Part shown: piece after piece, positions 1 to 64,000 of the stretch
Numbering within the stretch: position 1 is the stretch's first letter
Layout of the letters: the number at the start of each line of letters is the position of its first letter
Assembly (NCBI GenBank): GCA_903847605.1
Contig: CAINED010000044.1
Coordinates: forward strand, 62,001 to 126,000
DNA: 64,000 nt
Source: an uncultured Hyphomicrobiales bacterium
Lineage (GTDB): Bacteria; Pseudomonadota; Alphaproteobacteria; Rhizobiales; Beijerinckiaceae
Direction of reading: 5' to 3'
Position numbers and translations under genes: made by a program
Notes under the pieces: model-generated
Told to the model about the DNA's origin: nothing
The model's input: only the letters and a program-made list of their open reading frames with translations
Databases searched by the model: none

Positions 1-1
1 T

Positions 2-58
2 TTCAGCGAGCGCGCGGTTCGCGAAAGTGAAATCGTGGCGCGCGCACTGATGGACTAA
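2..58 (+). CDS. C-terminal tail of a gene cut by the window edge (tentative)
   Basis: The second plus-strand frame is open from the first bases and ends in TAA at 56-58. It encodes a tail reading FSERAVRESEIVARALMD. The stretch is too short to assign to a family. It could be the end of a real gene upstream of the window or a chance open frame; the following hairpin at 78-100 is compatible with a gene end. Confidence 0.3.
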   Translation, partial: FSERAVRESEIVARALMD

Positions 59-70
59 TAACGCCAAAAT

Positions 71-100
71 GCGAAAACCCTCCGGGCATGACCCGGAGGG
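71..100 (-). terminator. Rho-independent terminator of the small exported protein
   Basis: A perfect 9-bp inverted repeat (78-86 with 92-100) encloses a 5-nt loop. Read on the minus strand it is followed by TTTTCGCATTTT, a T-rich tail, so it most likely ends the minus-strand gene at 171-434. It could also stop plus-strand transcription entering from the left edge. Confidence 0.7.
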
Positions 101-170
101 TTCGCGACGATCCGCAACTGCGAGGGGCGGGGGCGGGGAAGTTGCAGCCGTCGATCCTTGTCGTGTCCGC

Positions 171-434
171 TCAGTTGCAGACGCGGATGCGGCGGTAACC
201 GACGATATCGCCGTAGCCGTTGACGACCGCGCGGCGCTCGACCCAGCAGCCGCCATAGGCATAGCCCGGCGAGGCATAGGCATGGCTGGTGGCGCCAACC
301 GCGAGCGCGCCGACAGCGAGGCCGCCGAAGAACGCGGCGTTGCGGCCGAACTTCGCTTCCGCGGGAGCGGAAGAAGCGGCGAGCGTGACGCCCAGCGTGA
401 GGGCGGCGAGGGTTCCGGTAACAATCTTCTTCAT
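171..434 (-). CDS. small exported protein of unknown function
   Basis: An 87-residue protein begins MKKIVTGTLAALTLGV and has a clear signal peptide ending near SSAPAEA. The mature part is Gly/Ala/Tyr-rich and ends in a short segment with two cysteines (GGCWVERR and RIRVCN) that could form a disulfide. I chose the ATG at 434 because AGGAG lies 8 nt upstream and because the longer open frame would bury the signal peptide. Short Gly/Tyr-rich exported proteins of this kind are common in Rhizobiales, usually without known function. A terminator hairpin follows directly. Confidence 0.7.
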   Translation of the reverse strand: MKKIVTGTLAALTLGVTLAASSAPAEAKFGRNAAFFGGLAVGALAVGATSHAYASPGYAYGGCWVERRAVVNGYGDIVGYRRIRVCN

Positions 435-580
435 GGTCCTGTCTCCTGTTCGATGCGGCTGGCGAGCTGATGGGTTGGCCAGCCGTTGATGGGAGGACAT
501 TAGGAGACGTCGCGCCGGCAAGATGTGCGGGGCGGCACGCGATGATTTGGCGCTGTCGAGAAATTTTCCGGACCGATCCG

Positions 581-868
581 TCAGCCGCGCGCAGCAAGCG
601 ATACCAGCAGTCCCGTTACGGCGGCGCCGAGCAGGGCAGCCAGGAGAAAAAGGTTCATGCGCCGGCGCAGGGCTTGCGTTTCGCTGTCCTTAGCAATCTT
701 CCAGTTGATCGCGACGGCGAGAAGATTGAGCCGGCGCTCCGGCGCGCCGGGTACGTATCTTTCGGGATGCGACCGGCGGTCGATGCGAAACCCCAGCGTT
801 GTCGCCTGAAAGAGAAAATAGATGACGGTTGCGCCGAGCGCTGCGGCCGGGAGGAAGAGAAGCGTCAT
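581..868 (-). CDS. small membrane protein of unknown function
   Basis: A 95-residue protein with two hydrophobic segments (about residues 2-22 and 71-91) is separated by a basic, Arg-rich loop (RIDRRSHPERY, RRRMN). This predicts a two-helix inner membrane protein with both ends on the same side. No convincing Shine-Dalgarno sequence precedes the ATG, so the start is uncertain. I do not recognise a family. The neighbours on the same strand are the small exported protein downstream and a DUF1127 protein upstream, which say nothing about its job. Confidence 0.5.
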   Translation of the reverse strand: MTLLFLPAAALGATVIYFLFQATTLGFRIDRRSHPERYVPGAPERRLNLLAVAINWKIAKDSETQALRRRMNLFLLAALLGAAVTGLLVSLAARG

Positions 869-965
869 GGGGGGATCTTATTCGGCGTCGTCACCGTCTG
901 GAAATAGGATGCGTTCGACCGGGAGATCAAGGCGTAGCAGCCACACCTGAAACCGTGGCTGAAAA

Positions 966-1000
966 AGAGTGCGCCCGCCGGGGGAGGGTCCGGCGGGCGC
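966..1000 (-). terminator. Rho-independent terminator after the DUF1127 gene
   Basis: A perfect 11-bp GC-rich inverted repeat (971-981 with 990-1000) has an 8-nt loop. On the minus strand it is followed by ACTCTTTTTC. It lies 65 bp downstream of the DUF1127 stop codon and fits a classical intrinsic terminator. Confidence 0.8.
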
Positions 1001-1064
1001 TAGAAACGCGGCAGGTTGGAGGGAGGAGGGAGGGCCTGACGCGCTATTCCTTGAACTTGCTTCC

Positions 1065-1220
1065 TCAGATGTTGAGGCTCTGGCGGGCTACGAGATCGAT
1101 CTCTGCACGCTGTATGCCAAGATCGTTCAGTTCCCGATCCGTCAGCGACGAGAGTTCGCGAACGGCGGTGCGGTAGCGCATCCAGTTCTCGAACCACCCC
1201 GTGATCGACTTGATCGACAT
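1065..1220 (-). CDS. DUF1127 domain protein
   Basis: A 51-residue protein begins MSIKSITGWFENWM and carries the diagnostic DUF1127 tail LTDRELNDLGI followed by EIDLVAR. The family is made of short, Arg-rich proteins abundant in Rhizobiales. Some members have been linked to phosphate, carbon or RNA regulation, but no role can be given to this copy. The start is the ATG at 1220, with AAAGGA 6 nt upstream; a much longer in-frame extension exists but has no family resemblance. It is monocistronic, with a strong terminator downstream and a long leader region upstream. Confidence 0.8.
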   Translation of the reverse strand: MSIKSITGWFENWMRYRTAVRELSSLTDRELNDLGIQRAEIDLVARQSLNI

Positions 1221-1599
1221 ATCCTTTTCGCTTTCCTGAACGCGGAGACCAATATTCCGTTCCGCTCTGTTGGATCCTAGATACTTTGCTGCAGTGCAAA
1301 ATAAAAGAGGAGATTTTGCTTCGCTGATATGCGAATTTTGCATGGATAGTGCTGACTCGCTCATCGCATCCTGCCTTGGCTCGCCATTTTCGTGACTTTG
1401 ACGAAAACATGGTCGAGCTAATCGTTGGTTAACGCGCTTGTGCCGCTCAATTGTGCATTGCTGCATTGGCGAACGGCAGTTTGCCTGGCCAGATGTCCTA
1501 AATGAGACGAGACCGCGCGAAAGTGTGGCGGCGCACATGGGAATGCAGCCGTCTTTTCAGATGGTTAATGAAGCTTAACGATTGTTTTTGCGGCGTGGA
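1221..1599. other. 379-bp gene-free stretch upstream of the DUF1127 gene
   Basis: No coding region is supported here. It must contain the promoter of the minus-strand DUF1127 gene and the 3' end of the VOC transcript. The DNA is noticeably more AT-rich than its surroundings around 1290-1340. I could not place a convincing -35/-10 pair. A weak 5-bp inverted repeat near 1564-1579 (GTTAA...TTAAC) is the only other structure I see. Confidence 0.4.
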
Positions 1600-2103
1600 T
1601 CAGTCCGCGGGACGCTCCGCGCGGAAGTTACGGTCGAGGTGGCCGCGGCCTTCCAGGTCGCCTTTGTCGAAAATCCAGCGGTATCCGCCCCGGGGATTGC
1701 TCAGAATTTCCCAGCAATTGCCGTCAAAATCCCAGAACATGAAGCTGTAGGTGCCGTGTTGGGCTACGGGACGTGTGATTCGGGTCAGGCCCCAGGCTTC
1801 CGCGCTCGCCTGAACCGTGCGCCAGGCCTCGTCGACGTCGCCATCGGAATCGACGTCGAGGCCGTTGTGGTTGAGGCGGGGCATCAGGAACTCTTCCTTC
1901 GACTGGACGACCGCATAGACGTGCTCGCCGCCGAGTCGGACCATCATTGAGATCGGGCTGGTACGGACCACTTCGAGGTTGAGAAATTCCTCGTAGAACT
2001 TGCGCGTCTTCTCAAGATTGCGGCTTGCCAGCGTGCCATGAGAGATGAACTTCGGCTTGATGTCGGGCCGCACCTGCGTGGCCGCGTTGGTTTCTGCGCT
2101 CAT
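1600..2103 (-). CDS. VOC-fold (glyoxalase/extradiol dioxygenase-like) protein
   Basis: A 167-residue single-module vicinal-oxygen-chelate protein. Family features are the opening FISHGTLASRNLEKTRKFYEEF, with the first candidate metal ligand His, the central NHNGLDVD and the closing strand FMFWDFDGNCWEIL, whose Glu is the expected third ligand. VOC enzymes bind a divalent metal and act on vicinal oxygens, as in ring-cleavage dioxygenases, glyoxalases or antibiotic-resistance proteins. Which of these applies cannot be read from sequence. The start has a strong ribosome site (AAGGGAGG, 5 nt spacing). It stands alone between the cyclase and the DUF1127 gene. Confidence 0.8.
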   Translation of the reverse strand: MSAETNAATQVRPDIKPKFISHGTLASRNLEKTRKFYEEFLNLEVVRTSPISMMVRLGGEHVYAVVQSKEEFLMPRLNHNGLDVDSDGDVDEAWRTVQASAEAWGLTRITRPVAQHGTYSFMFWDFDGNCWEILSNPRGGYRWIFDKGDLEGRGHLDRNFRAERPAD

Positions 2104-2181
2104 GAATACCTCCCTTTTTCAGAAAGATTGATGGCGCTGGCGCGGTTTTGTCAACGCGGGTGGCCGTCAGTATTCGATCTG

Positions 2182-4089
2182 TCAGGCAGCTGGCCGTCTT
2201 ACGGCAATCTCGCTCTCGTCATGGACCGCATAGGCTGGCTTGTGCTTCTTGGCGGCATACATGGCGGCGTCGGCATATTTCATCGCCTGGGACGGATCGG
2301 CGGCATGATCAGGGCAGAGCGCGATGCCGATGCTTGCGCCGACATGCGCCACAGCGCCATCGATCTCGAATGGCTCGGTGAGCGCCCGGAGAAGGTTGTC
2401 CGCTACGCGGATGCTGGCGTTCGCTTCGCCCGAAGCGATGAGAATCGCGAATTCGTCGCCGCCGATGCGTGCAGCGAGGTCGCGCTTGCGTAACAGCGGC
2501 AGAATGCGTTGGGCCACGCGCGCCAGCAATTGATCGCCCGCATGATGGCCGAGGGAATCGTTGACCAGCTTGAAGCCGTCGAGATCGACGATGAGGATGC
2601 CGAAAGGTTCGCTGTCCGCCTTATCGCCCATCGCCGTCATGCGGGCATGGAAGGCGACGCGGTTCGCAAGGCCCGTCAATCTGTCCGTGAAGGCGAGTTC
2701 GGAGAGCTCATCCTCGCGCCGCGCGCTTTCGGTGACGTCGCTGAATGTTGCGAGCGTGAGGCGGCCCGTGAGTGTCTCGATGGAGCGCCGGCTGATGGCA
2801 AAATGGCGCTGCGATCCATTGGCGCCCTGCGTAAAGCGGAGATCGTCGGCGTTGCTGGCGTTATCCGCGATCATCGCCTTGAGCCCCTCGCCATCGATCT
2901 TAGCTGCCGTGAAGGCTGCATTGGCATGAAGGGGCTTGCCGGATGCATCGAACACCGCCGCCGGCGTGGCAATGACATCGGCGGCTGCGAAGATGGCCTG
3001 CGCGCCCGTGCCGATCCACTTCGCTTTAAGGCGTGCCACAAAGCGCTCGGCCCGGCTGTCCCTGTAATTCAGCATTGGCCAAAGAAGCAGAAGAGCCAGA
3101 ACAGGGGCGGTAATCGGCAGCCCGACGCCAGCGATCCGCTGCAGTTGATCGACGCCAGCTGTCCAGATGAGGCCACCTGCGACTGCGAAGCCCAGCCCGA
3201 CCATGGGCGGCAGGGCGGCCAGCATTGCCGCAGCGCCAAGCGAAAGAAGGAAGACCAGCAGGATAACCTGCGTCGTCGAGAGAATGCCAAGCTGCTGCCC
3301 GGCGGTCAGGGTTTCACTGGCCAGCGCAAGCATCTCGATGCGGCTGAGACGGCTGACGCCCGAACTCGCAAGCGTATATTGCGGCGTGGCGACTTTCAGT
3401 CCCAAAATGACATTGCGCCTGGCGAATTGGCGCGCATCGATCTTGCCGGCGACGATCTCGCCGATATCGAATTGCGGCAGCGTCGTCGGTTCGAAGGCAA
3501 AATCGATGGACAGCGGCGTCATGCGAGCGGGCTGCCCGGGCGCTTTCAGCCAGTCCACCGAAAGCGCATACCCATGGTCAGGAAGGCTCGAAACGCGCCG
3601 TACGCGGTTGTCGCCATCGAAAATGAACTGGCTCGCCACAAGTGTTGCGTGACGCGAGAATTGCGCAAGCGGCTGCAGCACCTGCGGCGTTGCTGTCGCC
3701 GAGCCGATCAGATTCACGGGAAGCGAAACACGTTGCGGACCTAGCCTGTGCAGCGCGGCTTCGAGCGCGGCATCGCCTTCACGATCCTCGGGAGCTGTCA
3801 GACCTGCGTCGACATGAATGCGCTGTGCGCCCGCGCTGTTCAGGAAATCCAGCGCGCGGGCCAATTCGCTTCGGTCGAAGGGAAACTTGCCGTGCCGGCG
3901 GATGGCATTCTCGTCGACATAGACGAGTTGCACCGCGCCGGTCGGCTGCTTCGGCGACGCGTGGCGCAAATGATCGGCGAAGATGGCTTCCGCTTTGGCG
4001 ATCGGCCCCAGATTCGCAATCGCGACCGCCAGAAGGGACGCCGAAACGCAGAGCGCGGGGATGCGAACGGAAGTGCCCTTGCGCTTCAT
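2182..4089 (-). CDS. CHASE2-PAS-like-GGDEF diguanylate cyclase
   Basis: A predicted 635-residue membrane sensor that makes cyclic di-GMP from two GTP. An N-terminal helix (about residues 10-30) is followed by a CHASE2-type extracytoplasmic domain (QLVYVDENAI, FPFDRSELARAL, GLTAPEDREGD). Next come about three transmembrane helices and a PAS-like module (ATPAAVFDASGKPLHANAAF). The GGDEF domain has an intact catalytic GGDEF near residues 543-547 and an RxxD product-inhibition site (RKRD) five residues before it, so the enzyme should be active and feedback-inhibited. I chose the ATG at 4089 because the longer open frame overlaps the pilin gene and is low-complexity. The Flp-like pilin gene ends 37 bp upstream on the same strand, so the two are probably co-transcribed. 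Confidence 0.85.
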   Translation of the reverse strand: MKRKGTSVRIPALCVSASLLAVAIANLGPIAKAEAIFADHLRHASPKQPTGAVQLVYVDENAIRRHGKFPFDRSELARALDFLNSAGAQRIHVDAGLTAPEDREGDAALEAALHRLGPQRVSLPVNLIGSATATPQVLQPLAQFSRHATLVASQFIFDGDNRVRRVSSLPDHGYALSVDWLKAPGQPARMTPLSIDFAFEPTTLPQFDIGEIVAGKIDARQFARRNVILGLKVATPQYTLASSGVSRLSRIEMLALASETLTAGQQLGILSTTQVILLVFLLSLGAAAMLAALPPMVGLGFAVAGGLIWTAGVDQLQRIAGVGLPITAPVLALLLLWPMLNYRDSRAERFVARLKAKWIGTGAQAIFAAADVIATPAAVFDASGKPLHANAAFTAAKIDGEGLKAMIADNASNADDLRFTQGANGSQRHFAISRRSIETLTGRLTLATFSDVTESARREDELSELAFTDRLTGLANRVAFHARMTAMGDKADSEPFGILIVDLDGFKLVNDSLGHHAGDQLLARVAQRILPLLRKRDLAARIGGDEFAILIASGEANASIRVADNLLRALTEPFEIDGAVAHVGASIGIALCPDHAADPSQAMKYADAAMYAAKKHKPAYAVHDESEIAVRRPAA

Positions 4090-4126
4090 CTTTCCCGCTG
4101 CCCTTTCCGTGGCAATCGCACCTGGC

Positions 4127-4477
4127 TTATTGGGGAATGGGATAGACCTCTGGTTCCGGCGCCATGGGCGCAGGAGGCAAACCTTCCACGGGAGAAGTGG
4201 AATCGGGCGGGGCCGATCCGGCCGCGTTCGGCGCGCTCGGTGCCGTGCCGGGCACTGCGGCTGCCGGTATCGAACCCGTTGGCATCGAGTCCGCAATCGC
4301 CGCGAAGGTCTGCGAGACCTTCCAGCCGGCCGCGCCGATGGCGGGAATGATGGCGATGGCGACAATTGCGGCCAGAATGCCGTATTCGCTGGAACTTGCG
4401 CCGCTTGTGTCGCGCCCGAAGGCGCAGACGCGGACAAAAGCATTTTGGAAACGGGAACTTGAACCAGTCAGTATCAT
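4127..4477 (-). CDS. Flp/Fap-type pilin-like protein with a proline-rich tail
   Basis: This 116-residue protein has a type IVb prepilin signature: a short basic leader, then DTSG followed by ASSSEYGILAAIVAIAII. Cleavage after Gly26 would give a mature protein with the conserved Glu at position +5 and an N-terminal hydrophobic helix, as in Flp pilins. Flp pilins are usually about 55-65 residues. Here an extra Pro/Ala-rich region of about 50 residues (for example PAAAVPGTAPSAP) follows the helix, so it may be a pseudopilin or a modified surface protein. No prepilin peptidase or tad genes are in the window. The start lacks an obvious ribosome site. It sits 37 bp upstream of the GGDEF gene. Confidence 0.7.
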   Translation of the reverse strand: MILTGSSSRFQNAFVRVCAFGRDTSGASSSEYGILAAIVAIAIIPAIGAAGWKVSQTFAAIADSMPTGSIPAAAVPGTAPSAPNAAGSAPPDSTSPVEGLPPAPMAPEPEVYPIPQ

Positions 4478-4644
4478 GAACGCTTTTTAGGAAAGATTGC
4501 TTGCAATTTCGTTACGCCAACGTGCTTAAGCCCTGAGCGATCAGACATTTCTCCCTGCCGGAAGCGCTGCGACCATGCCCATTGCGCTTGGCGGCGTGGC
4601 TGTTAACTTCGACCACAGCGAAAACGAAACACAGCGGAGGGAAC

Positions 4645-5625
4645 ATGTTCACGCGCCGCGATCTCTTGCGCGCGGGGGCGCTCGCAAGCGCCGCTCCATT
4701 GTCGATCGGTCCCCTTCGCGCCCAGGCCGATTACCCCTCCGGCCCCATCAAGGCGATCGCCATGTTCGCACCCGGCACGGGCGCAGATGCGAAGGTTCGG
4801 TTCTACGCCCATAAACTCGGAGAGAAGACCGGCAAATCGGTGATCGTGGAAAACCGGATCGGCGCGATGGGTAACATCGCGACGGAAACCGTTGTCCGCT
4901 CCAAACCTGACGGGTACACGATCTACATAGCGCCCGGCTCCTCGATGCTCGCTGCCGCGCCGCAGCTCTTCAAGAAACTGAGCTACGATCCAGTCAACGA
5001 TTTCGAGCACATCACGACGCTGAACTATTCGGCATTCGCACTTTGTGTCGCGGCGAACGCGCCATTCGAGACTGTAGGGCAACTCGCCGCACACCTCAAG
5101 CAGAAGGGGCAGGAAGCCTTTTATGCCTCGAGTGCGCCGCCCAGCGTCGTGGCTGCCGAAATCTTCAAGCAGAAGTTCGGCCTTTCAACGACGGAAGTAA
5201 AATACCGGACACAGCAGAACCTCTATTCCGACATGTTCGAGGGCCGCATCGCCTTCACCTGGCTCGATTTCATCTCGGTCGCAGCCCATCGCAAGGCCGG
5301 TCGTTTGCGTTTGCTGTGCATGGCGTGCGCGGACCGCCTGAAGAGCGCTCCCGATATTCCCGGCGCTAAAGAAGCGGGCATCGACGATCTCAATATCCGC
5401 AACTGGTGGTCGGTCCATGTTCCCGCGAAGACGCCGAAAGCCGTTTGCGACAGGCTGGAAGCGCTCTTCAACGAAATCGCAGTCGAGCCGGATACGCTCA
5501 AATGGCTGGAGATCAACGGCTCCGACCCCATGCCCGGCAATTCGAAGATGCTGAGGGAACTGCTGATCCGGGAAACACAGGACTGGGCGGGCTATGCCAA
5601 GCTCGCCAAACTCGAGGCATCCTGA
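4645..5625 (+). CDS. Bug/TctC-family periplasmic substrate-binding protein
   Basis: A 326-residue receptor of the tripartite tricarboxylate transporter (TctC/Bug) family, which captures carboxylated compounds in the periplasm. It starts MFTRRDLLRAGALASAAP, a Tat-like leader with twin Arg. The mature part has the Bug motifs AMFAPGTGADAKVRFYA, VENRIGAMGNIATE and SKPDGYTIYIAP. The start at 4645 is set by GGAGGGAAC just upstream; the longer frame has no ribosome site. A close paralog begins 43 bp downstream, followed by two alpha/beta hydrolases, suggesting one uptake-and-hydrolysis operon. No TctA/TctB partner lies beside it. The substrate is unknown. Confidence 0.9.
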   Translation: MFTRRDLLRAGALASAAPLSIGPLRAQADYPSGPIKAIAMFAPGTGADAKVRFYAHKLGEKTGKSVIVENRIGAMGNIATETVVRSKPDGYTIYIAPGSSMLAAAPQLFKKLSYDPVNDFEHITTLNYSAFALCVAANAPFETVGQLAAHLKQKGQEAFYASSAPPSVVAAEIFKQKFGLSTTEVKYRTQQNLYSDMFEGRIAFTWLDFISVAAHRKAGRLRLLCMACADRLKSAPDIPGAKEAGIDDLNIRNWWSVHVPAKTPKAVCDRLEALFNEIAVEPDTLKWLEINGSDPMPGNSKMLRELLIRETQDWAGYAKLAKLEAS

Positions 5626-5668
5626 AGTTCAAGAAGATCAACAATCAACATCGAAAGGGAGAAACAAC

Positions 5669-6649
5669 ATGATCACGAGACGCAATCTGCTCGCCGGCAG
5701 CGCGGGCCTTCTGGCGGCTCCGGCCATCATTCCGGCGTCCGCGCTGGCGCAGAGCGACTATCCTTCGGGACAGGTCAAATTCTATTCGATGTTCCCGCCC
5801 GGCGCGGGCGCGGATACGAAAATCAGGTTCTTCGCCGCGCGCTTTGCGGCAAAGACAGGTGCGACGACCGTCGTCGAGAGCCGCCCCGGCGCCTTCGGCA
5901 ATATCGCGACGGAAGCTTCGGCACGCTCGAAACCCGACGGACACACGATCTATATCTGTCCTTCGAGTTCGATGCTTGTGGCCAACCGCTATCTCTTCAA
6001 GAAACTCAATTTCGATCCGATCAACGACTTCGAACATATCACGACGCTGCACATCTTCGCCTTTGCGCTGATTGTGAAGCCGGACCGCTTCAAGACCTTG
6101 CAGGAGCTGACGGCGCATCTGAAGCAGCAGGGCGACAAGGCGAGTTACGGCACGCTGGCGGCGCCCGGCTTCGTCGCATCGGAAATCTACAAATCGAAGT
6201 TCGGTCTGAAGACCGTCGTCGTGAACTACAAGGATCAGGGGCCGCTGATGAACGATCTCTTGGCAGGCACGATCGACTTCACCTTCATCGATCCGATCAC
6301 GGTGGCCGGTCCGCTGCGCGACGGCAGACTGAAAGGTCTGTGCATGGCGTCTGCCGAACCGCTCGAAAACGTGCCGGGCATTCCCGGCGCCCGCGAGGCC
6401 GGCATTCCCGATTTGAACATTCGCAATTTCTGGTCCGTGCATGTGCCGGCCAAGACGCCGAAAGCCATCTGCGGCAGACTCGAGACAGTCTTCAACGAGA
6501 TCGCCGTCGAGCCGGAAACGCTGAAGTTCAACAAGGACACGGGTGCGGATTTGCTCAAGGGCAATTCGAAAATGCTGCGCGAGCTGCTCGAAACCGAAAC
6601 CCGCAACTGGGCGCATTATGTGAAGATCGCCAATATCCAGCCGATGTAG
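5669..6649 (+). CDS. Bug/TctC-family periplasmic substrate-binding protein (paralog of the preceding gene)
   Basis: This 326-residue paralog of the upstream gene has the same length and the same motifs (MFPPGAGADTKIRFFA, VESRPGAFGNIATE, SKPDGHTIYICP). The leader MITRRNLLAGSAGLLAAP is a Tat-type signal ending ASALAQ. The ATG at 5669 has AAGGGAG 9 nt upstream. Tandem copies suggest duplication followed by specialisation for related ligands. It is followed by the hydrolase pair on the same strand. The family binds organic acids and related small molecules; the ligand here is not predictable. Confidence 0.9.
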   Translation: MITRRNLLAGSAGLLAAPAIIPASALAQSDYPSGQVKFYSMFPPGAGADTKIRFFAARFAAKTGATTVVESRPGAFGNIATEASARSKPDGHTIYICPSSSMLVANRYLFKKLNFDPINDFEHITTLHIFAFALIVKPDRFKTLQELTAHLKQQGDKASYGTLAAPGFVASEIYKSKFGLKTVVVNYKDQGPLMNDLLAGTIDFTFIDPITVAGPLRDGRLKGLCMASAEPLENVPGIPGAREAGIPDLNIRNFWSVHVPAKTPKAICGRLETVFNEIAVEPETLKFNKDTGADLLKGNSKMLRELLETETRNWAHYVKIANIQPM

Positions 6650-6726
6650 GCATTATCTAGCAAGCAACCAACGGCGCGGCAGCCGCAGGCTTGCCGCGCG
6701 CCACAACGAAAGATGGACTCTCATCA

Positions 6727-7623
6727 ATGTTTCTCGAAGAACTTGAACCCAGATGGATCGACGTCGATGGCGTTCGCACACGGTATTTCGAGGCCGGAGA
6801 CGGCCCCTGTCTCGTCTTCATTCACGGCGGACAGGTCGGCGATCATGCCGGGGGTGAAAGTGCACAAGACTGGGATCTGAACTTTACGGAGCTGTCGCGC
6901 CGGTTCCGCGTGATCGCCATCGACAGACTTGGGCAGGGACATACCGAACTTCCCCTCCGCGATGAATATTACACGATGGCGGCATCGGTGAAACACGCCG
7001 CGGCGCTGTTGAAAAAACTGGAGCGTGGGCCGTATCATCTCGTCGGGCATTCACGTGGCGGCTATGTCGCTTCGCGCATCGCGCTGGACTATCCTTGGCT
7101 GGTGGAAAGCTGCATCGTCGTCGATAGCGCCAGCGCTGCGCCGGGGGAGGGGCGGAACGACATCGTCTTCGCCTGCAACCCCCATCCGAGGCACTCGCTT
7201 GAGTCTTCCCGCTACGTCTACGAGAATTATTCCTATTCGAAATCGGCGGCCACCGATGACTGGCTGGCGATGAAACAGAAGATCGCCGACTTGCCCAAGA
7301 ACCACAAGGCGACGAGCAAGATGCTCGACGAAGGGCAGCTCGCCTCCCGCTTCCTGCCGAATCTCGTCGACGATCGCGACGAGATGTTTCGCATGATCGA
7401 GAGCGATGGTTTCAGGCGTCCCGTGCTGTTGATCTGGGGCTACAACGACCCCACCGCGCCGCTTTCCATGGGCCTGCGCTACTATCACATGATGCAGAAA
7501 ATGCAGCCTCGAACGCAGATGCATATTTTCAATCAGGCCGGGCATTTCAGCTTTCGCGAACGCGCCGAGGAGTTCAATCGCGTCGTCGCCGGCTTTGTGA
7601 CGGGGGTGGCCCATGGCGAGTGA
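6727..7623 (+). CDS. alpha/beta-fold hydrolase
   Basis: A predicted 298-residue hydrolase. The nucleophile elbow GHSRGG places Ser109 as nucleophile. The acid is probably the Asp in LIWGYNDPTAP, and the catalytic His lies in NQAGHFSFRE. The oxyanion region is FIHGGQVGD. Related enzymes cleave C-C bonds of ring-fission products or hydrolyse esters and lactones. The chosen ATG at 6727 starts the family-like segment MFLEELEPRW; an in-frame TTG at 6691 is an alternative. The gene overlaps the next hydrolase gene by 11 bp, so translation is coupled. The context with two Bug receptors points to catabolism of an imported ester or ring-fission intermediate, which is inference. Confidence 0.85.
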   Translation: MFLEELEPRWIDVDGVRTRYFEAGDGPCLVFIHGGQVGDHAGGESAQDWDLNFTELSRRFRVIAIDRLGQGHTELPLRDEYYTMAASVKHAAALLKKLERGPYHLVGHSRGGYVASRIALDYPWLVESCIVVDSASAAPGEGRNDIVFACNPHPRHSLESSRYVYENYSYSKSAATDDWLAMKQKIADLPKNHKATSKMLDEGQLASRFLPNLVDDRDEMFRMIESDGFRRPVLLIWGYNDPTAPLSMGLRYYHMMQKMQPRTQMHIFNQAGHFSFRERAEEFNRVVAGFVTGVAHGE

Positions 7624-8542
7624 GATCACCAACTACCGGCCCGTCTCTCTCGATATGGGTGAAGAGAAATGGCTGGATGTCGATGGCATCCGCACGCGCT
7701 ATTTCGACAAGGGTGAGGGCGAGCGCATCGTTTTCATCCATGGCGTGCAGATGGGCACGACCGATGGCTCCAGCAACGCGCGTTCCTGGGAGCTAAACTT
7801 CTCCGTTCTGTCGCAGGCGCATAATTGTATTTCGCTCGACCGGCTGGGGCAGGGCTATACGGACAATCCCAGGAGCGACGACGATTACACCATGCACGCC
7901 AGCGTGCAGCACGTCATCCGCTTCCTCGATTTGCTGGGTAAGAAGCCCTATCATCTCGTCGGTCATTCGCGCGGCGGCTATATCGTCACGCGCATCACGA
8001 TGGAGCGGCCCGATCTCGTCAGCAGTACGACCTGCGTGTCTTCAGGCACGCTGTCGCCGGGCGTGACGCGCACGCATGTGATGGTGCGCAATCGGCCGCA
8101 GCCGGAATGGACGCGCGAATCCATCCGCTGGTATCTCGAACGCTATTCCTACAATCCCTCCATCGTCACCGAAGAATGGATCGACGAAAGCCTGAAAATC
8201 GGATTGTTGCCGAAGAGCCGGTTCGCAGCTTCACGCATGTATGAGGGCGGCCTCCAAAAAAAGCAGTTTGCGCCAAAGCTGCTGGAACAGCGCACGCAAG
8301 TGCACCGCTGGCTGATTGAGCACGGCATGCCTTGCCCGACGCTCGTCGTCTGGGGCTATCAGGATCCCGGGGCTGACTTCGAGGCCGGACAGCAACTCAT
8401 CGAACTTTTCATGAAACACCAGCGCGATACGGAAGTGCGGATATTCAACCGCTCCGGCCATTTCGTTTATCGCGAACATCCGGCGGCCTTCAATCGGCTT
8501 CTGGATGGATGGGTTCGCGCGAGGAGCAGGCCACTGAGTTAG
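7613..8542 (+). CDS. alpha/beta-fold hydrolase (paralog of the preceding gene)
   Basis: A 309-residue paralog of the upstream hydrolase that shares WLDVDGIRTRYF, LDRLGQGYT and the nucleophile elbow GHSRGG (Ser119). The probable Asp is in VVWGYQDPGAD and the His in NRSGHFVYRE. The start overlaps the end of the preceding gene by 11 bp in a different frame. Two adjacent, diverged copies suggest related steps or substrates, or a heteromer. The gene converges on the reductase gene at 8608. Confidence 0.85.
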   Translation: MASEITNYRPVSLDMGEEKWLDVDGIRTRYFDKGEGERIVFIHGVQMGTTDGSSNARSWELNFSVLSQAHNCISLDRLGQGYTDNPRSDDDYTMHASVQHVIRFLDLLGKKPYHLVGHSRGGYIVTRITMERPDLVSSTTCVSSGTLSPGVTRTHVMVRNRPQPEWTRESIRWYLERYSYNPSIVTEEWIDESLKIGLLPKSRFAASRMYEGGLQKKQFAPKLLEQRTQVHRWLIEHGMPCPTLVVWGYQDPGADFEAGQQLIELFMKHQRDTEVRIFNRSGHFVYREHPAAFNRLLDGWVRARSRPLS

Positions 8543-8607
8543 ACTCCGAGGCGAGCGAATAGTGTCTGTACCGCTACCGAGGCTTTGCCCGAAATGGACA
8601 GCGGAAT

Positions 8608-9582
8608 TCACGCCGGTCGTTCACCTGTGTCGACGGTGATCGACGTGCCGGCGATGCGGGAGACGCAGGCGCAGAGCTTGTGTCCCTCTGCCTTTTCCTC
8701 TTCGTTGAAGAAGACGTCGCGGTGGTCGATCACGCCGTCGACCGCGATCACGTCGAGCGCACAAAGACCGCATTCGCCACGCCGGCAATCGTACATCGCC
8801 TCGATGCCCGCCGCTTCAAGCGCTTCGAGCATGGATTGCGTCTTCGCGACTTCAATCGTGCGTCCGATATGGGGAAGCAGAACGGTGAATGGCGCATTCG
8901 GATATCGTCCGCTGTTGCCGAAAGTCTCGAAGCGCAAATTCGCCGGGGGACGTCCGCTGCGGCTCCAGTGCGCGCGCGCCTCGTCGAGCATGCCAATGGG
9001 GCCGCAGATATAGAGTTCGCCTTCCTTGCCGAGCGAGGCGATGGCTGCGGCGATATCGACGCGCTGGCCGTCCTCTGCGCAGGAAATCTGCAGGCGCTCT
9101 CCGGCGAGCGCGCGGAGATCTTCGGCGAGTACGAGATCGCTGCGTGTGCGCGCGCCGTAGAGGATGCGGAAGTCTTTGCCTTGCGCGGCGAGCGCTCTCG
9201 CCATGGCGTGGATGGGTGTCACGCCGATGCCGCCGGCGATCAGGATGTATTCGTTGCAATCGAGGTTGAGATCGAAGTGATTTGCCGGGGCCGTTGTCTT
9301 CAGTACGGCGCCGGGCTTGAGCGTCCACATATAGGCCGAACCGCCGCGGCTGTCGGACGCGAGTTTGACCGCGACTTCGTGAACGCCATCGCGGCCCGGG
9401 CCCAGCAGCGAATAGGATCGCGTTGAAGGACGTCCCGCGATCTCGACGGCGATGTCGATATGGCTGCCGGGCGCTGCGGGCGCGAACGGTCCCGACATCT
9501 CGATTTCGATGAGCCTGATGTCCGCGCTGAGATCGCGGATGCTCTTCACGCGCGCGCTGCGCCACTCGTTCGCGACGTTCAT
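8608..9582 (-). CDS. class IA ring-hydroxylating oxygenase reductase (ferredoxin-NAD(P)-type)
   Basis: A 324-residue oxidoreductase arranged like phthalate dioxygenase reductase and VanB. It has an N-terminal flavin domain (TRSYSLLG), a nucleotide-binding domain (AGGIGVTPIHAMA, CGPIGML) and a C-terminal plant-type [2Fe-2S] domain. The cluster cysteines are in CRRGECGLC and a later CACVS. It passes electrons from NAD(P)H to a Rieske oxygenase. The start has GAGGGAG upstream. The Rieske oxygenase gene ends 45 bp upstream on the same strand, which strongly suggests a two-component system. It is the only such reductase in the window and might also serve the second Rieske oxygenase at 51462. Confidence 0.9.
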   Translation of the reverse strand: MNVANEWRSARVKSIRDLSADIRLIEIEMSGPFAPAAPGSHIDIAVEIAGRPSTRSYSLLGPGRDGVHEVAVKLASDSRGGSAYMWTLKPGAVLKTTAPANHFDLNLDCNEYILIAGGIGVTPIHAMARALAAQGKDFRILYGARTRSDLVLAEDLRALAGERLQISCAEDGQRVDIAAAIASLGKEGELYICGPIGMLDEARAHWSRSGRPPANLRFETFGNSGRYPNAPFTVLLPHIGRTIEVAKTQSMLEALEAAGIEAMYDCRRGECGLCALDVIAVDGVIDHRDVFFNEEEKAEGHKLCACVSRIAGTSITVDTGERPA

Positions 9583-9627
9583 GACATTCTCCCTCGGCGC
9601 AACCGCTTCATCGGATGTAGAGGCTCG

Positions 9628-10707
9628 CTATTCAGCGGCTTCGCTGTGAAGCCCGGTCACGCCCGTGGACTCGTCCTCGATCATCCGCGCGATGAGCCGT
9701 CGCGCCCAGAGTGCGCCTGCATCGATATTGAGATTGTAGAAGGGCAGGCGGGGATTGTTGTCGATGGCGCGCTGCTGCGCCTCGAGCACGAAAGCGTCCT
9801 GATCGTAGAGGCCCTTGCCCTCTGCGTTGACATGCGCCTGATTGATCTGCCGGGTGAGTTCTGCGTCGTCCTTGCGGAACTGGCGCACGAAGTTCCAGTG
9901 ATAGTGGCAGGTCTTTTCCGTCTCCGGCGTGATCGCCGCCAGGAAGCAGCCGTAAACGCCCTGCGAACGGTCGCCTTCCGGCGCGCCGGTTCCGACTGGC
10001 GCGACGCCGACATCGCCGACGACGATGGAAGGCGCTTCGAAGCGGATGATCTGCCAGCGATCGACATTGCCGGGCTTGCCAAGATTCTTGGCCCAGAACG
10101 GCGGCGGCTCGATGTCATTCATCCAGCGTGTCACCGTCGCGATCCGGCGCGAATGCGTCACGTCGAACGGTGTCTCCGTGACGGCGTCGTTGCCGATGCT
10201 GCCGGCATGCACGTAGGTCTCGTGCGTCAGGTCCATGAGATTGTCGACGATGAGACGGTAGTCGCACTTGAGGCTGTAATAGGTGCCGCCTTCGCCGACG
10301 AATTCCGTGCCGTCGTTCCAGTGGAAGTCGTGCATCTTCGAAGGATCGGCCAGCGCCGGATCGCCCGGCCAAATCCAGATCATGCGGTGGCGCTCGATCA
10401 GTGGATAAGACTTTACGCAGGCGGACGGGTTGATCGTCTTCTGCGCGGGCATGTGGACGCAGCGCCCGTCGGAGTTGAAGGCGATGCCGTGATAGCCGCA
10501 GACGACATTGTCGCCATCGAGCCATCCCAGAGATAGCGGCAACAGGCGATGCCAGCAGGCGTTTTCAAGCGCTACGGCCTCGCCGTTCTGCTGCCGGTAG
10601 AGAACGATGTCTTTGCCGCAGATGGTGCGCGCGGCGAGTGCGCGCGTGATCTCGTGGCTCCAGGCGGCCGCGTACCATGCATTCAGCGGAAAAGTCTGAT
10701 CTGCCAT
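9628..10707 (-). CDS. Rieske-type aromatic ring-hydroxylating/O-demethylating oxygenase, VanA-like
   Basis: A 359-residue terminal oxygenase. The Rieske [2Fe-2S] ligands are Cys51/His53 (CWHR) and Cys70/His73 (CGYHG). The mononuclear iron site is His162/His167 with the bridging Asp159 in DLTHETYVH. Length and architecture match VanA and phthalate-type single-subunit oxygenases, which hydroxylate or O-demethylate aromatic acids. The ATG at 10707 follows GGAGAGGGAC; the upstream extension is dropped. The cognate reductase gene follows. A paralog with the same residue numbering lies at 51462-52490. The exact substrate cannot be told from sequence. Confidence 0.9.
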   Translation of the reverse strand: MADQTFPLNAWYAAAWSHEITRALAARTICGKDIVLYRQQNGEAVALENACWHRLLPLSLGWLDGDNVVCGYHGIAFNSDGRCVHMPAQKTINPSACVKSYPLIERHRMIWIWPGDPALADPSKMHDFHWNDGTEFVGEGGTYYSLKCDYRLIVDNLMDLTHETYVHAGSIGNDAVTETPFDVTHSRRIATVTRWMNDIEPPPFWAKNLGKPGNVDRWQIIRFEAPSIVVGDVGVAPVGTGAPEGDRSQGVYGCFLAAITPETEKTCHYHWNFVRQFRKDDAELTRQINQAHVNAEGKGLYDQDAFVLEAQQRAIDNNPRLPFYNLNIDAGALWARRLIARMIEDESTGVTGLHSEAAE

Positions 10708-11062
10708 GTCCCTCTCCTCCGGGCGCTCCAGCGTCCCTCTCTCCGATGATTGGCGCAAGTGCGCAGGCGTCGATGTCCGCCGCACGAGGACCGATCATGC
10801 CTAAATCGACCTCCCACGATTATCGTGGGGATAATTTTTATGGCGTCGATACGGCGCGCTTAAACGGTCATACGGCGACCGACTTCTTGATTGCTGTCAA
10901 AATCGCGGGATTTTGTGGCTGCTTCCCAACCGTGGGTCGCAAAATGGGCATATGCCCATAAACGCGAGAGTGCGCGTACGGCCTCGTGCGCGATGTCGAA
11001 CGCGAGCTAACGTTTATGGAATGCGCGGAGTGCGCCGCTCCAGCTATCGCTCCGGAATCGAC
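10708..11062. promoter_or_regulatory. 355-bp intergenic region upstream of the Rieske oxygenase, with palindromes
   Basis: No gene is supported. The stretch must hold the promoter of the minus-strand Rieske/reductase operon and the 3' end of the gene at 11063. Two palindromes stand out: a 7-bp inverted repeat with a 3-nt spacer at 10813-10829 (CCCACGA/TCGTGGG) and a perfect 16-bp palindrome at 10944-10959 (ATGGGCATATGCCCAT). The latter is followed on the minus strand by TTTT and could be a weak terminator. Either could be an operator for a regulator not in the window. Confidence 0.4.
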
Positions 11063-11938
11063 CTATTGCGGCTTTGCAGCCTCGTCGGCCGGCCGGACGC
11101 GGATATTATAGGCGATCAGTTTCCAGCCGAGCCCCTCGTAAAGATAAGTGTGATCGAAATGCACGCGCGAGGGGCGCGTCTCGTAAACGCCGGAAATCTT
11201 GAACACGTCGGCGCCGTCGGGCGCGGGCGGCGCGTCGAATGCCGGCGTGAAATTCTCGATCGCGACGAGATTGACGTCCGGATTCATCATCGCTGCGAAT
11301 GCCTTGTCGAGATCGGCGACGCCATATTTCGCGCGGAACCGTTCCGCGATGTGTGCATGAAACGCCTGCATGCTGCGCTCGCGCGCCGCGCGCGCGAAAA
11401 TCAGATTGCTTTCGTGAACAAGACGAACGAGATCGCTTTCTCCGGGTATCCGCTTGTCGGCGCTGGAGGCCTGTCCACCCTGCAAGCCCGCGATTTCCAC
11501 ATCGACATGCTGCACCCGCCACTTGCCCTGAACCTTGGAAAGCCGCACCTCGAGCGTTTGCGTATTCCCGCCGCCGTCCTTCAGCGACCCTTTGAGCGTG
11601 CCGCGCGCATTGTCGCCCGAGCCCTGAATCGACCGGTTCGACCAGCTCGGCGCCTGCGCTTTTTCGAACTGATACTGCTTCACGAAGGCGGCAAATCGTT
11701 CTGGAGACGCGGACTGGCGAAAGCCCGGCGTCGTCAGTTCGTAAGCGCCCTTCTGGTCGCCTTCGCGCAACTTGGCGAAAAAGCTGTTGCCGGCGTCGAC
11801 AAGGTCGCTCGTGAGCCAGAGGACCAGCGCAATAATCGCGGCGATGATGACAATCAGCGCGCCGAATACCTTCAGCAGCAGGCTGCCGATGCTCCGCTTC
11901 GGTTTGAGTTTTGGCGCGGGTTGCGATGCCAGGGTCAT
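11063..11938 (-). CDS. membrane-anchored protein with two NTF2/cystatin-like repeats, function unknown
   Basis: A predicted 291-residue protein with one N-terminal transmembrane helix (about residues 20-45) and a large outside domain. Two halves look alike. The first runs from FFAKLREGDQKGAYELTTPGF to KWRVQHVDV, the second from FARAARERSMQAFHAHIAERF to WKLIAYNIRV. Each is a helix-rich start followed by strands ending in a 'W...' strand, as in DUF4878/NTF2-like domains. This suggests internal duplication. I start it at the ATG at 11938 because AGGAC is well spaced there; the ATG at 11944 is also possible. No enzymatic motif is visible, and the neighbours do not suggest a role. Confidence 0.65.
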   Translation of the reverse strand: MTLASQPAPKLKPKRSIGSLLLKVFGALIVIIAAIIALVLWLTSDLVDAGNSFFAKLREGDQKGAYELTTPGFRQSASPERFAAFVKQYQFEKAQAPSWSNRSIQGSGDNARGTLKGSLKDGGGNTQTLEVRLSKVQGKWRVQHVDVEIAGLQGGQASSADKRIPGESDLVRLVHESNLIFARAARERSMQAFHAHIAERFRAKYGVADLDKAFAAMMNPDVNLVAIENFTPAFDAPPAPDGADVFKISGVYETRPSRVHFDHTYLYEGLGWKLIAYNIRVRPADEAAKPQ

Positions 11939-12046
11939 GCGCATGTCCTGCTAAACTGAGGTGCCATCGAAATATTTGCACAAGCTCTGCGATTTATGCA
12001 ATCTCCGGCCGCGCTGCCTGGGAGGGCAGTATAGAGGGAGGGGCTT

Positions 12047-12523
12047 ATGACGTTCTCAGCGGGCGATCCGTCGCGCAATCCATCGTCGCATCCGATGCTG
12101 TCCTATGCCGATGGCATCGCCGCGATGTGGCAGGACTTCATCATTCTGGTCGGGCGCGTATGCGTCGGCTGGATTTTCATGCAGAGCGGCTTCCGAAAGA
12201 TCTGGGATATGGCCGCCGTCGCCAAAACCTATCCGGCCCGTGGCCTGCCCGAATTCATGGCGTATGTCGCGACACCGATTGAGCTGGTCGTCGGGCTATT
12301 TCTCGTCATTGGTTTCGCGACACGCTATTCGGCTTTCGTGATCCTGATCTTCACGATCGTGGCGAGCTTCAGTTCGCACGCCTACTGGACTTATCCGGAG
12401 GCCCAGCGCGCGCTGCAACACACGCACTTCTTCAAGAACCTGTCGATCAAGGGCGGCTTGATCCTCCTGTTCATCACGGCTGGCGGCAAGTTTTCCGTCG
12501 ATTGGTTCCTGCGCAAGAAATAG
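12047..12523 (+). CDS. DoxX family membrane protein
   Basis: A 158-residue protein with four predicted transmembrane helices. It has the DoxX signature near the start (GRVCVGWIFMQSGFRKIWD), a second helix (PIELVVGLFLVIGFATRYSA) and the HFFKNLSIKGGLILLF segment. DoxX proteins are small quinone-related or redox-linked membrane proteins whose role is often unclear. The start has GGGAGGGG upstream. A strong terminator hairpin follows at 12545. Confidence 0.85.
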   Translation: MTFSAGDPSRNPSSHPMLSYADGIAAMWQDFIILVGRVCVGWIFMQSGFRKIWDMAAVAKTYPARGLPEFMAYVATPIELVVGLFLVIGFATRYSAFVILIFTIVASFSSHAYWTYPEAQRALQHTHFFKNLSIKGGLILLFITAGGKFSVDWFLRKK

Positions 12524-12544
12524 CTGTCTTTGCCGCGAAAGCGA

Positions 12545-12580
12545 GCCGCCGCGCCCACTCGCGCGGCGGCATTTCGTTTC
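12545..12580 (+). terminator. Rho-independent terminator after the DoxX gene
   Basis: A perfect 10-bp GC-rich inverted repeat (12545-12554 with 12561-12570) has a 6-nt loop and is followed by ATTTCGTTTC on the plus strand. It separates two convergent genes and begins 22 bp after the DoxX stop codon. Confidence 0.7.
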
Positions 12581-12581
12581 T

Positions 12582-13571
12582 TCAGAATGCCTCGATGTCC
12601 GGTATCAGCCCATGCTTTTCGGCGAATAGCAGGGGCGCTTGCTGGTAGGAGGGCTTGCTGGCGATTTCGCAAAGCCGGTCCGACAACTCATAAAGGCGCT
12701 GTTCGAGCGGGCTTGTCTCGTCCGTGTCGAAATGGAGGTCGAAACGCTTGTACCGGTCGCGTTCGAAAGGCTTGCCGAACAAGTCTATCGCTTCGCGCAG
12801 CAACAAGGCGGCCTTCGCAAGACCGGCTTCTTCGAGCGCCACGGCGGCTTCTGGCGCGACGGCTCCGGACGAGTTCGAAAAGAACTGGGGCAATCCGCCG
12901 TTCGAGACCTCCCATTCGAATTGAGTAATCGCCATGAAGGCGCGTGATGGGTCGGGCGTCGCGAGATATCGCTTGCAGTCTTTCGCCTTGTCGAGGCTGC
13001 CGATATCGCGCCAGAGTTGAAGAGCGAGCCATTCCGACCGGGCGCGGGGTGTTACCGTTTGTGCATGAGTGCGCATCATGGCGAGCAGGTGGTCGGAAGC
13101 GCGTACATAGTCTTCAACACGCGCGATGAAATCGCCCTTTTTCGCAAAATCGGCTGTTATCGCCATCAGCTTGCGGTCGAAGGCGTTGAGATCGGGCCCG
13201 GTCGTGTATCCAAAGAAGCTCATGCGCTTGTCGCCGTCGAGCGGATAGGTTCGTCCGAAAAGGCCGATTGCTTTAGTGACGAGTTTGGCATGTTCGAAGA
13301 GGCCGACCTCATTGAGGGCGTGCGCTACCTCTCGCGCCATGCCGCCGGACAGAAAGAAGAACGTATGCAGCCCCTCTGCGGCGTCGAGACCCATGTGATA
13401 GGCAGGTATCCCGAGCAACGCCAGCGTACGAGCTGGCGGCGCGAGCGCATTCAGCCGCTCAAGTGTCGCTTCGCGTTCGCCCGCGAGGGCGAAGGGCAAC
13501 TGGAAATCGCGGATGACTGCCGCGAGTGGAAAGGTCCGGTAGGCGTCCGGAATGACGCTGGCGTTGGGCAT
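12582..13571 (-). CDS. DMP19/DUF4375-like protein with an internal duplication
   Basis: This 329-residue protein contains the DMP19/DUF4375-type segment FEWEVSNGGLPQFFSNSSGA followed by ALEEAGLAKAALLLREAIDLFG. The N-terminal half carries a matching segment, GLHTFFFLSGGMAREVAHAL followed by FEHAKLVTKAIGLFG, so the protein looks like two copies of one domain. DMP19 homologs have been proposed to mimic DNA or bind nucleoid proteins in Neisseria, but most bacterial members are uncharacterised. The start is supported by AGGAATTC upstream. No partner gene is evident. Confidence 0.7.
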   Translation of the reverse strand: MPNASVIPDAYRTFPLAAVIRDFQLPFALAGEREATLERLNALAPPARTLALLGIPAYHMGLDAAEGLHTFFFLSGGMAREVAHALNEVGLFEHAKLVTKAIGLFGRTYPLDGDKRMSFFGYTTGPDLNAFDRKLMAITADFAKKGDFIARVEDYVRASDHLLAMMRTHAQTVTPRARSEWLALQLWRDIGSLDKAKDCKRYLATPDPSRAFMAITQFEWEVSNGGLPQFFSNSSGAVAPEAAVALEEAGLAKAALLLREAIDLFGKPFERDRYKRFDLHFDTDETSPLEQRLYELSDRLCEIASKPSYQQAPLLFAEKHGLIPDIEAF

Positions 13572-13653
13572 GCTGAATTCCTGTCGGCCGATAGGTCCGA
13601 CAAGTATCAGTCTGCCCGGATCTGCGCGGTGTGACCGCGCACGACGCGCTTTC

Positions 13654-14835
13654 CTATTTCAGTTCGACCGTCAACGGATTGTAGGAATAGAGCCAGCGGT
13701 TGCGGTCCTCGCCTTCGTTACGCTTGGCGAACTGGGCCTTCGATTCCTCGACGGAATGCAGATGGAAGAGCGTGCGGTTGGCGGAAGATTGCGTCACGAT
13801 CTTGCGCGTCCGTTCCTGCCGTGCCCGCTCGTAGGCGCCGATGGCGTCCTGTATTGACGGGAACTGCGCCAGCGCGCGCGTCAGCACCATGCCATCCTCG
13901 ATCGCCATGACCGCGCCTTGCGCGAGGTAGGGCAGGGTGGGGTGGGCGGCATCGCCCAGAATGGTGGCGCGCTGCGTCGACCATGTCTCGACGTGCGGCC
14001 GGCCATGCAGCGACCAGCGATAGCAGGCGTTGTGGTCGCAGCGGTCGATCACGGTCTGGATCATCTCGTGCCAGCCCACGAAATCGGCCTTGAGCGTCTC
14101 CCAGGGGAATTTCGCGGTCCAGCTTTCTTCCGAGACGTCGTCGGTTTCGACGAGCCCGACGAAGTTCAGGAGCTTTCCGGCACGCAGATAATACATGACG
14201 ACATGCTTGCCCGGACCCATGAAGACCGACATGACCGGCTCCATGATATCCTTGGGCAGGTTCTCGACCGGCACGGTCAGACGCCACGCGGCATCGCCCG
14301 TGTAGGTTGCGGGGACTTGTCCGGCGATCTGCCGGCGCACGACCGATTTCAGCCCGTCCGCGCCGATGAGAAAGTCGCCGTGCGCCTTTTCGCCATTGTC
14401 GAAATGCAGCGTCACGCCCTTGTCGTCTTCGGTAAAGTGCGTGGCGCGATGGTTCAGCTTGATGCTGTCCTTTTTCAGCGAATAGACCTTGGCGGCGAGA
14501 ATTTCGTGCAGGTCGGCGCGGTGAATCTGCACATAGGGCGCGCCATGCATGCGCTCGTGCTCCTGCGCCAGCGCAAACCGCTGGATCTCCTCGCCGGTAT
14601 CGAAAGCGCGGAAGACATAGGCGCCGGGCTTCACCCCCATGCTGACGATCTGGTCGGCGACGCCGAGCTTTTTCAGCACGTGCATCGCATTGGCGCTCAT
14701 CTGAATGCCTGCGCCGACTTCGCCCAGTTGCGGCGCCTGCTCGTAGATGGTGACGTCGTGCCCGGCTTCGAGAAGGTTGGCTGCCGCGGCGAGGCCGCCG
14801 AGACCCGCGCCGGCCATGATGATTTTGTAGCCCAA
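13654..14835 (-). CDS. FAD-dependent aromatic monooxygenase (salicylate hydroxylase/NicC-type)
   Basis: A 393-residue group A flavoprotein monooxygenase. It has the N-terminal dinucleotide-binding motif AGAGLGGLAAA, the middle DG motif GADGLKSVVR and the C-terminal FAD motif GDAAHPTLPYLAQG. Such enzymes use NAD(P)H and O2 to hydroxylate or decarboxylatively hydroxylate aromatic acids. The start is a TTG at 14835 supported by GGAGGAAG; the first ATG would cut into the first beta strand. The isochorismatase-like gene lies 68 bp upstream on the same strand. An FAD monooxygenase paired with such a hydrolase recalls nicotinate pathways (NicC and NicF), but that is only a hint. Confidence 0.85.
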   Translation of the reverse strand: MGYKIIMAGAGLGGLAAAANLLEAGHDVTIYEQAPQLGEVGAGIQMSANAMHVLKKLGVADQIVSMGVKPGAYVFRAFDTGEEIQRFALAQEHERMHGAPYVQIHRADLHEILAAKVYSLKKDSIKLNHRATHFTEDDKGVTLHFDNGEKAHGDFLIGADGLKSVVRRQIAGQVPATYTGDAAWRLTVPVENLPKDIMEPVMSVFMGPGKHVVMYYLRAGKLLNFVGLVETDDVSEESWTAKFPWETLKADFVGWHEMIQTVIDRCDHNACYRWSLHGRPHVETWSTQRATILGDAAHPTLPYLAQGAVMAIEDGMVLTRALAQFPSIQDAIGAYERARQERTRKIVTQSSANRTLFHLHSVEESKAQFAKRNEGEDRNRWLYSYNPLTVELK

Positions 14836-14903
14836 GGCTTCCTCCGTCAGATGCTATTCCGTCCGCTTTTCGGGCGCACACTTCGCCGATGAATTGACTT
14901 TCG

Positions 14904-15590
14904 TCAAACCCCGTGTGCTTCCAGCGCCGCCACCGCCTCGTCCGCGCTCATCACGTCGCCGAATTGCTGGATGAAGGTTTCGAGCGCGGCAAGGTGCTCC
15001 TCGTCCGACAGGGCGGCGCAGCAGTCCGAGAGCATCACGGTCTTGAAATCCAGCATCATGGCGTCGCGCGCCGTCGCCTCGCAGCAGACGTTCGTCTTCG
15101 TGCCCGCGATCAGCAGCGTATCGATTCCCCGACTGCGCAGCACACGCTCCAGCGTCGAGGAGCCCGAAATCAGGGCGCTATACCTGTTCTTGACGATGAC
15201 GATATCGTCGTTGCCCTGTTCGAGGTCCTGCCAGACTTTCTGGCGGCCGGGCGACAGGCTTTCGATCGTCCTCAGACGCACGTCGTCGCTGACCACGTGA
15301 TTGAAGAAAAGCTCCCAGTCGCTGCGCCCGTTGCTGTGGGTGTTGGCGTGCAGCACCCAGATGACGGGCACGCCGAGCGGCCGCAGCCGCCGGGTGAGCG
15401 CGTTGATCGCCGGAACGATCCCGCGGGAGCCTGCGACCTCCGCCGGTGAACCCGGCGCACAAAAGGTCTCCTGCATGTCGATGATGACAAGCGCGGCGCT
15501 CGCAGGATCGAGCGTTTCAAACCAGCGCAGCCTGCCGCGCCGCGCCACGACGCGCTCGACGATATGGGGACGGATGGAAACCTTATGCAA
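14904..15590 (-). CDS. isochorismatase-like cysteine hydrolase
   Basis: A predicted 228-residue hydrolase of the isochorismatase/nicotinamidase fold. The catalytic triad is visible: Asp in VIIDMQ, Lys in VIVKNRYSA and Cys in KTNVCCEATA, with the usual HANT segment. Members hydrolyse amides such as maleamate, carbamoylsarcosine or nicotinamide. The start is uncertain. No ATG lies near, and a TTG at 15590 gives a normal-length protein overlapping the upstream gene by 8 bp. It precedes the FAD monooxygenase gene and may act on its downstream product. Confidence 0.8.
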   Translation of the reverse strand: MHKVSIRPHIVERVVARRGRLRWFETLDPASAALVIIDMQETFCAPGSPAEVAGSRGIVPAINALTRRLRPLGVPVIWVLHANTHSNGRSDWELFFNHVVSDDVRLRTIESLSPGRQKVWQDLEQGNDDIVIVKNRYSALISGSSTLERVLRSRGIDTLLIAGTKTNVCCEATARDAMMLDFKTVMLSDCCAALSDEEHLAALETFIQQFGDVMSADEAVAALEAHGV

Positions 15591-16578
15591 GATTGAGATC
15601 CGCGACACGTTCGTGAAATGTGAAACGGAAGTCCGGGAGGCTAGCCAAGTTTTTCCCCAATGCAAAATCGAATTCTGCGCTGTAACTCAGCATACCGCTG
15701 GCAGGCGCAATAGTAATCTCGCCCAAATAAATCTTCTCGTCCAGAATATACAGATCGACCCTCAAGAAGGGATAGTGCCGGCCGATTTCTTCGGAAATCC
15801 GCTTTGCGTCGCCAAGTCGCCGAGGCAGGGACACTGCGAGCAACGGACGACTGCTCTTCGATTGCTCGGCACAGGGGCGAAATTCGTCATCGAGCAACAC
15901 ACCTTCAACAATTCTTCCGTTTTTGACGCAAGTGACGCTAATGAATGCCAGTTTTCCGTCGAGTATGTGAAAACGCCAATCCAGAAGCTCATCTCCGCTG
16001 CCGAGGCGATCTTCGATGAGTATTTCCCTTTCGAAGGCGGAATACCACCACTCTCCATTTCGGTGTCCATAATCGTCCGCAAGCCATTCCCTGCACTTGG
16101 CTTGCGCTGCGGCGCGGGTATCGCTGTCGAGAGGATATGCCAATGAAAGATACATTCCTGCGCCGTGGTTGGCCTTCAAGATATAATTCCCCGCGGGCAA
16201 TTCATCGTTGTTGGGCAATACGGCCTGCTTCGATCTGTAGCGAAGGGGCGCGGTGTCGATCTCGCCTGCCAGGCTTTTCGGTATGTGCTTCGCTGTCAGC
16301 AGCTTGTTGCCGGCGACAGGCACGGGAAGGAGGCCAAAAAACTTCTGCCAGAATATCTTCTCCGAATATCTTTTCGGCTTGTCGAAGCGAGGCCAAAAAC
16401 CCATTCTGCCTTTGAAGTGACAGGCAGCTTGTTCAAGGGCGGCCCCGAATTCTTCGCGGGAATAGAAATCGACCCCGCGCATCCAGCCTGCGGGTGGTTG
16501 GCGATCGAAGAATTCGGGATGTCTCCACCTGAGCCTCCGCAGCGGCCAGCCCACGTTCCAGATCAACTCCAAATTCAT
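15583..16578 (-). CDS. TupA-like ATP-grasp protein
   Basis: A 331-residue protein resembling the TupA-like ATP-grasp family (Pfam ATPgrasp_TupA). Supporting segments are KPKRYSEKIFWQKFF near residue 70, the nucleotide-binding loop ILKANHGAGM, the WRFHILDGKLAFI strand and the metal-binding end VDLYILDEKIYLGEITIAPA. The known relative TupA helps make teichuronopeptide. Gram-negative homologs are often found in polysaccharide or glycopeptide gene clusters, where they probably ligate an amino acid or sugar acid. Here no glycan genes are nearby. It overlaps the hydrolase gene by 8 bp. The start lacks a clear ribosome site. Confidence 0.75.
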   Translation of the reverse strand: MNLELIWNVGWPLRRLRWRHPEFFDRQPPAGWMRGVDFYSREEFGAALEQAACHFKGRMGFWPRFDKPKRYSEKIFWQKFFGLLPVPVAGNKLLTAKHIPKSLAGEIDTAPLRYRSKQAVLPNNDELPAGNYILKANHGAGMYLSLAYPLDSDTRAAAQAKCREWLADDYGHRNGEWWYSAFEREILIEDRLGSGDELLDWRFHILDGKLAFISVTCVKNGRIVEGVLLDDEFRPCAEQSKSSRPLLAVSLPRRLGDAKRISEEIGRHYPFLRVDLYILDEKIYLGEITIAPASGMLSYSAEFDFALGKNLASLPDFRFTFHERVADLNLA

Positions 16579-16780
16579 TTGAAAGCCAACTATTATTGCG
16601 GTTCAGGCTTGTTACCGGATGTGTGCGGAAGAGGAAACTTTCCATGAAGGACATCCTTCAACATTGCCGGCGGCGACGATTGCTTTAGTTCCCCATCCTG
16701 CCGTGGCGCGGGACGAAACTTGTGCTACGCTCGCCCCGGGCGGCGCGGAAACAGCCGCCGGAACAAGGGAGGGCCTCACG

Positions 16781-17809
16781 ATGAATAGCGCACCGCTTCG
16801 CGCCGCGTTCGCGGCTTTGCTGTTATCCTCGTTCGCTTTGCCTGCGGCAGCCGCCGACGCGGCGCTGATTGCCGCGGCGAAGAAGAACGGCAGGCTGACC
16901 TGGTATACGACGCTGATCGTCAATCAGTTTGCGCGTCCCGTGGCCGACGCCTTCCAGAAGAAATACGGCATTCGCGTCGATTACACGCGCGCCGACAATA
17001 CCGAGACTAACCTGCGCATCGCCAACGAGGTGAAAGCAGGCCGCATATCCGTGGACGTGTTCGACGGCTTTGGCGCGCCCGCGCTGGAACGGGCCGGGGC
17101 GCTCGTGCCTTTCGTGCCCGACGGCGCCAAGGCATTCGGCCCGGAATTCTACGACCCCAACGGCCTGTGGGTGGCGACGAATGTTTACATACTCACGCCC
17201 GGCTACAACACGCAGATGATCCCCAAGGGTACGGAGCCCAGGACATTCGAGGATCTTCTCGACCCCAAATACAAGGGCAGGATCACCTGGAACACCAATC
17301 TCACGCCGTCGGGCGCGCCGGGGTTCGTCGGCGTCGTGCTTGCGGAAATGGGCGAGCAGAAGGGGATGGATTACCTGCGCAGGCTCGCGGCGCAGCAGAT
17401 CGTCGGCCAGCGCATTGCGGCGCGCGCCGTGCTCGATCGTGTGATCGCCGGCGAATACGCCATCGCGCTTCAGATATTCAATCACCATGCCGTCATCAGC
17501 GCAAAGAAAGGCGCGCCGTCCGACTGGATCCCCATGCAGCCGGCGCTTGGCGTGCTCAGCGTCTTCTCCATCGTGAAGAACGGGCCGAATACCGATGCGG
17601 CCAAGCTGTTTCTGGACTTCCTGACGTCGGCGGAAGGGCAGGCCTTCTTCCGTGACGCAGACTATATCCCCGTCGATCCCAAGGTGCCGCCGCTCGAACC
17701 TTCGCTGCGGCCCGATGGAAAGACGTTGCGCACGAAATATTTCACGCCTGCGCAGGTCGACGAGAATCTCACCAAGTGGTCGGACATCGCCAAGGACATC
17801 TTCAAGTGA
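16781..17809 (+). CDS. ABC-type extracellular solute-binding protein, iron(III)/family 1
   Basis: A 342-residue periplasmic binding protein. The signal peptide MNSAPLRAAFAALLLSSFAL ends at AAAADAA. The mature part has LTWYTTLIVNQFARPVADAF, which is typical of the Fe(III)/thiamine-type family 1 binding proteins, and the C-terminal FLDFLTSAEGQAFF. The ATG at 16781 follows AGGGAGGGCC. The next gene (cupin) starts inside its stop codon (GTGA), so they are coupled. No permease or ATPase gene is adjacent. Confidence 0.85.
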   Translation: MNSAPLRAAFAALLLSSFALPAAAADAALIAAAKKNGRLTWYTTLIVNQFARPVADAFQKKYGIRVDYTRADNTETNLRIANEVKAGRISVDVFDGFGAPALERAGALVPFVPDGAKAFGPEFYDPNGLWVATNVYILTPGYNTQMIPKGTEPRTFEDLLDPKYKGRITWNTNLTPSGAPGFVGVVLAEMGEQKGMDYLRRLAAQQIVGQRIAARAVLDRVIAGEYAIALQIFNHHAVISAKKGAPSDWIPMQPALGVLSVFSIVKNGPNTDAAKLFLDFLTSAEGQAFFRDADYIPVDPKVPPLEPSLRPDGKTLRTKYFTPAQVDENLTKWSDIAKDIFK

Positions 17810-18333
17810 TCGCAAGGCCGGTCGACAGGCGGTTTCCCGACCCGGGCGTAGCGGCGCTTTATGCCGCCACGCTGTTCTGCATTATCGCCAGCGCCGTACT
17901 TTGGACGCGCAGCGCCCCCATAGGTCTTGTCTCGCTGGCGCAACTTTATGCCTCCATCTGCGAGAGCGCGCCGCTCGTCCTGAACATGAGTGCGAGCGAA
18001 GGCGCGCGCCCGAAATCCATCGTCACCATCGTGTCGCAGGAAGATATCGGCGACGGTAAAATGCTGACCGTGCAGCGCGTGCAATATCCGCCGCGGGCTT
18101 TCACGCCAAAACATGTGCATGGCGGCGTCGTGCAGGCCTATGTCACGAAAGGCGTGTTGCGTTCCCACGTATCGGGACAGGAGCCCGGCGAGTTTACCGT
18201 CGGCGGGACGTTTCACGAGACATACGGCGCTATCCACTATTTCGTCGAAAATCCCAGCGCGACCGAATGGGCGGAATTGCTGGCAATTCAGGTTCACCGC
18301 CGCGGCGAGGCGCTGACGACATTCGTCGATTGA
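17806..18333 (+). CDS. membrane-anchored cupin-domain protein
   Basis: A predicted 175-residue protein with one N-terminal transmembrane helix (about residues 14-34) and a cupin barrel. The barrel is visible in YPPRAFTPKHVHGG, which contains HxH metal ligands, and in GTFHETYGAIHYFVEN. Cupins of this type bind a metal and may act as sensors or small-molecule enzymes. The GTG start at 17806 overlaps the preceding stop by 4 bp, and the stop overlaps the next ATG (TGATG), so it is the middle gene of a tightly coupled operon. The function is unknown. Confidence 0.75.
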   Translation: MIARPVDRRFPDPGVAALYAATLFCIIASAVLWTRSAPIGLVSLAQLYASICESAPLVLNMSASEGARPKSIVTIVSQEDIGDGKMLTVQRVQYPPRAFTPKHVHGGVVQAYVTKGVLRSHVSGQEPGEFTVGGTFHETYGAIHYFVENPSATEWAELLAIQVHRRGEALTTFVD

Positions 18334-19160
18334 TGGCAAGACCGGTCAAATCCGCTCCTGCGCAGACCGCGGTCCCCTGGAACCTCGGCGATCTCCTGAA
18401 ATGGGGCGCGGTCTTCCTCTCGTTCCAGTATGTGTTGGGAGTCCTGCTCTCGACGTTTCTGCCGTCGATAGCCTCGATGATGATTTGCTTTTTTCTGGGC
18501 ATTCCCATCGGCGCTATCATGTGCAGGGGCGTGCAGGGGCTGTTCTTCCCGGGAGCCGCGATTGCTGCCTTCACAGGCGTGTTCCCCGGCACGATCATCG
18601 ATGTGCCGCTCTTTGGCCGCGTTGCCGAATTGCCGGTCGTGGGCGCGGCTCCAAGCGGTCCTTTCGTCGCGGCCTACACGACGAACGGGTGGCAGATTGC
18701 GACACAGCACACATACGTGACGCCATTAGGACAGTCGCGTCGTTCCAAACGCTATGGCGACCGGCACATTGCACCTCTCGTCCGGCCGGGATGGTCGCCC
18801 TCCGAGCCGATCGAATACTGGGTCATGGCGGAAACGCGTGACAGCGGCCGAAGAACCCTCTGGCATCCCGATGACTGGGCCCATAATGGCGGTGAATTCG
18901 TCAGGGTCACCGGCAACGAGAAAGAAGGCGCGAAGAACACCGCGCTATTCGCCTCGGAAAAGTTCTCTCTCAAGAGCGTGGCGGAACCGGAAGTTCTGTT
19001 CCGAACGGAGTCCGCGCAGGACGCAATCATCGCGCAATACGGCTTGCTCGGCTGGATGTATGTAACGCTCCTTGCCGCATGGGCGATCGTGGTTCTCGCG
19101 TTCAGGGAGCTCGCAAGGCTCTGGCGGCGCGCGAAAACTCTGGTGCAAAAGCGCAAGTAG
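18333..19160 (+). CDS. uncharacterised membrane protein, first of a tandem paralogous pair
   Basis: A 275-residue protein with about three N-terminal transmembrane helices (residues 20-100), a soluble middle domain and one C-terminal helix followed by a basic tail. The middle domain contains FVAAYTTNGW, HIAPLVRPGW, AETRDSGRRTLWHP and NGGEFVRVTG. All of these recur in the next gene (19268-20047). I do not recognise the family. It starts at the ATG at 18333, overlapping the cupin stop codon by one base. The topology suggests that the conserved middle domain lies on one face of the inner membrane, perhaps periplasmic. Confidence 0.7.
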   Translation: MARPVKSAPAQTAVPWNLGDLLKWGAVFLSFQYVLGVLLSTFLPSIASMMICFFLGIPIGAIMCRGVQGLFFPGAAIAAFTGVFPGTIIDVPLFGRVAELPVVGAAPSGPFVAAYTTNGWQIATQHTYVTPLGQSRRSKRYGDRHIAPLVRPGWSPSEPIEYWVMAETRDSGRRTLWHPDDWAHNGGEFVRVTGNEKEGAKNTALFASEKFSLKSVAEPEVLFRTESAQDAIIAQYGLLGWMYVTLLAAWAIVVLAFRELARLWRRAKTLVQKRK

Positions 19161-19267
19161 TTTTGTGGGCGCAGAAACCGAATCGCGTGACGGAAGTGTT
19201 TAATCTCACGCTTCGGAGCGGTACATCCTTGTATTTTCCGGTCGCAAGAATCTAACCTCGGCCCGCA

Positions 19268-20047
19268 ATGCATCCCGCACTCAAAAGCGTTCTCGTCACC
19301 GGCTGCATTGCGATCGTCTTTCAGACGGCGCTGTGCACGGTGCTTCTCGGTCTTGATCTGCCGATTGTGGCTGTCGCGCTCTGCTTCATTCTTGGCGTGC
19401 CCCTCGGTATTGCGGTGGCGGCTCCCGCGCCCGGCCTCGCTTTTCCCGTCATGGGCATTCTCGCCTTGTGCGGGGCAGCGCCGGCGCTGATCGTCGAAGT
19501 CTCGATGTGGGGACGAACCGTTCAATTGCGTCAGGTCGATGACATTCCCCGGCATGCATTCGTCGCCGGATACGATGCGGATAACTGGTTCATTGACGCT
19601 TCTCGCACGCAGGAAGAAGTGCTGACGGCCGGACGCCCGGCCAGGCGATACGCCATCCGCCGTCTCGCCCCGCTCGTCGGCAATGGCTGGACGCCTGCCC
19701 ACCCCGTGGAAATCTGGGTCGCCGGGGAAATCAGGGATTCTGGACGCGTGCGCCTCTGGCATCCTCAGTTCTGGTCGGAGCCCGGCGGCGAATTCGTGCG
19801 CCTCGTCGGAACGGACCTGAGCGGCGCGCAATTGCAGGCGGGCAGGGCGGCCGCAAAGCTGGGATTGAAGACAGGGGCCGAGCCGCTGATCGTGATGCGC
19901 GCGCCATCCATCGCAGCAGCGCAATGGGATCAGGCGCTCCGGCTCGGACGATCCGCCCTCATCGCGATTGGTTTTCTCGCGCTTTTCGTTTTGGGCGCGG
20001 AGTTGTGGCTGCGGCGCGGCGGCGGGCCGAAGCTGCTGCGCAAATAG
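19268..20047 (+). CDS. uncharacterised membrane protein, second of a tandem paralogous pair
   Basis: This 259-residue protein has the same plan as the preceding one: three N-terminal helices, a soluble domain and a C-terminal helix with a basic tail (LRRGGGPKLLRK). The shared motifs are FVAGYDADNW, RLAPLVGNGW, GEIRDSGRVRLWHP and PGGEFVRLVG. The conserved Asp-Ser-Gly-Arg and Trp-His-Pro residues are candidates for functional sites. There is a 107-bp gap from the first copy, so it may have its own promoter. The family is unknown to me. Confidence 0.7.
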   Translation: MHPALKSVLVTGCIAIVFQTALCTVLLGLDLPIVAVALCFILGVPLGIAVAAPAPGLAFPVMGILALCGAAPALIVEVSMWGRTVQLRQVDDIPRHAFVAGYDADNWFIDASRTQEEVLTAGRPARRYAIRRLAPLVGNGWTPAHPVEIWVAGEIRDSGRVRLWHPQFWSEPGGEFVRLVGTDLSGAQLQAGRAAAKLGLKTGAEPLIVMRAPSIAAAQWDQALRLGRSALIAIGFLALFVLGAELWLRRGGGPKLLRK

Positions 20048-20137
20048 GCCGCGCCCGAGCCGATCCCGGCCACTGGCCACTCCGCCAGCCAGCGGCTAAT
20101 AAGGCGCGAACTCACGCCGTTCCGGGGGAAATGTTCG

Positions 20138-20761
20138 ATGAATGTCTTCGACGATGCGCTTTACGAAAAACTCGCTGTGCGCCAGCTCATCGACAACTGG
20201 GTGCTCTGGCGCGACGCCGGCTTCTGGGAGCGTTTCCGCGATTGCTGGTGGCCGGAAGGCAAGATGATGGCGACCTGGACGCAGGGCACCGGCGACGAGT
20301 TCATCGAGATGAACAAGAAGGGCTGGGACAACGGCGTCAACATCCTGCACTTCCAGGGCGCGCATTTCTCTGACATCTCGGGTCGCCGCGCGATTTCGCA
20401 AACCAAGATGTACATCTCCCAGCGTGCGCCCGTTGAAGGCGTACTCGTCGATGTCGTCTGCACCGGCCGTTTCTATGATTTCCTCGAAAAGCGCGACGGC
20501 CGCTGGGGCTTCATCCTGCGCCAGCCGATCTACGAGAAGGACCGCATGGACCCGGTCCACGCCGGCGAAGTGCCCAAACTTGATCGCACGCTGCTCGACA
20601 GCTTCCCCGAGGGCTATCGCCATCTCGCCTATCTGCAATCTCGCCTCGGCTTCAACGTGAAGAAGAACATGCCCGGCCTCAAGGGCGAGCGCGTCGCGGA
20701 GCTTTATGCTGCCGGTGACAAATGGCTGAAAGGCGAGCCGCTCTCGTGGGGGCATGATTGA
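20138..20761 (+). CDS. SnoaL/NTF2-like protein, related to ring-hydroxylating dioxygenase small subunits
   Basis: A 207-residue cone-fold protein. The N-terminal part (LAVRQLIDNWVLWRDAGFWERFRDCWWPEG) and the strand pattern (KMYISQRAPVEGVLVDVVCTGRFYDF, RWGFILRQPIYEKDRMDPV) match SnoaL_4-type proteins. Some of these are annotated as dioxygenase beta subunits or polyketide cyclases. No large-subunit gene is adjacent. The intradiol dioxygenase gene follows 121 bp downstream on the same strand, so a role in aromatic breakdown is plausible. The ATG at 20138 is preceded by GGGGGAAA. Confidence 0.75.
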   Translation: MNVFDDALYEKLAVRQLIDNWVLWRDAGFWERFRDCWWPEGKMMATWTQGTGDEFIEMNKKGWDNGVNILHFQGAHFSDISGRRAISQTKMYISQRAPVEGVLVDVVCTGRFYDFLEKRDGRWGFILRQPIYEKDRMDPVHAGEVPKLDRTLLDSFPEGYRHLAYLQSRLGFNVKKNMPGLKGERVAELYAAGDKWLKGEPLSWGHD

Positions 20762-20772
20762 AATCTCGGGCT

Positions 20773-20862
20773 GTCGTCCCGGACGCCGGACGCGATCCGG
20801 GACCGCGTAATATTGAGCATCGAACGATCCCGGCTCTGCGCTTCGCTCCGGCCGGGATGACC
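20773..20862. repeat. imperfect palindromic intergenic element of alphaproteobacterial REP style
   Basis: This intergenic stretch begins GTCGTCCCGG and ends CCGGGATGACC, with an inner GATCCGGGACC and GATCCCGGC. It folds as an imperfect long hairpin. I recall very similar 'GTCGTCCCGG...CCGGGATGAC' elements scattered through Rhizobiales and Sphingomonadales genomes. It sits between the SnoaL-like and intradiol dioxygenase genes and may act on the transcript. Confidence 0.6.
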
Positions 20863-20882
20863 TTCACAAAGAGGAAATCAAC

Positions 20883-21758
20883 ATGGCCCCCCGCGAACTC
20901 GACGAACACAACATCACCGAAGCCGTCATCGAACGCTTTGCGCAGGCGCCCGATCCGCGCGTGAAGGAAATCTGCACGGCGCTTGTCAAGCATATGCACA
21001 ACTTCGTGCGCGAGATCCGTCCGAGCGAAGAGGAATGGGGCTACGCCATCGACTTCCTCACGCGCACCGGAAAGATCTGCGACGGTAACCGCCAGGAATT
21101 CATCCTGCTGTCGGACACGCTGGGTGTCTCCACGCTCGTCGACTCGATCAACTTCCCCGTGCAGCCCGGCGTCACCAAGTCGACCGTCCTCGGCCCGTTC
21201 TGGACGCAGGAGATGCCGGACCAGAAGCTCGGCGACGACATTACCGGCGCGATGAAGGGCGAGCCCTGCTATGTCTATGGCACGCTGAAATCATCGGACG
21301 GCACCCCGCTCGCCAATGCGCAATTCGATGTCTGGCATTCCGACGACGACGGTTTCTATGACGTCCAGCAGATGGAAAAGATGGGCAACAAGCCCGCCGG
21401 ACGCGGCCGCTTCCATACCGACAAGGACGGCAAGTTCTGGTTCTGGTCGATCAAGCCGACCTGCTATCCCGTGCCGACCGACGGTCCCGTCGGCGAAATG
21501 CTGCGTGGACAGGGGCGTCACCCCTGGCGTCCCGCGCATCTGCACTTCATTTTCTACGCGCCGGGCCATCGCAAGCTCGTAACGCATATCTTCGACCCCA
21601 CGGACAAGTACATCGACTCCGACGCCGTGTTTGGCGTGAAGGAATCGCTAATCCGCGAATACAAGGAACATCCGCCGGGTGTCGCGCCCGACGGCAAGAA
21701 GATGGACACGCCCTACGCCACCATCACCTATGACTTCGTGATGGCGAAAGAGGGCTGA
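20883..21758 (+). CDS. intradiol ring-cleavage dioxygenase (catechol/hydroxyquinol 1,2-dioxygenase type)
   Basis: A 291-residue non-haem Fe(III) dioxygenase that opens a catechol or hydroxyquinol ring between the hydroxyls to give a muconate or maleylacetate. The four expected iron ligands are visible: Tyr159 (DGFYDVQ), Tyr195 (CYPVPTDGPVG), His219 and His221 (RPAHLHF). The N-terminal helical dimerisation region, with EEWGYAIDFLTRTGKIC and LVDSINF, is typical of catechol and hydroxyquinol enzymes rather than of protocatechuate subunits. AGAGGA precedes the ATG. The downstream muconate or maleylacetate enzymes are not in the window. Confidence 0.9.
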   Translation: MAPRELDEHNITEAVIERFAQAPDPRVKEICTALVKHMHNFVREIRPSEEEWGYAIDFLTRTGKICDGNRQEFILLSDTLGVSTLVDSINFPVQPGVTKSTVLGPFWTQEMPDQKLGDDITGAMKGEPCYVYGTLKSSDGTPLANAQFDVWHSDDDGFYDVQQMEKMGNKPAGRGRFHTDKDGKFWFWSIKPTCYPVPTDGPVGEMLRGQGRHPWRPAHLHFIFYAPGHRKLVTHIFDPTDKYIDSDAVFGVKESLIREYKEHPPGVAPDGKKMDTPYATITYDFVMAKEG

Positions 21759-21835
21759 CGCGCCTCGTTATGGCCCCGCTTGCGAATCCCGCTGCGGGGC
21801 CTATCTTGTTGCGGTCATTCCCGAGGGGAGAGCGC

Positions 21836-22219
21836 GTGCGCCGAATTCTCGTGGCATTGCTGGCGATTTGCGGACTGGTGGCGATCAGCGCCGCGAGCCC
21901 GGCCATGGCCGCTTGCCATGACGAAGCGAGCGCGACGGCTCCGTTGTTGATACTCAAAATCGCATCGCCCGATTCTGGACCCCTTGCCCTGGTTGCTGGT
22001 GTCGAAGCCGTCCGCGCGCAGTTTAGGTCGGCTCCTGCCGGCAAGAATGCGCCTTGCCATACCGGAAGCTGTTGCGAGGCCGGTTGCAGTCATCTCGCGG
22101 TTTCGTCCGTTATCGACGCGAATTTCAACATCGAGACACGCCACGCGCACTTTGCCGGGCTCTTCCAGTCGCTCGCGGGCTTTCCCCCGCCACTCGCCGA
22201 CCGTCCGCCGCGAAGCTGA
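21836..22219 (+). CDS. small exported Cys/His-rich protein at the head of a copper cassette
   Basis: A predicted 127-residue protein. The GTG at 21836 with GAGGGGAG upstream gives a good signal peptide (RRILVALLAICGLVAISAAS ending PAMAAC). The mature part contains a cluster CHTGSCCEAGCSH that looks able to bind a soft metal, and ends in a Pro/Arg-rich tail. Similar small proteins are often encoded at the start of copper-resistance operons, and the genes downstream fit that. Function is inferred only. Confidence 0.55.
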   Translation: MRRILVALLAICGLVAISAASPAMAACHDEASATAPLLILKIASPDSGPLALVAGVEAVRAQFRSAPAGKNAPCHTGSCCEAGCSHLAVSSVIDANFNIETRHAHFAGLFQSLAGFPPPLADRPPRS

Positions 22220-22383
22220 CGCATAGCCCCGCGCGCCGGGGTGCATGAGCCCCTTCGGGGCCGCATGCGAACGCGCGCAATTTCTCACCATAACAGCGCA
22301 TGTGGCGGAAAATTTCGCTTCTGCACAATTGTTGCAGCGGGAAGAGCGGCGGCGCCGTCATCCGCTGGCAAGGTCGAGTTCTC

Positions 22384-22611
22384 ATGAAAGTCCTGTTTCT
22401 GTTGTCCACCGCCGCCGCCTTGTTGGTCGGCGGGTGCAACGCGCCTCGCCAGACTGCGCTTGGCGCCCGCGATCCCGCTGATCCCCGGGCGCGCACCCCC
22501 GCCGCCGCCTATCGCCCTGTCACCGGCGGTTACGAAGCGATCCGTCCCGCCGAAGCGCGCGACTGGCGCGAGATGAACCGCCGCGTCGCGCCGCAGACGG
22601 AGGGCCGCTAG
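22384..22611 (+). CDS. small lipoprotein in the copper cassette
   Basis: A 75-residue protein, MKVLFLLSTAAALLVGGC, whose signal peptide ends in the lipobox LVGGC. The remainder is short, polar and rich in Ala/Arg/Pro, ending DWREMNRRVAPQTEG. The stop codon is followed immediately by the ATG of the TolC-like gene, so the two are co-translated. No family is recognised; it may assist the adjacent outer-membrane protein. Confidence 0.65.
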   Translation: MKVLFLLSTAAALLVGGCNAPRQTALGARDPADPRARTPAAAYRPVTGGYEAIRPAEARDWREMNRRVAPQTEGR

Positions 22612-24075
22612 ATGCGCTCTCATTCGGTGACGATAAAAGGAGCGATGGCGCTTGCGGTTGCCGCACTGCTCGGCGGCTGTATGTCTGTGTCTTCAGATGG
22701 AGGCATGGAGGCCATCTCCGCTGCCGTGCAGACGCAAACAGGCCTGCACGCTACCAAGATCGGCGACAATGCGCAGGCCGATGCGGCGCGTCACGCCATC
22801 GACCGGCTGCTGGCCAAGCCACTGACTGCGCAGAGCGCAGTGCAGGTCGCGCTGCTCGGCAATCGCGCCCTGCAGGCCACATACAACGATCTCGGCATTT
22901 CCGAGGCCCAGTATGTGCAGGCGAGCCTGCCGCCATCGCCTACGATTTCGCTCGCGAGAATTGCGGGCGGCATGGAAGTGGAGATCGAGCGGCAGATCCT
23001 GTTCAATCTTCTGGCGCTCATCACGCTGCCTGCACGGCGCGAGATCGCGTCGTCCCGTTACGATCAGGCGCGTCTAAAAGCCGTCGAGGAAACATTCCGC
23101 CTCGTAGCGCAGACGCGGCGCTCCTTTTATCGCGCGGTGGCATCGCGCCAGAACGAACGCGCCATGGGCGCGGCAGCTAACAATGCCCGCATTGTCTCGC
23201 AACTGTTGCGCAAGCTCGGCGAAACCGGCGCCGTCAACAAGCTCGATCAGGCGCGCGAACATGTCTTCTACGCCGAAGTCACCGCAATGCTCGCCAGGGC
23301 CCGCATGAGTCATCAGGCCGACCGCGAACAACTCGCACGGCTGATGGGTCTGTGGGACAAGGCTGGCGCGTTCAAACTGCCTGATGCCTTGCCGAACCTG
23401 CCAGCCAAACCGGCCGTGCGTCCGGACATCGAGCGCGAGGCGATTTCGCGCAATGTTCAGGTCGCGATGGCGCAGGCGGAACTCGAAACGACCGCGCGCA
23501 CGCTCGGCCTCACCGAAACGACACGTTACATCGACGTGCTGGAGTTGCGCGGCATGTCTTCGACCAGCCGCAAGACGTCTGTCGATCCCGTGACCGGCGC
23601 AGTCGAACGCGAGCGCGAGTCTCGTCGCGGTCTCGAACTTGAATTGCGCATACCCGTCTTCGATTTCGGCGCGGCGCGCACGCGCGAAGCCGAGGAAACC
23701 TGGAAACGCGCGCTCAACCGTCTGGCCGATACCGCCATCAATGTGCGCTCCCATGCGCGCGAGGCTTACGCGCGTTATCGCGGCGCCTATGATCTCGCAC
23801 GCCATTACCAGCGCAACATCCTGCCGCTGCGCAAGACGATCACCGATGAAAATCTGCTGCGCTACAACGCCATGATCGTCGACATCGTGCCGGTTCTCGC
23901 AGATGCGCGTCAGCGTGTGCTCTCGCAGGCCGCCGCCATCGAGGCGCAGCGCGACTTCTGGATCGCCCATTCCGACATGCGCGCCGCCGTCATCGGTGGC
24001 GGCGTCGGGGAAACATCATCCGCAAGTCCTGTCGCTGCTGCGAGCAGCGGCGGTGGCGACGCCGGTGGCCATTGA
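22612..24075 (+). CDS. TolC-family outer membrane efflux lipoprotein
   Basis: A 487-residue outer-membrane-factor protein. The signal peptide ends in lipobox LLGGC, so it is lipid-anchored like CusC/OprM. Two related halves carry the family pattern, for example QVALLGNRALQATYNDLGISEAQYVQASLPPSPTIS... and the second-half VQVAMAQAELETTARTLGL. Such proteins form trimeric channels that export ions or drugs with an RND or ABC pump. It lies between a lipoprotein and a multicopper oxidase. No CusA/CusB pump genes lie in the window, so its partner must be elsewhere or different. Confidence 0.85.
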   Translation: MRSHSVTIKGAMALAVAALLGGCMSVSSDGGMEAISAAVQTQTGLHATKIGDNAQADAARHAIDRLLAKPLTAQSAVQVALLGNRALQATYNDLGISEAQYVQASLPPSPTISLARIAGGMEVEIERQILFNLLALITLPARREIASSRYDQARLKAVEETFRLVAQTRRSFYRAVASRQNERAMGAAANNARIVSQLLRKLGETGAVNKLDQAREHVFYAEVTAMLARARMSHQADREQLARLMGLWDKAGAFKLPDALPNLPAKPAVRPDIEREAISRNVQVAMAQAELETTARTLGLTETTRYIDVLELRGMSSTSRKTSVDPVTGAVERERESRRGLELELRIPVFDFGAARTREAEETWKRALNRLADTAINVRSHAREAYARYRGAYDLARHYQRNILPLRKTITDENLLRYNAMIVDIVPVLADARQRVLSQAAAIEAQRDFWIAHSDMRAAVIGGGVGETSSASPVAAASSGGGDAGGH

Positions 24076-24088
24076 GGGGACAAAGAGA

Positions 24089-25492
24089 ATGCCGATTTCC
24101 CGCAGAAGAATACTCGAAGCCGGCGGCCTTGCGCTGGCCGGCGGCGCGCTCGTCAGCGGCCGGGCACAGGCGGCGAACATTCCCGAAGCGCCGGTCGCGA
24201 GTTCCTCGACGATGCAGCCGCCGCTGCATCCCAGGGAGGGCGTGCATTACAATCCTGTCGTCACGCTGAATGGCTGGAGCCTGCCGTGGCGCATGAAGGA
24301 CGGTGTGAAGGAGTTTCACCTCGTCGCGGAACCCGTCGTGCGCGAGCTTGCGCCGGGCATGAAAGCCAATCTCTGGGGCTATAATGGTCAATCGCCGGGT
24401 CCGACGATCGAATGCGTGGAAGGCGAACGTCTGCGCATCTTCGTCACCAATAAACTGCCCGAGAATACGGCAGTGCATTGGCATGGGCAGATATTGCCGA
24501 ACGGCATGGATGGCGTCGGCGGCCTGACGCAGCCGCATATCCCGCCGGGCAAGACCTATGTCTACGAATTCGTCGCACGAAAGAGCGGCACGTTCATGTA
24601 TCATCCGCACTCCGATGAGATGGTGCAGATGGCGATGGGCATGATGGGCTTCTTCGTCGTGCATCCTCGCGATCCCGATTTCATGAAGGTCGATCGCGAC
24701 TTTGTGTTTCTGCTGAACGCTTTCGATATTGATCCGGGTACGGCGTTGCCGAAGGTCAACACCATGCTCGACTTTAACTTGTGGTGCTGGAACAGCCGGG
24801 TATGGCCTGGCATCGATCCCCTCGTCGTCGCGAAGGGCGATCGCGTGCGCATCCGCTTCGGCAATCTGACCATGACCAATCATCCCATCCATATGCATGG
24901 CTATGATTTCGAAGTGACGGGCACAGACGGCGGCTGGACGCGCCCGGAATCGCGCTGGCCGGAAGTGACCGTCGATTGCGCTGTCGGCCAGATGCGCGCC
25001 TTCGAATTCGTTGCAGAACACGAGGGCGACTGGGCCATCCATTGTCACAAGTCGCATCACACGATGAATGCGATGGGCCATAGCGTGAAGAATTTCATTG
25101 GCGTCGACAAGCGCGAGATCGCCAGACACATCCGCAAGATCCTGCCGGGATACATGCCCATGGGCTCGCAGGGCATGGGCGAAATGGGCTCCATGGAAAT
25201 GGAGCTTCCCCCCAACACGTTGCCGATGATGACGGGCTTTGCGCAATTCGGCCCGGTCGAGATGGGAGGCATGTTCTCGGTCGTGAAAGTGCGCGAGGGG
25301 CTGGCCCGCGGCGACTACAAGGATCCCGGCTGGTTCAAGCATCCCGAGGGCACTGTCGCATATGAAGTCAAATCGGAAACGGCCTCTGCGCCCGCGCGCG
25401 CCAAGCCGGCAGCTTCGGCAGAACGTGCGCATACCTGGCGGGTGAAGGACCCCCGCAAGACGCCTGCCAAAGGCGGCCACAATCACCATTGA
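24089..25492 (+). CDS. multicopper oxidase, CopA/CueO-like
   Basis: A predicted 467-residue Tat-exported multicopper oxidase (leader SRRRILEAGGLALAGG). All four copper-binding motifs are present: HWHGQ, HPHSDE, HPIHMHGYDF and the T1/trinuclear HCHKSHHTMNAM. After the last cupredoxin domain comes a methionine-rich tail (MGSQGMGEMGSMEME, then MGGM), typical of copper-tolerance oxidases that oxidise Cu(I) in the periplasm. The ATG at 24089 is 13 bp after the TolC stop. The next gene is a cupredoxin. Confidence 0.9.
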   Translation: MPISRRRILEAGGLALAGGALVSGRAQAANIPEAPVASSSTMQPPLHPREGVHYNPVVTLNGWSLPWRMKDGVKEFHLVAEPVVRELAPGMKANLWGYNGQSPGPTIECVEGERLRIFVTNKLPENTAVHWHGQILPNGMDGVGGLTQPHIPPGKTYVYEFVARKSGTFMYHPHSDEMVQMAMGMMGFFVVHPRDPDFMKVDRDFVFLLNAFDIDPGTALPKVNTMLDFNLWCWNSRVWPGIDPLVVAKGDRVRIRFGNLTMTNHPIHMHGYDFEVTGTDGGWTRPESRWPEVTVDCAVGQMRAFEFVAEHEGDWAIHCHKSHHTMNAMGHSVKNFIGVDKREIARHIRKILPGYMPMGSQGMGEMGSMEMELPPNTLPMMTGFAQFGPVEMGGMFSVVKVREGLARGDYKDPGWFKHPEGTVAYEVKSETASAPARAKPAASAERAHTWRVKDPRKTPAKGGHNHH

Positions 25493-25506
25493 GAGGAGGC
25501 GAGAAG

Positions 25507-25968
25507 ATGAATGTAAGAGGTATAAAATTCATAGCTGCGGTCGCGGGTATCGCGCTGCTATACGCCGGCGCGTCGTTAGCGCATCAGAGCGAAACAGGGC
25601 GTCCCGGTGTCGCGGCGAAGGCGAACCGCACCATCAAGATCGAGATGCACGAGGGCGAAGGCAAGATGAGCTATTCGCCGTCCGAGATTCGCATCAAGCG
25701 CGGACAGACCGTCCGCTTCCAGGTTGTCAATCACGGCGCGCTGGACCACGAACTGGTGATCGACACCATCGCTGGAAACCAGAAACACAAGCTCGAAATG
25801 GAAAAGCATCCGGACATGGAGCACGACGACCCCAATGCCATCAGGCTCAAGCCGCACAAGGACGGAACGATCGTCTGGCAATTCACGCGCCGGGGAACCT
25901 TCGAATATGCCTGCCTTATTCCAGGCCATTATGATGCCGGAATGAAGGGTAAGATCATCGTGGAATGA
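25507..25968 (+). CDS. exported cupredoxin-like copper protein
   Basis: A 153-residue exported blue-copper-type protein. It has a signal peptide ending AGASLA, then VNHGALDHELVI (first His ligand) and the closing loop CLIPGHYDAGM with the Cys, His and Met ligands. It belongs with the plastocyanin-like cupredoxins that accompany multicopper oxidases. GAGGAGG precedes the ATG, 14 bp after the oxidase stop. Its stop overlaps the beginning of the CusF-like leader region. It probably passes electrons or copper to the oxidase. Confidence 0.85.
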   Translation: MNVRGIKFIAAVAGIALLYAGASLAHQSETGRPGVAAKANRTIKIEMHEGEGKMSYSPSEIRIKRGQTVRFQVVNHGALDHELVIDTIAGNQKHKLEMEKHPDMEHDDPNAIRLKPHKDGTIVWQFTRRGTFEYACLIPGHYDAGMKGKIIVE

Positions 25969-25985
25969 AACAAAAGGAGATGGCC

Positions 25986-26276
25986 ATGAGGAAATCGACT
26001 CCCGCAATTGCCGGCGCGCTGATTGCCATTGCATTTGCTTCCGCGGCGCAGGCGCAGTCGTCGACCGGAACTGTCAAGAAAGTCGATGCTGACGCGCAGA
26101 AGATTACCATCGATCACGGTCCGATCAAGAATCTGAACATGGAGGGGATGACGATGGTCTTCCGGGTCGCCGATCCCGCCATGCTGAAACAGGTGAAAGC
26201 CGGCGATCGCATTCGCTTCGACGCGGATCGGGTCAATGGAGCCTATACCGTGATCAAGATGACAAAAGGGCGCTAG
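25986..26276 (+). CDS. CusF-like periplasmic copper-binding protein
   Basis: A 96-residue exported protein with a CusF-fold core: GTVKKVDADAQKITIDHGPI followed by MEGMTMVFRV. In E. coli CusF the copper site uses His36, Trp44, Met47 and Met49. Here the His and both Met are present, but the position of the copper-capping Trp is Met (NMEGMTM instead of NWPEMTM). The start at 25986 is favoured by AAAGGAG; an ATG at 25980 would be too close. It is the last gene of the copper cassette. Confidence 0.85.
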   Translation: MRKSTPAIAGALIAIAFASAAQAQSSTGTVKKVDADAQKITIDHGPIKNLNMEGMTMVFRVADPAMLKQVKAGDRIRFDADRVNGAYTVIKMTKGR

Positions 26277-26282
26277 ATCAGA

Positions 26283-26312
26283 GCTCGATTAAACGGAATC
26301 GTTTAATCGAGC
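26283..26312. terminator. 13-bp perfect hairpin after the copper cassette
   Basis: A perfect 13-bp inverted repeat (26283-26295 with 26300-26312) has a GAAT loop and begins 6 bp after the CusF-like stop codon. It has no long T run on either side, so it is a possible transcript end or RNA-stabilising stem. It directly abuts a second palindromic element at 26337-26389. Confidence 0.55.
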
Positions 26313-26336
26313 ATAAGCTGATCGATTCCAATAATT

Positions 26337-26389
26337 TATAGCATCGCTTTCGCGAAAAATCGGTATCCACTTTTTCGCGCGATGCTATA
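26337..26389. repeat. palindromic intergenic repeat of Rhizobiales type
   Basis: Arms TATAGCATCG (26337-26346) and CGATGCTATA (26380-26389) flank an inner stem CGCGAAAAA (26351-26359) with TTTTTCGCG (26371-26379), with a 4-nt bulge on the left arm. The 11-nt loop TCGGTATCCAC is a motif I associate with abundant Rhizobiales repeats containing 'GTGGATACCG'. It is therefore probably one copy of a dispersed family. It also lies between two plus-strand genes and could form a strong RNA stem. Confidence 0.65.
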
Positions 26390-26433
26390 GACCCGTATTG
26401 CGACCGGGCGGGATATCGCGATAGCTTGGCGGC

Positions 26434-27051
26434 ATGTGGAAGATTTGTCGCCATCGCCTTTTTGCAAGCTTTATGTTGGCCGCAGCCTGCTGGCTCTTCG
26501 CCATCATGCCCGCCTCCGCGATCGTTCTCATCGAACGCGGCAACGGCCATGCGGAATTGCGCGGCCGCTTCGATACCGACGACGAAAAGGTCTTTCAGGA
26601 ATTTCTGGCCCGCCCGCGCGCGCAAAGAATTCGCGTACTTTGGCTGCACTCTCCCGGCGGTATTCTCTCGTCGGGACTCGCGATAGGCCGGATCGTTCGC
26701 CGTTCCGGCATTGCGACCGCAGTCGACGGCGCCAAGGCCTATTGCGACAGCGCCTGTACGCTCGTCTTCGTTGCCGGCGCGCGACGCCATTACGTGAACG
26801 GGCAGGGCGTTATGGAAGGGCAGGCCTCGCTCACCGGGCTCGGCTTCCACGGCTCCTTCACGAGGGGCAACGCGATCAATCCGGCCATGCGCAGCGACAG
26901 GGGCACGCGCGAGATGACGGCCTTCTACCGCGCCATGGGCGTTTCCGGGGCTGTCGATCTGATGCAGCGCGCCGCCATCTCGACGCTCTATCGCCCTAAC
27001 GGCGCGACGGCGCTGCGATTGCGCATCGCGACGACGCTTGTTGCGCCGTAG
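26434..27051 (+). CDS. exported ClpP-fold-like protein (COG3904 type)
   Basis: A 205-residue exported protein with signal peptide MWKICRHRLFASFMLAAACWLF. The core reads WLHSPGGILSSGLAIGRIVR followed by AKAYCDSACTLVFVAGA. This matches predicted periplasmic proteins with a ClpP/crotonase-like fold (COG3904), in which the SxGG loop and the Ser/Cys of DSACT would sit near an active site. Activity is unproven for the family. It is monocistronic and converges on the YCII gene. The start has no strong ribosome site. Confidence 0.7.
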   Translation: MWKICRHRLFASFMLAAACWLFAIMPASAIVLIERGNGHAELRGRFDTDDEKVFQEFLARPRAQRIRVLWLHSPGGILSSGLAIGRIVRRSGIATAVDGAKAYCDSACTLVFVAGARRHYVNGQGVMEGQASLTGLGFHGSFTRGNAINPAMRSDRGTREMTAFYRAMGVSGAVDLMQRAAISTLYRPNGATALRLRIATTLVAP

Positions 27052-27056
27052 CGGGG

Positions 27057-27413
27057 CTAATTCATTTCCACTCTGCCTTCGGCAATGTTGAGCTTGATCG
27101 TGAGGCTGCCCTCGCTGCGCCGCCAGGGCTGGATCTGATAGTCGCGGAAGCCTGCGCGGTAATAGGGATCGGCCTGTGCAATCGCATCGGCCTCTGCGCG
27201 CGAGTTCACGCGCAGAACGAACATGCCGCGGCCGTCCGGCTTGCCGTCATCGTCGAGGAAAGGCCCCGCCTGTAGCAGGCGGCCGTCCTTTTCCAGCGAC
27301 TTGACGTACGCAATATGCTCGGGATGGATGGCGCGGCGGTCTCCGGCTGCCTCTTTTGGCAGCCAGAAGATGATATAATAGATCCGTCCCGCCAGCTGAG
27401 ATGCGCCGCTCAC
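27057..27413 (-). CDS. YCII-family protein
   Basis: A predicted 118-residue protein of the YCII fold (IYYIIFWLPKE, HIAYVKSLEKDGRLLQAGPFLDDDG, FVLRVNSRAEADAIAQADPYYRAG). The conserved His-Asp pair expected of YCII proteins corresponds to HIAYV and QADPY. Related proteins include dehydrochlorinases and muconolactone isomerase-like enzymes. A GTG start at 27413 overlaps the upstream VOC gene's stop by 4 bp, so translation is coupled. That links it to ring-cleavage chemistry. Confidence 0.75.
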   Translation of the reverse strand: MSGASQLAGRIYYIIFWLPKEAAGDRRAIHPEHIAYVKSLEKDGRLLQAGPFLDDDGKPDGRGMFVLRVNSRAEADAIAQADPYYRAGFRDYQIQPWRRSEGSLTIKLNIAEGRVEMN

Positions 27414-28357
27414 GCGGTGGCCAGCTTCTTCGAAATAACATCGTCGCACTTGGCGTTGCGGTCCTCGATATCCTTGCCGGACATCGAATAGCGCAGCCAA
27501 TCCTTCGGCACGGTCTTGTCGCCGGCCCAGGCGCAGGGCTTCAGCGGCAGGCTCGTCCAGTAATCGCCGCCATGTGATTCATAAGTATCGTCCACCTGAT
27601 CGACATCGGTCGTGTATTCGATGGTGAAGCCGTTCGGATCCACGAAATAGGCGAAGATGTTGCGGCCGGGCCCGGCGTGCTTGCCGACGCCCCAGCCGAC
27701 TTCCTGATCGGCGAGTTTCATGCGGCCGACGCCTTCCATCAGGCTTTGCACGTTCGTCATCTCGAAGGCCGCGTGATTGAAGGACGGGCCCTGCGATTGC
27801 GCGAAAGCGATGGCGTGGTGGTTGGCCGAGCAGCGGATGAAGTTCATGAAGCCGTTGCAGTCGGAAAACTTGAAGCCCAGCACATCGAAGAAGAAGCGCA
27901 TCTGCGTCTCCTGATCCGCCGAGTTCAATACGACGTGGTTCAGCACCGTCGGACGGCCTTCGTCGCCGAGCGCCTTGTCATGCGAGATCACATCGTTGGA
28001 GATGCGCAGCAGATGGCCTTCGGGGGTTTTCAATTCGAAGCCGTAACCGCCGCCGGATTCCTTCGACAACGCGTGAGGGGCGCTGACAACGTCGCAGGCC
28101 ATCGACTTGGCGCGCGCGTGCAACGCATCGACAGCATAGCGATCCGGCGCGGCAAAATTCACCGCGACGAGTCCGGCGCGCGGCTTCTCGTGCAGCGTGA
28201 GGATGTGATGTTCCTTGCCCGCGCCGCGCATGTAAAGCTTGCCATCGCTACGGCTCACCTCTTCCAGCGCCCAGGCCTTCTTGTAGAAAGCTGCGCTTTC
28301 GTCGAGATCGAAGACCGCGAATTCGAGCCCGCGCAAACCCGTCACCCGTGCGTTCAT
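27410..28357 (-). CDS. VOC-family extradiol ring-cleavage dioxygenase-like protein (tandem copy B)
   Basis: A predicted 315-residue two-module VOC protein with extradiol dioxygenase architecture. In the C-terminal module, likely metal ligands are His in LNHVVLNS, His in FNHAAFEM and Glu in FTIEYTTDVDQVDD. The N-terminal module (LRGLEFAVFDLDESAAFYKKAW) is the degenerate one, as usual. I start at the ATG at 28357, which is well spaced from AGGGAG. A paralog precedes it at 28589-29557, and the YCII gene follows with overlap. The substrate is probably a catechol-like ring or a similar diol. Confidence 0.8.
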   Translation of the reverse strand: MNARVTGLRGLEFAVFDLDESAAFYKKAWALEEVSRSDGKLYMRGAGKEHHILTLHEKPRAGLVAVNFAAPDRYAVDALHARAKSMACDVVSAPHALSKESGGGYGFELKTPEGHLLRISNDVISHDKALGDEGRPTVLNHVVLNSADQETQMRFFFDVLGFKFSDCNGFMNFIRCSANHHAIAFAQSQGPSFNHAAFEMTNVQSLMEGVGRMKLADQEVGWGVGKHAGPGRNIFAYFVDPNGFTIEYTTDVDQVDDTYESHGGDYWTSLPLKPCAWAGDKTVPKDWLRYSMSGKDIEDRNAKCDDVISKKLATA

Positions 28358-28480
28358 GTTCATGCTCCCTGTCTGGCCGTCGTGTCCGGCGCTCGGGCGC
28401 AATCATAGGCGAAAGCGCCGTGGCCGCAAAGCGAACCGGCGCATCGTCAGGCGTTTCATCGGTCAAACGTGCGGGCAAAG

Positions 28481-28527
28481 AAAAAGCCGCAGGCAACGGG
28501 CGAGCTTGGCTCGCATGTGCCTGCGGC
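28481..28527 (-). terminator. Rho-independent terminator between the tandem VOC genes
   Basis: A 10-bp inverted repeat (GCCGCAGGCA at 28486-28495 with 28518-28527) contains an inner stem CGAGC/GCTCG. On the minus strand it is followed by TTTTTC. It would end the transcript of the upstream copy (28589-29557), so the two VOC paralogs are probably separately transcribed. Confidence 0.75.
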
Positions 28528-28588
28528 AGTAGTCCGGCGGGGAGGGTTGCCGGAGGTATTCGTGTCGCCGCCGGTAATGGCGGGAAAT

Positions 28589-29557
28589 TCAGGCGACCTC
28601 CTTCGCTTGCGAGGTCATGGCGGCGGAAATGATGTCATCACACCGGGCGTCGTGCTCGGCGTTGAGGACGCCGGTGCGGGCCTTGGCGAGAACCGGCGAG
28701 CGCTGCGTGCAGAGGCCCCAGGCGTCCGGTCCGTAACGGCGGTTGCCGGCCCACCAGGCAGCGCTGCGCTGCGGATATGTGGCGTCGTCTACCTGCTCCA
28801 TATCGGTGGTGTATTCGCAAGCGAAACCATTGGGCTCGACGAAGAAACTGAAAACGTTGTTGCCCGGCCCGCTGTGGCGGCCGATCCCCCATTCGAGCTT
28901 GTGGCCCTTTTGGCTCATGCGGCCTGCGGCATACATCAGCGCGTCGAGATCGGGCAGTTCGAAGGCCATGTGATGCAGGCCAACGCCCGCTTCGCGCGCC
29001 AGCGCGACGGAATGATGGTCGCCCGCGCAACGCAGGAAATCGATTCCGTCGGTCCGGTCGGACAGGCGGAAACCGAGGAGGTCGCGGAAGAACGCCTCCG
29101 TCGCGGCCTGATCGGAGGAGCGCAGCACGACATGCGAGAATTTCTGCGGCCGGGTGCGGTCGGCGATCGCGGCTTCGTGCTGCTTCACGTCGCAGGAAAC
29201 CGTGACCTTGACACCATCGGGACCCGCCACGGCGAAACCGTATCCGCCGCCTGTGAGGGCGGGCAGGGCGCCCGGCGCGTCCAGAACTCGGATGCCCAGC
29301 GCCCGGGCGCGCTCGTACAGCGCATCGACAGTCGCCTTGTCGGTGGCGGCAGCGTGAATGGTCCGGAGTGAGGTCCTTCCGGATTGCCGGAGAGTCAGGG
29401 CCTGATGGTCGCGGCCGGTGGCGCGCAGATGGATCGCATCGGCTTCGCGTGAGACGGGCAAAAGGCCCCAGGCGTCCTCATAGAACCGGGCGCTGGCGGC
29501 AACATCGCGAACGCCGAGTTCTATGCCTCGCACTGCGTTGACGGATGGCTGCGCCAT
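28589..29557 (-). CDS. VOC-family extradiol ring-cleavage dioxygenase-like protein (tandem copy A)
   Basis: This 322-residue paralog of the downstream VOC gene has the same order of motifs: VRGIELGVRDVAASARFYEDAW, FSHVVLRSSDQAATEAFF (His ligand), LHHMAFELPD (His ligand) and FACEYTTDMEQVDD (Glu ligand). The C-terminal tail of both copies ends with a CDDIIS/CDDVIS motif, which supports duplication. GAGGAATCACC precedes the ATG. Ring-cleavage activity is likely from the ligand set. The substrate is not predictable. Confidence 0.8.
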   Translation of the reverse strand: MAQPSVNAVRGIELGVRDVAASARFYEDAWGLLPVSREADAIHLRATGRDHQALTLRQSGRTSLRTIHAAATDKATVDALYERARALGIRVLDAPGALPALTGGGYGFAVAGPDGVKVTVSCDVKQHEAAIADRTRPQKFSHVVLRSSDQAATEAFFRDLLGFRLSDRTDGIDFLRCAGDHHSVALAREAGVGLHHMAFELPDLDALMYAAGRMSQKGHKLEWGIGRHSGPGNNVFSFFVEPNGFACEYTTDMEQVDDATYPQRSAAWWAGNRRYGPDAWGLCTQRSPVLAKARTGVLNAEHDARCDDIISAAMTSQAKEVA

Positions 29558-29681
29558 GGTGATTCCTCGCCCCTTTCTTGAGGATCAATCTAGGCCGCAG
29601 CCGTGGCCTCACTTTGATCTGGCTCAAGAAAAGCGTGCGTGTGCACCTTTGTCGCAGCGGCGTGCTCGCAAGGGTGTGGCC

Positions 29682-30716
29682 TTACTTGCCTTCGGCGATG
29701 GCGTTGGTGCGCGCCACGATTTCAGGCGAGGTCGCGACGATCTCGCCGATATAGGCTGCCAGTTTTTCGCCGGACATCGGCTCGATGTCCGCGCCGCGCT
29801 TCTTTGCATCGGCGAGAAACGTCTCGTCGGCGAGCATGGCATCGAACGCCTTGCGCAGGATGGCGAGCGCTTCCGGCGCCATGTCCGGTGGGCCGGCGAA
29901 GGCGCGCCCGATGGTCGACAGGGCGACCATGAATTTCAGGATCGCGCGAGCCTCGGCGTTATCAGCAAGTTCGACCACATTCGGTACCTTGGGGAGGGCG
30001 GCGTGGCGGAAGTCGGAATACTGCACGACGACTTTTACCGTGCCGGCATCGAGCCAGGGCTTCAACTGATCGTTGAACAGCGTCGCCGGAGATATGCCGG
30101 CCTGCACCTCGCCGCGTTCCATGGCGATGCGCACATCGTTGCCGCCGGGATAGCCGCCGATGATCTTCCATTTCGCGCCGAGCAGGACATTCATGGCCCG
30201 CGGCAAGTCATTGTGTGTGCCGCCGGCACCGACCGCGCCTGTGACGACCTCGCGCTGGCGCAATTCAGCGAAGTTCGAAACATTCGCTGTATGCCAGACC
30301 ATATGCACGGGGACGTTCGACGTGGCGCGCACGATATAGCTGAAGCGGCGCGCATCGTAGCGAACGCCCGGCTTGTTGCGCGCCTGATCGGTCGCGATGT
30401 CTTGTGAGATGACGCTGACGGTTGTCCCGTCTTTCGGCGCGACGGAATAGAGGTGATTGAGCGCCACCAGTCCTGAACCGCCGGGCATGAAGGACACGGC
30501 GACCGAGGGCTTGCCGGGAATGAAGCGTTCGAGATGCGTTGCTGCCAGATGCCCGTAAAGGCCGTAGCCGCTGGCGAGCGAATTGGTCGGCACGGTGATG
30601 CGGATCGTCTTACCCGCGTAATAGTCTTGCGCGCTTGCTGCAGAAGCTGACACGATGGCGAGCGCGATGGCGAGCGCGATGGCGGCGACTGTCCTCATGA
30701 CGCTTGTGCCTTTCAT
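29682..30716 (-). CDS. TctC/Bug-like periplasmic receptor
   Basis: A receptor of about 344 residues. The leader MRTVAAIALAIALA with a cleavage site after ASAQ is preceded by an extra MKGTSV if translation begins at the ATG at 30716. That ATG overlaps the arylsulfotransferase stop codon (ATGA), so coupling is likely; the ATG at 30698 is the alternative. Family motifs are YAGKTIRITVPTNSLASGYG, FMPGGSGLVALNHLY and APKDGT. It belongs to the same subfamily as the receptors at 48101 and 58308. It ends the minus-strand transport/sulfotransfer block. Confidence 0.85.
   Translation of the reverse strand: MKGTSVMRTVAAIALAIALAIVSASAASAQDYYAGKTIRITVPTNSLASGYGLYGHLAATHLERFIPGKPSVAVSFMPGGSGLVALNHLYSVAPKDGTTVSVISQDIATDQARNKPGVRYDARRFSYIVRATSNVPVHMVWHTANVSNFAELRQREVVTGAVGAGGTHNDLPRAMNVLLGAKWKIIGGYPGGNDVRIAMERGEVQAGISPATLFNDQLKPWLDAGTVKVVVQYSDFRHAALPKVPNVVELADNAEARAILKFMVALSTIGRAFAGPPDMAPEALAILRKAFDAMLADETFLADAKKRGADIEPMSGEKLAAYIGEIVATSPEIVARTNAIAEGK
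30654..30689. repeat. 12-bp in-frame tandem repeat in a signal peptide
   Basis: The 12-bp unit GATGGCGAGCGC occurs twice in a row, with a third, diverged copy. On the minus strand it encodes the repeating Ala-Ile-Ala-Leu of the receptor's signal peptide hydrophobic core. Changes in copy number would add or remove four hydrophobic residues without a frameshift. Confidence 0.7.
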
Positions 30717-31963
30717 CCCGGAGCGTGATCCGAACGAAACGCCGAATAGGCCATCGGTTCGGGCGAATTGGAATCGTCGATTTCGAGATCGAAGACGACT
30801 TCCCCTGATGGCGTCACCTCGATCAGGCGCGCGCGGCCAAAGGCGTCGACATTGGAGCCGTAGGGCTTGCCATCCCTGAAACACATGCCGCCGAAAGTGA
30901 TGAACGTATTGCCGGTTTGCGGAAGCCGCCGCGCGCCGCCCTGATAGCAGGCGAAAATGCGCTCTTTCGCATCTTCGCCATATTCCCAGACCTGCCGAAC
31001 GGTCATGGCGTTCGCATCGACTTCGAACTCCACAGCGCGGCTGAAATTCTCGGCGTCGTCGAGCGGTGCTTGGAATGCCGGGGCGCGCCAGTTGCCATTG
31101 TCGAAACACATCACGCGACCCGGCGCGGAGGCGGAACAATCATGCTGGTGAAACTGCCAGCGCGTGCCGGCTTGCGGCGTCAGCAGATATTGCTTCCACG
31201 GATCTTTCCAGCCGTCGGGATTGCCGAGAATCCAGCGCAGCTTTCCGTCGCTGCGGCCGATCTTGATGATGCAGTCCTGATGCCGCACGGAAACGAGCAA
31301 TGTGTCGTCGCTCGCGTCGTATGCCACCGCATTGGCGTGGCTCCAGTCGTGCGCACCGGGAAAGCCCTGCTTGTGCCAATAATTGTCCATCGAGCCGTGG
31401 GTGACGCGCATCGGGTCGAGAATGTCGAACAGGCGATGAGTATGAACGAGCTTTCCGTCGCGCGTCACTTCACGGATGACGTCGCCGACGAGCGTGGCTC
31501 TGGCCCGCGGCGCGGACGCATCCGTGAGGCTCGTCGGCCAATTGTCGAATTCGCGCGACTCCGCGTCGAGGATCAGAAGATTTCCATTCGGTAGCACGTT
31601 GACGGTGTGATGGAGATAATCGACGGGCAGTTCTGTGCTGCCATCCGGTGGCTTCTTGTCCGCGAACTTGCCGCGCGCATGCCAGATGCGCTGCGTCTTG
31701 CCGGTCGCATCGACCTCGTGCAGCAATCCCTGCGCCGATTGCGAGAAGAGGATGCCACCATCCTTCTGCACACGCACGTCTTGTGACGTGCCGTCGAAGC
31801 GCCTGTTGAGCGCAACGTCGCCATTGCGGTCTATGCCGATCAGCCAGCCATAGGGCTGGCGCGTCGGCAATCCGCCGGGCCGGGTGGTGAAATAGATGAT
31901 GCCGGGCTCGCGCTTTGCTGGCGTGCATGATCTCACGCGCATTGGCGGCGATTGAGGTATCAT
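30713..31963 (-). CDS. arylsulfotransferase (ASST)-family protein
   Basis: A 416-residue protein of the arylsulfotransferase fold, a six-bladed propeller. Blade segments include GWLIGIDRNGDVALNRRF, GGILFSQSAQGLLHEVDATG, HDWSHANAVAYDASDDTLLVSVRHQDCIIKI and FHQHDCSASAPG. The His residues in HDWSHAN and HQHDC are candidates for the catalytic His that carries the sulfuryl group. Characterised ASST enzymes are periplasmic and move sulfate between phenols. Here no N-terminal signal peptide is visible. AGGGAGAAATGC precedes the ATG. It lies between the ABC permease gene and a TctC-like receptor gene that overlaps its stop. Confidence 0.75.
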   Translation of the reverse strand: MIPQSPPMRVRSCTPAKREPGIIYFTTRPGGLPTRQPYGWLIGIDRNGDVALNRRFDGTSQDVRVQKDGGILFSQSAQGLLHEVDATGKTQRIWHARGKFADKKPPDGSTELPVDYLHHTVNVLPNGNLLILDAESREFDNWPTSLTDASAPRARATLVGDVIREVTRDGKLVHTHRLFDILDPMRVTHGSMDNYWHKQGFPGAHDWSHANAVAYDASDDTLLVSVRHQDCIIKIGRSDGKLRWILGNPDGWKDPWKQYLLTPQAGTRWQFHQHDCSASAPGRVMCFDNGNWRAPAFQAPLDDAENFSRAVEFEVDANAMTVRQVWEYGEDAKERIFACYQGGARRLPQTGNTFITFGGMCFRDGKPYGSNVDAFGRARLIEVTPSGEVVFDLEIDDSNSPEPMAYSAFRSDHAPG

Positions 31964-32003
31964 GCATTTCTCCCTTTGATATCTTGTTGGCTGTGCGCGT
32001 AGC

Positions 32004-33752
32004 CTATCTGCGGTCGAGGCTGACGCGCTTCTCCAGCCAGCGCAGGAATGTCACGATCACGACAAGCGGTATGATCTGCACCATGCCGAGCGCGCAGACT
32101 GCGCCGTAGCTGCCGCCTTCTTCCCACATCGAGAGGCTGATCGTGCCGAGAACATGCGTGCCCGGACCGATGAGGAAGATGGACGAGGAAAGCTCGCGCA
32201 CCGCCAGCACGAAGATATAGAGCCACGCGGACACCATGACTGGCGCGATCAGCGGCAGCAGCACGCGGCGGAAGAGTTGCCATGTGCCGGCGCCCGCCAT
32301 TTCAGCGGCCTCGTCGAGTTCCTTGTGGATTTGCGTGATGCCGCTCGTCGCAAAGCGCATGCCATAGGGCAGGTAGATCGTCGCATAGGCGATCAGGATG
32401 ATCCAGATCGTGTTGTACGCTCCGATCGGTATCATTAGGTAAGCAAAGAGCACGCTCGCGCCGACGATGATGCCGGGTACCGCGATGGGGCTGAAGGCGA
32501 GCGCATCGATGACCCATCCCCACGGGCTGCGACCGCGTTGCACGATCCATGCCGCGACGAAGGTGAGGAGAACGACGCAGGTCGCCGCCATCATGCCGAG
32601 CAGGATGCTCGTGCGCACGGCATTGGCGAAGACGGGATAGCCGAGAATGTAGTGATAATTGTCGAGCGTCGCAGCCGTCGCCGTCGCGGCGAAGGGCGTC
32701 GCCAGAGTCTTGTAGAAGCTCTGCCAGATGAGAGTGATCAGCGGCAGTCCCAGCGCGATGAAGAACATCAGGCTGATCAGCCCCGTGACGACCCAGCGCC
32801 ACTTGCCGAGATTGACCGGCACGGGCTTGTAACCTTTGCCGGTGATGGTTGCGAAGGCTTCCGCATTCTGGGTGACGCGGCGATAGAAATAGACGGCGAT
32901 CACGCAGACGACGAGCAGGCTCAAAGACAACGCGCTGGCGAGCCCGAACTCCGGCGGCGCCGAGGTCGCGGCGCGATGCACGTCGGTGGTGAACACGTGA
33001 ATGCGCGCGGGCGAGCCGATGATGCGCGGCACTTCGAAACTTTCGATGGCACGGATGAACAACAGCAGCATCGTCGAGAGAATGGCCGGGCGCAGCAACG
33101 GAATGGTGACGCGGAAGAATGTCTGCCGTACGTTGGCGCCGGCCATTTCGCTGGCTTCCTCCATGCGCACGTCGAGCGCGCGGAAGGCAGGCCCCATCAG
33201 GAGATAGGCGAGGGGAAAATAGTGGCTGGACAGCACCCAGATCATCCCGCCCATCGAATAGATGTTGAAAGCGAAGGACGTGCCGGTGAGATTCTGGATC
33301 AGCGTATTCACCCATCCGATCTTCGGGCTGAGCGTCAGTGTCCATGCCATCGTGGTGAGCAGGCCCGGTATCGCAAACGAGATCAGGGCGAGCGCATGAA
33401 AGACTTCGCGGCCCGGCGCATTGGTGCGCTCGACCGCCCATGCGACGGCCGCGCCGAGCAGAAATGTCAGGATCGCGCTGCCGACGCCGAAAACGAACGA
33501 GTTCCAGTAAAGCTCGAAGATGACGGGATCGTTATACGCCCGCACGAAATTATCGAGCGTCGCTGCGCCCGGCCCGAAGCCCGTGTCTTCCGTGAAGGCC
33601 GTGTAGAGCAGTGCGGCGAGCGGGACGAAGACAAGCCATCCGATAATAATTGCGACGACGGCGAAGACGATGCGCCGCGTTTCGAAAAGGCGCGCGAAAA
33701 CGCTGCCGGAATGCAGGCGCGTCAGCGGGCCGGAGGCGGTTTGAACGCTCAT
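32004..33752 (-). CDS. fused two-domain ABC permease, iron(III)/FbpB-type
   Basis: A 582-residue inner-membrane protein with about 12 transmembrane helices, made of two permease domains. Each has the EAA loop that contacts the ATPase: EEASEMAGANVRQTFFRVTIPL in the first half and DEAAEMAGAGTWQLFRRVLLPL in the second. This layout is typical of Fe(III), thiamine and 2-aminoethylphosphonate importers. The binding-protein gene (33781-34833) lies 28 bp upstream on the same strand. The ATP-binding subunit is not in the operon, so an ATPase from elsewhere must drive it. Confidence 0.9.
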   Translation of the reverse strand: MSVQTASGPLTRLHSGSVFARLFETRRIVFAVVAIIIGWLVFVPLAALLYTAFTEDTGFGPGAATLDNFVRAYNDPVIFELYWNSFVFGVGSAILTFLLGAAVAWAVERTNAPGREVFHALALISFAIPGLLTTMAWTLTLSPKIGWVNTLIQNLTGTSFAFNIYSMGGMIWVLSSHYFPLAYLLMGPAFRALDVRMEEASEMAGANVRQTFFRVTIPLLRPAILSTMLLLFIRAIESFEVPRIIGSPARIHVFTTDVHRAATSAPPEFGLASALSLSLLVVCVIAVYFYRRVTQNAEAFATITGKGYKPVPVNLGKWRWVVTGLISLMFFIALGLPLITLIWQSFYKTLATPFAATATAATLDNYHYILGYPVFANAVRTSILLGMMAATCVVLLTFVAAWIVQRGRSPWGWVIDALAFSPIAVPGIIVGASVLFAYLMIPIGAYNTIWIILIAYATIYLPYGMRFATSGITQIHKELDEAAEMAGAGTWQLFRRVLLPLIAPVMVSAWLYIFVLAVRELSSSIFLIGPGTHVLGTISLSMWEEGGSYGAVCALGMVQIIPLVVIVTFLRWLEKRVSLDRR

Positions 33753-33780
33753 CGGATAACCATCAATTGGAGTAAGCGCA

Positions 33781-34833
33781 TCATCTCGTCCTGAAAATAT
33801 CCTTGAACACGCCGGACCATTTCTTCTCGTCCTCGGCGCTCAACAGTTTTGGCACGACTTTCACATTTTTCATCCCGTCGAGAGCGCCTTTCGGATTCAC
33901 TTCGACATCGGCGCGCGTCGGCAGGCGGCCGAATTTCGCCAGATGCGTCTGCGCTTCGCGGCTGATCTGGAAATTCGCCGCCAGCTTCGCCGCGTTCGGA
34001 TTAGGCGCGTTGGAAGCGATGCCGATCTGGCCGTAAAACAGCGCCACGGGATCGAGGATCCAGAAGTCCGTCGCGCCGCCCGCCATCTTCACGTTGAGCG
34101 TGAGATTGAGATAGTTGTTGATGATGACGGCATATTCGCCCGCAGCGACCGAGCGGGCGAGGGCGAGATGCCCGTCCTGCACGGCCGGCTGCAAGTTCTT
34201 CGCCATTTCAGTCAGAATTTCTCGGCCGCGCTTTTCCCCGTAGTGATCGAACATGACGGCCAGCCAGACGGTATCGGTATCGTCGATCACGCATTTGCCG
34301 CGCCAGTCCGTGCGCCTGGCCATTTCCTCGTAGCTCCTGGGCAGGTCGGCTGCGTTCACCTGCTTCGTGTTGTAGGCGGGCGTATTGTAGTTTGCGTAAA
34401 CGCCGTACCAGCGCTTGTCCGCGGCGCGCGCGCCGGCTTCGAGATTTTTCGCTTCCGGCGGTTCGTAGGCCTCGAGAAACTGCGCCGGGAATTTCTGGAC
34501 GTTGGCGGTCTGCACGACGTCCCAGCTTTTCTGCCGCGCCCGGGCCTCGACCATCACGCGGCCGAGGATGGAAGAGTCCGAGGCGCGGATCACCTGCACC
34601 TTGACGCCCGTCGCGTCGGTGAAAAGCTTCCACATGGGAAGCGCCTCGCCTTCGTTCGTCGTCGTATAGACGACAAGATTGCCTTCCTTCTGCGCGGCGG
34701 CGAGGAGCGCGTCGTCGACGAGCCAGCTCGGCTTGCCGGCCTGTGCCTGCGCCCGTCCGATGATCGCCGGGGCGAAAAGGAGCGTTCCGGCCGCGCCGGT
34801 GGTCTGCAGGAATCTGCGCCTGTGCTGGATCAT
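33781..34833 (-). CDS. ABC-type solute-binding protein, iron(III)/family 1, Tat-exported
   Basis: A 350-residue periplasmic receptor. The leader HRRRFLQTTGAAGTLLFAP is a Tat-type signal ending IIGRAQAQA. Family features are GNLVVYTTTNEGEALPMWKLFTDATGVKV and SYEEMARRTDWRGKCVIDDTD. The ATG at 34833 has GGAGG upstream. It is followed directly by the fused permease gene. Ligands in the family are Fe(III), thiamine, phosphonates or sugar acids. Sequence alone does not choose between them. Confidence 0.88.
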   Translation of the reverse strand: MIQHRRRFLQTTGAAGTLLFAPAIIGRAQAQAGKPSWLVDDALLAAAQKEGNLVVYTTTNEGEALPMWKLFTDATGVKVQVIRASDSSILGRVMVEARARQKSWDVVQTANVQKFPAQFLEAYEPPEAKNLEAGARAADKRWYGVYANYNTPAYNTKQVNAADLPRSYEEMARRTDWRGKCVIDDTDTVWLAVMFDHYGEKRGREILTEMAKNLQPAVQDGHLALARSVAAGEYAVIINNYLNLTLNVKMAGGATDFWILDPVALFYGQIGIASNAPNPNAAKLAANFQISREAQTHLAKFGRLPTRADVEVNPKGALDGMKNVKVVPKLLSAEDEKKWSGVFKDIFRTR

Positions 34834-34935
34834 GGTTCCTCCGCGCCGGTTTCCACCCTGTTTGGAGTGGTTTAGTGGGCGGGGCAACCGGACGCAAGGC
34901 GGGGAGAGCCGGGACCGGGCCCGGCTCGTCCATAG

Positions 34936-36447
34936 CTATTCCTTGAAGGCTTCCTCGCGCGTTTTGCGGAAGGATGGCAGCACGATGAGGAGCACGACGC
35001 AGGCGGTCAGCCCCAGCAGGGTCGCCGAGATCGGCCGCTGCAGGAAGATCATGGGATCGCCACGCGAGAGCACCATCGAGCGGCGAAGATTCTCTTCCAT
35101 CAGCGGGCCAAGGATGAAGCCCAGGATCATGGGCGCCGGTTCACAGCCAAAGCGAATGAGGATGTAGCCGAAGGCTGCGAACACGACCATGACAAGCAGC
35201 TGCGAAGGCTCGCTATTCGATGAATAGACGCCGATGCAGCAGAACATGATGATCGCCGGGTAGAGCAGGCGATAGGGCACCTGCAGCAGCTTCACCCACA
35301 TGCCGACAAGCGGCAGGTTGATGATGACGAGCATGGCATTGCCGATCCACATGGACGCTACGAGCCCCCAGAAAAGATCCGGGTTGCTGGTCATCACGGC
35401 GGAGCCAGGCTGAATGCCCTGGATCATCATCGCGCCCATCATGATCGCCATGATCGGATTCGACGGCAGCCCCAGTGTCAGCAGCGGGATGAAGGATGTC
35501 TGCGCCGCGGCGTTGTTGGCCGCTTCCGGTCCGGCGACGCCCTGGATGGCCCCCTTGCCGAAGGCGAAGCTTGGGTTGCGCACGACTTTTTTCTCGACCG
35601 TATAGGCCGCGAACGAGGCGAGCACCGCGCCGCCGCCGGGCAGAATGCCGAGCAGCGAGCCTAGCGCGGTTCCACGCAACGCGGACGGTATCGCTTCCTT
35701 GAATTCCGCTTTGGTCGGCCAGAGATCGCGCATGTTGGTCGATATCGGTTCTCTGTCGAGGGAGTCGCTTTCCAGATTTCGGATGATCTCGACGAGACCG
35801 AACATGCCGATGACCATCGGCAGGAAGTCGATGCCGTCCCACAGCGACGAAATCCCGAAGGTGTAGCGCGTCGCGCCGGAGTTCACGTCCGTGCCGACAA
35901 GGCCGAAGAAAAGGCCGATGATGATGACGGTGATGGCCTTCAGCACCGAGCCCTGCGCCAGAATGACGGCCGTCACCAGACCGAGCACCATCAGCGAGAA
36001 ATAATCGGGCGAGTTGAACTTCTGCGCGAAGGAGGCGAGCGGCGGCCCGAAGCCGGCGATGAAAATCGTCCCGACGCAACCGGCGAAGAACGATCCCAGC
36101 GCCGCAACCGCCAGGGCGGAGCCCGCTCGCCCGCGCCGCGCCATCTGGTAGCCGTCGATACACGTCACGACGGACGAGGATTCGCCGGGCATGTTCACGA
36201 GGATCGACGTGGTCGAGCCGCCGTATTGCGCGCCGTAATAGATGCCCGCCATCATGATGAGCGACGACAGCGGGTCGAGGCCGAAGGTGATCGGCAGCAG
36301 CATGGCGAGCGTCGGGATCGGCCCGATGCCCGGCAGAACGCCGATCAGCGTGCCGACCATGCAGCCGATCATGGCAAAGCCGACATTCTGGACCGTGCCT
36401 GCCGCGACGAAGCCCGTCAGCAGGTTCTGGAACATATTGAAGTCCAT
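34936..36447 (-). CDS. tctA: TctA-family large membrane subunit of a tripartite tricarboxylate transporter
   Basis: A 503-residue protein with 10-12 transmembrane helices. Family signatures are [42 protein letters not shown] and [16 protein letters not shown]. It forms the main translocation channel of tripartite tricarboxylate transporters, with TctB and a TctC receptor. It follows tctB with one base between stop and start. It is the only TctA in the window, while seven TctC-type receptors are present, so receptor sharing is possible. No TctC gene is directly attached. Confidence 0.93.
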
Positions 36448-36448
36448 G

Positions 36449-36955
36449 TTATTTCCCCCGCGCGAGGCCGAACAGCGACCAGATTTTCGATAGGAATCCC
36501 GACATGTAGTCGGAGGTGTAGGTCGGCATCGCCTGGCCGAGCACGACCACCAAGACGAAGACCGAAGCGAGCGCCATCGCGACCGCGAGGATGAGCATCT
36601 GCTTCTGGTTCGTGTCGCTGCGCGCCTGGGTGGAAATCGCCGTAAGAAGGATCAGCGCCAGTTCGAGGCGGATGGTTTCGATCAGATAGCCAAAGGCCAG
36701 CACACCGGCGAAGACGCACAGGATAGGACGCAAGGGTATGCGATCTATCGGGTCGCCCTGCAAGACCGCAGCGCGCACAAGGCAGATCAGCCCCATCACG
36801 ATGATGATGGAACTCAGCCATATCGGGAAATAGCCGGGCCCCATGGCGCGGGCCGAGCCGTAGGTGAGGTCTTTGCCGAACCAGATACCGACACTGCCTA
36901 TGAAGATGAAGAGGAGTCCGGCTCCCATATCCTGCGGACTCTTGACGCGATTCAT
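36449..36955 (-). CDS. tctB: TctB-family small membrane subunit
   Basis: A 168-residue protein with four predicted helices. The N-terminal part (DMGAGLLFIFIGSVGIWFGKDL) and the ARAMGPGYFPIWLSSIIIVMGL segment are typical of TctB. The ATG at 36955 has GGGAGAC upstream; a short extension to 36982 has no support. It is followed by tctA, forming the membrane half of a tripartite tricarboxylate transporter. Confidence 0.88.
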   Translation of the reverse strand: MNRVKSPQDMGAGLLFIFIGSVGIWFGKDLTYGSARAMGPGYFPIWLSSIIIVMGLICLVRAAVLQGDPIDRIPLRPILCVFAGVLAFGYLIETIRLELALILLTAISTQARSDTNQKQMLILAVAMALASVFVLVVVLGQAMPTYTSDYMSGFLSKIWSLFGLARGK

Positions 36956-37091
36956 GGATGTCTCCCAGAGAGGATGGCGCATAGGCGTGCAGGCGCTTTG
37001 GCAGCGCGTGAACGCCGGGGCAGTGGCCTCCGTCGGAGGAGGCGGCCTTGCGATGATTTTCGGAAATGCCGGCTGTCCGGCGCGGAGGCTC

Positions 37092-37427
37092 TTACGCTGC
37101 CTTCGGGGGACCGCGCGCGAATTGGACCTGCGTCAGCGCCGAATGCGGCGCATGCTGCCTGGTGGTGAATCCGAGCGGGCCGAGCGACCGCAGCGACAGG
37201 CAACAATCGACCGGCGTCAGTGCGAACGCGCCAGCGCCTTCGACACCGGGCGCGCCCGGCAGTTCGTCGGCGACCACATCGGGCAGGCCGAAGGCGATCT
37301 GAGTCTGGGGGATGGACTGTTCGCTGTCCTGCGCCAGCGCGAAAGGCGTGACGATCAGTAGGGTGGACAGCATGAGGACGGCCGAAAAGGCCAGTCTCCG
37401 CATGATCCGTCCGGCTTGCCTGCCCAT
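37092..37427 (-). CDS. small exported protein of unknown function
   Basis: A predicted 111-residue protein. After a short basic start comes a signal peptide (RRLAFSAVLMLSTLLIVTPF, cleaved after ALAQ). The mature region has a central PVDCCLSLRSLGPLGF with a vicinal Cys pair. No family is recognised. The start at 37427 is chosen for GAGG upstream; an ATG at 37403 would still give the whole signal peptide. It is divergent from the phosphoesterase-like/radical SAM gene, across a 250-bp intergenic region. Confidence 0.45.
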   Translation of the reverse strand: MGRQAGRIMRRLAFSAVLMLSTLLIVTPFALAQDSEQSIPQTQIAFGLPDVVADELPGAPGVEGAGAFALTPVDCCLSLRSLGPLGFTTRQHAPHSALTQVQFARGPPKAA

Positions 37428-37677
37428 CAACGACGCCTCGCCCCCGGCGATGGCATTTCGACAATGCGCATCCGCTCCCGCAATTGCAGCCTTACATGAT
37501 CGCGATTTCAATGGCCAGCGCCAGCGCTGGTGCGTGAGGCGGAGTTCGCCGGGGCGCTTCGAACGAGAATGCCGTCAGGCGCGCCGGAATTTCCTACCGC
37601 TTCGGCGGCTGAGCTTGTGACGCATTCGTGACTTCTGGCCTGTTTCCAGTTGATCGATCGCGCGCTACCTAGTGTGC

Positions 37678-39489
37678 ATGAATTCGCCTGTTACCATTGA
37701 CGGTCCGCTACTCGTTTTCGGCGGCGTCTATTCCAACCTCCATGCATTGCGGGCGCTCTTCGCCGAGGCCGAGCGGCGCGGCATCGCGCCGGCGAACATG
37801 ATCTGCACCGGCGACATCGCCGCCTATGGCGCGGATGCGAAGCCCTGTCTCGATCTCATCCGCGAGGCCGGGATCGCCTGCATATCCGGCAATTGCGAGG
37901 AACAGTTCGCGCTTGCCGCCGCCGATTGCGGCTGCGGTTATGCGCCCGGCAGCGCCTGCGATCTTCTGGCGGTGAAATGGTTCGCCCACGCCTCCGCACA
38001 ATTCGACGACGACGACCGCCGCTGGATGGCGGACCTGCCGCAGCGGCTCGATCTCCTTGTCGGCGGCTTGAAGCTGACAGCGATCCACGGCGCTCTCAAC
38101 GCCATCAACCGCTTCGTCTTTCCCTCGACGCAATGGCGCGTGAAACAGCACGACATCGACGCCGCGGGCTGCGACGGCATTCTGGCCAGCCACAGCGGCA
38201 TTCCCTTCTCGCAGGTGCGCGAGGGAAAACTCTGGCACAATTCCGGCGCGCTCGGCATGCCCGCCAACGATGGCACGCCGCGCGTCTGGTTTTCGGTGAT
38301 CGCGCCGGGACGCGAAGATCGCCGGCTCGATATCGAACACGTCGCGCTCGCTTACGACGCGGACGGCGCATCGCGCGCCATGTACGCAGCCGGTCTGCCC
38401 GAAGGCTATGCGCAGGCGCTGACGAGCGGCCTCTGGCCAAGCTGCGATTCCATGCCGCCGGAAGAAGTGAAGGCGACAGGCAAGGCGCTGGCGCCCGGAC
38501 GATTGCGCTGGCGCGCGGATGGCTTGCAGGAAGCGCAATGGCCTGCGGCAACGCAAAAGCCTGCTGCGCCCGCCGCCAAATTCTCCGATCCGCTGATCAC
38601 TGAGGCTGGCGAGCCGCGGGCCAGCGTCGCGCTTGAGATGCTGGAAACGCTCTGGATCAACACGGGCACGCTCTGCAATCTCGCCTGCGCCTCCTGCTAT
38701 ATCGAGTCGACGCCACGCAACGACCGTCTCGTCTATATTTCCGCGCAGGAAGTTGCCGCCTATCTCGACGAGATCGAGCAAGATCGTCTCGGCACGACAA
38801 CGATCGGCTTTACCGGCGGCGAGCCCTTTCTCAATCCCGATATGACCGCCATGATGGAAGGCGCGCTGTCGCGCGGCTTCGAAGTCATCGTACTGACCAA
38901 TGCCATGAAGCCGATGCGCCGCTTCGAGCGCAGGCTGATCGCGTTGAACGAGAAGTATCGCGAGCGCCTCACGATGCGCGTCTCGCTCGATCACTATACG
39001 CAGGATCTGCACGAACTCGAACGCGGCCAGCGCACGTGGCAGCCGGCCATCGACGGATTGAAATGGCTGGCGCACAACGACTTTCGCATTCATGTCGCGG
39101 GCCGCGCCTATTCCGGCGAAGCCGAGGGTATCGTGCGCGCCGGTTATGGCAAGCTGCTCTCGGGCCTTGGCGTGAAACTCGATGCGCGAGATCCCGGCGA
39201 ACTCGTGCTGTTTCCCGAGATGGATACATCCAGGGACGTGCCCGAGATCACGACATCCTGCTGGGGCATTCTGGACAAGTCGCCGTCCGAGGTTATGTGT
39301 TCGAATTCGCGCATGATCGTGAAACGCAAGGGCGCCGGACGTCCCGCGGTCGTCGCCTGCACCCTGCTGCCCTACGATGCGGCATTTGAACTGGGGGCCA
39401 CGCTGACGGATGCGCGAAAGTCCGTGCCGCTCAACCATCCCTATTGCGCGCAGTTTTGCGTGCTTGGCGGCGCGGCCTGCAAAAGGTGA
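37678..39489 (+). CDS. phosphoesterase-like/radical SAM fusion protein
   Basis: A 603-residue two-domain protein. Residues 10-280 follow the calcineurin-like phosphoesterase plan (FGGVYSNLHAL, CTGDIAAYG, ISGNCEEQ, AIHGAL, SHSGIPF, NSGALGMPANDGTP). Several classical metal ligands are replaced: Asp-x-His by Gly-x-Tyr, GNH by GNC, GHxH by SHSG. Residues 325-600 form a radical SAM domain with Cys333, Cys337 and Cys340 (CNLACASC) and GFTGGEP. An extra C-terminal cysteine set includes TSCWG, MCSNS, ACTLLP and CAQFCVLGGAAC, as in SPASM-like auxiliary Fe-S sites. The likely chemistry is radical modification of an unknown substrate. ATG 37678 is preferred over GTG 37672. No ribosome site is evident. 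Confidence 0.85.
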   Translation: MNSPVTIDGPLLVFGGVYSNLHALRALFAEAERRGIAPANMICTGDIAAYGADAKPCLDLIREAGIACISGNCEEQFALAAADCGCGYAPGSACDLLAVKWFAHASAQFDDDDRRWMADLPQRLDLLVGGLKLTAIHGALNAINRFVFPSTQWRVKQHDIDAAGCDGILASHSGIPFSQVREGKLWHNSGALGMPANDGTPRVWFSVIAPGREDRRLDIEHVALAYDADGASRAMYAAGLPEGYAQALTSGLWPSCDSMPPEEVKATGKALAPGRLRWRADGLQEAQWPAATQKPAAPAAKFSDPLITEAGEPRASVALEMLETLWINTGTLCNLACASCYIESTPRNDRLVYISAQEVAAYLDEIEQDRLGTTTIGFTGGEPFLNPDMTAMMEGALSRGFEVIVLTNAMKPMRRFERRLIALNEKYRERLTMRVSLDHYTQDLHELERGQRTWQPAIDGLKWLAHNDFRIHVAGRAYSGEAEGIVRAGYGKLLSGLGVKLDARDPGELVLFPEMDTSRDVPEITTSCWGILDKSPSEVMCSNSRMIVKRKGAGRPAVVACTLLPYDAAFELGATLTDARKSVPLNHPYCAQFCVLGGAACKR

Positions 39490-39642
39490 CACGGCTCCCG
39501 CCTGCGCCGCCTTCGCGTCGGAGCTGAAGCGAGCATGAGTTATTCTCATGCGTCGCCTCAGAACAAATCGTTTGCGTGGTGGGCCTGAAATCGCGACCTT
39601 GCGCACGCTCCGGCCATAGCGCCGCGCGGGAGGGTTTGCGCC

Positions 39643-40905
39643 ATGCTCGATTCTGACTCCGTTGCAACACCGATCGAACTCGATCCACGCATTGCCGATT
39701 TCGCAATGGGCGATTTTTCCGCCTCCGAATATGTGGCGCGCGCCCGGGCGCTCGTGCCGGTGCTTCGCGAGCGGGCGCAGGAGCAATGGGGCGTCAACCG
39801 GCTCATGGACAAGACCGCGGCGTTGATGCACGAGGCCGGCATCTTCCGCATGCTGCAGCCCAAACGCTTCGGCGGCGGCGAGACGAGCCCCATCGAATGG
39901 CTGGAGACGATCTCGACTCTCGCCGAAGGCGATCCCTCCGTCGCCTGGACGACGGGCGTTCTTGGCATCCATTCCTTCCATCTCGCGCATTTCTGCGAAG
40001 AGGCGCAGCAGGATGTGTGGGGCGCGAACGAACATGCTCTGCTCTCTTCGCCCTACGCGCCCAATCCCGTGCAGAAAGTCGATGGCGGCTTTCTCGTTTC
40101 GGGCGTTTGGAAGTTTGCGACCGGCGTTCACCACTGCGCCTATGCCGTGATCGGCGGCGCGGTCTATGACCGCGAATTGCAGCCGGGCGACGACCGCATG
40201 CGCACCGGCGACTTCCGGGCCTTCCTCGTCGCGCGCGACCAGTTCACGATAGGCGAGAACTGGGATGTCTCGGGCATGCGCGGCACCGGCAGCCATGACA
40301 TCATCGTCGACAATGTCTTCGTGCCGGAGCATCGCACACTCGCCTTCCGTCATGTCACCATGGGCACGACGCCGGGCAGGCTCGTCAATCCCGGCATTCT
40401 CTATCAGTTGCCGTTCTGGCAGGTGCTCGGACGTATCACGACATCGCCCGTGCCTCTTGGTGCGCTGAAGTCGATGGCCGACCAGTTCTGCGAACGCGCA
40501 CGCGCGCGCGTAAATCTTCGCGGCCAGCGCACGGCCGAGGATCCCGTCGCCACACTCGCCGTCGCCAACGCCTATGCGGCGATCGACGAGATCAAGGGCA
40601 ATTGCTACCGCAATCTCGGCCGCCTGATGAAAGCCGTTGCGGCAGGCGGAACGCTGCCCCTGACCGAACGCATGATGTTCCGCTATCAGACGAGTTCCGC
40701 AACGTATCGCGTTGCAGAACTTGCGCTTGCCTTGTTCAAGGCCTGCGGCGCATCGGGCATCTACAGCGATCAGCCCTACGGGCGCCTGCTGAACGACATC
40801 GTCGCCGTGACAGGCCATGCCTCGAACCAGCACCAGGGCAATGCCAACGCCCTGGCGGGCGTTCTCATGGGCCTGCCGGTAGAGCAGGTCGATCCGCGCG
40901 CGTGA
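39643..40905 (+). CDS. group D flavin monooxygenase (acyl-CoA dehydrogenase fold, HpaB-C2/HsaA-like)
   Basis: A 420-residue protein of the acyl-CoA dehydrogenase fold. The N-terminal helical part (LMHEAGIFRMLQPKRFGGGE), the middle beta domain (SGVWKFATGVHHCAYAVIGG, WDVSGMRGTGSHDIIVDNVFVP) and the C-terminal helical bundle fit oxygenase subunits such as p-hydroxyphenylacetate hydroxylase C2 and HsaA. These accept reduced flavin from a separate reductase. The usual catalytic Glu of dehydrogenases is not evident. No flavin reductase gene is adjacent. A LysR regulator follows on the same strand. GGGAGG precedes the ATG. Confidence 0.8.
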   Translation: MLDSDSVATPIELDPRIADFAMGDFSASEYVARARALVPVLRERAQEQWGVNRLMDKTAALMHEAGIFRMLQPKRFGGGETSPIEWLETISTLAEGDPSVAWTTGVLGIHSFHLAHFCEEAQQDVWGANEHALLSSPYAPNPVQKVDGGFLVSGVWKFATGVHHCAYAVIGGAVYDRELQPGDDRMRTGDFRAFLVARDQFTIGENWDVSGMRGTGSHDIIVDNVFVPEHRTLAFRHVTMGTTPGRLVNPGILYQLPFWQVLGRITTSPVPLGALKSMADQFCERARARVNLRGQRTAEDPVATLAVANAYAAIDEIKGNCYRNLGRLMKAVAAGGTLPLTERMMFRYQTSSATYRVAELALALFKACGASGIYSDQPYGRLLNDIVAVTGHASNQHQGNANALAGVLMGLPVEQVDPRA

Positions 40906-40980
40906 GCAAAAGTCATGCGGGCTGACGGCGGCCGGGATTGCAGCTAGACTGCCGCCCGTCCTTTGCCGCCGAGCCGCGCC

Positions 40981-41883
40981 ATGCCCATTGCCCCGTCCGA
41001 ACGCGCACTTCTGCCGCCCATGGGCGCGCTGCGCGCTTTCGAGGCCGCCGCACGGCTGGAAAGTTTTACGCTAGCCGCCTCGGAACTGAACGTCACGCAG
41101 GGCGCCATAAGCCGTCAGATCCGGCTGCTCGAGGATACCCTCGAACTCGAACTCTTCGAGCGCGGCCACCAGCGCGTGACTCTGACGGAGGCCGGACGCT
41201 TCTATGCGCAGCGCGTCAGCGAGAGCCTCGATTATCTGAAGTCGGCGGCCTCGCGTACGCTGGCGCTGAAGGAGCCGGGCGCGCAACTGCATGTCGGAAT
41301 TGTTCCGACATTCGGCTCGCGCTGGATCATTCCGCGGCTGAGCACGTTCATCGAGAAGCATCCGCGCCTGCAACTGCGGCTTTCGGCCATCGACGGCGAT
41401 CCGAAATTCGCGCTCGACGAATATGATGCGGCGCTGGTCGTGGGCCGCGGCGACTGGCCCGATGCGATTTTCCATCGCCTCGAGAGCGAGGAACTGGTTG
41501 CCGTGGCTGCGCCGCGCTGGTTACGCAGATTCAGAGTGAAAACGCCCGCCGATCTGATCGGGCCGCCGCTGCTCGTGCATACGGCGCGGCCGAATCTGTG
41601 GTCGCGCTGGTTTGCGCTCAATGGCGTCGACGCCGGCGCGATGACCTCGTCGACGCTGCTCCTCGAACAGATCAACATGACCATCGATGCGGCCGTCGCA
41701 GAACTGGGCGCCGCCATATTGCCGCGCGCCCTGATCCTGCGGGAATTGCAGGCCCGCGATCTCAGTGTCGTGCGAGGCCATTCGCTTTACGTGAACGAAG
41801 GCTTCCACTTCGTCTATGCGCGACACAGGAAATCACATGCGCCTCTCGTCGCTTTTCGCGACTGGCTGCTGGGGCAGAGATAA
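40981..41883 (+). CDS. LysR-family transcriptional regulator, GcvA-like
   Basis: A 300-residue regulator. The winged helix-turn-helix (LRAFEAAARLESFTLAASELNVTQGAISRQIRLLE, then FERGHQRVTLTEAG) occupies residues 12-75. The effector-binding domain follows (LHVGIVPTFGSRWIIPRLSTF...). The pattern of TQGAISRQIR and the 'P..F...W' region matches the GcvA subgroup. It lies 75 bp downstream of the flavin monooxygenase gene in the same direction and may regulate it or the upstream fusion gene. ATG 40981 is used; its ribosome site is weak. Confidence 0.85.
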   Translation: MPIAPSERALLPPMGALRAFEAAARLESFTLAASELNVTQGAISRQIRLLEDTLELELFERGHQRVTLTEAGRFYAQRVSESLDYLKSAASRTLALKEPGAQLHVGIVPTFGSRWIIPRLSTFIEKHPRLQLRLSAIDGDPKFALDEYDAALVVGRGDWPDAIFHRLESEELVAVAAPRWLRRFRVKTPADLIGPPLLVHTARPNLWSRWFALNGVDAGAMTSSTLLLEQINMTIDAAVAELGAAILPRALILRELQARDLSVVRGHSLYVNEGFHFVYARHRKSHAPLVAFRDWLLGQR

Positions 41884-41904
41884 CCGCAATTCGCTAGGTT
41901 CGCA

Positions 41905-42402
41905 TCAAGGCGTTGGTGGCGGGTCCCCTGCGGATGGGCGCATGGAGCGATTGGCCGCGAATCCCGCTGCGAAGGCGCAGGCGATGCCGGCAACATCCGG
42001 CAGCCATGCATTGAGGAGCACCTTGAAATAGCTATCGTAGCGCTCCGGCCCGAATATGTTCCAGGCAAATCTTGTGACATAGAGCCCGGCAATCCAGCCG
42101 GCGATCGCCGATCCGAAGATGGCGAAGTAGCGCCTGTCGCGCCGGCCCTGTGCTGGCGTCGCGGTACCTGTCTCACGCCGCCGATTTGCGAGTTTCGTAA
42201 AAACAATGACGGCTACGACGATAGCGACGGGCAAAGCGATGGCAGGGGCGATAAAAAAGCCGAGGGCCATGGTTCCCCCGCCGTCGCGGTCCCTGATTCC
42301 GGCAAAGCCCCAATAGGCGACGACGCCCAGAACGATCGCAAACCACATCGCGATTGCCGAAGCGATAAAGGCCACAAGAGACCAGAGAAAGACGGCGAAC
42401 AA
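41905..42402 (-). CDS. membrane protein of unknown function
   Basis: A 165-residue protein with four predicted transmembrane helices, at about residues 3-30, 48-70, 92-112 and 130-150. A basic loop (NRRRETGTATPAQGRRDRR) probably faces the cytoplasm. The TTG start at 42402 is supported by GGGAGAG 6 nt upstream; no ATG lies before the first helix. I recognise no family. It converges on the LysR gene. Confidence 0.55.
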   Translation of the reverse strand: MFAVFLWSLVAFIASAIAMWFAIVLGVVAYWGFAGIRDRDGGGTMALGFFIAPAIALPVAIVVAVIVFTKLANRRRETGTATPAQGRRDRRYFAIFGSAIAGWIAGLYVTRFAWNIFGPERYDSYFKVLLNAWLPDVAGIACAFAAGFAANRSMRPSAGDPPPTP

Positions 42403-42477
42403 CGATTCTCTCCCGATAATGACACCGTGCGGGCGAGAGTTTATGAGGTCGTGCCGCCATTCTCAACGGGGAGCGCC

Positions 42478-42825
42478 ATGGCCGTCACCATCTATGGAAT
42501 CAAGAACTGCGATACGATGAAGAAGGCGCGGGCCTGGCTCGACGAACGCAAGATCGCTTATTCGTTTCACGACTATAAGGCGTCAGGCATCGACAGGACG
42601 ACGCTTCAGGGATGGGCGAGGAAGGCCGGATGGGAAAAGCTGCTCAATCGCGCAGGCACGACTTTCAGGAAACTGCCCGATGCCGACAAGGCCAATATCG
42701 ACGAAGCCAGCGCGATTGACCTGATGTTGGCGCAGCCCTCGATGATCAAGCGGCCTGTCACTGTAGTCGGCGAGAAACTGCATGTTGGCTTTCATTCCGA
42801 CGACTTTGCCCGATTGTTCGGGTGA
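42478..42825 (+). CDS. ArsC/Spx-fold protein, YffB-like
   Basis: A 115-residue thioredoxin-fold protein. The N-terminal IYGIKNCDTMKKARAWL has the single-Cys motif of the YffB subgroup of the arsenate reductase/Spx family. It lacks a second resolving Cys nearby, so glutathione would be the likely partner. The later KRPVTVVGEKLHVGF matches the family's C-terminal 'RP' segment. YffB has not been shown to reduce arsenate. GGGGAG precedes the ATG. Confidence 0.85.
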   Translation: MAVTIYGIKNCDTMKKARAWLDERKIAYSFHDYKASGIDRTTLQGWARKAGWEKLLNRAGTTFRKLPDADKANIDEASAIDLMLAQPSMIKRPVTVVGEKLHVGFHSDDFARLFG

Positions 42826-43036
42826 TCGGTCCACGAGCAAATAATTACAGATGTGTTGGTAGCGCACCTTATAATCGCGCAATTCATACCCATATCGAGG
42901 CACAATTGGCGTTGAGTCCATCATTCACGGGCGTCATATCTGAGGCTGCTCTGTCCTCGCAGCACACCTGCACAAGCAAGATCCGTGGCCGTGTCGAAGC
43001 GGTTGCGTATCCCGCAATCAAACGAAACCGACATCA

Positions 43037-43309
43037 ATGACCACGCGCACACGTAGACGCCACGTTCAATTTGCACGGGAATTCAGCCTCAGGTCGGCAG
43101 GGCGTAACATTCCGGCGGGCAGTTACGAAGTTCTCACCGATGAGGAATTGATCGAGGGGCTGTCTTTTCCGGTCTATCGACGCGTGGCGACCTTCATTCT
43201 GGTCCCCGGTACGGATTCCGCCGCAAATACCGTTGAAATGCTCGCAGCTGAACCCTCGGAACTCGAAGTCGCGCGAACCCGAGGTCCGGATGCGGCCTCG
43301 GCAACATGA
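43037..43309 (+). CDS. small hypothetical protein
   Basis: A 90-residue soluble protein (MTTRTRRRHVQFAREFSLR..., then GRNIPAGSYEVLTDEELIEGLSFPVYRRVATFILVP). It contains a pattern common in small Rhizobiales proteins in which a short SH3-like core follows an Arg-rich start. No function is known. It is followed 20 bp later by the Lys-rich small gene, suggesting a three-gene operon through 43796. Confidence 0.6.
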   Translation: MTTRTRRRHVQFAREFSLRSAGRNIPAGSYEVLTDEELIEGLSFPVYRRVATFILVPGTDSAANTVEMLAAEPSELEVARTRGPDAASAT

Positions 43310-43329
43310 AATAGAAAGAGGAGAGGTCC

Positions 43330-43488
43330 ATGCCCAGAGGCGAGAAAAAAGGCAACAAAGAAAAGAAGAAGCCCAAGGCCGATAAAAACAAGGCCAAATC
43401 GGGCAATACGCCGTTTCCAATGGCTGCCGCGGGGTTTCAGTCCAATTCTTCCCTGACCGGAAACAAGCCCGGCAAATCGGGGAAATGA
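43330..43488 (+). CDS. 52-residue Lys-rich small protein
   Basis: A short gene: MPRGEKKGNKEKKKPKADKN then a tail with NTPFPMAAAGFQ and a C-terminal GNKPGKSGK. It is strongly basic (many Lys) and probably unstructured. A strong ribosome site, AGAGGAGAGG, is 4-5 nt before the ATG. The stop codon overlaps the start of the DUF1488 gene (ATGA). That arrangement and the ribosome site are the main evidence that it is translated. A nucleic-acid-binding or ribosome-associated role is possible but unproven. Confidence 0.65.
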   Translation: MPRGEKKGNKEKKKPKADKNKAKSGNTPFPMAAAGFQSNSSLTGNKPGKSGK

Positions 43489-43796
43489 TGGGCTGGTTCG
43501 CAAACAGGCGATCCTCGCCCGTGTCGCCTCGCTCGGCGATCGGCTTTCCCAATGCAAGCCGCTCATATGATCCGACGCGTCATGGCGTCCGGTTTTGGGG
43601 TAACGACAGTTCGATGGACGCGGATTTCATCGTAAGCGAGGAGGCCTTGCAACATCTCCAGTCAGGCCTTGGGGAGGCTGAAGCCGATTTTCTTCGCGCT
43701 TTCGACCTGCATCGCGAACGTATTCTTGAAGCGGCGACGAAAATCTACAAGCGTGACAATCGCGGCATGCATGTGGTCGGGGCAAGCGATTTCTAG
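43485..43796 (+). CDS. DUF1488-family protein
   Basis: A 103-residue protein. The segment IGFPNASRSYDPTRHGVRFWGNDS followed by EADFLRAFDLHRERILEAA is characteristic of DUF1488, a small protein family common in Rhizobiales with no known role. The start overlaps the stop of the Lys-rich gene; a second ATG at 43488 is the alternative. It ends the three-gene group. Confidence 0.75.
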   Translation: MMGWFANRRSSPVSPRSAIGFPNASRSYDPTRHGVRFWGNDSSMDADFIVSEEALQHLQSGLGEAEADFLRAFDLHRERILEAATKIYKRDNRGMHVVGASDF

Positions 43797-44033
43797 TTTT
43801 GGCGGCAGTGGACCGCCGTGGCGAAATTGCGGTTCGCCGCTAGAAGCGCGCCCCCGTGCTTCTCGTGAGCGCCGACGCGGCCTCCGACGAAGGCTGTGCC
43901 GGCGTGGGCAGCAGTAGCGTCAGCGCAAGTATGAAGTCGCTGCGCCCGCGAGCGCTCTCATCATCATTCGTTTCCGAAACAATTGTCTGGGCTTTGCGTT
44001 GTTCGTCGGTGACGACGAGCAAGAGGCAACGCC

Positions 44034-44561
44034 ATGAACAATCTGACCCGAGTTTGCGCTTCTTTTGCGCTATTCCTTGCGCCGGCAGCAGCGTTGGCGC
44101 AGTCGGCAACCATCGATATCAACCGCATCTCGGATACCGGCGTCGGTGAAAAGATCGGCACGATTACCGCCATCGAAACCAGGCAGGGCATGTCCTTCCA
44201 GGTCGAGATCAGGGGATTGCCGGCTGGCGATCACGGCTTTCACGTGCACGAGAATGGCGACTGCCGGGCAGCGTTGAAAGATGGCAAAATGGCCGCAGGC
44301 GAAGCGGCCGGGCCGCACTACGACCCCGATGGGCGAAAATCGCATCGTGGGCCTACTGGCGAAGGCCACAAAGGCGATCTTCCCGTGTTGTCGCTCGATG
44401 AAGCGGAGACTGCAAAAATGGTCAACGTAGAGCGGCTCAAGATGGCCGACATCATCGGCAAGGCCATCGTGATACACGCCGGCGGCGACAATTATAGCGA
44501 CAGCCCCGAGAATGGCGGCGGCGCGGCCCGCATCGCCTGCGGCGTAGTCCCCAAGCCCTGA
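44034..44561 (+). CDS. sodC: periplasmic Cu/Zn superoxide dismutase
   Basis: A 175-residue exported enzyme that dismutates superoxide in the periplasm. The signal peptide ends PAAALAQ. The copper ligands are in GFHVHENGDC and VIHAGGDNY. The zinc site is in GPHYDP, SHRGP and GHKGDLP. The disulfide pair is Cys in NGDC and in RIACGVV. The ATG at 44034 has AAGAGG upstream. It stands alone, with no obvious operon partner. Confidence 0.93.
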   Translation: MNNLTRVCASFALFLAPAAALAQSATIDINRISDTGVGEKIGTITAIETRQGMSFQVEIRGLPAGDHGFHVHENGDCRAALKDGKMAAGEAAGPHYDPDGRKSHRGPTGEGHKGDLPVLSLDEAETAKMVNVERLKMADIIGKAIVIHAGGDNYSDSPENGGGAARIACGVVPKP

Positions 44562-44629
44562 TTTCGCGATCTTTCCTCCGTCTCCGGCTTTCGTCTATTC
44601 TGGGGCGAAACCGGGCGGGGGAATTGCGC

Positions 44630-44998
44630 ATGTATGCGGGAAAGACATTTTTTCAAATCGCGGGCCAGTTGATGATCGCCTTCCTGTTTCTGGGAACCGG
44701 CGTGAGCAACGCAATCTGGAAGGAGAAGCAGCATATCGACCGCATGGTCGCCTATGACATTCCCTTTCCCCGCCTCGTCCTGTGGATCGGTTTCGCCATG
44801 CAGTTCGTGGGCGGCGTCATGGTTGCGTTCGACTGGAAGACGCATATCGGCGCGGCGATGCTCATCGCCTTCGTGATTCTGGCTTCTGCCATTTTTCACC
44901 GATATTGGGAGGTGGAAGATCCGTTGCGGCGGCACTTCCATGTTTCATTCCTGTTCAGCAATGTCGCTATCATCGGCGCATTGCTGCTGTTGATGTAG
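44630..44998 (+). CDS. DoxX-like membrane protein
   Basis: A 122-residue protein with four predicted helices. The first helix (FFQIAGQLMIAFLFLGTGVSNAI) and the IPFPRLVLWIGFAMQFVGGVMVAF segment match the DoxX family. The start is the ATG at 44630, with GGGGG upstream; a TTG at 44624 would add two residues. It is followed by the FAD monooxygenase gene after 10 bp, so the two are likely co-transcribed. Confidence 0.75.
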   Translation: MYAGKTFFQIAGQLMIAFLFLGTGVSNAIWKEKQHIDRMVAYDIPFPRLVLWIGFAMQFVGGVMVAFDWKTHIGAAMLIAFVILASAIFHRYWEVEDPLRRHFHVSFLFSNVAIIGALLLLM

Positions 44999-45008
44999 AG
45001 AGAAAGAA

Positions 45009-46247
45009 ATGAAAGCGCTTGTCATCGGGGGAGGCATAGGCGGGCTCGTCACGGCGCTCGAACTTAACAAGATCGGCATCGAGGCGCATGTGTTCGAAAG
45101 CGTCGCGGACGTAAAGCCACTCGGGGTCGGCATCAACCTGCTGCCGCATTGCGTGCGCTGTCTCGATCATCTCGGCGCTCTGGATCGGCTCCTCGCTCTG
45201 GGCATCCCCACGGACGAACAGGCGCTTTACACCAATCGCGGCCAGAAAGTGTGGACCGAACCGCGCGGCGTCAAGGCCGGCTATCAATGGCCGCAGATCG
45301 CGATTCATCGCGGCGAGTTGCAGGTCGCGCTGATGGAACTCGCGCGGGAGCAACTGCCTCACTCCCAAATCCATACGGGACATCACCTTCAGGACTTCAG
45401 GACAACAAGCGATGGCCGCATCGCGGCGCGCTTCATCGACAGGCGCACAGGCGCAGCGCTCGGTGAGATGGATGGAGATTTCCTGATTGGCGCGGACGGC
45501 ATCCATTCCGTGGTGCGCGCGGCCTTCTATCCGGGCGAGGGTCCGCCGCGTTGGAACGGCGCGATCATCTGGCGCTCGGCGAGTTACGCCAAGCCATTTC
45601 TCACGGGACGCACGCAACTCGGCATCGGCGGACGCCAGACCTTCATCACCTATCCCATGTCGAAGCGCGAAGAGGACAAGGGCAGCGGACTCATCAACTG
45701 GGCTGCGCGCTTCTTCGTTGATCCATCGAAGGGATTTGCGCGCGAGGACTGGAACAGGGAAGGGCGGCTTGAGGATTTTCTGCCACGCTACGACAACTGG
45801 CGTTTCGAATTTCTCGATGTGCCCGACCTGATTCTGAAGGCAGAGAAGGTCTGGGAGTTTCCCATGGTGGATCGCGATCCGCTGCCGCGCTGGACATATG
45901 GGCGCGCCACATTGCTCGGAGATGCTGCCCATCCCATGTATCCGCTGGGTTCGAACGGCGCTTCGCAGGCGATCCTCGATGCGCGGGCTCTAGCGCAGGC
46001 CATTATCGATCTCAATGACATCGATGCTGCGCTCGCGCGCTATGAAAGCGAACGCCGCACGCGTACCGCAGACATTGTATTGCGCAATCGCAGCGGCGGA
46101 CCTGAAGTCGTGATCCGTATGGCCGAAGAGCGTGCGCCCGAAGGCTTCGCGGATATCGAGGATGTCATCCCGCGCGAGGAACTCGAACGCATCTCCAGGA
46201 CCTACAAGGAACTCGCGAAATTCGACGTCGAATCGGTCAACGCGTAG
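45009..46247 (+). CDS. FAD-dependent monooxygenase, PHBH-fold
   Basis: A 412-residue group A flavoprotein. It opens with the dinucleotide-binding VIGGGIGGLVTALELN, has the central DG motif GADGIHSVVR and ends with the FAD motif GDAAHPMYPLGSNGASQA. The long middle insertion and the 'DARALAQA' segment resemble flavin-dependent hydroxylases of phenazine or aromatic substrates. It uses NAD(P)H and O2 to hydroxylate a ring. It is followed by an NMT1-type receptor gene (46300), suggesting linkage to an imported substrate. Confidence 0.85.
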   Translation: MKALVIGGGIGGLVTALELNKIGIEAHVFESVADVKPLGVGINLLPHCVRCLDHLGALDRLLALGIPTDEQALYTNRGQKVWTEPRGVKAGYQWPQIAIHRGELQVALMELAREQLPHSQIHTGHHLQDFRTTSDGRIAARFIDRRTGAALGEMDGDFLIGADGIHSVVRAAFYPGEGPPRWNGAIIWRSASYAKPFLTGRTQLGIGGRQTFITYPMSKREEDKGSGLINWAARFFVDPSKGFAREDWNREGRLEDFLPRYDNWRFEFLDVPDLILKAEKVWEFPMVDRDPLPRWTYGRATLLGDAAHPMYPLGSNGASQAILDARALAQAIIDLNDIDAALARYESERRTRTADIVLRNRSGGPEVVIRMAEERAPEGFADIEDVIPREELERISRTYKELAKFDVESVNA

Positions 46248-46299
46248 AATGATATGCGGCAAGAGCCAGCAACTGGCCGCCGCCAGCAGGGAGGGAAAG

Positions 46300-47310
46300 A
46301 TGATCACACGTCGCCTGTTCGTGCAGGGTGTGGGCTTGGCAGCGCTCGCTGCGCCGGCCATCGCGCAAACCCGCCCGCTGGTCCGCTATGCCTCGGTTGG
46401 AGGCGGCACGGATGCGGGCCTCTATCTCGCGGAAGAATATGGGCTCTTCGCCGAGGAAGGCGTGCGCGTTGAAATGCAGCGTATTCCCAGCATTCCTAAT
46501 CTCGTCACGGCCATTGCGACCGAACAGCTGGAAGCGGCAGGTATTCCCATTGCGCCGGGTCTGTTCGCTGCCGCGCGGCGCGGCGTCAACATTCGCTTCG
46601 TCGGCGACAAGCAGAGCCTGCGCACCGGCATTTCAGCTACGCGTCTTCTTGTGCGAAGCGCGAGCTGGAAAGGCGATGAGGCTGCGACTGTGAAATCCCT
46701 GCGGGGCAAGCCTGTCGCCGGTCCCGGACGCACCTCCATCGGCTATTATCTCGTGGCGCAACTTCTGAAGAAGCATGGGATGAGCCTCGAGGATATCAAC
46801 TATACCGAATTGCAACTGCCGAGCATGAATGCAGCGCTCACGAATGGCGCCATCGAGGCCTGCATCATCATCGATCCCTTCATGGCGCAAGCGTTGCGCA
46901 GCGGCGTCGCGCGCGTGCTTTCCGATCTCACGGAATTCGTGCCGCCCGGCGGGACCATCGTGCCGCTGATCTACAGCGAGAAATTCGCGCTGCAGAAAGA
47001 GGCGGCGCAAGGATTCATGAACGCGTATATGCGCGGCGTGCGCCTTTACAATGATGCGATAAAAGCGGGCGGCGATCGCGGCAAAATGGCGGAAGTCGTT
47101 GCGCGTCGCATGGGCGTCGAGAAAAGCATCATCGAACAGTCGGCCGACATCGGCCTCGATCCCGACCAGAAGCTCGATCCGAAATTTTTGGCGACCGTTC
47201 AGCAGTTCTTCATCGAGCAGAAATTGCTGGAACAGCCGGCCGATCTCGGCAAGCTCGTCGACAATTCTTTCGCCGAAGCGGCATTGAAGAAATTCGGCGC
47301 TTACAAATAA
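46300..47310 (+). CDS. NMT1/SsuA-type ABC substrate-binding protein
   Basis: A 336-residue periplasmic receptor of the nitrate/sulfonate/taurine/thiamine-precursor type. The leader MITRRLFVQGVGLAALAAP ends in IAQ. Family motifs are LVRYASVGGGTDAGLYLAEEYGLFAEEGV, the NLVTAIATEQLEAAGIP segment and VAGPGRTSIGYYLVAQLLKKHG. The ATG at 46300 has AGGGAGG upstream. No permease or ATPase is adjacent. It sits 52 bp after the FAD monooxygenase gene. Confidence 0.85.
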   Translation: MITRRLFVQGVGLAALAAPAIAQTRPLVRYASVGGGTDAGLYLAEEYGLFAEEGVRVEMQRIPSIPNLVTAIATEQLEAAGIPIAPGLFAAARRGVNIRFVGDKQSLRTGISATRLLVRSASWKGDEAATVKSLRGKPVAGPGRTSIGYYLVAQLLKKHGMSLEDINYTELQLPSMNAALTNGAIEACIIIDPFMAQALRSGVARVLSDLTEFVPPGGTIVPLIYSEKFALQKEAAQGFMNAYMRGVRLYNDAIKAGGDRGKMAEVVARRMGVEKSIIEQSADIGLDPDQKLDPKFLATVQQFFIEQKLLEQPADLGKLVDNSFAEAALKKFGAYK

Positions 47311-47320
47311 GCGCCGAATT
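47291..47320. terminator. 13-bp stem spanning the stop codon between convergent genes
   Basis: A perfect 13-bp inverted repeat (47291-47303 with 47308-47320) has loop CAAA. It covers the last codons and stop codon of the receptor gene and lies just before the end of the convergent enoyl-CoA hydratase gene. No clear T run follows, so it may be a bidirectional or processing-type 3' end. Confidence 0.5.
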
Positions 47321-47330
47321 CTAGTGCGAA

Positions 47331-48071
47331 TTAATGCTTGCCGCCGCCCTTCTTGATCTCGTTCGACGAGTTGATGACGGCGTGGAAATTGCGCGCGAAA
47401 TCGACGGCTGAGGGAACGTCCATCGTCATCGCGCGCTTGAGATAGTCCTTCACGCCTTCGAGCGCGATATCAGGCATGGTCAAAAGCTTCTGGCACAAAG
47501 CCTCGACGCGCGCATCGAGTTCGGCTTCCGGCGCGACATCGCTGACGAGCCCATAGGCGATGGCGCGTTCCGCCGGCACACGCGCCGCCGAATAGACCAT
47601 GTATTTGAGGCCCTTGTGCGTCGCGCGGTCGATCAGCGAAGAGAGAACCATCGTCGGCAGAATATTGTGTTCCATCTCGTTGATCTGGAAGACGGCGCTG
47701 TCGGCGGCGATGGTGATGTCGGAGACCGAGGCGATCGAGCAACCGAAGCCCACGGCTTCGCCGCGCACCTTGGCGATCACGGGAATGCGGCAATAGCGGA
47801 TGGCGGCATAGCAATCGAAGACGACATCGGCCTGGCGGCGGCGATCAAGCGCTTCATTGGTGACGGCGGGCCGGCGGCCGTGGTTCGCGCGTCCCCGGCA
47901 AAAGCTTTTGCCGGCGCCGGTCAGGAGAACGAGGCGCGCCTTCTCATGCGCAGTGTTCAGCGCCGCGGTGACCTCTGCGGCCATATCGTCGGTCGCCGCA
48001 TTGCCATCGTCGGGACGGTTCAGCGTAACGCGCAGGATGCCATTATCGAGTTCGCACAGAAGATCGCTCAT
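47331..48071 (-). CDS. enoyl-CoA hydratase/isomerase-family protein
   Basis: A 246-residue crotonase-fold protein. Typical features are LLTGAGKSFCRGR for the first oxyanion-hole strand, the IPVIAKVRGEAVGFGCSIASVSD segment for the second, and the following INEMEHNILPT. The catalytic Glu pair of classical hydratases is not clearly conserved, so an isomerase or hydrolase role is possible. AAAAGGACC precedes the ATG. The upstream neighbour on the same strand is a TctC-type receptor 29 bp away. Confidence 0.8.
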   Translation of the reverse strand: MSDLLCELDNGILRVTLNRPDDGNAATDDMAAEVTAALNTAHEKARLVLLTGAGKSFCRGRANHGRRPAVTNEALDRRRQADVVFDCYAAIRYCRIPVIAKVRGEAVGFGCSIASVSDITIAADSAVFQINEMEHNILPTMVLSSLIDRATHKGLKYMVYSAARVPAERAIAYGLVSDVAPEAELDARVEALCQKLLTMPDIALEGVKDYLKRAMTMDVPSAVDFARNFHAVINSSNEIKKGGGKH

Positions 48072-48100
48072 TGTTGGTCCTTTTTTCGGAGAGTGAATAT

Positions 48101-49111
48101 CTACTCGCGCGCCTTGCGCGCGCGTTCCAGAAGGGCAGGGGAGAGATTGTCGAATTGCCTTACGAATTCCTGCAATTTCTCGCCGGACATCGGGTCGAAT
48201 TCGGCATTGGTCTTTTCGATTTCGGCCTGGAACTGCTTGTCCTGAAGCATGGCATCGAAGCCGCGGCGCAAAAGCGCAACGATTTCGGCGTTGACGCCGG
48301 GCGGCGCGATGAAGGCGCGCCCGATATCCCCGCCGCTCGCATAGAGGGCAAGTATCTGACGATCTTCTTCCGTGCGTCCGGCTTCGACGAGCGCCGGCAC
48401 GTCCTTGAGATCGGGATGCCGCGTTGTCGTGAATTGCATGACCACGTTGACGAGCTTGTCGCGCAGCAATTCATTGCGTCGCACCTTCAGCGTGTTCCAC
48501 GAGGTGAAAGCGCCTTCGGTTTCACCGCGCTCCATCGCTAGCAACATCGGCGTCGCGCTCTGGTAGCCGCCGATGATCTTCAGTTTTGCGCCGCCGATCG
48601 TGTTGAGAATCTTCCAGTAATCGTAAGCCGAAGAGCCAGGCGCAGTCGCTGAAACCGGCACGGAATGCTGGCGCGCATCTTCAAGGGATTTCACTTTCGA
48701 CGTGTGCCAGAAAAGCCCGATCTCGACGCTCGACGTGATGCGCCCGATATAGTTGAACTTGCCGGCCTCGTATTGCACGCCCTGCATGCCCAGTTTGTCG
48801 GCGATGGCGATCTGCTGCGTCGTGATGCCGATGGCCGTGCCATCCTTGGGCGCTGCCGAGTAAAGAAAGCCGAGCGCGCGAAAGCCGGCTGCGCCCGGCA
48901 TGTTCTGCGGCACAAGTCTTGGTTCGCCCGGCAGATGCGGCGCCATGTGGCGCGCGAGCATTCGGCCATAAAAATCGTAGCTGCCGCCTGCGTCATATCC
49001 GATATAGACGCTGATCGTCTTGCCCTTGAAATGATCGTTGGCGAGCGAGTCCGTTGCAACCGTAGCCATCAGCGTCGCGACTAGAGACGCCGCACACGCG
49101 ATCTTTTTCAT
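48101..49111 (-). CDS. TctC/Bug-like periplasmic receptor
   Basis: A predicted 336-residue receptor. The signal peptide MKKIACAASLVATLMATVAT is followed by FKGKTISVYIGYDAGGSYDFYGRML, NMPGAAGFRALGFLY and APKDGTAIG, the motifs of the subfamily that also includes the genes at 29682 and 58308. The first ATG (49111) is used. A TTG at 49120 sits closer to GGAGGA and could be the real start, giving three extra residues. It precedes the enoyl-CoA hydratase gene, so the two probably share a transcript. Confidence 0.85.
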   Translation of the reverse strand: MKKIACAASLVATLMATVATDSLANDHFKGKTISVYIGYDAGGSYDFYGRMLARHMAPHLPGEPRLVPQNMPGAAGFRALGFLYSAAPKDGTAIGITTQQIAIADKLGMQGVQYEAGKFNYIGRITSSVEIGLFWHTSKVKSLEDARQHSVPVSATAPGSSAYDYWKILNTIGGAKLKIIGGYQSATPMLLAMERGETEGAFTSWNTLKVRRNELLRDKLVNVVMQFTTTRHPDLKDVPALVEAGRTEEDRQILALYASGGDIGRAFIAPPGVNAEIVALLRRGFDAMLQDKQFQAEIEKTNAEFDPMSGEKLQEFVRQFDNLSPALLERARKARE

Positions 49112-49173
49112 CAAGGACAAGAGTTCCTCCGCAATATCGCGCCGCTCTCGGGGGCGGCGTCTTTGCGCGCAAG

Positions 49174-50148
49174 CTAATGCAGTTTCGGAGCCTTGAACAG
49201 GTGCGTACGGTCGCCCGATTTGACGCGCACCTCGAATGTGCGCCCGTCGCGCTGGATGGTCAGCGGGATTTCGATTCCGGCTTCGCCCTGCGCCTGAATG
49301 CGGCGGTAGAAGCTCGCCAGCGAGCGCACCGGATGACCGGCGACGGCGAGCAGGATATCGCCGTTCTTGAGATCAGCGCGTTTGGCGGGGCCGCGCTGGC
49401 TGCGTCCGACGACGACGATGTGATCGCCCATTTCCGTGGCGTAGAGCCCGAGCCAGGGTTTCGCCGGCGCGTTGCGACGGCCGAATTTTCTGAGGTCGTC
49501 GATAATGGGCTTCAGGAGATTGATCGGCACGATCATGTTGATGTGCCCGTCCTTGTCGCCGTCCTTGTTCTCCTCGAGATGCAGCGAGCCGATGCCGACG
49601 AGTTCGCCCGCTTCGTCGACGGCCGCCGTGCCGCCCCAGTTGGGATGGGCGGGCGAGGTGAGGATGGCGTTGTCGAGGACATATTCCCAGTAACCGGCAA
49701 ACTCCTGCCGTGCGACCACGTGGGCGGAAAGGGAACGCTCGCGCCCGCCAGCGCCGGCGACCAGCAGCGTGTCGCCGGTCTGCACGCGGTCCGAATTGCC
49801 GAAGCGAAGGTAAGGGAGATCGAGCCGCGCCAGCGCCTGGATCAGCCCGAAGCCCGTTTCCTGATCGTAGCCGAGCACGGTGCCGGGAAAGAGCCGGCCG
49901 TCGTTGGCGCGCAGCCACACTTCCTCGGCTTCGGTAATGAGATAGCCGATAGTGAGAACCGTTCCGCGCTCGTCGATCACGACGCCATTGCCGGCGCGTT
50001 CCGTGCCCAGCGTTTCAGCCGTGAAGGCGTCCTCGGGAATGCGCGCGGAGACGGCCACCACGGAGTCGAGTACCCGTTCGAGATCGAAGGCAAAATTCCG
50101 GGCGTTGGGCTGCAAGGAGGCAGGAATTCTCCAGTCCGGAACTGACAT
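49174..50148 (-). CDS. DegP/HtrA-like PDZ protein lacking the catalytic triad
   Basis: A 324-residue protein with a trypsin-like domain and a C-terminal PDZ domain (about residues 225-310, with GPAKRADLKNGDILLAVAG). The HtrA frame is clear (GNGVVIDERGTVLT, LPYLRFGNSDRVQTGD, GELVGIGSLHL). All three triad positions are changed: Tyr69 where HtrA has His (LTIGYLI), Gly99 where it has Asp (DQETGFG), and Trp171 where it has Ser (PNWGG). No signal peptide is seen, so it is probably cytoplasmic. It is likely a non-catalytic scaffold. It is divergent from the prohibitin-like gene at 50377. Confidence 0.8.
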   Translation of the reverse strand: MSVPDWRIPASLQPNARNFAFDLERVLDSVVAVSARIPEDAFTAETLGTERAGNGVVIDERGTVLTIGYLITEAEEVWLRANDGRLFPGTVLGYDQETGFGLIQALARLDLPYLRFGNSDRVQTGDTLLVAGAGGRERSLSAHVVARQEFAGYWEYVLDNAILTSPAHPNWGGTAAVDEAGELVGIGSLHLEENKDGDKDGHINMIVPINLLKPIIDDLRKFGRRNAPAKPWLGLYATEMGDHIVVVGRSQRGPAKRADLKNGDILLAVAGHPVRSLASFYRRIQAQGEAGIEIPLTIQRDGRTFEVRVKSGDRTHLFKAPKLH

Positions 50149-50376
50149 TCTGAATTAACTCCACGGATGTGCGGCTGCGCACACATTGATACGTTTCAAA
50201 CTTTATCATGCTCCGCTGTGCCGGTCATCGGCGATTGTCCGGGTCTTCGCCGGTCGGTGCAGGGGCGGTGGTCCGGTGTTTTCCGCAAATTGCCGGAAGC
50301 GGCCGCCACTGTCACGTTCTCCCGATCTGCGATAGGCTTGGCTTACGACGCAACGGTTCCGCCAGCAGGAGGAAAT

Positions 50377-51366
50377 ATGAGCGACGATAACGACTCCGGC
50401 CCGAAAAGGCGGGGAAAGAACCTCTCCCCCTGGCAAGGCGCGGGAGGCTCTGCTCCCTCGGGTGCCGCCACATCTGCTGCAAAAGGATTTTTCTCCATGT
50501 GGAATCTGTCGAAATTGCTGATCGCCGCCGTCGTGATTCTGGGCTTGATGGTGGTCGGCGGCTCCTTCTACACGGTGGATCAGGGCGAACGTGCGGTGGT
50601 TCTGCGGACGGGCGCCGTCGCCAATATTGCGCAGCCGGGGCTGGGCTTCAAACTGCCGTTCGTCGATCGCGTCGAAAAGGTTTCGGTGCAGACGCAGACT
50701 TTCACCTGGCAGCAGGTCAACGCCTATTCGGCGGACCAGCAACCGGCCGATCTAAAGATCAGCGTCACTTTCCAGGTCGATCCCGACCGGGTCAAGGATC
50801 TGTATGCACGCTTCGGCTCGATCAGCAACGCCGTCAACCGCGTCATCAGCCCCATCGTTAATCGCGACATCAAGGTGGTGTTCGGCCAGTTCACCGCGGC
50901 CCGCGCCATTCAGGAACGGGGCCGGCTGAATACGGATGCGCGCGAAGCCGTGCGGAAGGCGCTGGAAGGCGAACCCCTGTTGTTGCAGAGCCTGCAGATC
51001 GAGAACATCGACTTCTCCAAGGAATATATCCGCTCGGTCGAACAGCGCATGCAGGCGGAAGTGGAAGTTCAGCGGCTGCGGCAGAACGCCGAGCGCGAGA
51101 AAGTGCAGGCGCAGATCACCGTCACCAAGGCCAATGCCGACGCCGACTCGACGCTCGCGCGCGCCAAGGCCGAGGCGACCGCAACCCGGCTGCGCGGCGA
51201 GGCCGAAGCATTCGCCATCCGCGCCCGCGGCGAAGCCCTGCGCGATAATCCCGCCCTCATCGGTCTCGTCCAGGCCGAGAAATGGAATGGCCAGTTGCCG
51301 ACGACGATGGTGCCCGGCAGCGCGCTTCCCATGCTCAACGTGCAGACGCTCGCGCCCGGCAAATAG
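50377..51366 (+). CDS. SPFH/prohibitin-family membrane protein
   Basis: A 329-residue protein. A polar N-terminal tail is followed by one transmembrane helix (about residues 45-68), the SPFH/Band 7 domain (VDQGERAVVLRTGAVANIAQPGLGFKLPFVD), and a coiled-coil region with RSVEQRMQAEVEVQRLRQNAEREKVQAQITVTKANADA. The LQIENIDFSKEYI segment resembles prohibitins more than HflC. SPFH proteins form large membrane rings that organise proteases. AGGAGGAAA precedes the ATG. The divergent neighbour is a protease-dead HtrA-like gene. No second SPFH partner is nearby. Confidence 0.85.
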   Translation: MSDDNDSGPKRRGKNLSPWQGAGGSAPSGAATSAAKGFFSMWNLSKLLIAAVVILGLMVVGGSFYTVDQGERAVVLRTGAVANIAQPGLGFKLPFVDRVEKVSVQTQTFTWQQVNAYSADQQPADLKISVTFQVDPDRVKDLYARFGSISNAVNRVISPIVNRDIKVVFGQFTAARAIQERGRLNTDAREAVRKALEGEPLLLQSLQIENIDFSKEYIRSVEQRMQAEVEVQRLRQNAEREKVQAQITVTKANADADSTLARAKAEATATRLRGEAEAFAIRARGEALRDNPALIGLVQAEKWNGQLPTTMVPGSALPMLNVQTLAPGK

Positions 51367-51461
51367 CGCTTTTGGCCGCATGCCCACGCGGCCGCAGCTT
51401 CGCTATTCTCTCCCGCAGGACGAAGCGCGCGCCCATGACGGCGCAGCGCAGGGAGAGAGAC

Positions 51462-52490
51462 ATGGCTGCGCCCACATTTCCGCTGAACGCGTGGTACGTC
51501 GTGGCGTGGAGCCACGAAGTCGGCAAGCGTTCGATATTGGCGCGCACGATCTGCAACAAGCGCGTCGCGCTCTGGCGGCGAGCGGACAACAGCCTCGCCG
51601 CGGTCGAAGACGCGTGCTGGCACCGCCTAGCGCCTCTTTCTCTCGGCTGGATCGAGAACGACGATGTCGTCTGCAAATATCACGGCCTGCGTTTCAACGG
51701 GCAGGGGGCCTGCACACTTATGCCCTCGCAGGACTCCATCAGTCCCGGCGCTTGCGTGAAGGCTTTCCCGGTGCTGGATCGCCATCGCTTCGTCTGGATA
51801 TGGCCCGGCGATCCTGCCAAAGCCGATGCGTCGCTCGTGCCTGATATGCACTGGAACGACGATCCCGCATGGACGGGCGACGGTAAGACCATGTTCGCGA
51901 AATGCGATTACAGGCTCTTTGTCGACAATCTCATGGATTTGACGCACGAAACCTTCGTGCATTCGACGAGCATCGGCAATACCGCCGTCGCGGAAACGCC
52001 GATGGAAACGACGCACGACGGGAAGTCGGTGACGGTCCAACGCTTCATGCAGGATATCGACGCACCGCCTTTCTGGCGCGCGCAACTCGGCAAACCGGGC
52101 AATGTCGATCGCTGGCAGATCATCAGGTTCGAACCGCCTTGCACGATCGTACTCGATGTCGGCGTAGCGCCGACGGGCACAGGCGCGTTGCAGGGCGATC
52201 GTTCGCAAGGCGTGAACCTGCGCGTTCTCAACACGATTTCGCCGGAAACCGAAACGACCTGCATGTATTTCTGGTCGCTCGTGCGCAATTACAAACTGCA
52301 CGACGTGACGCTCACGACATTGCAGCGCGAGACCAACGCTTCTATTTTTGTCGAGGACCAGATCGTGATCGAGGCGCAACAGCAACGCATTTCCGAAATG
52401 CCTGATATGCCGCTGCGTACATTGAATATCGACGCGGGCTCTTTTCGCGCGCGCAAGATCATCGAACGGATGATCGCGGAGGAAGCTTGA
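51462..52490 (+). CDS. Rieske-type aromatic oxygenase, VanA-like (second copy)
   Basis: A 342-residue paralog of the Rieske oxygenase at 9628-10707. Rieske ligands are Cys52/His54 (CWHR) and Cys71/His74 (CKYHG). The mononuclear iron site is His162 and His167 with Asp159 (DLTHETFVH). Sequence identity along the whole length is high, for example in FPLNAWYVVAWSHEV and LGKPGNVDRWQIIRFE. AGGGAGAGA precedes the ATG. No reductase is adjacent, so it may borrow the one encoded at 8608. A terminator follows. Confidence 0.9.
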   Translation: MAAPTFPLNAWYVVAWSHEVGKRSILARTICNKRVALWRRADNSLAAVEDACWHRLAPLSLGWIENDDVVCKYHGLRFNGQGACTLMPSQDSISPGACVKAFPVLDRHRFVWIWPGDPAKADASLVPDMHWNDDPAWTGDGKTMFAKCDYRLFVDNLMDLTHETFVHSTSIGNTAVAETPMETTHDGKSVTVQRFMQDIDAPPFWRAQLGKPGNVDRWQIIRFEPPCTIVLDVGVAPTGTGALQGDRSQGVNLRVLNTISPETETTCMYFWSLVRNYKLHDVTLTTLQRETNASIFVEDQIVIEAQQQRISEMPDMPLRTLNIDAGSFRARKIIERMIAEEA

Positions 52491-52495
52491 AACGG

Positions 52496-52535
52496 CACAG
52501 GCCCGCAGCGAAACGCCGCGGGCCTGTGTCTTAAT
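52496..52535. terminator. terminator between the second Rieske gene and the DUF465 gene
   Basis: An 11-bp inverted repeat (CACAGGCCCGC at 52496-52506 with 52518-52528) lies between convergent genes. It is followed on the plus strand by TCTTAAT. It begins 6 bp after the Rieske gene's stop and may serve both directions. Confidence 0.65.
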
Positions 52536-52547
52536 CCGAGCCGCCGC

Positions 52548-52796
52548 TTATTTGTGTCCGTTCAGCATGGACGAAATCTCATCGAGCAGGCGCAGGCGCT
52601 TCTTGCGTTCTGTCTCCATCACTTCGTCCGATGTAGGCTCGACATTTGTTTCCATGCGATGGATTGCTCGGTTGATGTGATGATATTCGTCCGCCAGCTT
52701 GGCGAAATGCGCGTTCTTCGTCTTGAGGTCGTGAATGGCCGCTTTCGCCTGCGGAAACATTTCGTCGAGTTCGTGCGGTGTATTCCTGTTGTCCAT
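52548..52796 (-). CDS. DUF465/YdcH-like protein
   Basis: A predicted 82-residue all-helical protein (FPQAKAAIHDLKTKNAHFAKLADEYHHINRAIHRMETNVEPTSDEVMETERKKRLRLLDEISSML). The 'L...H.L...I...E....D...E.L....L.....' pattern is that of DUF465, short helical-hairpin proteins of unknown role. The ATG at 52796 is chosen over a 24-residue extension without resemblance. It lies upstream of nothing on its own strand and is probably monocistronic. Confidence 0.7.
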   Translation of the reverse strand: MDNRNTPHELDEMFPQAKAAIHDLKTKNAHFAKLADEYHHINRAIHRMETNVEPTSDEVMETERKKRLRLLDEISSMLNGHK

Positions 52797-52881
52797 GATG
52801 TTCCGTGGCTCCTCACTGATGCACAAACGATAAGGGCGGCTCGATGAGCCGCCCTTGATGTCAGTCAATTTAGAGCTCGCG

Positions 52882-53868
52882 TCAGCCCATCTGTTCGACC
52901 TTGGCGAGCTTCACCCAGTCGCCCCAGATCTTCACGCCATCCTCGAGCAGCTTGCGCGCGAGCGCCGCATCGCCGGGGAAGGGATCAGAGCCCGTCTTGC
53001 CGAGGAATTCGCGCGTGTCGGCATCCTTGACGATCTTGAGGCCGGCGACTTCGAGCTTGTCGAGAATCGGCTTCGGCGTCCCCTTGGGTGTGTGGATCGA
53101 CCACCAGGAGAAGACGTCGGAATTCATGATTCCGACCTCATGCGCGCCCGGAATGTTGGGCAGCGAAGACACACGGTCTTTCGTCGTCACGGCGAGGGCG
53201 CGCAGCTTGCCCGAATTGCGCAACGCCGCAGTGCCGGCAGGGTCGATGAAGGCGAAGTCCAGCGTACCGCTCAGGAGATCGTTCATGGCGTTCGCGGATT
53301 CCTTGTATTTCACCTCGACGGTTTCGAGACCAAATTGGACCTTGAACAATTCCGCAGAGATCAGGCTGACGGTTGAGACGGAGCCGTAACTTCCCTTGTC
53401 GCCCTTCTTCTTCATGGCTGCGACGAGATCTGCGACGCTCTTGTAGGGACCGTCGGCGGCGACGTTGAGGATGAACGGCAGCTTGAACAGCGTGCAGGCG
53501 CTGTCGTAATCCTTAAGCGGATCGTAATTGAGCTTCTTGTAGAGCGCGGGCGCAATGGTCAACAGGTTCGTCGGCGCAATGTAGATCGTGTAGCCGTCCG
53601 GCTTGGAGCGCGCTACATATTCGTTGGCGATGTTGCCGAAGGCGCCGGGCTTGTTTTCGACGATGACGGTCTTGCCGATTTCGTCGCCAAGCTTCTTTGC
53701 GAAGAAGCGCACGTAGATGTCCGCGCCCGAACCGGCAGGAAACATCGCGATGGCACGCACTTCCTTGGCCGGCCAGCTGGTATCCTGCGCGAATCCTGTC
53801 CGTGCCACCAGCGGCGAGGCGAGCGCCGCGCTAGCAGATGACCTAAGCAATTCCCGGCGTGTGATCAT
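52882..53868 (-). CDS. Bug/TctC-family periplasmic substrate-binding protein
   Basis: A 328-residue receptor. The Tat-like leader MITRRELLRSSASAALASP ends in GFAQ. Family motifs are AIAMFPAGSGADIYVRFFAKKL, VENKPGAFGNIANEY and SKPDGYTIYIAP. These are especially similar to the pair at 4645 and 5669. AGGAGGGAA precedes the ATG. A second, more distant Bug gene lies 61 bp upstream on the same strand, followed by a class II aldolase and luciferase-like gene. Confidence 0.88.
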   Translation of the reverse strand: MITRRELLRSSASAALASPLVARTGFAQDTSWPAKEVRAIAMFPAGSGADIYVRFFAKKLGDEIGKTVIVENKPGAFGNIANEYVARSKPDGYTIYIAPTNLLTIAPALYKKLNYDPLKDYDSACTLFKLPFILNVAADGPYKSVADLVAAMKKKGDKGSYGSVSTVSLISAELFKVQFGLETVEVKYKESANAMNDLLSGTLDFAFIDPAGTAALRNSGKLRALAVTTKDRVSSLPNIPGAHEVGIMNSDVFSWWSIHTPKGTPKPILDKLEVAGLKIVKDADTREFLGKTGSDPFPGDAALARKLLEDGVKIWGDWVKLAKVEQMG

Positions 53869-53929
53869 GCATTCCCTCCTGATATGCAGAGCCCATAATG
53901 TAGGGGGGAAACATGACCTCTGCAATTGC

Positions 53930-54907
53930 CTACTGAATCTTGATGCCCGAGCCGATGGCGAGCTTGAACCAGCCGCGATAGTCACGCTCGGCGACCGCGG
54001 TTGCATCCGCGGCCGTCATTCCTGCTTTTGGCAAGATCGAGTCGAAGGAATCCACGCGCGCCGCAAATTCGGGATCCCTGATCGCCGCGTTGTAGATAGT
54101 ATTCAACTTGTCGAGAATGGCGGCCGGCGTTCCCGGCGGCGCGGCGATGTAGAGGATCGACGCCTTGTCCGCCAGTTCGGGAATGCCGAGTTCGCCGATA
54201 GCAGGCGTATCCGGCAATTGCCGGATGCGCGCAGGCGCGATGACGGCAAGGGGCGTCAGTTTTCCGGCGCGCACCATCGGCAATGAGCCGATCGGCGTGT
54301 CGATCATCCAGATGATCTGGCCGTTCGCGAGTTCCTGCAGAGCGGGAGCGCCGCCCTTGTAGCCGACATGCGCGATGTCGAGCTTGTTTTCACGCACGAT
54401 CTCCGCGCTCCACAGATGCGACGGCGTCCCCGGTCCGGCCGAGCCATAGGAGTGCTTGCCCGGTTCCGCCCGCACCTTGGCGATCAGTTCCTTGAAGGAT
54501 GTCACGCCCGACATCTTCGATGTCGTCATCACGCCGGGCGTCGAGGCGACGACAGCGACATAACTCAACTTCGGCAATTCCGGTTCGCCGGGATTCGGCT
54601 TGCTCGCCTGGAAGATCGCCAGTGGGGAGACGCCGGAAATGAGGAGCGTGTAGCCATCCGGCGCGGCGCGCGAGACGAATTCCGCGCCGAGCGTTCCGCC
54701 TGCGCCGGGCCTGTTGACGACGGGCATTGTTTGGCCGAGGGCCGGACCGATCTTCGCTGTCACGACGCGCGCGAAGGAATCGACATAGCCGCCGGCCGGG
54801 TAGGGCACGACGACATTGATCGGCTTGCTCGGATAGTCCTGAGCGTGAGCCCCCGCGCCCGCAAACATGACGACGCAGGCAAGCGCAATGCGTTTGAAGT
54901 TCAGCAT
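53930..54907 (-). CDS. Bug/TctC-family periplasmic substrate-binding protein
   Basis: A 325-residue canonical Bug protein. The signal peptide MLNFKRIALACVVMFAGAGA ends in HAQ. The core motifs are DYPSKPINVVVPYPAGGYVDSFARVV, VVNRPGAGGTLGAEFVSRAAPDGYTLL and HVGYKGGAPALQELANGQI. It belongs to the general Bug group, unlike its downstream neighbour. GGGAGGAAG precedes the ATG. It follows the aldolase gene by 42 bp, so it may be in the same operon. Confidence 0.88.
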   Translation of the reverse strand: MLNFKRIALACVVMFAGAGAHAQDYPSKPINVVVPYPAGGYVDSFARVVTAKIGPALGQTMPVVNRPGAGGTLGAEFVSRAAPDGYTLLISGVSPLAIFQASKPNPGEPELPKLSYVAVVASTPGVMTTSKMSGVTSFKELIAKVRAEPGKHSYGSAGPGTPSHLWSAEIVRENKLDIAHVGYKGGAPALQELANGQIIWMIDTPIGSLPMVRAGKLTPLAVIAPARIRQLPDTPAIGELGIPELADKASILYIAAPPGTPAAILDKLNTIYNAAIRDPEFAARVDSFDSILPKAGMTAADATAVAERDYRGWFKLAIGSGIKIQ

Positions 54908-54949
54908 GTCTTCCTCCCTTCATTCTCCCGCGAAATATTCGCAGGTTTA

Positions 54950-55690
54950 TCAGCCTTGCAGCGGCACGATCTTGCCGTGCACATCTTCGTAGCGATGCAG
55001 CATGCGCACGTAATATTCCCAGAAGCGATCGAGCGTGGAGATGCGCGCGAGCTTGCTTTCCTTCATGAGCACTTCCTCGCGTGGCGGCTCGATCATCTGG
55101 TAGCCGGTTGAGGCAAGGGTGATCTGCTGCCTGCAGGCTTTCTCGAGCGCAATGCCGAGCGTGCCGGCAACGCCCATGCTCTCGCCGCAGAAGACGACGC
55201 CATGATTGTTCATGAACACGGCCTTGCGCGTGCTGAGCGCTGCGACGAGATCGCGGCCGAGTTGCTGCGTATCGATGAGATAGGACGTGCCGCGATAGCG
55301 CGGAACGTCGCCGCCGAAATAACAGCCTTCATGGCCGATGCCGCGCAAGGGCTCTTCGGTCGCGGCAAAGAGGCAGCCATAGAAAGGATGGGTATGTCCG
55401 ACGACATTTATCTCCGGCCGCGCGATCATCACTTCCGTGTGGATTGGCCATTCCATGTGGACGACGCCACTGCCGAAAAGCTTGTTGCCATCGAAATCGA
55501 TGAGCGTGAAATCGTCGGGGCCTTCGATTTCGGCAAGGCCGACGCCCGCGCGTTTCAGCCAGACGCCCCGCCCTTCGGGGTCGCGCAGCGAGAGATGGCC
55601 AAGACTCTTGTCCTCGTGGCCATAAAGCGCAAGCGCGCGGCAACCCACGGCAATATCCATGAGCGCGCGCTTGAGTTTTTCGTCGAGCAC
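54950..55690 (-). CDS. class II aldolase/adducin-family protein
   Basis: A 246-residue zinc-dependent aldolase-fold protein. The metal-binding residues are in VVGHTHPFYG (two His) and NNHGVVF (third His). Family segments are GHLSLRDPEGRGVWLKRAG and MEWPIHTEVMIARPE. Such enzymes cleave or decarboxylate small hydroxy acids. The start is a GTG at 55690, supported by GGAGC. The luciferase-like gene ends 19 bp upstream on the same strand. Confidence 0.85.
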   Translation of the reverse strand: MLDEKLKRALMDIAVGCRALALYGHEDKSLGHLSLRDPEGRGVWLKRAGVGLAEIEGPDDFTLIDFDGNKLFGSGVVHMEWPIHTEVMIARPEINVVGHTHPFYGCLFAATEEPLRGIGHEGCYFGGDVPRYRGTSYLIDTQQLGRDLVAALSTRKAVFMNNHGVVFCGESMGVAGTLGIALEKACRQQITLASTGYQMIEPPREEVLMKESKLARISTLDRFWEYYVRMLHRYEDVHGKIVPLQG

Positions 55691-55709
55691 CGGCAGCTCC
55701 TGACTTTGA

Positions 55710-56747
55710 TTATTCGGCGGCCTGTGCGGCCGGTGTTCGAAATGCCGGCATGACCTGATCCGAGAAGAGGTCGATGGATCGCAGCGCTTCGTCCTTCGTC
55801 ATGTCGCCGAAGACCATTTGCCCGGTGACATAGTCGCAGCCGGATTCGGCCACGCGCGCCTTGATGAATTCGCGCACGGTCGCAGGCGTGCCGGCCACTC
55901 CGCGCAATTCGTCGACGACGATCTGAAAGTCGTTGGGCCGTTCGCCATAAACTGGCGAGCGTCCATGCAGGTGATAGAGATAGTGGAAGCTCTTGTGCCA
56001 GACCTTGTAGGCGCGCTTGGCAATCTCCATCGCTTGCGCGTCGGTCTCGCCCAAGACGATGAAGAGGCCGAGGCCGCACTTGCCGGGCTTTGCGCCCGGA
56101 TGCGCCTTGGCGAATTCGGCGCGATAATGTTCGTAGAAGGGCTTCATCTCGGGAGCGGAGCGAAGGCCCACCATGCTCATGCGGTGTTGCGCGGCATGTT
56201 CCGCATTCTCGAGGGAATGCACGCCCATCCACAGCGGCGGATGCGGCTTCTGCACGGGTTCGAGCACCATCTGCACGTCGTCGGCGCTGCGCTTCTCGCC
56301 CTTGAAGGAAAAGCTGCTGGACGTCAGCGCCTTTTCGAGAATTTGCAGGCTCTCGTTGTAAACCTTGCGCGAGGTCTGGAAATCGGGGTCTTCGCCATAG
56401 GTCCGGCTTTCGAGCGGCGAGATACCGCGCCCGACGCCAAGATCGAGACGGCCTCCGCTCAACTGGTCGAGCATGCAGATTTCTTCCGCAAGGCGCAGGG
56501 GATGATAGAGCGGCAGGCAATAGACCATCGGTCCGAAACGCAGGTTCTTCGTGCGTTGCGCAACGGCCGACAGGAAGATGCCGGGGGACGCCGCCATGCC
56601 GAGCGGTGTGAAGTGATGTTCGGCGATGTGGTAGCTGTAGAAGCCGGCGCGGTCGTAGGCCTCGATGATCTGCAAACGGTCTTCATAAAATTGGCGCAGC
56701 GGCAGGTCGCCGCGATCGACATGGTCGAAAATTCCAATCTCCAGCAT
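55710..56747 (-). CDS. luciferase-like (LLM) flavin-dependent oxidoreductase
   Basis: A predicted 345-residue TIM-barrel protein of the bacterial luciferase group. Motifs are AGFYSYHIAEHHFTPLGMAASPGIFLSAVAQRTKNLRFGPMV and EICMLDQLSGGRLDLGVGRGISPLE, which bind FMN/F420-type flavin. Such enzymes are two-component monooxygenases or reductases. The ATG at 56747 has better spacing from GAGGAA than the one at 56753. It heads a minus-strand group with the aldolase and the Bug receptors, suggesting catabolism of an imported compound. Confidence 0.85.
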   Translation of the reverse strand: MLEIGIFDHVDRGDLPLRQFYEDRLQIIEAYDRAGFYSYHIAEHHFTPLGMAASPGIFLSAVAQRTKNLRFGPMVYCLPLYHPLRLAEEICMLDQLSGGRLDLGVGRGISPLESRTYGEDPDFQTSRKVYNESLQILEKALTSSSFSFKGEKRSADDVQMVLEPVQKPHPPLWMGVHSLENAEHAAQHRMSMVGLRSAPEMKPFYEHYRAEFAKAHPGAKPGKCGLGLFIVLGETDAQAMEIAKRAYKVWHKSFHYLYHLHGRSPVYGERPNDFQIVVDELRGVAGTPATVREFIKARVAESGCDYVTGQMVFGDMTKDEALRSIDLFSDQVMPAFRTPAAQAAE

Positions 56748-56896
56748 GGCCATTTCCTCGCGTGTTTCCGCTTGCGCAGCTTGTTATGACGACAGGCTAG
56801 TCGGCGGCGGGCGGCCCCACAAGCGGAAACGAAGGCAGCGGCGACAGGTCGCGACGGCAAATGGCACGGCAAGTGTGACGATTGTCATCTCGCGAA

Positions 56897-57073
56897 ATGA
56901 CGGCGCGCACTCGCGCTACAGGGCCGGGGATTGGCAATCTGCGCGATCTGTTTGCGGAGCGTGACGTGTTTGCGACTTTGAAAGCCTGTGGTCGTGGCGT
57001 GGTTCTGACCGCTATCCTGTTCTGGCCGGTCGTGGTGTTCGCCGTCGACGTCCTCACGCGCGCAGCCGGTTAG
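56897..57073 (+). CDS. possible small membrane protein
   Basis: A 58-residue open frame (MTARTRATGPGIGNLRDLFA...) with one C-terminal transmembrane segment (GVVLTAILFWPVVVFAVDVL). Its end overlaps the end of the MFS gene by 4 bp. No ribosome site is evident and no homologs are recalled, so it may be chance. The hydrophobic segment and Arg-rich start are the only support. Confidence 0.35.
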   Translation: MTARTRATGPGIGNLRDLFAERDVFATLKACGRGVVLTAILFWPVVVFAVDVLTRAAG

Positions 57074-58257
57074 CGAGCGCCGGTCAGTTCCGGCCGCTTG
57101 CGCATATAGAGCGCCATCAGTGCGCACGAGGCGAGCAGCACGCCGCCGACGATGAAGAAGCTCGCCGCCAATCCCGCGCTGGCCGCTGCAATGCCCATGC
57201 CGACCGGCGTGAGGCCAGCGGCGGCGCGATTGGCCGTCGTGCGCAGGGCAATCGTTTTGCCCTGAGAGCCAGGTCCGGCCGCGTGCACGAGGATCGAGAG
57301 GATCAGCGGCTGGCTGATGCCCATGCAAAAGCCGCGCAGGCCCGAGACGACCGCAAGTGCCCCGAAGGAATGCAGCAGCGGCGTGATCGCCACGAAAACA
57401 ATCGCGCCGACTGTCGCCAGCAGCAGCAGCCACAACGGCTTGATGTGCCGGATCGCCGGCGTCACGCAGAGCGCGCCTGCCGCGGCAACGGCTGCGGATA
57501 TCGTCACCAGCAGCCCGATCTGCGTCGCCGAGAAACCGCTCTCGTTGAGATAGAGCGGATAGAAGGAATCCTGCACCGCGGACGAGGCGATGCGAATGAC
57601 GGTGATGACCAGCATCACGCTCACCGCCGGCAGCGTCGCCAGCCTGAAAGACGCCGCATAATCGGACCATTTCGGCAGGAGGTCGGTCATCGCGAATTTG
57701 GCGGGCGCTCCGGTCGTTTCGATCACCGGTTGCGGCATCAGCCATGCGGCAACGGCCATCGCCACGGACCAGATCGACAGAAATATGAACGCGCCCCAAA
57801 GTCCTTGCGTGTCGAAGACGACGCCCACAAGCGGCGGCCCGATCAATCCGCCCATGCGCATGCAGAAAGCGAAACGTCCCGCGAATTTGTGCGAACCCCT
57901 GAGAATTTGCGCGAATGCCGTCTGCGCGCCGAGAAAGCCGATGGTCGAGCCAAAGCCGTTCAGCATCTGCAGCGCGAAGATGATGGGCACCCATGACGTC
58001 AGCGGAAACAGCAGCGCCACGGCCGCGCTGATCAGCGCGCAGACAACCATCAGCCGGCGCGCGCCGAGCTTGTCCATCAGCGCGCCGCCATGGATCGCCA
58101 GCAGGAAGGGCAGGATGTGCTTGGCGCCGATCACAATGCCGATAGCGGCAGGCGACATGCCAAGGCCGGCGAGCCAGAGCGGCAGCACGATGGCCGCGAC
58201 ATCCGACATCGAGTTCGAGAACAGGCCAGCCGCATAAACGGGCGCCTGCACCCGCAT
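57070..58257 (-). CDS. MFS transporter
   Basis: A predicted 395-residue permease with 12 helices. It begins MRVQAPVYAAGLFSNSMSDVAAIVLPLWLAGLG and has the MFS-typical loop GGALMDKLGARRLMV after helix 2 (motif A-like). The ATG at 58257 is chosen because GGAGGAAG lies upstream; a GTG at 58299 would add 14 residues without a ribosome site. Such transporters carry sugars, drugs or aromatic acids. Transcription runs from the receptor gene at 58308 and no substrate can be inferred. Confidence 0.85.
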   Translation of the reverse strand: MRVQAPVYAAGLFSNSMSDVAAIVLPLWLAGLGMSPAAIGIVIGAKHILPFLLAIHGGALMDKLGARRLMVVCALISAAVALLFPLTSWVPIIFALQMLNGFGSTIGFLGAQTAFAQILRGSHKFAGRFAFCMRMGGLIGPPLVGVVFDTQGLWGAFIFLSIWSVAMAVAAWLMPQPVIETTGAPAKFAMTDLLPKWSDYAASFRLATLPAVSVMLVITVIRIASSAVQDSFYPLYLNESGFSATQIGLLVTISAAVAAAGALCVTPAIRHIKPLWLLLLATVGAIVFVAITPLLHSFGALAVVSGLRGFCMGISQPLILSILVHAAGPGSQGKTIALRTTANRAAAGLTPVGMGIAAASAGLAASFFIVGGVLLASCALMALYMRKRPELTGAR

Positions 58258-58307
58258 GGGTATGCTGTCTTCCTCCGGCTTTTGATTTTTATCCGTCACG
58301 CGCGGGC

Positions 58308-59357
58308 TCAGTTCGTCGCGGCTTTCACCCGCTCGATCACACCCTTGGGCGTTTTGTAGAGTCGCGCAAGCACGGCATCGATTTCCGCGCCGGTGACGAG
58401 TTCCGGTTCAAGCTTTTGTTTTGTGGCTTCGCTCAAAAATTCCGGGTCTTTCACCGTCGCGTCGAAGGCAGCGCGCAGTGTTGCCTTGCGCGCTTCGGGC
58501 AGCCCCGGCGGCGCCGCAAAGGGGCGCGCGAAGAGCAACGGAGACACGACCAGTTCAATGGCCTGCCGCTCTTCCTCGGTCTTCGCGAGATCGAGCGCCA
58601 GCGGCGTATCGGGATGATCGGGATGTTTCTTCAATCCGAATTGCACGAGCGGAATCACCTTGCGCTCGCGCACCCATTGCGGGCGCTCGGCTTCCATCGT
58701 GATCCAGCCCCAGGCGCAAAAGCCGTGCGTCTCGCCATTCTCCATGGCCAGCAGGGAATCCGCCGAACCCTTGTAGCCGGAGATGATCTTGAACTTCGTG
58801 CCGGCTATGGCGTTCAGCAGCTTGGGATAGATCACCGCATCGGCATTTGGCCCGGTGCCTGCGACCATCAGTTCGTGCTGGCGCAGTTCCGCGATGCTTT
58901 TCGCTGGCGCCGTGTGCCAGGCGACGCAGGTGTTGATCTCGTTCGAGGTCGAGCCGAGCCAGGTGAATTGCCGGGCGTCGAAGCGCGCCTGCGGATTGTC
59001 CAGCAGCGGATCGAGCGGCACCGTGCGGTTGAACGTGCCGAATTCCGTACCGTCCTTCGGCGCGGTGTTGAACAGCGTATTGGCGAGAACGAGGCCCGCC
59101 GCGCCTGGCACGTTCTTGACGACGATGGATGGATTGCCAGGCAGATGCCTGCCGATGTGGCGTCCCAGCGTGCGGGCATGCCGGTCGTAACCGCCGCCCG
59201 GCCCGAAGCCGACGCTGATCGTCACCGTCTTGCCGCGGAAAAAGTCGGCTTCGCTCTGGGCGAAAACGGGCAACGCGAGAACAGAAAAGGCAACCGCGGC
59301 TAAAGCAACGCCGCTGTTTCGCCCTGGGCGCAATGCGTCCGATCCGAAAGTATCCAT
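58308..59357 (-). CDS. TctC/Bug-like periplasmic receptor
   Basis: A 349-residue receptor. The signal peptide ends at ALPVFAQ. Family segments are FFRGKTVTISVGFGPGGGYDRHARTL, NVPGAAGLVLANTLFN and APKDGTEFG, as in the receptors at 29682 and 48101. GGGAGGAGC precedes the ATG. It lies 50 bp upstream of the MFS gene on the same strand, suggesting that they form one operon. Confidence 0.87.
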   Translation of the reverse strand: MDTFGSDALRPGRNSGVALAAVAFSVLALPVFAQSEADFFRGKTVTISVGFGPGGGYDRHARTLGRHIGRHLPGNPSIVVKNVPGAAGLVLANTLFNTAPKDGTEFGTFNRTVPLDPLLDNPQARFDARQFTWLGSTSNEINTCVAWHTAPAKSIAELRQHELMVAGTGPNADAVIYPKLLNAIAGTKFKIISGYKGSADSLLAMENGETHGFCAWGWITMEAERPQWVRERKVIPLVQFGLKKHPDHPDTPLALDLAKTEEERQAIELVVSPLLFARPFAAPPGLPEARKATLRAAFDATVKDPEFLSEATKQKLEPELVTGAEIDAVLARLYKTPKGVIERVKAATN

Positions 59358-59475
59358 CTGCTCCTCCCGAACGACGGTGACGGCCCGTCTTGTCCGTGAG
59401 GTTAGTGCATGATGCAGCCAAGAGGAATTCCGGAATTGCCTGAAATGTTCGCCCTCGCGGGGCGACAGTCCGGCT

Positions 59476-60069
59476 TCACTGGCGAGGCGTCTGAAAGCCC
59501 GGGCAGAAGCGCGATGCGAAATCATTGCCTGCCGCAATGTAGCCGGTAACGTCCACATCGCCGGCGCTGGGTTTCAACTCGAGTTCCCAATCCTCTTCGG
59601 TTTCCGTCTGGTTCGCGTCGTCCTCGCGGACGCCCTTCCTGACGAAATAGAGGTCCTTGACCAGCGAGATCGTACCCTTCGGGCCTTCAAACGTGACAAC
59701 GTGCCCGCCGGAGTCCGCCGACTTGATCAGGACGGAAACTGGCTTCGAGAAGTCGTAGGCCGCCTTGTCCTTGTAGTAGAGCGTCTCGTCCTTTGACGTG
59801 CGCATTACGAGGTCTCTGGAAATCTCATAGCGGCATTCGCCGATTTTCGAGATTTCAACGGTTCCGGTTACGCCGTCGTTGGATGAACCTTCGGCGACCT
59901 TGATTTTCATAGTAGGGTCGCCGGGCGATTGAGTTTCAACTTTGCCATGCGCCAGCAGGAATATCAGCTCCAGCTCCGTTGCGGGGGCTTTTGCGGGTCC
60001 GGCAGATTGCGATTGCGCCGACGCGACGAGGGGCGCGAGAATGGCAAGGCAGGTGATGAAAGTGCGCAT
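59476..60069 (-). CDS. exported protein of unknown function, first of a tandem pair
   Basis: A predicted 197-residue exported protein with signal peptide MRTFITCLAILAPLVASAQ. The mature part begins ATELELIFLLAHGKVET and ends YIAAGNDFASRFCPGFQTP. A disulfide may link ECRYE and RFCPGF. The next gene (60163) has the same beginning and end, with a similar middle, so the two are tandem paralogs. No family is recognised. The ATG at 60069 has AAGAGAG upstream. Confidence 0.65.
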   Translation of the reverse strand: MRTFITCLAILAPLVASAQSQSAGPAKAPATELELIFLLAHGKVETQSPGDPTMKIKVAEGSSNDGVTGTVEISKIGECRYEISRDLVMRTSKDETLYYKDKAAYDFSKPVSVLIKSADSGGHVVTFEGPKGTISLVKDLYFVRKGVREDDANQTETEEDWELELKPSAGDVDVTGYIAAGNDFASRFCPGFQTPRQ

Positions 60070-60162
60070 GGTGTGCTCTCTTGTTGCCGAAGAACGGTAA
60101 ATTCTAAAATTGACGCGGCTCACGGGCTGCATTGGCGCGTCCGCTCACCAGCGCCTCGGCTC

Positions 60163-60759
60163 TTATGGGTCTGGCGGCTGGAAGGTCGGACAGAAGAGGG
60201 ACGCGAAGTCCTTGGCGGCTACCCGATAGGCGGCCGCATCGGCATCTCCGGAGGCAGGCTCGAGTTCCAGAGCCCAGTCGTCTTCCGTCTCGCGTTCCTT
60301 AGTTGTAGAAACTGGCCAGCCGTTTCTGGTCATGTAGACGTCAGTGGTGACTTCTATGATGCCCTTCGCGCCGGTGAAGGTGATGCGAACCGCGCCTTTT
60401 GCAGCTGGTGCGAGCGTGGCCGTCGCGTTCTTCGAAAAATCGTATGTGCCCCTGATTTTAAAGAGCAATTTTTCGTCCGGGGAAATTTGCTGGATGAGGT
60501 CCCACGTCAACAGGTATTGGCAGTGGCTGATCTTGCTGAGTTCAGCAGAGGCTGTATCCGGCTGACCCTGTGCAGGCGCGGCGGGAATCTGGAATTTCAG
60601 GCCGGCTTCGCCCGATTTCTGTGTTCCGGTTTTGCCGGACAGGAGCAGGAAAGCCAGTTCGAGCTCTGTGCGCTGCGCCTGGCCTGCGTCCGGCGATGTC
60701 GATTGTGCAGCTGCGGCGAAGGGGGCGAGGGCGGCGAGGCAACAGAAAAGAAATCGCAT
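60163..60759 (-). CDS. exported protein of unknown function, second of a tandem pair
   Basis: A predicted 198-residue exported protein with signal peptide MRFLFCCLAALAPFAAAAQ. The mature part has TELELAFLLLSGKTGTQ, a Cys in SHCQYL, ETEDDWALELEPASGDADA and the end KDFASLFCPTFQPP. It matches the gene at 59476 in all these places, at equal length. Divergence of the middle suggests an old duplication. Function unknown. It is divergent from the TPR gene at 60958. Confidence 0.65.
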   Translation of the reverse strand: MRFLFCCLAALAPFAAAAQSTSPDAGQAQRTELELAFLLLSGKTGTQKSGEAGLKFQIPAAPAQGQPDTASAELSKISHCQYLLTWDLIQQISPDEKLLFKIRGTYDFSKNATATLAPAAKGAVRITFTGAKGIIEVTTDVYMTRNGWPVSTTKERETEDDWALELEPASGDADAAAYRVAAKDFASLFCPTFQPPDP

Positions 60760-60957
60760 GTCGTAATCTCGGTGTCGCGTGAGAATGGGCCAATGCATAC
60801 GTGCTGCATCCTTCTGCCCTGCTTACCGCGGAGCCGCTGTGCGGGCGCGCACGCGCCACCCCTCGCGTTTCCCGCCGCCGCGTGCTAACCGCTGGCGCAA
60901 CATTGCCCGCTCGGGCGCGAAACTGGGTTCCGCCCGGCGGGACCGTCCGGAAAAGCC

Positions 60958-61614
60958 ATGGCCGATATATTTCGTGAAGTCGATGAAGAGGTCCGCCGCG
61001 ACAAGGCTGCGGAATTCTGGAAAAAATATCAGAACTGGATCATCGGCGTTGCCGTGATCGTCATTCTGGCCACCGGCGGCTGGCGCTTCGTGGAATATCA
61101 GCGCCGCGTCGCCTCCGAACAGGCCGGCCTGAAGTTCCAGGACGCGGTGCAACTGGCTCAGCAGGGCAAGGTCAAGGAGGCCGAGGGCGCCTTCGAGCAG
61201 ATCGCGCGCAGTGGCGCGGCCGGCTATTCCGTTCTTTCGCGCTTGCGCGCGGCGGCCGAGGCCGGGGCGCAGGATCGCGATCAGGGGATCAAGCTTTTCG
61301 ACGCCCTTGGCGCGGATACGACGATCGACAAGACCTTTCGTGATCTCGCCCGACTGCGTGCGGCCATTCTTGCGGTCGACCGGGTGAGCCTTGACGAGGC
61401 GCGCAAGCGGCTGGAACCTCTCGCCGGCGCGGATGGCGTCTATCGCCATACGGCGCGTGAACTGCTGGCTCTCGCCGCCTTCAAGGCCGAGGATTTCGAT
61501 GTCGCTTCGCGCTGGCTCGACAACCTCATCGTCGATGCCCAGACGCCCGCTTCGGTCCGCCAGCGCGCCACGACCCTTCAGGCGCTGATTGCGGCCGGCC
61601 GGCCCGCGAAATAG
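60958..61614 (+). CDS. YfgM-like TPR membrane protein
   Basis: A 218-residue protein. After a short cytoplasmic start (MADIFREVDEEVRRDKAAEFWKKYQ) comes one transmembrane helix (NWIIGVAVIVILATGG), then a helical TPR-like periplasmic domain. The N-terminal 'D.EVRRDKAAEFWKKY' segment is typical of YfgM/TPR_21 proteins, which bind the SecYEG translocon and chaperones. The gene precedes der by 56 bp, an arrangement that is conserved in alphaproteobacteria as I recall it. GGAAAAGCC precedes the ATG. Confidence 0.85.
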   Translation: MADIFREVDEEVRRDKAAEFWKKYQNWIIGVAVIVILATGGWRFVEYQRRVASEQAGLKFQDAVQLAQQGKVKEAEGAFEQIARSGAAGYSVLSRLRAAAEAGAQDRDQGIKLFDALGADTTIDKTFRDLARLRAAILAVDRVSLDEARKRLEPLAGADGVYRHTARELLALAAFKAEDFDVASRWLDNLIVDAQTPASVRQRATTLQALIAAGRPAK

Positions 61615-61670
61615 GCCTTTTCGTCAAATAAATCTTCGTTCCGGCCGCTCCCCGGGATAAGGGAGAGCGC

Positions 61671-63110
61671 ATGTCCTTCACTGTCGCCATCATCGGCCGT
61701 CCCAATGTGGGCAAGTCGACCCTTTTCAATCGCCTCGTCGGCAAGAAGCTCGCGCTCGTCGACGACCAGCCCGGCGTTACTCGCGACCGCCGCGAGGGCG
61801 AGGCGCGGCTGGGAGATCTCACCTTCACCATTGTCGATACGGCGGGATTGGAATCCAGCGACCCGGATTCGCTGACCGGGCGGATGCGCGCCCAGACCGA
61901 GGCGGCGATCGAGCTCGCGGACGCAATCTTCTTCATGATCGATTCCCGCAGCGGCATCACCCCGGTCGACCGCCATTTCGCCTCGCTCGTGCGCCGCGCC
62001 GGCAAGCCGCTGATCCTCATCGCCAACAAGGCGGAGGGACGCAGCGGCGAAGCGGGCGCCTACGAGGCTTTCGATCTCGGTCTCGGCGATCCCGTGCCGC
62101 TATCCGCCGAACATGGCGACGGGTTCGCCTCGCTCTACGAAGCACTGCGCGAAGCTCTGCCCGCCGAGACTGCTCTGGCTGAAATCGAGAGCGAGGAGGA
62201 GGCCGAACGTCCCGTCTTCGCAGATGACGAGGACGGCACCGAACTCGATCTGTCGAAGCCTTTGCGCATCGCGGTCGTCGGGCGGCCCAATGCGGGCAAA
62301 TCGACGCTCATCAACCATCTGCTTGGCGAAGACCGGCTTCTGACCGGCCCGGAAGCCGGCATCACCCGCGATTCCATCAGCGTCGATTTTGTCTGGCGTC
62401 CGCGCGAGGGCCAGAATCAGGCCGGCGAGCGCCGCATGAAGATTTTCGACACTGCGGGCCTGCGCAAGCGCGCCAACGTGCAGGACAAGCTCGAAAAACT
62501 CGCCGCCGCCGATGCGCTGCGCGCCGTGCGTTTCGCCGAAGTCGTCGTGCTCCTCCTCGACGCGACCATTCCCTTCGAGAAGCAGGATCTGACCATCGCC
62601 GATCTTGTCGAGCGCGAGGGCAGGGCGCTCGTGATCGCCGTCAACAAATGGGACCTCGTCGAGGATCGCGGCGAGAGACTGGCCATGCTGCGCGAGGAAG
62701 CCGAACGCCTGTTGCCGCAGGTGCGCGGCGCGCCGGTCGTTCCCGTCTCGGGCCGCACCGGCGATGGTCTCGAAGGTCTGATGCGCGCGATCGCCAAGGT
62801 CCATGAAACCTGGAACCGCCGCATCTCCACATCGCGCCTGAATCGCTGGCTCGCGGATGCAACGCAGCGCACGCCGCCACCGGCTGTTTCCGGCCGGCGC
62901 ATCCGCTTGCGTTTCATGACACAGCCCAAAGCGCGCCCGCCCTATTTCGTGATCTTCGGCAATCAGCTCGAAGCCCTGCCGAAAAGCTATGAGCGCTTTC
63001 TCGTGAACGGCCTGCGCGAAAACTTCGATCTGCCGGGCGTGCCCATCCGCATTTCCAAGCGCACGGGCGACAATCCCTACAGCACCAAGGGCAAGCGCAA
63101 GATCTGGTGA
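61671..63110 (+). CDS. der: ribosome biogenesis GTPase Der (EngA)
   Basis: A 479-residue tandem GTPase needed for 50S subunit assembly. The first G domain has GRPNVGKST (residues 9-17), DTAGL and a NKAEG G4 motif, the form usual in alphaproteobacteria. The second has GRPNAGKST near residue 204, DTAGL and NKWD. A KH-like C-terminal domain follows ([26 protein letters not shown]... ending [14 protein letters not shown]). AAGGGAGAGC precedes the ATG. It is the best-conserved housekeeping gene in the window. Confidence 0.97.
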
Positions 63111-63122
63111 AAACGATCTCGC

Positions 63123-64000
63123 CTATTTTGCAGCGAACCACTTGTCGTAAAGCTTCTGGTAGGTTCCGTCCTCGCGCAATTGCAGCAGTACGGCGTTGAC
63201 GCGCTTGCGCAGGTCGCTGCCGGCCGGAAACGCAATGCCATAGTCTTCCTTGCGGAAGGTCGAGCCGACGAGATGCACTTTGCCCTTGCCTTCGCTCGCG
63301 GCGTAGTAAAGCAGGATCGGCGAGTCAAAGACAACGGCGTCGACGCTTTTGTCTAGCAGCGCCGTATAGGCCTCGTCTATGCGTGACACTTCGACGACAT
63401 CGGCGCGCAGGTCGCGCAACACGTTCGCAGCCGTGCTGCCACGCGTCGTCGCTACCTTCTTGTTCTGTAAATCGTCGGGACCGTTGATGCCGCCCTGGAT
63501 CTGCTGCACCGTGAGAGTTGCCGACAATTGCGCCGTATAAAGCGCGACGAACACAATGCCTGTGAACATCCAAAGGACCGTGACGATGCGCGACAGCCAG
63601 TGTCGTGGCATGTCGCCACCCTGCGTCGCCAGCGTTGTCGATGCCCAGTAGATCGCATCGAATATTCCGGGAATGTAACCTTTGTGAGCGAGCAGTCCGG
63701 AGGGGTGGCGCCGCTCCAGAAACCAGACGAGGTGGGCTGGAACAAGAACCAGCAAAGCCGCGATGCCGATCCAGACAAGAAAGCCTTTTGAAAATATCAG
63801 GCCAGCCAGATCGCCAAGCGGATTTGGATCGCTGTCCTTGCCCTTGCCACGCACCATGATCTGCAAGCCCGCACTCATCATGGGCTGCGAGAATTCAAAG
63901 ACAGCTTCGCGCGCCGCAGTGATCGAGATCGCGGAAATGCCGGCATCGACCGATTGTGTGCGCACCAGTTCGAGCAAGGCGCGCACATCCGGCGCAACCT
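63123..64000 (-). CDS. bacterial ionotropic-glutamate-receptor-like channel (5' end beyond the window)
   Basis: A partial protein whose visible 292 residues continue past the window edge. A periplasmic binding-type lobe (AISITAAREAVFEFSQPMMSAGLQIMV) is interrupted by a transmembrane-pore-transmembrane module: helix FLVWIGIAALLVLVPAHLVWFLE, a pore segment IYWASTTLATQGGDMPRH and helix IVTVLWMFTGIVFVALYTAQLSATL. The second lobe then resumes (GINGPDDLQNKKVATTRGSTAANVL, ending LREDGTYQKLYDKWF). This is the GluR0/iGluR order. The pore motif reads TQGGD, not the potassium-channel TVGYG of GluR0. YTAQLSATLTV parallels the SYTANLAAF helix of animal receptors. It converges on der. Confidence 0.85.
   Translation of the reverse strand, partial: VAPDVRALLELVRTQSVDAGISAISITAAREAVFEFSQPMMSAGLQIMVRGKGKDSDPNPLGDLAGLIFSKGFLVWIGIAALLVLVPAHLVWFLERRHPSGLLAHKGYIPGIFDAIYWASTTLATQGGDMPRHWLSRIVTVLWMFTGIVFVALYTAQLSATLTVQQIQGGINGPDDLQNKKVATTRGSTAANVLRDLRADVVEVSRIDEAYTALLDKSVDAVVFDSPILLYYAASEGKGKVHLVGSTFRKEDYGIAFPAGSDLRKRVNAVLLQLREDGTYQKLYDKWFAAK

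Follow-up and report, generated by a model that had tools for sequence, protein, structure and literature searches.

What is the function of a gene that encodes a metallophosphoesterase-like domain and a radical SAM enzyme in a single polypeptide? Such a gene lies on the forward strand at positions 37678-39489 of the window, the whole 64,000-nucleotide stretch of an uncultured Hyphomicrobiales genome analysed here. Taking structure, conservation and genomic context together, we think that it probably contributes, along a route not yet charted, to the synthesis of a sugar that contains arsenic. Specifically, and with a probability of about 0.6, we read the radical SAM half as a substitute for ArsS, unnamed and not orthologous to it, that forms a carbon-arsenic bond, fused to a remodelled metallophosphoesterase (MPE) that is probably not a phosphatase.

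The reading frame is open from the ATG at 37678 to the TGA at 39487-39489, giving 603 residues plus stop, and is supported by orthologues; an in-frame GTG lies upstream of the ATG, at 37672. The MPE half occupies residues 1-280 (37678-38517) and the radical SAM half, including a C-terminal cysteine region, residues 295-603 (38560-39486). The AlphaFold2 model of the protein has two ordered domains (mean pLDDT 83.8, pTM 0.60), of which Foldseek matches the first to the metallophosphoesterases 3rqz and 3qfm and the second to the radical SAM enzymes SkfB, BlsE, SuiB and DesII. The original prediction, made from the DNA letters, of a phosphoesterase fold and a radical SAM domain in one frame is thus borne out by the Pfam match to PF04055, by the modelled folds and by the open frame; the motifs it quoted (GGVYSN, GNCEE, SHSG, CNLACASC, GFTGGEP and the C-terminal cysteines) are all present, as is the radical SAM fold whose absence from a structure model it had named as a refutation. 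Both halves are under purifying selection, with dN/dS values of about 0.19 (MPE) and 0.12 (radical SAM) against the L028 fusion that are rough because dS is high.

Six other distinct loci have both halves in one frame (L003 from Afipia, L028, G469, G494, G515 and G095); the L028 contig is evidently the same as that of G520. A missed stop or frameshift as the origin of the fusion, the artefact that had been considered at the outset, was rejected. All seven distinct two-domain fusions, counting that of the window, have frames free of stops, and where the halves are encoded separately their order is reversed in 8/8 directly adjacent pairs, so that no lost stop accounts for the fusion. The joining of the two domains in one intact frame is therefore confirmed as real. 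Parsimony counts three changes for the fusion on both trees, but the AU test does not reject a single fusion clade (radical SAM tree including L065, p 0.454; MPE tree, p 0.249). In the G562 fusion the MPE half is eroded. Among relatives in the window's own genus, one shows erosion of the MPE half and a second carries the radical SAM gene with no MPE attached, so the MPE is dispensable.

The radical SAM half belongs to the superfamily by its match to PF04055 (residues 327-470, 62.8 bits, cut-off 29.5). It has the CxxxCxxC motif expected to hold the SAM-binding [4Fe-4S] cluster (C333, C337, C340; 38674-38697), conserved in 21/21 alignment rows, and a GFTGGEP motif at residues 377-383 (38806-38826). 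Six C-terminal cysteines, C528, C541, C561, C590, C594 and C601 (39259-39480), are each invariant in 21/21 rows and are likely ligands of auxiliary clusters; no SPASM model appears among the Pfam matches of the window protein at E <=10. Identity with ArsS (TIGR04167; 64.4 bits, curated cut-off 300) or with the Rv1681 family (NF049973; 94.2 bits, curated cut-off 380) was rejected on scores far under the cut-offs and, judged by these profiles, the half represents a family without an NCBIfam name. That family was found in 114/384 sampled genomes of the window's class, the window's own genome excluded, and also in Balneolaceae, one Gemmatimonadota assembly and one Bdellovibrionaceae assembly. Among the named relatives, many come from metagenome assemblies, in which neighbours and taxonomy may err.

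Carriage of this family is closely tied to the glycosyltransferase TIGR04283, which, like TIGR04282, owes its arsenosugar name to NCBIfam curation. A TIGR04283 match (E <=1e-20) is present in 110/114 radical SAM-positive genomes of the class versus 44/270 negatives (Fisher 7e-54), or 96/114 versus 28/270 over the curated cut-off. With one genome per family, a sample defined by handle numbering (G001-G138), the corresponding figures are 39/40 versus 16/98 and, over the cut-off, 35/40 versus 11/98. Within the window's family they are 16/16 versus 11/183. The class counts omit the window's own genome, G000 (384 of 385 genomes), and the family count includes it; G014, G053 and G147 are scored as MPE-only. 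Among the 44 class genomes that have a TIGR04283 match and no member of the radical SAM family, 42 also show no ArsS. An MTAP-like phosphorylase seems enriched too (38/40 versus 15/40), but at equal genome size this largely disappears (33/35 versus 14/19, p 0.083).

The window's genome follows the pattern, with TIGR04283 (269.9 bits, cut-off 182) and TIGR04282 (186.2 bits, cut-off 134) encoded adjacently on another contig, both over their cut-offs. Near the gene itself, none of the annotated flanking genes (33781-42822) belongs to the pathway, as originally noted, and fused genes are usually isolated: the L003 locus is the only one of the seven distinct fusions with both glycosyltransferases nearby. 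The further statement that the product was unknown need not be final, as arsenosugar-type partners recur in related loci. These are ArsM, TIGR04283/TIGR04282 relatives, a MerA-like disulfide reductase, a VTT membrane protein and, in few loci, MTAP.

The arsenite methyltransferase ArsM lies immediately upstream of the radical SAM frame, and overlaps it, in 9/28 named loci (eight Balneolaceae, one Bdellovibrionaceae), lies within 5 kb in 4/15 loci of the window's family, and adjoins or is near the gene in several Alphaproteobacteria; the one Balneolaceae ArsM compared with solved arsenite methyltransferases matches 5evj at E 5e-102. ArsM, radical SAM and TIGR04282/TIGR04283 relatives, several of the latter just under their cut-offs, are combined in L120, L123, L125, L126, L143, L144, L146 and L147, and L126 also holds MTAP. 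All 10/10 class genomes with a long ArsM are radical SAM-positive, as are 14/16 with any ArsM match at 1e-25 and, in the window's family, 4/5 ArsM genomes, G423 being the exception. A survey of 80 selected genomes for canonical ArsS (TIGR04167) gave two carriers, G014 and G147, neither with the radical SAM family; of the radical SAM-positive genomes tested, 0/36 had it.

These associations suggest that the radical SAM half replaces ArsS in an arsenosugar-type pathway. The CxxxCxxC cluster would cleave SAM reductively, and the 5'-deoxyadenosyl group would most likely be transferred to trivalent, probably methylated, arsenic to form the carbon-arsenic bond. An MTAP-like phosphorylase would then strip off adenine, and the TIGR04282 and TIGR04283 proteins would complete the sugar. 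The chief weakness of the arsenic reading is that most radical SAM carriers show no ArsM, which was detected at E 1e-25 in 14/114 positive class genomes, ten with the long form, among the best five or fewer candidates per genome. The window's own genome has no ArsM match at E 1e-15, and at only 27% identity its closest PhnD match did not lead to an orthologue, so that an arsenic source is not identified there.

The scarcity of ArsM leaves room for the enzyme to adenosylate some acceptor other than arsenic (selenium, for instance, among the metalloids, or else a lipid or organic molecule), with the same glycosyltransferases serving the product. HpnH, which adenosylates hopene, has a radical SAM core in common with the window's enzyme, though the score is low (31.2 bits, cut-off 225), and a PhnD-like importer encoded beside MPE genes is of the phosphate/phosphite/phosphonate type and weakly matches a putative selenate binding-protein model (82.7 bits, cut-off 250). 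We regard this as unlikely, since ArsM linkage recurs in Balneolaceae, Bdellovibrionaceae and Alphaproteobacteria and the MPE is itself linked to canonical ArsS. The two share a cluster in two genomes; that of G014 encodes an ArsS of 445.7 bits (cut-off 300), an MTAP-like protein and a TIGR04283 relative (146.6 bits, cut-off 182). Roseomonas likewise places the MPE with pathway genes, in a single gene run of TIGR04282, radical SAM, PhnD-PhnE-ABC ATPase and MPE.

The MPE half presents a different puzzle. Catalytic two-metal metallophosphoesterases carry the ligand set D-x-H, GD, GNH, H and GHxH. Here, when the first motif is aligned to 3rqz, its Asp and His become G16 and Y18 of GGVYSN (residues 15-20, 37720-37737; both in 29/29 readable rows). 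The bridging Asp is kept as D46 of GD (residues 45-46, 37810-37815; 30/30). In GNCEE (residues 71-75, 37888-37902) the Asn ligand N72 is kept (30/30) and the catalytic His is replaced by C73 (28/30, Val in the remaining two). H137 of HG (residues 137-138, 38086-38091) is retained in 30/30, and SHSG (residues 171-174, 38188-38199) takes the place of GHxH, which across the family reads [GS]HxG, with H172 kept and G174 for the second His (each 30/30). One metal site has thus lost its three exclusive ligands, and the other four (D46, N72, H137, H172) persist throughout. A family-specific loop, C84-x-C86-x7-C94 (37927-37959), was overlooked in the earlier note; C84 is present in 29/29 readable rows and C86 and C94 in 30/30, with a model confidence of about 70 in this region. 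The alignment comprises 30 sequences. The L036 row starts only after motif I, a stretch in which its frame departs from the family's; L065 and L100 are excluded because, with an eroded half, they match only part of the domain, and the Roseomonas MPE (L177) and later-fetched MPE loci stand outside it.

On score, residues 12-201 fall under the cut-offs of the calcineurin-like phosphoesterase families PF12850 (18.5 bits, cut-off 27) and PF00149 (18.0, cut-off 21.5), although the fold matches; among relatives, L003 passes both, the Roseomonas MPE passes PF12850 and L029 fails. Common to the alignment rows and maintained by purifying selection, the changed ligands form a subfamily signature, as had been supposed, and decay of the window's MPE was rejected on the same grounds. 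Having shed an entire metal site together with the catalytic His, and gained conserved cysteines, the half is unlikely, to judge from its residues, to be an ordinary two-metal phosphatase; it may, as suggested earlier, bind a substrate or nucleotide on behalf of the radical half. On our preferred reading, the fused MPE would act together with the radical SAM half, most likely binding the arsenic substrate or passing it on, or scaffolding the complex.

The retained ligands could instead make it a phosphoesterase that uses one metal, has Cys where the catalytic His would be, and dephosphorylates a pathway intermediate such as the ribose-1-phosphate that MTAP leaves. Such a reading bears on the MPE alone and is compatible with our explanation of the radical SAM half. 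The one complete ligand set conserved in 30/30 sequences and the presence of an Ap4A hydrolase (3qfm) among the closest folds favour it; the concerted loss of the other metal's exclusive ligands and the catalytic His, together with the erosion of the half in G562 and its absence from the G500 gene, make it rather unlikely.

A further variant, which we consider unlikely, is a second, independently recruited radical SAM arsenosugar route fed either by ArsM acting on inorganic arsenic or by a dedicated phosphonate-type ABC transporter importing environmental methylated arsenic; in the importer case the MPE fold would be a thiol-based arsenic carrier or reductase, sometimes fused. The MPE accompanies a phosphonate-type importer in six loci. 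ArsM was found in 0/35 MPE loci, a non-random sample, part of it fetched for ArsM and with some loci overlapping. Among radical SAM-positive genomes, the MPE occurs in 0/14 with a long ArsM versus 29/116 others (one-sided p 0.023), an avoidance that is weak and post hoc (class alone p 0.13). G562 has a PhnD orthologue at 60% identity and no MPE match within the surrounding 18 kb. A symporter adjoins several MPE genes; it scores 30.2 bits against TIGR00813 (cut-off 184), and the two tested gave no Pfam match at 1e-8.

The six conserved C-terminal cysteines, and the presence of SkfB, YydG/EpeE and SuiB among the best solved relatives, would also suit a peptide-modifying (RiPP) enzyme that bears auxiliary clusters and has the MPE as its recognition partner, but the neighbourhood clusters, built from ORFs of at least 90 aa, contain no recurrent small ORF and the linkage is instead to arsenic and sugar genes, making this very improbable. 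Least credible is a generic fusion without a specific pathway, its association a product of genome size or lifestyle: the control family HpnH is indeed mildly enriched (19/40 radical SAM-positive versus 8/40 negative), but the far stronger TIGR04283 association persists in genomes of at least 2.3 Mb (35/35 versus 4/19) and clusters with pathway genes exist.

If the ArsS stand-in reading is true, it would provide a function for an unnamed radical SAM family and extend the known makers of carbon-arsenic bonds, which bear on the origin of organoarsenicals in soils and seas, beyond ArsM, ArsS and ArsL. The MPE half would be a clean case of an enzyme fold that has shed one of two metal sites and acquired cysteines. 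It resembles 3rqz and SapH (3qfm) in fold, overall length and retention of one full ligand set (Foldseek E 6e-14 and 6e-13), but differs in having neither the other metal site nor the catalytic His and in its added cysteine loop. The same fold is found in the retromer protein VPS29 (Foldseek E about 1e-6), which has a scaffold role and an altered catalytic residue, although the altered residues differ from those of the window's MPE; we know of no radical SAM partner of VPS29. For the radical SAM half, the best NCBIfam match is the Rv1681 family, covering only residues 324-483. ArsS aligns over the radical SAM core alone (hhalign probability 98, 142 columns, 25% identity) and keeps similar genomic company, namely TIGR04283/TIGR04282 relatives, an MTAP-like protein, VTT and a MerA-like reductase, but the C-terminal cysteine spacing is unlike that of ArsS. 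ArsL of arsinothricin biosynthesis is comparable in being a radical SAM protein whose gene adjoins ArsM and whose reaction creates a carbon-arsenic bond; according to its published description it differs in having 428 amino acids, only three conserved cysteines and a predicted aminocarboxypropyl transfer (PMC8552651).

The frame at 37678-39489 on the plus strand is uninterrupted and encodes 603 residues, comprising a metallophosphoesterase-like (MPE) half (residues 1-280) and a radical SAM half (295-603). In Pfam the Radical_SAM match, at residues 327-470, scores 62.8 bits against a cut-off of 29.5, and two calcineurin-like phosphoesterase models match residues 12-201, both below their cut-offs. 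An AlphaFold2 model, for which the window protein and 22 relatives were the input, has a mean pLDDT of 83.8 and a pTM of 0.60; Foldseek matches to it include the metallophosphoesterases 3rqz, 3qfm and 1nnw as well as the radical SAM enzymes SkfB, BlsE, SuiB and DesII. The open frame, Pfam and the predicted folds of both halves thus confirm the two-domain frame of the original prediction. Compared with the fused gene at locus L028, the MPE half has a dN/dS of about 0.19 and the radical SAM half one of about 0.12, values that are rough because dS is high. A minus-strand open frame of 1041 residues (37708-40833) lies antisense to the fusion gene; it probably arises from the high GC content of third codon positions.

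The fusion is genuine. Both halves share one stop-free frame at six other distinct loci, namely L003 (Afipia), L028 and those of genomes G469, G494, G515 and G095; several fusion loci were sampled twice, and L028 and the contig of G520, evidently identical, were counted once. An origin through loss of the stop codon between neighbouring genes is ruled out, since all eight directly adjacent split pairs (L081-L088, gaps of at most 74 bases) run from radical SAM to MPE, the opposite of the order in every fusion. At L137-L139 the two genes are separated by 1.5 to 7.6 kb. Both the radical SAM and the MPE tree need three changes of fusion state, but AU tests do not reject a single origin (p 0.454 for the former, with L065 added, and 0.249 for the latter). 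Within the genus of the window, the fused frame of G562 (L100:6882-8630) has a shortened MPE half devoid of the front motifs, whereas its radical SAM half keeps its motifs; in G500 the radical SAM has no MPE half at all.

The coordinated replacement of phosphoesterase ligands proposed at the outset is correct, and the pattern is common to an alignment of 30 MPE sequences including that of the window; it is, in other words, a subfamily signature. With canonical positions assigned by profile alignment to 3rqz, the Asp and His of D-x-H correspond to G16 and Y18 (29 of 29 readable rows), the catalytic His to C73 (28 of 30; Val in L092 and L170) and the last His to G174 (all 30). N20, D46, N72, H137 and H172 are each present in 30/30. 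We take the lost residues to be the ligands exclusive to one metal plus the catalytic acid, and the four kept (D46, N72, H137 and H172) to form the other site. Cysteines specific to the family are C84 (29 of 29 readable rows), C86 and C94 (30/30 each). The row unreadable at motif I is L036, where the frame departs from the family; the same gene, seen as L083:5917-6906 in G226, lacks the GGxY[SG]N front motif and differs before the conserved Asn, possibly through an assembly frame problem or a diverged start. No NCBIfam model matched the 30 sequences strongly (best E 4.8e-6).

In the radical SAM half, nine cysteines are invariant among 21 sequences: C333, C337 and C340, plus a C-terminal set of six. 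Of the NCBIfam models, Rv1681 scores best against the fusion protein, at 94.2 bits with a cut-off of 380, followed by ArsS at 64.4 bits with a cut-off of 300; as both scores fall below cut-off, membership of either family is rejected. Leaving aside the window's own genome, 384 genomes of its class were sampled, and 114 of them carry the radical SAM family. The 29 named loci, mostly from metagenome assemblies (28 with the radical SAM and L029 with MPE alone), place it also in Balneolaceae, a Gemmatimonadota, a Bdellovibrionaceae and a Pseudomonadales assembly. A divergent relative of 32% identity lies in two pieces in an unannotated stretch of Marinobacter adhaerens plasmid pHP-187 (L178:8001-8868), with a gene annotated as a sodium:solute symporter downstream (L178:9319-10680). 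Symporter-like genes of one sequence cluster recur beside or near the MPE gene at four loci (L003:6313-7758, L029:6565-7953, L089:12854-14311, L091:5673-7145); the two copies tested gave no Pfam match at 1e-8.

At 9 of the 28 named loci with the radical SAM, its frame overlaps that of a methyltransferase gene immediately upstream. The one tested, from L026, matched solved arsenite methyltransferases (5evj at E 5e-102, followed by 4kw7 and 4fr0), and those of L026 and L009 score under the curated cut-offs of the NCBIfam models for ArsM, arsenite methyltransferase. Downstream of the Afipia fusion (L003) come MTAP (NF006492, 513.6 bits, cut-off 437), a VTT protein and matches to two models with 'arsenosugar' in their names, TIGR04283 (264.1, cut-off 182) and TIGR04282 (177, cut-off 134). 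The window's family contributes 15 loci of 5 kb or longer with the radical SAM; nine have a TIGR04283 relative, nine a MerA-like disulfide reductase and four ArsM. Across all families there are 72 radical SAM loci of that length, a set that is non-random because several were chosen for their ArsM; ArsM is present in 18 of them and a TIGR04283 relative in 21. At the ArsM loci L126 and L117 the scored relatives miss both TIGR04282 and TIGR04283 cut-offs; those of G532, G558, G555 and G459 exceed that of TIGR04283. MTAP-like genes occur at 3/72 radical SAM and 3/35 MPE loci. Near the TIGR04283/TIGR04282 pair of two genomes is a CxxxCxxC protein of about 375 residues (L169:8443-9570, L174:8532-9659), which may be another radical SAM protein.

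In the window itself the fusion is flanked by a tripartite tricarboxylate transporter, an acyl-CoA dehydrogenase-like gene and a LysR regulator; a small ArsC/Spx-family gene nearby (42466-42822; PF03960, 83.6 bits) is probably unrelated to arsenic. Elsewhere in the genome, TIGR04283 (269.9 bits) and TIGR04282 (186.2 bits) matches are adjacent on contig C48, and C41 carries an MTAP homologue 63% identical to that of Afipia. No ArsM was found in this genome at E 1e-15 and no ArsS at 1e-30, and PhnD has only a distant match (27%).

Across the class, a TIGR04283 match (E <=1e-20) is present in 110/114 radical SAM-positive against 44/270 negative genomes (Fisher 7e-54), or 96/114 against 28/270 over the curated cut-off. 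Phylogeny was handled solely by sampling one genome per family, which gives 39/40 against 16/98 (35/40 against 11/98 over cut-off). In the window's family the figures are 16/16 and 11/183, and with respect to MPE across the class 21/23 positive and 133/361 negative genomes. The control family HpnH was found in 19/40 radical SAM-positive and 8/40 negative genomes. When genomes of at least 2.3 Mb are taken, TIGR04283 stands at 35/35 against 4/19, HpnH is down to 19/35 against 7/19 and MTAP to 33/35 against 14/19 (p 0.083). The TIGR04283 link is therefore specific, and that of MTAP mostly reflects genome size.

ArsM, sought in 385 class genomes with a Balneolaceae query at E 1e-25, matched in 16, of which 14 are radical SAM-positive; these are only 14 of the 114 carriers. 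The long form occurs in ten class genomes, all radical SAM-positive, and in five of the window's family, of which four are radical SAM-positive and G423 is not. A search for ArsS (TIGR04167) covered 80 genomes: 36 that carry this radical SAM, among them the window's own, and 44 that lack it but have TIGR04283. It was absent from the 36 and present in two of the 44, G014 and G147; in both, the MPE gene sits in one cluster with those for ArsS, a VTT-reductase protein, an MTAP-like enzyme and a relative of TIGR04283. Directly before canonical ArsS, a single frame of about 710 residues (L092:2752-4884, L170:2751-4901) appears to be a VTT membrane domain fused to a MerA-like disulfide reductase. 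The remaining 42 of the 44 TIGR04283 genomes have neither ArsS nor this radical SAM, so that TIGR04283 alone is no proof of an arsenosugar route.

The genes around MPE suggest a second way of supplying the pathway. In Roseomonas haemaphysalidis (L177) the annotation shows a single run that starts with TIGR04282 and DUF547, continues with a second radical SAM followed by that of the present family, and then has a phosphonate-type binding protein, PhnE, an ABC ATPase and a metallophosphoesterase; the last shares 50% identity with the MPE half of the window protein. The cluster (L177:6031-18909, plasmid p546-1) also includes a MerA-like FAD oxidoreductase, VTT and glycosyltransferases; its second radical SAM (7589-8968) is TrsS-like (100 bits, cut-off 490) and found no match at 1e-8 in other loci of at least 5 kb. 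Homologues of PhnD, PhnE and the ATPase adjoin MPE also in L092, L138 (PhnD fragmentary), L139, L141 and L170, making 6/35 MPE loci in three genera, with PhnD 56-63% identical. ArsM is absent from all 35 MPE loci examined and, among radical SAM-positive genomes, MPE is present in 0/14 with long ArsM against 29/116 others (one-sided p 0.023, post hoc). This linkage and non-overlap suggest that import of an oxyanion, for example a methylated arsenical, may feed the MPE version.

On the reading that we find most likely, at roughly 60%, the fusion provides an arsenosugar-type pathway with an unnamed, non-orthologous counterpart of ArsS, joined to a remodelled MPE partner. Judging from linkage and motifs, ArsM or import would supply trivalent methylated arsenic, which the radical SAM half would adenosylate; adenine would then be removed and the sugar completed. 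In the mainly open-access literature searched, no paper linked arsenosugars to a phosphoesterase and only two mention arsenosugars together with radical SAM; any novelty is relative to this literature.

Two known systems bear comparison. Published reports assign arsenic adenosylation in oxo-arsenosugar biosynthesis to ArsS (PMC12159101) and aminocarboxypropyl transfer in arsinothricin biosynthesis to ArsL (PMC8552651). The MTAP-like genes in a few clusters, together with the glycosyltransferase-like genes, favour transfer of the adenosyl type for the radical SAM half. When its profile is compared with two ArsS proteins, 142 columns of the core align.
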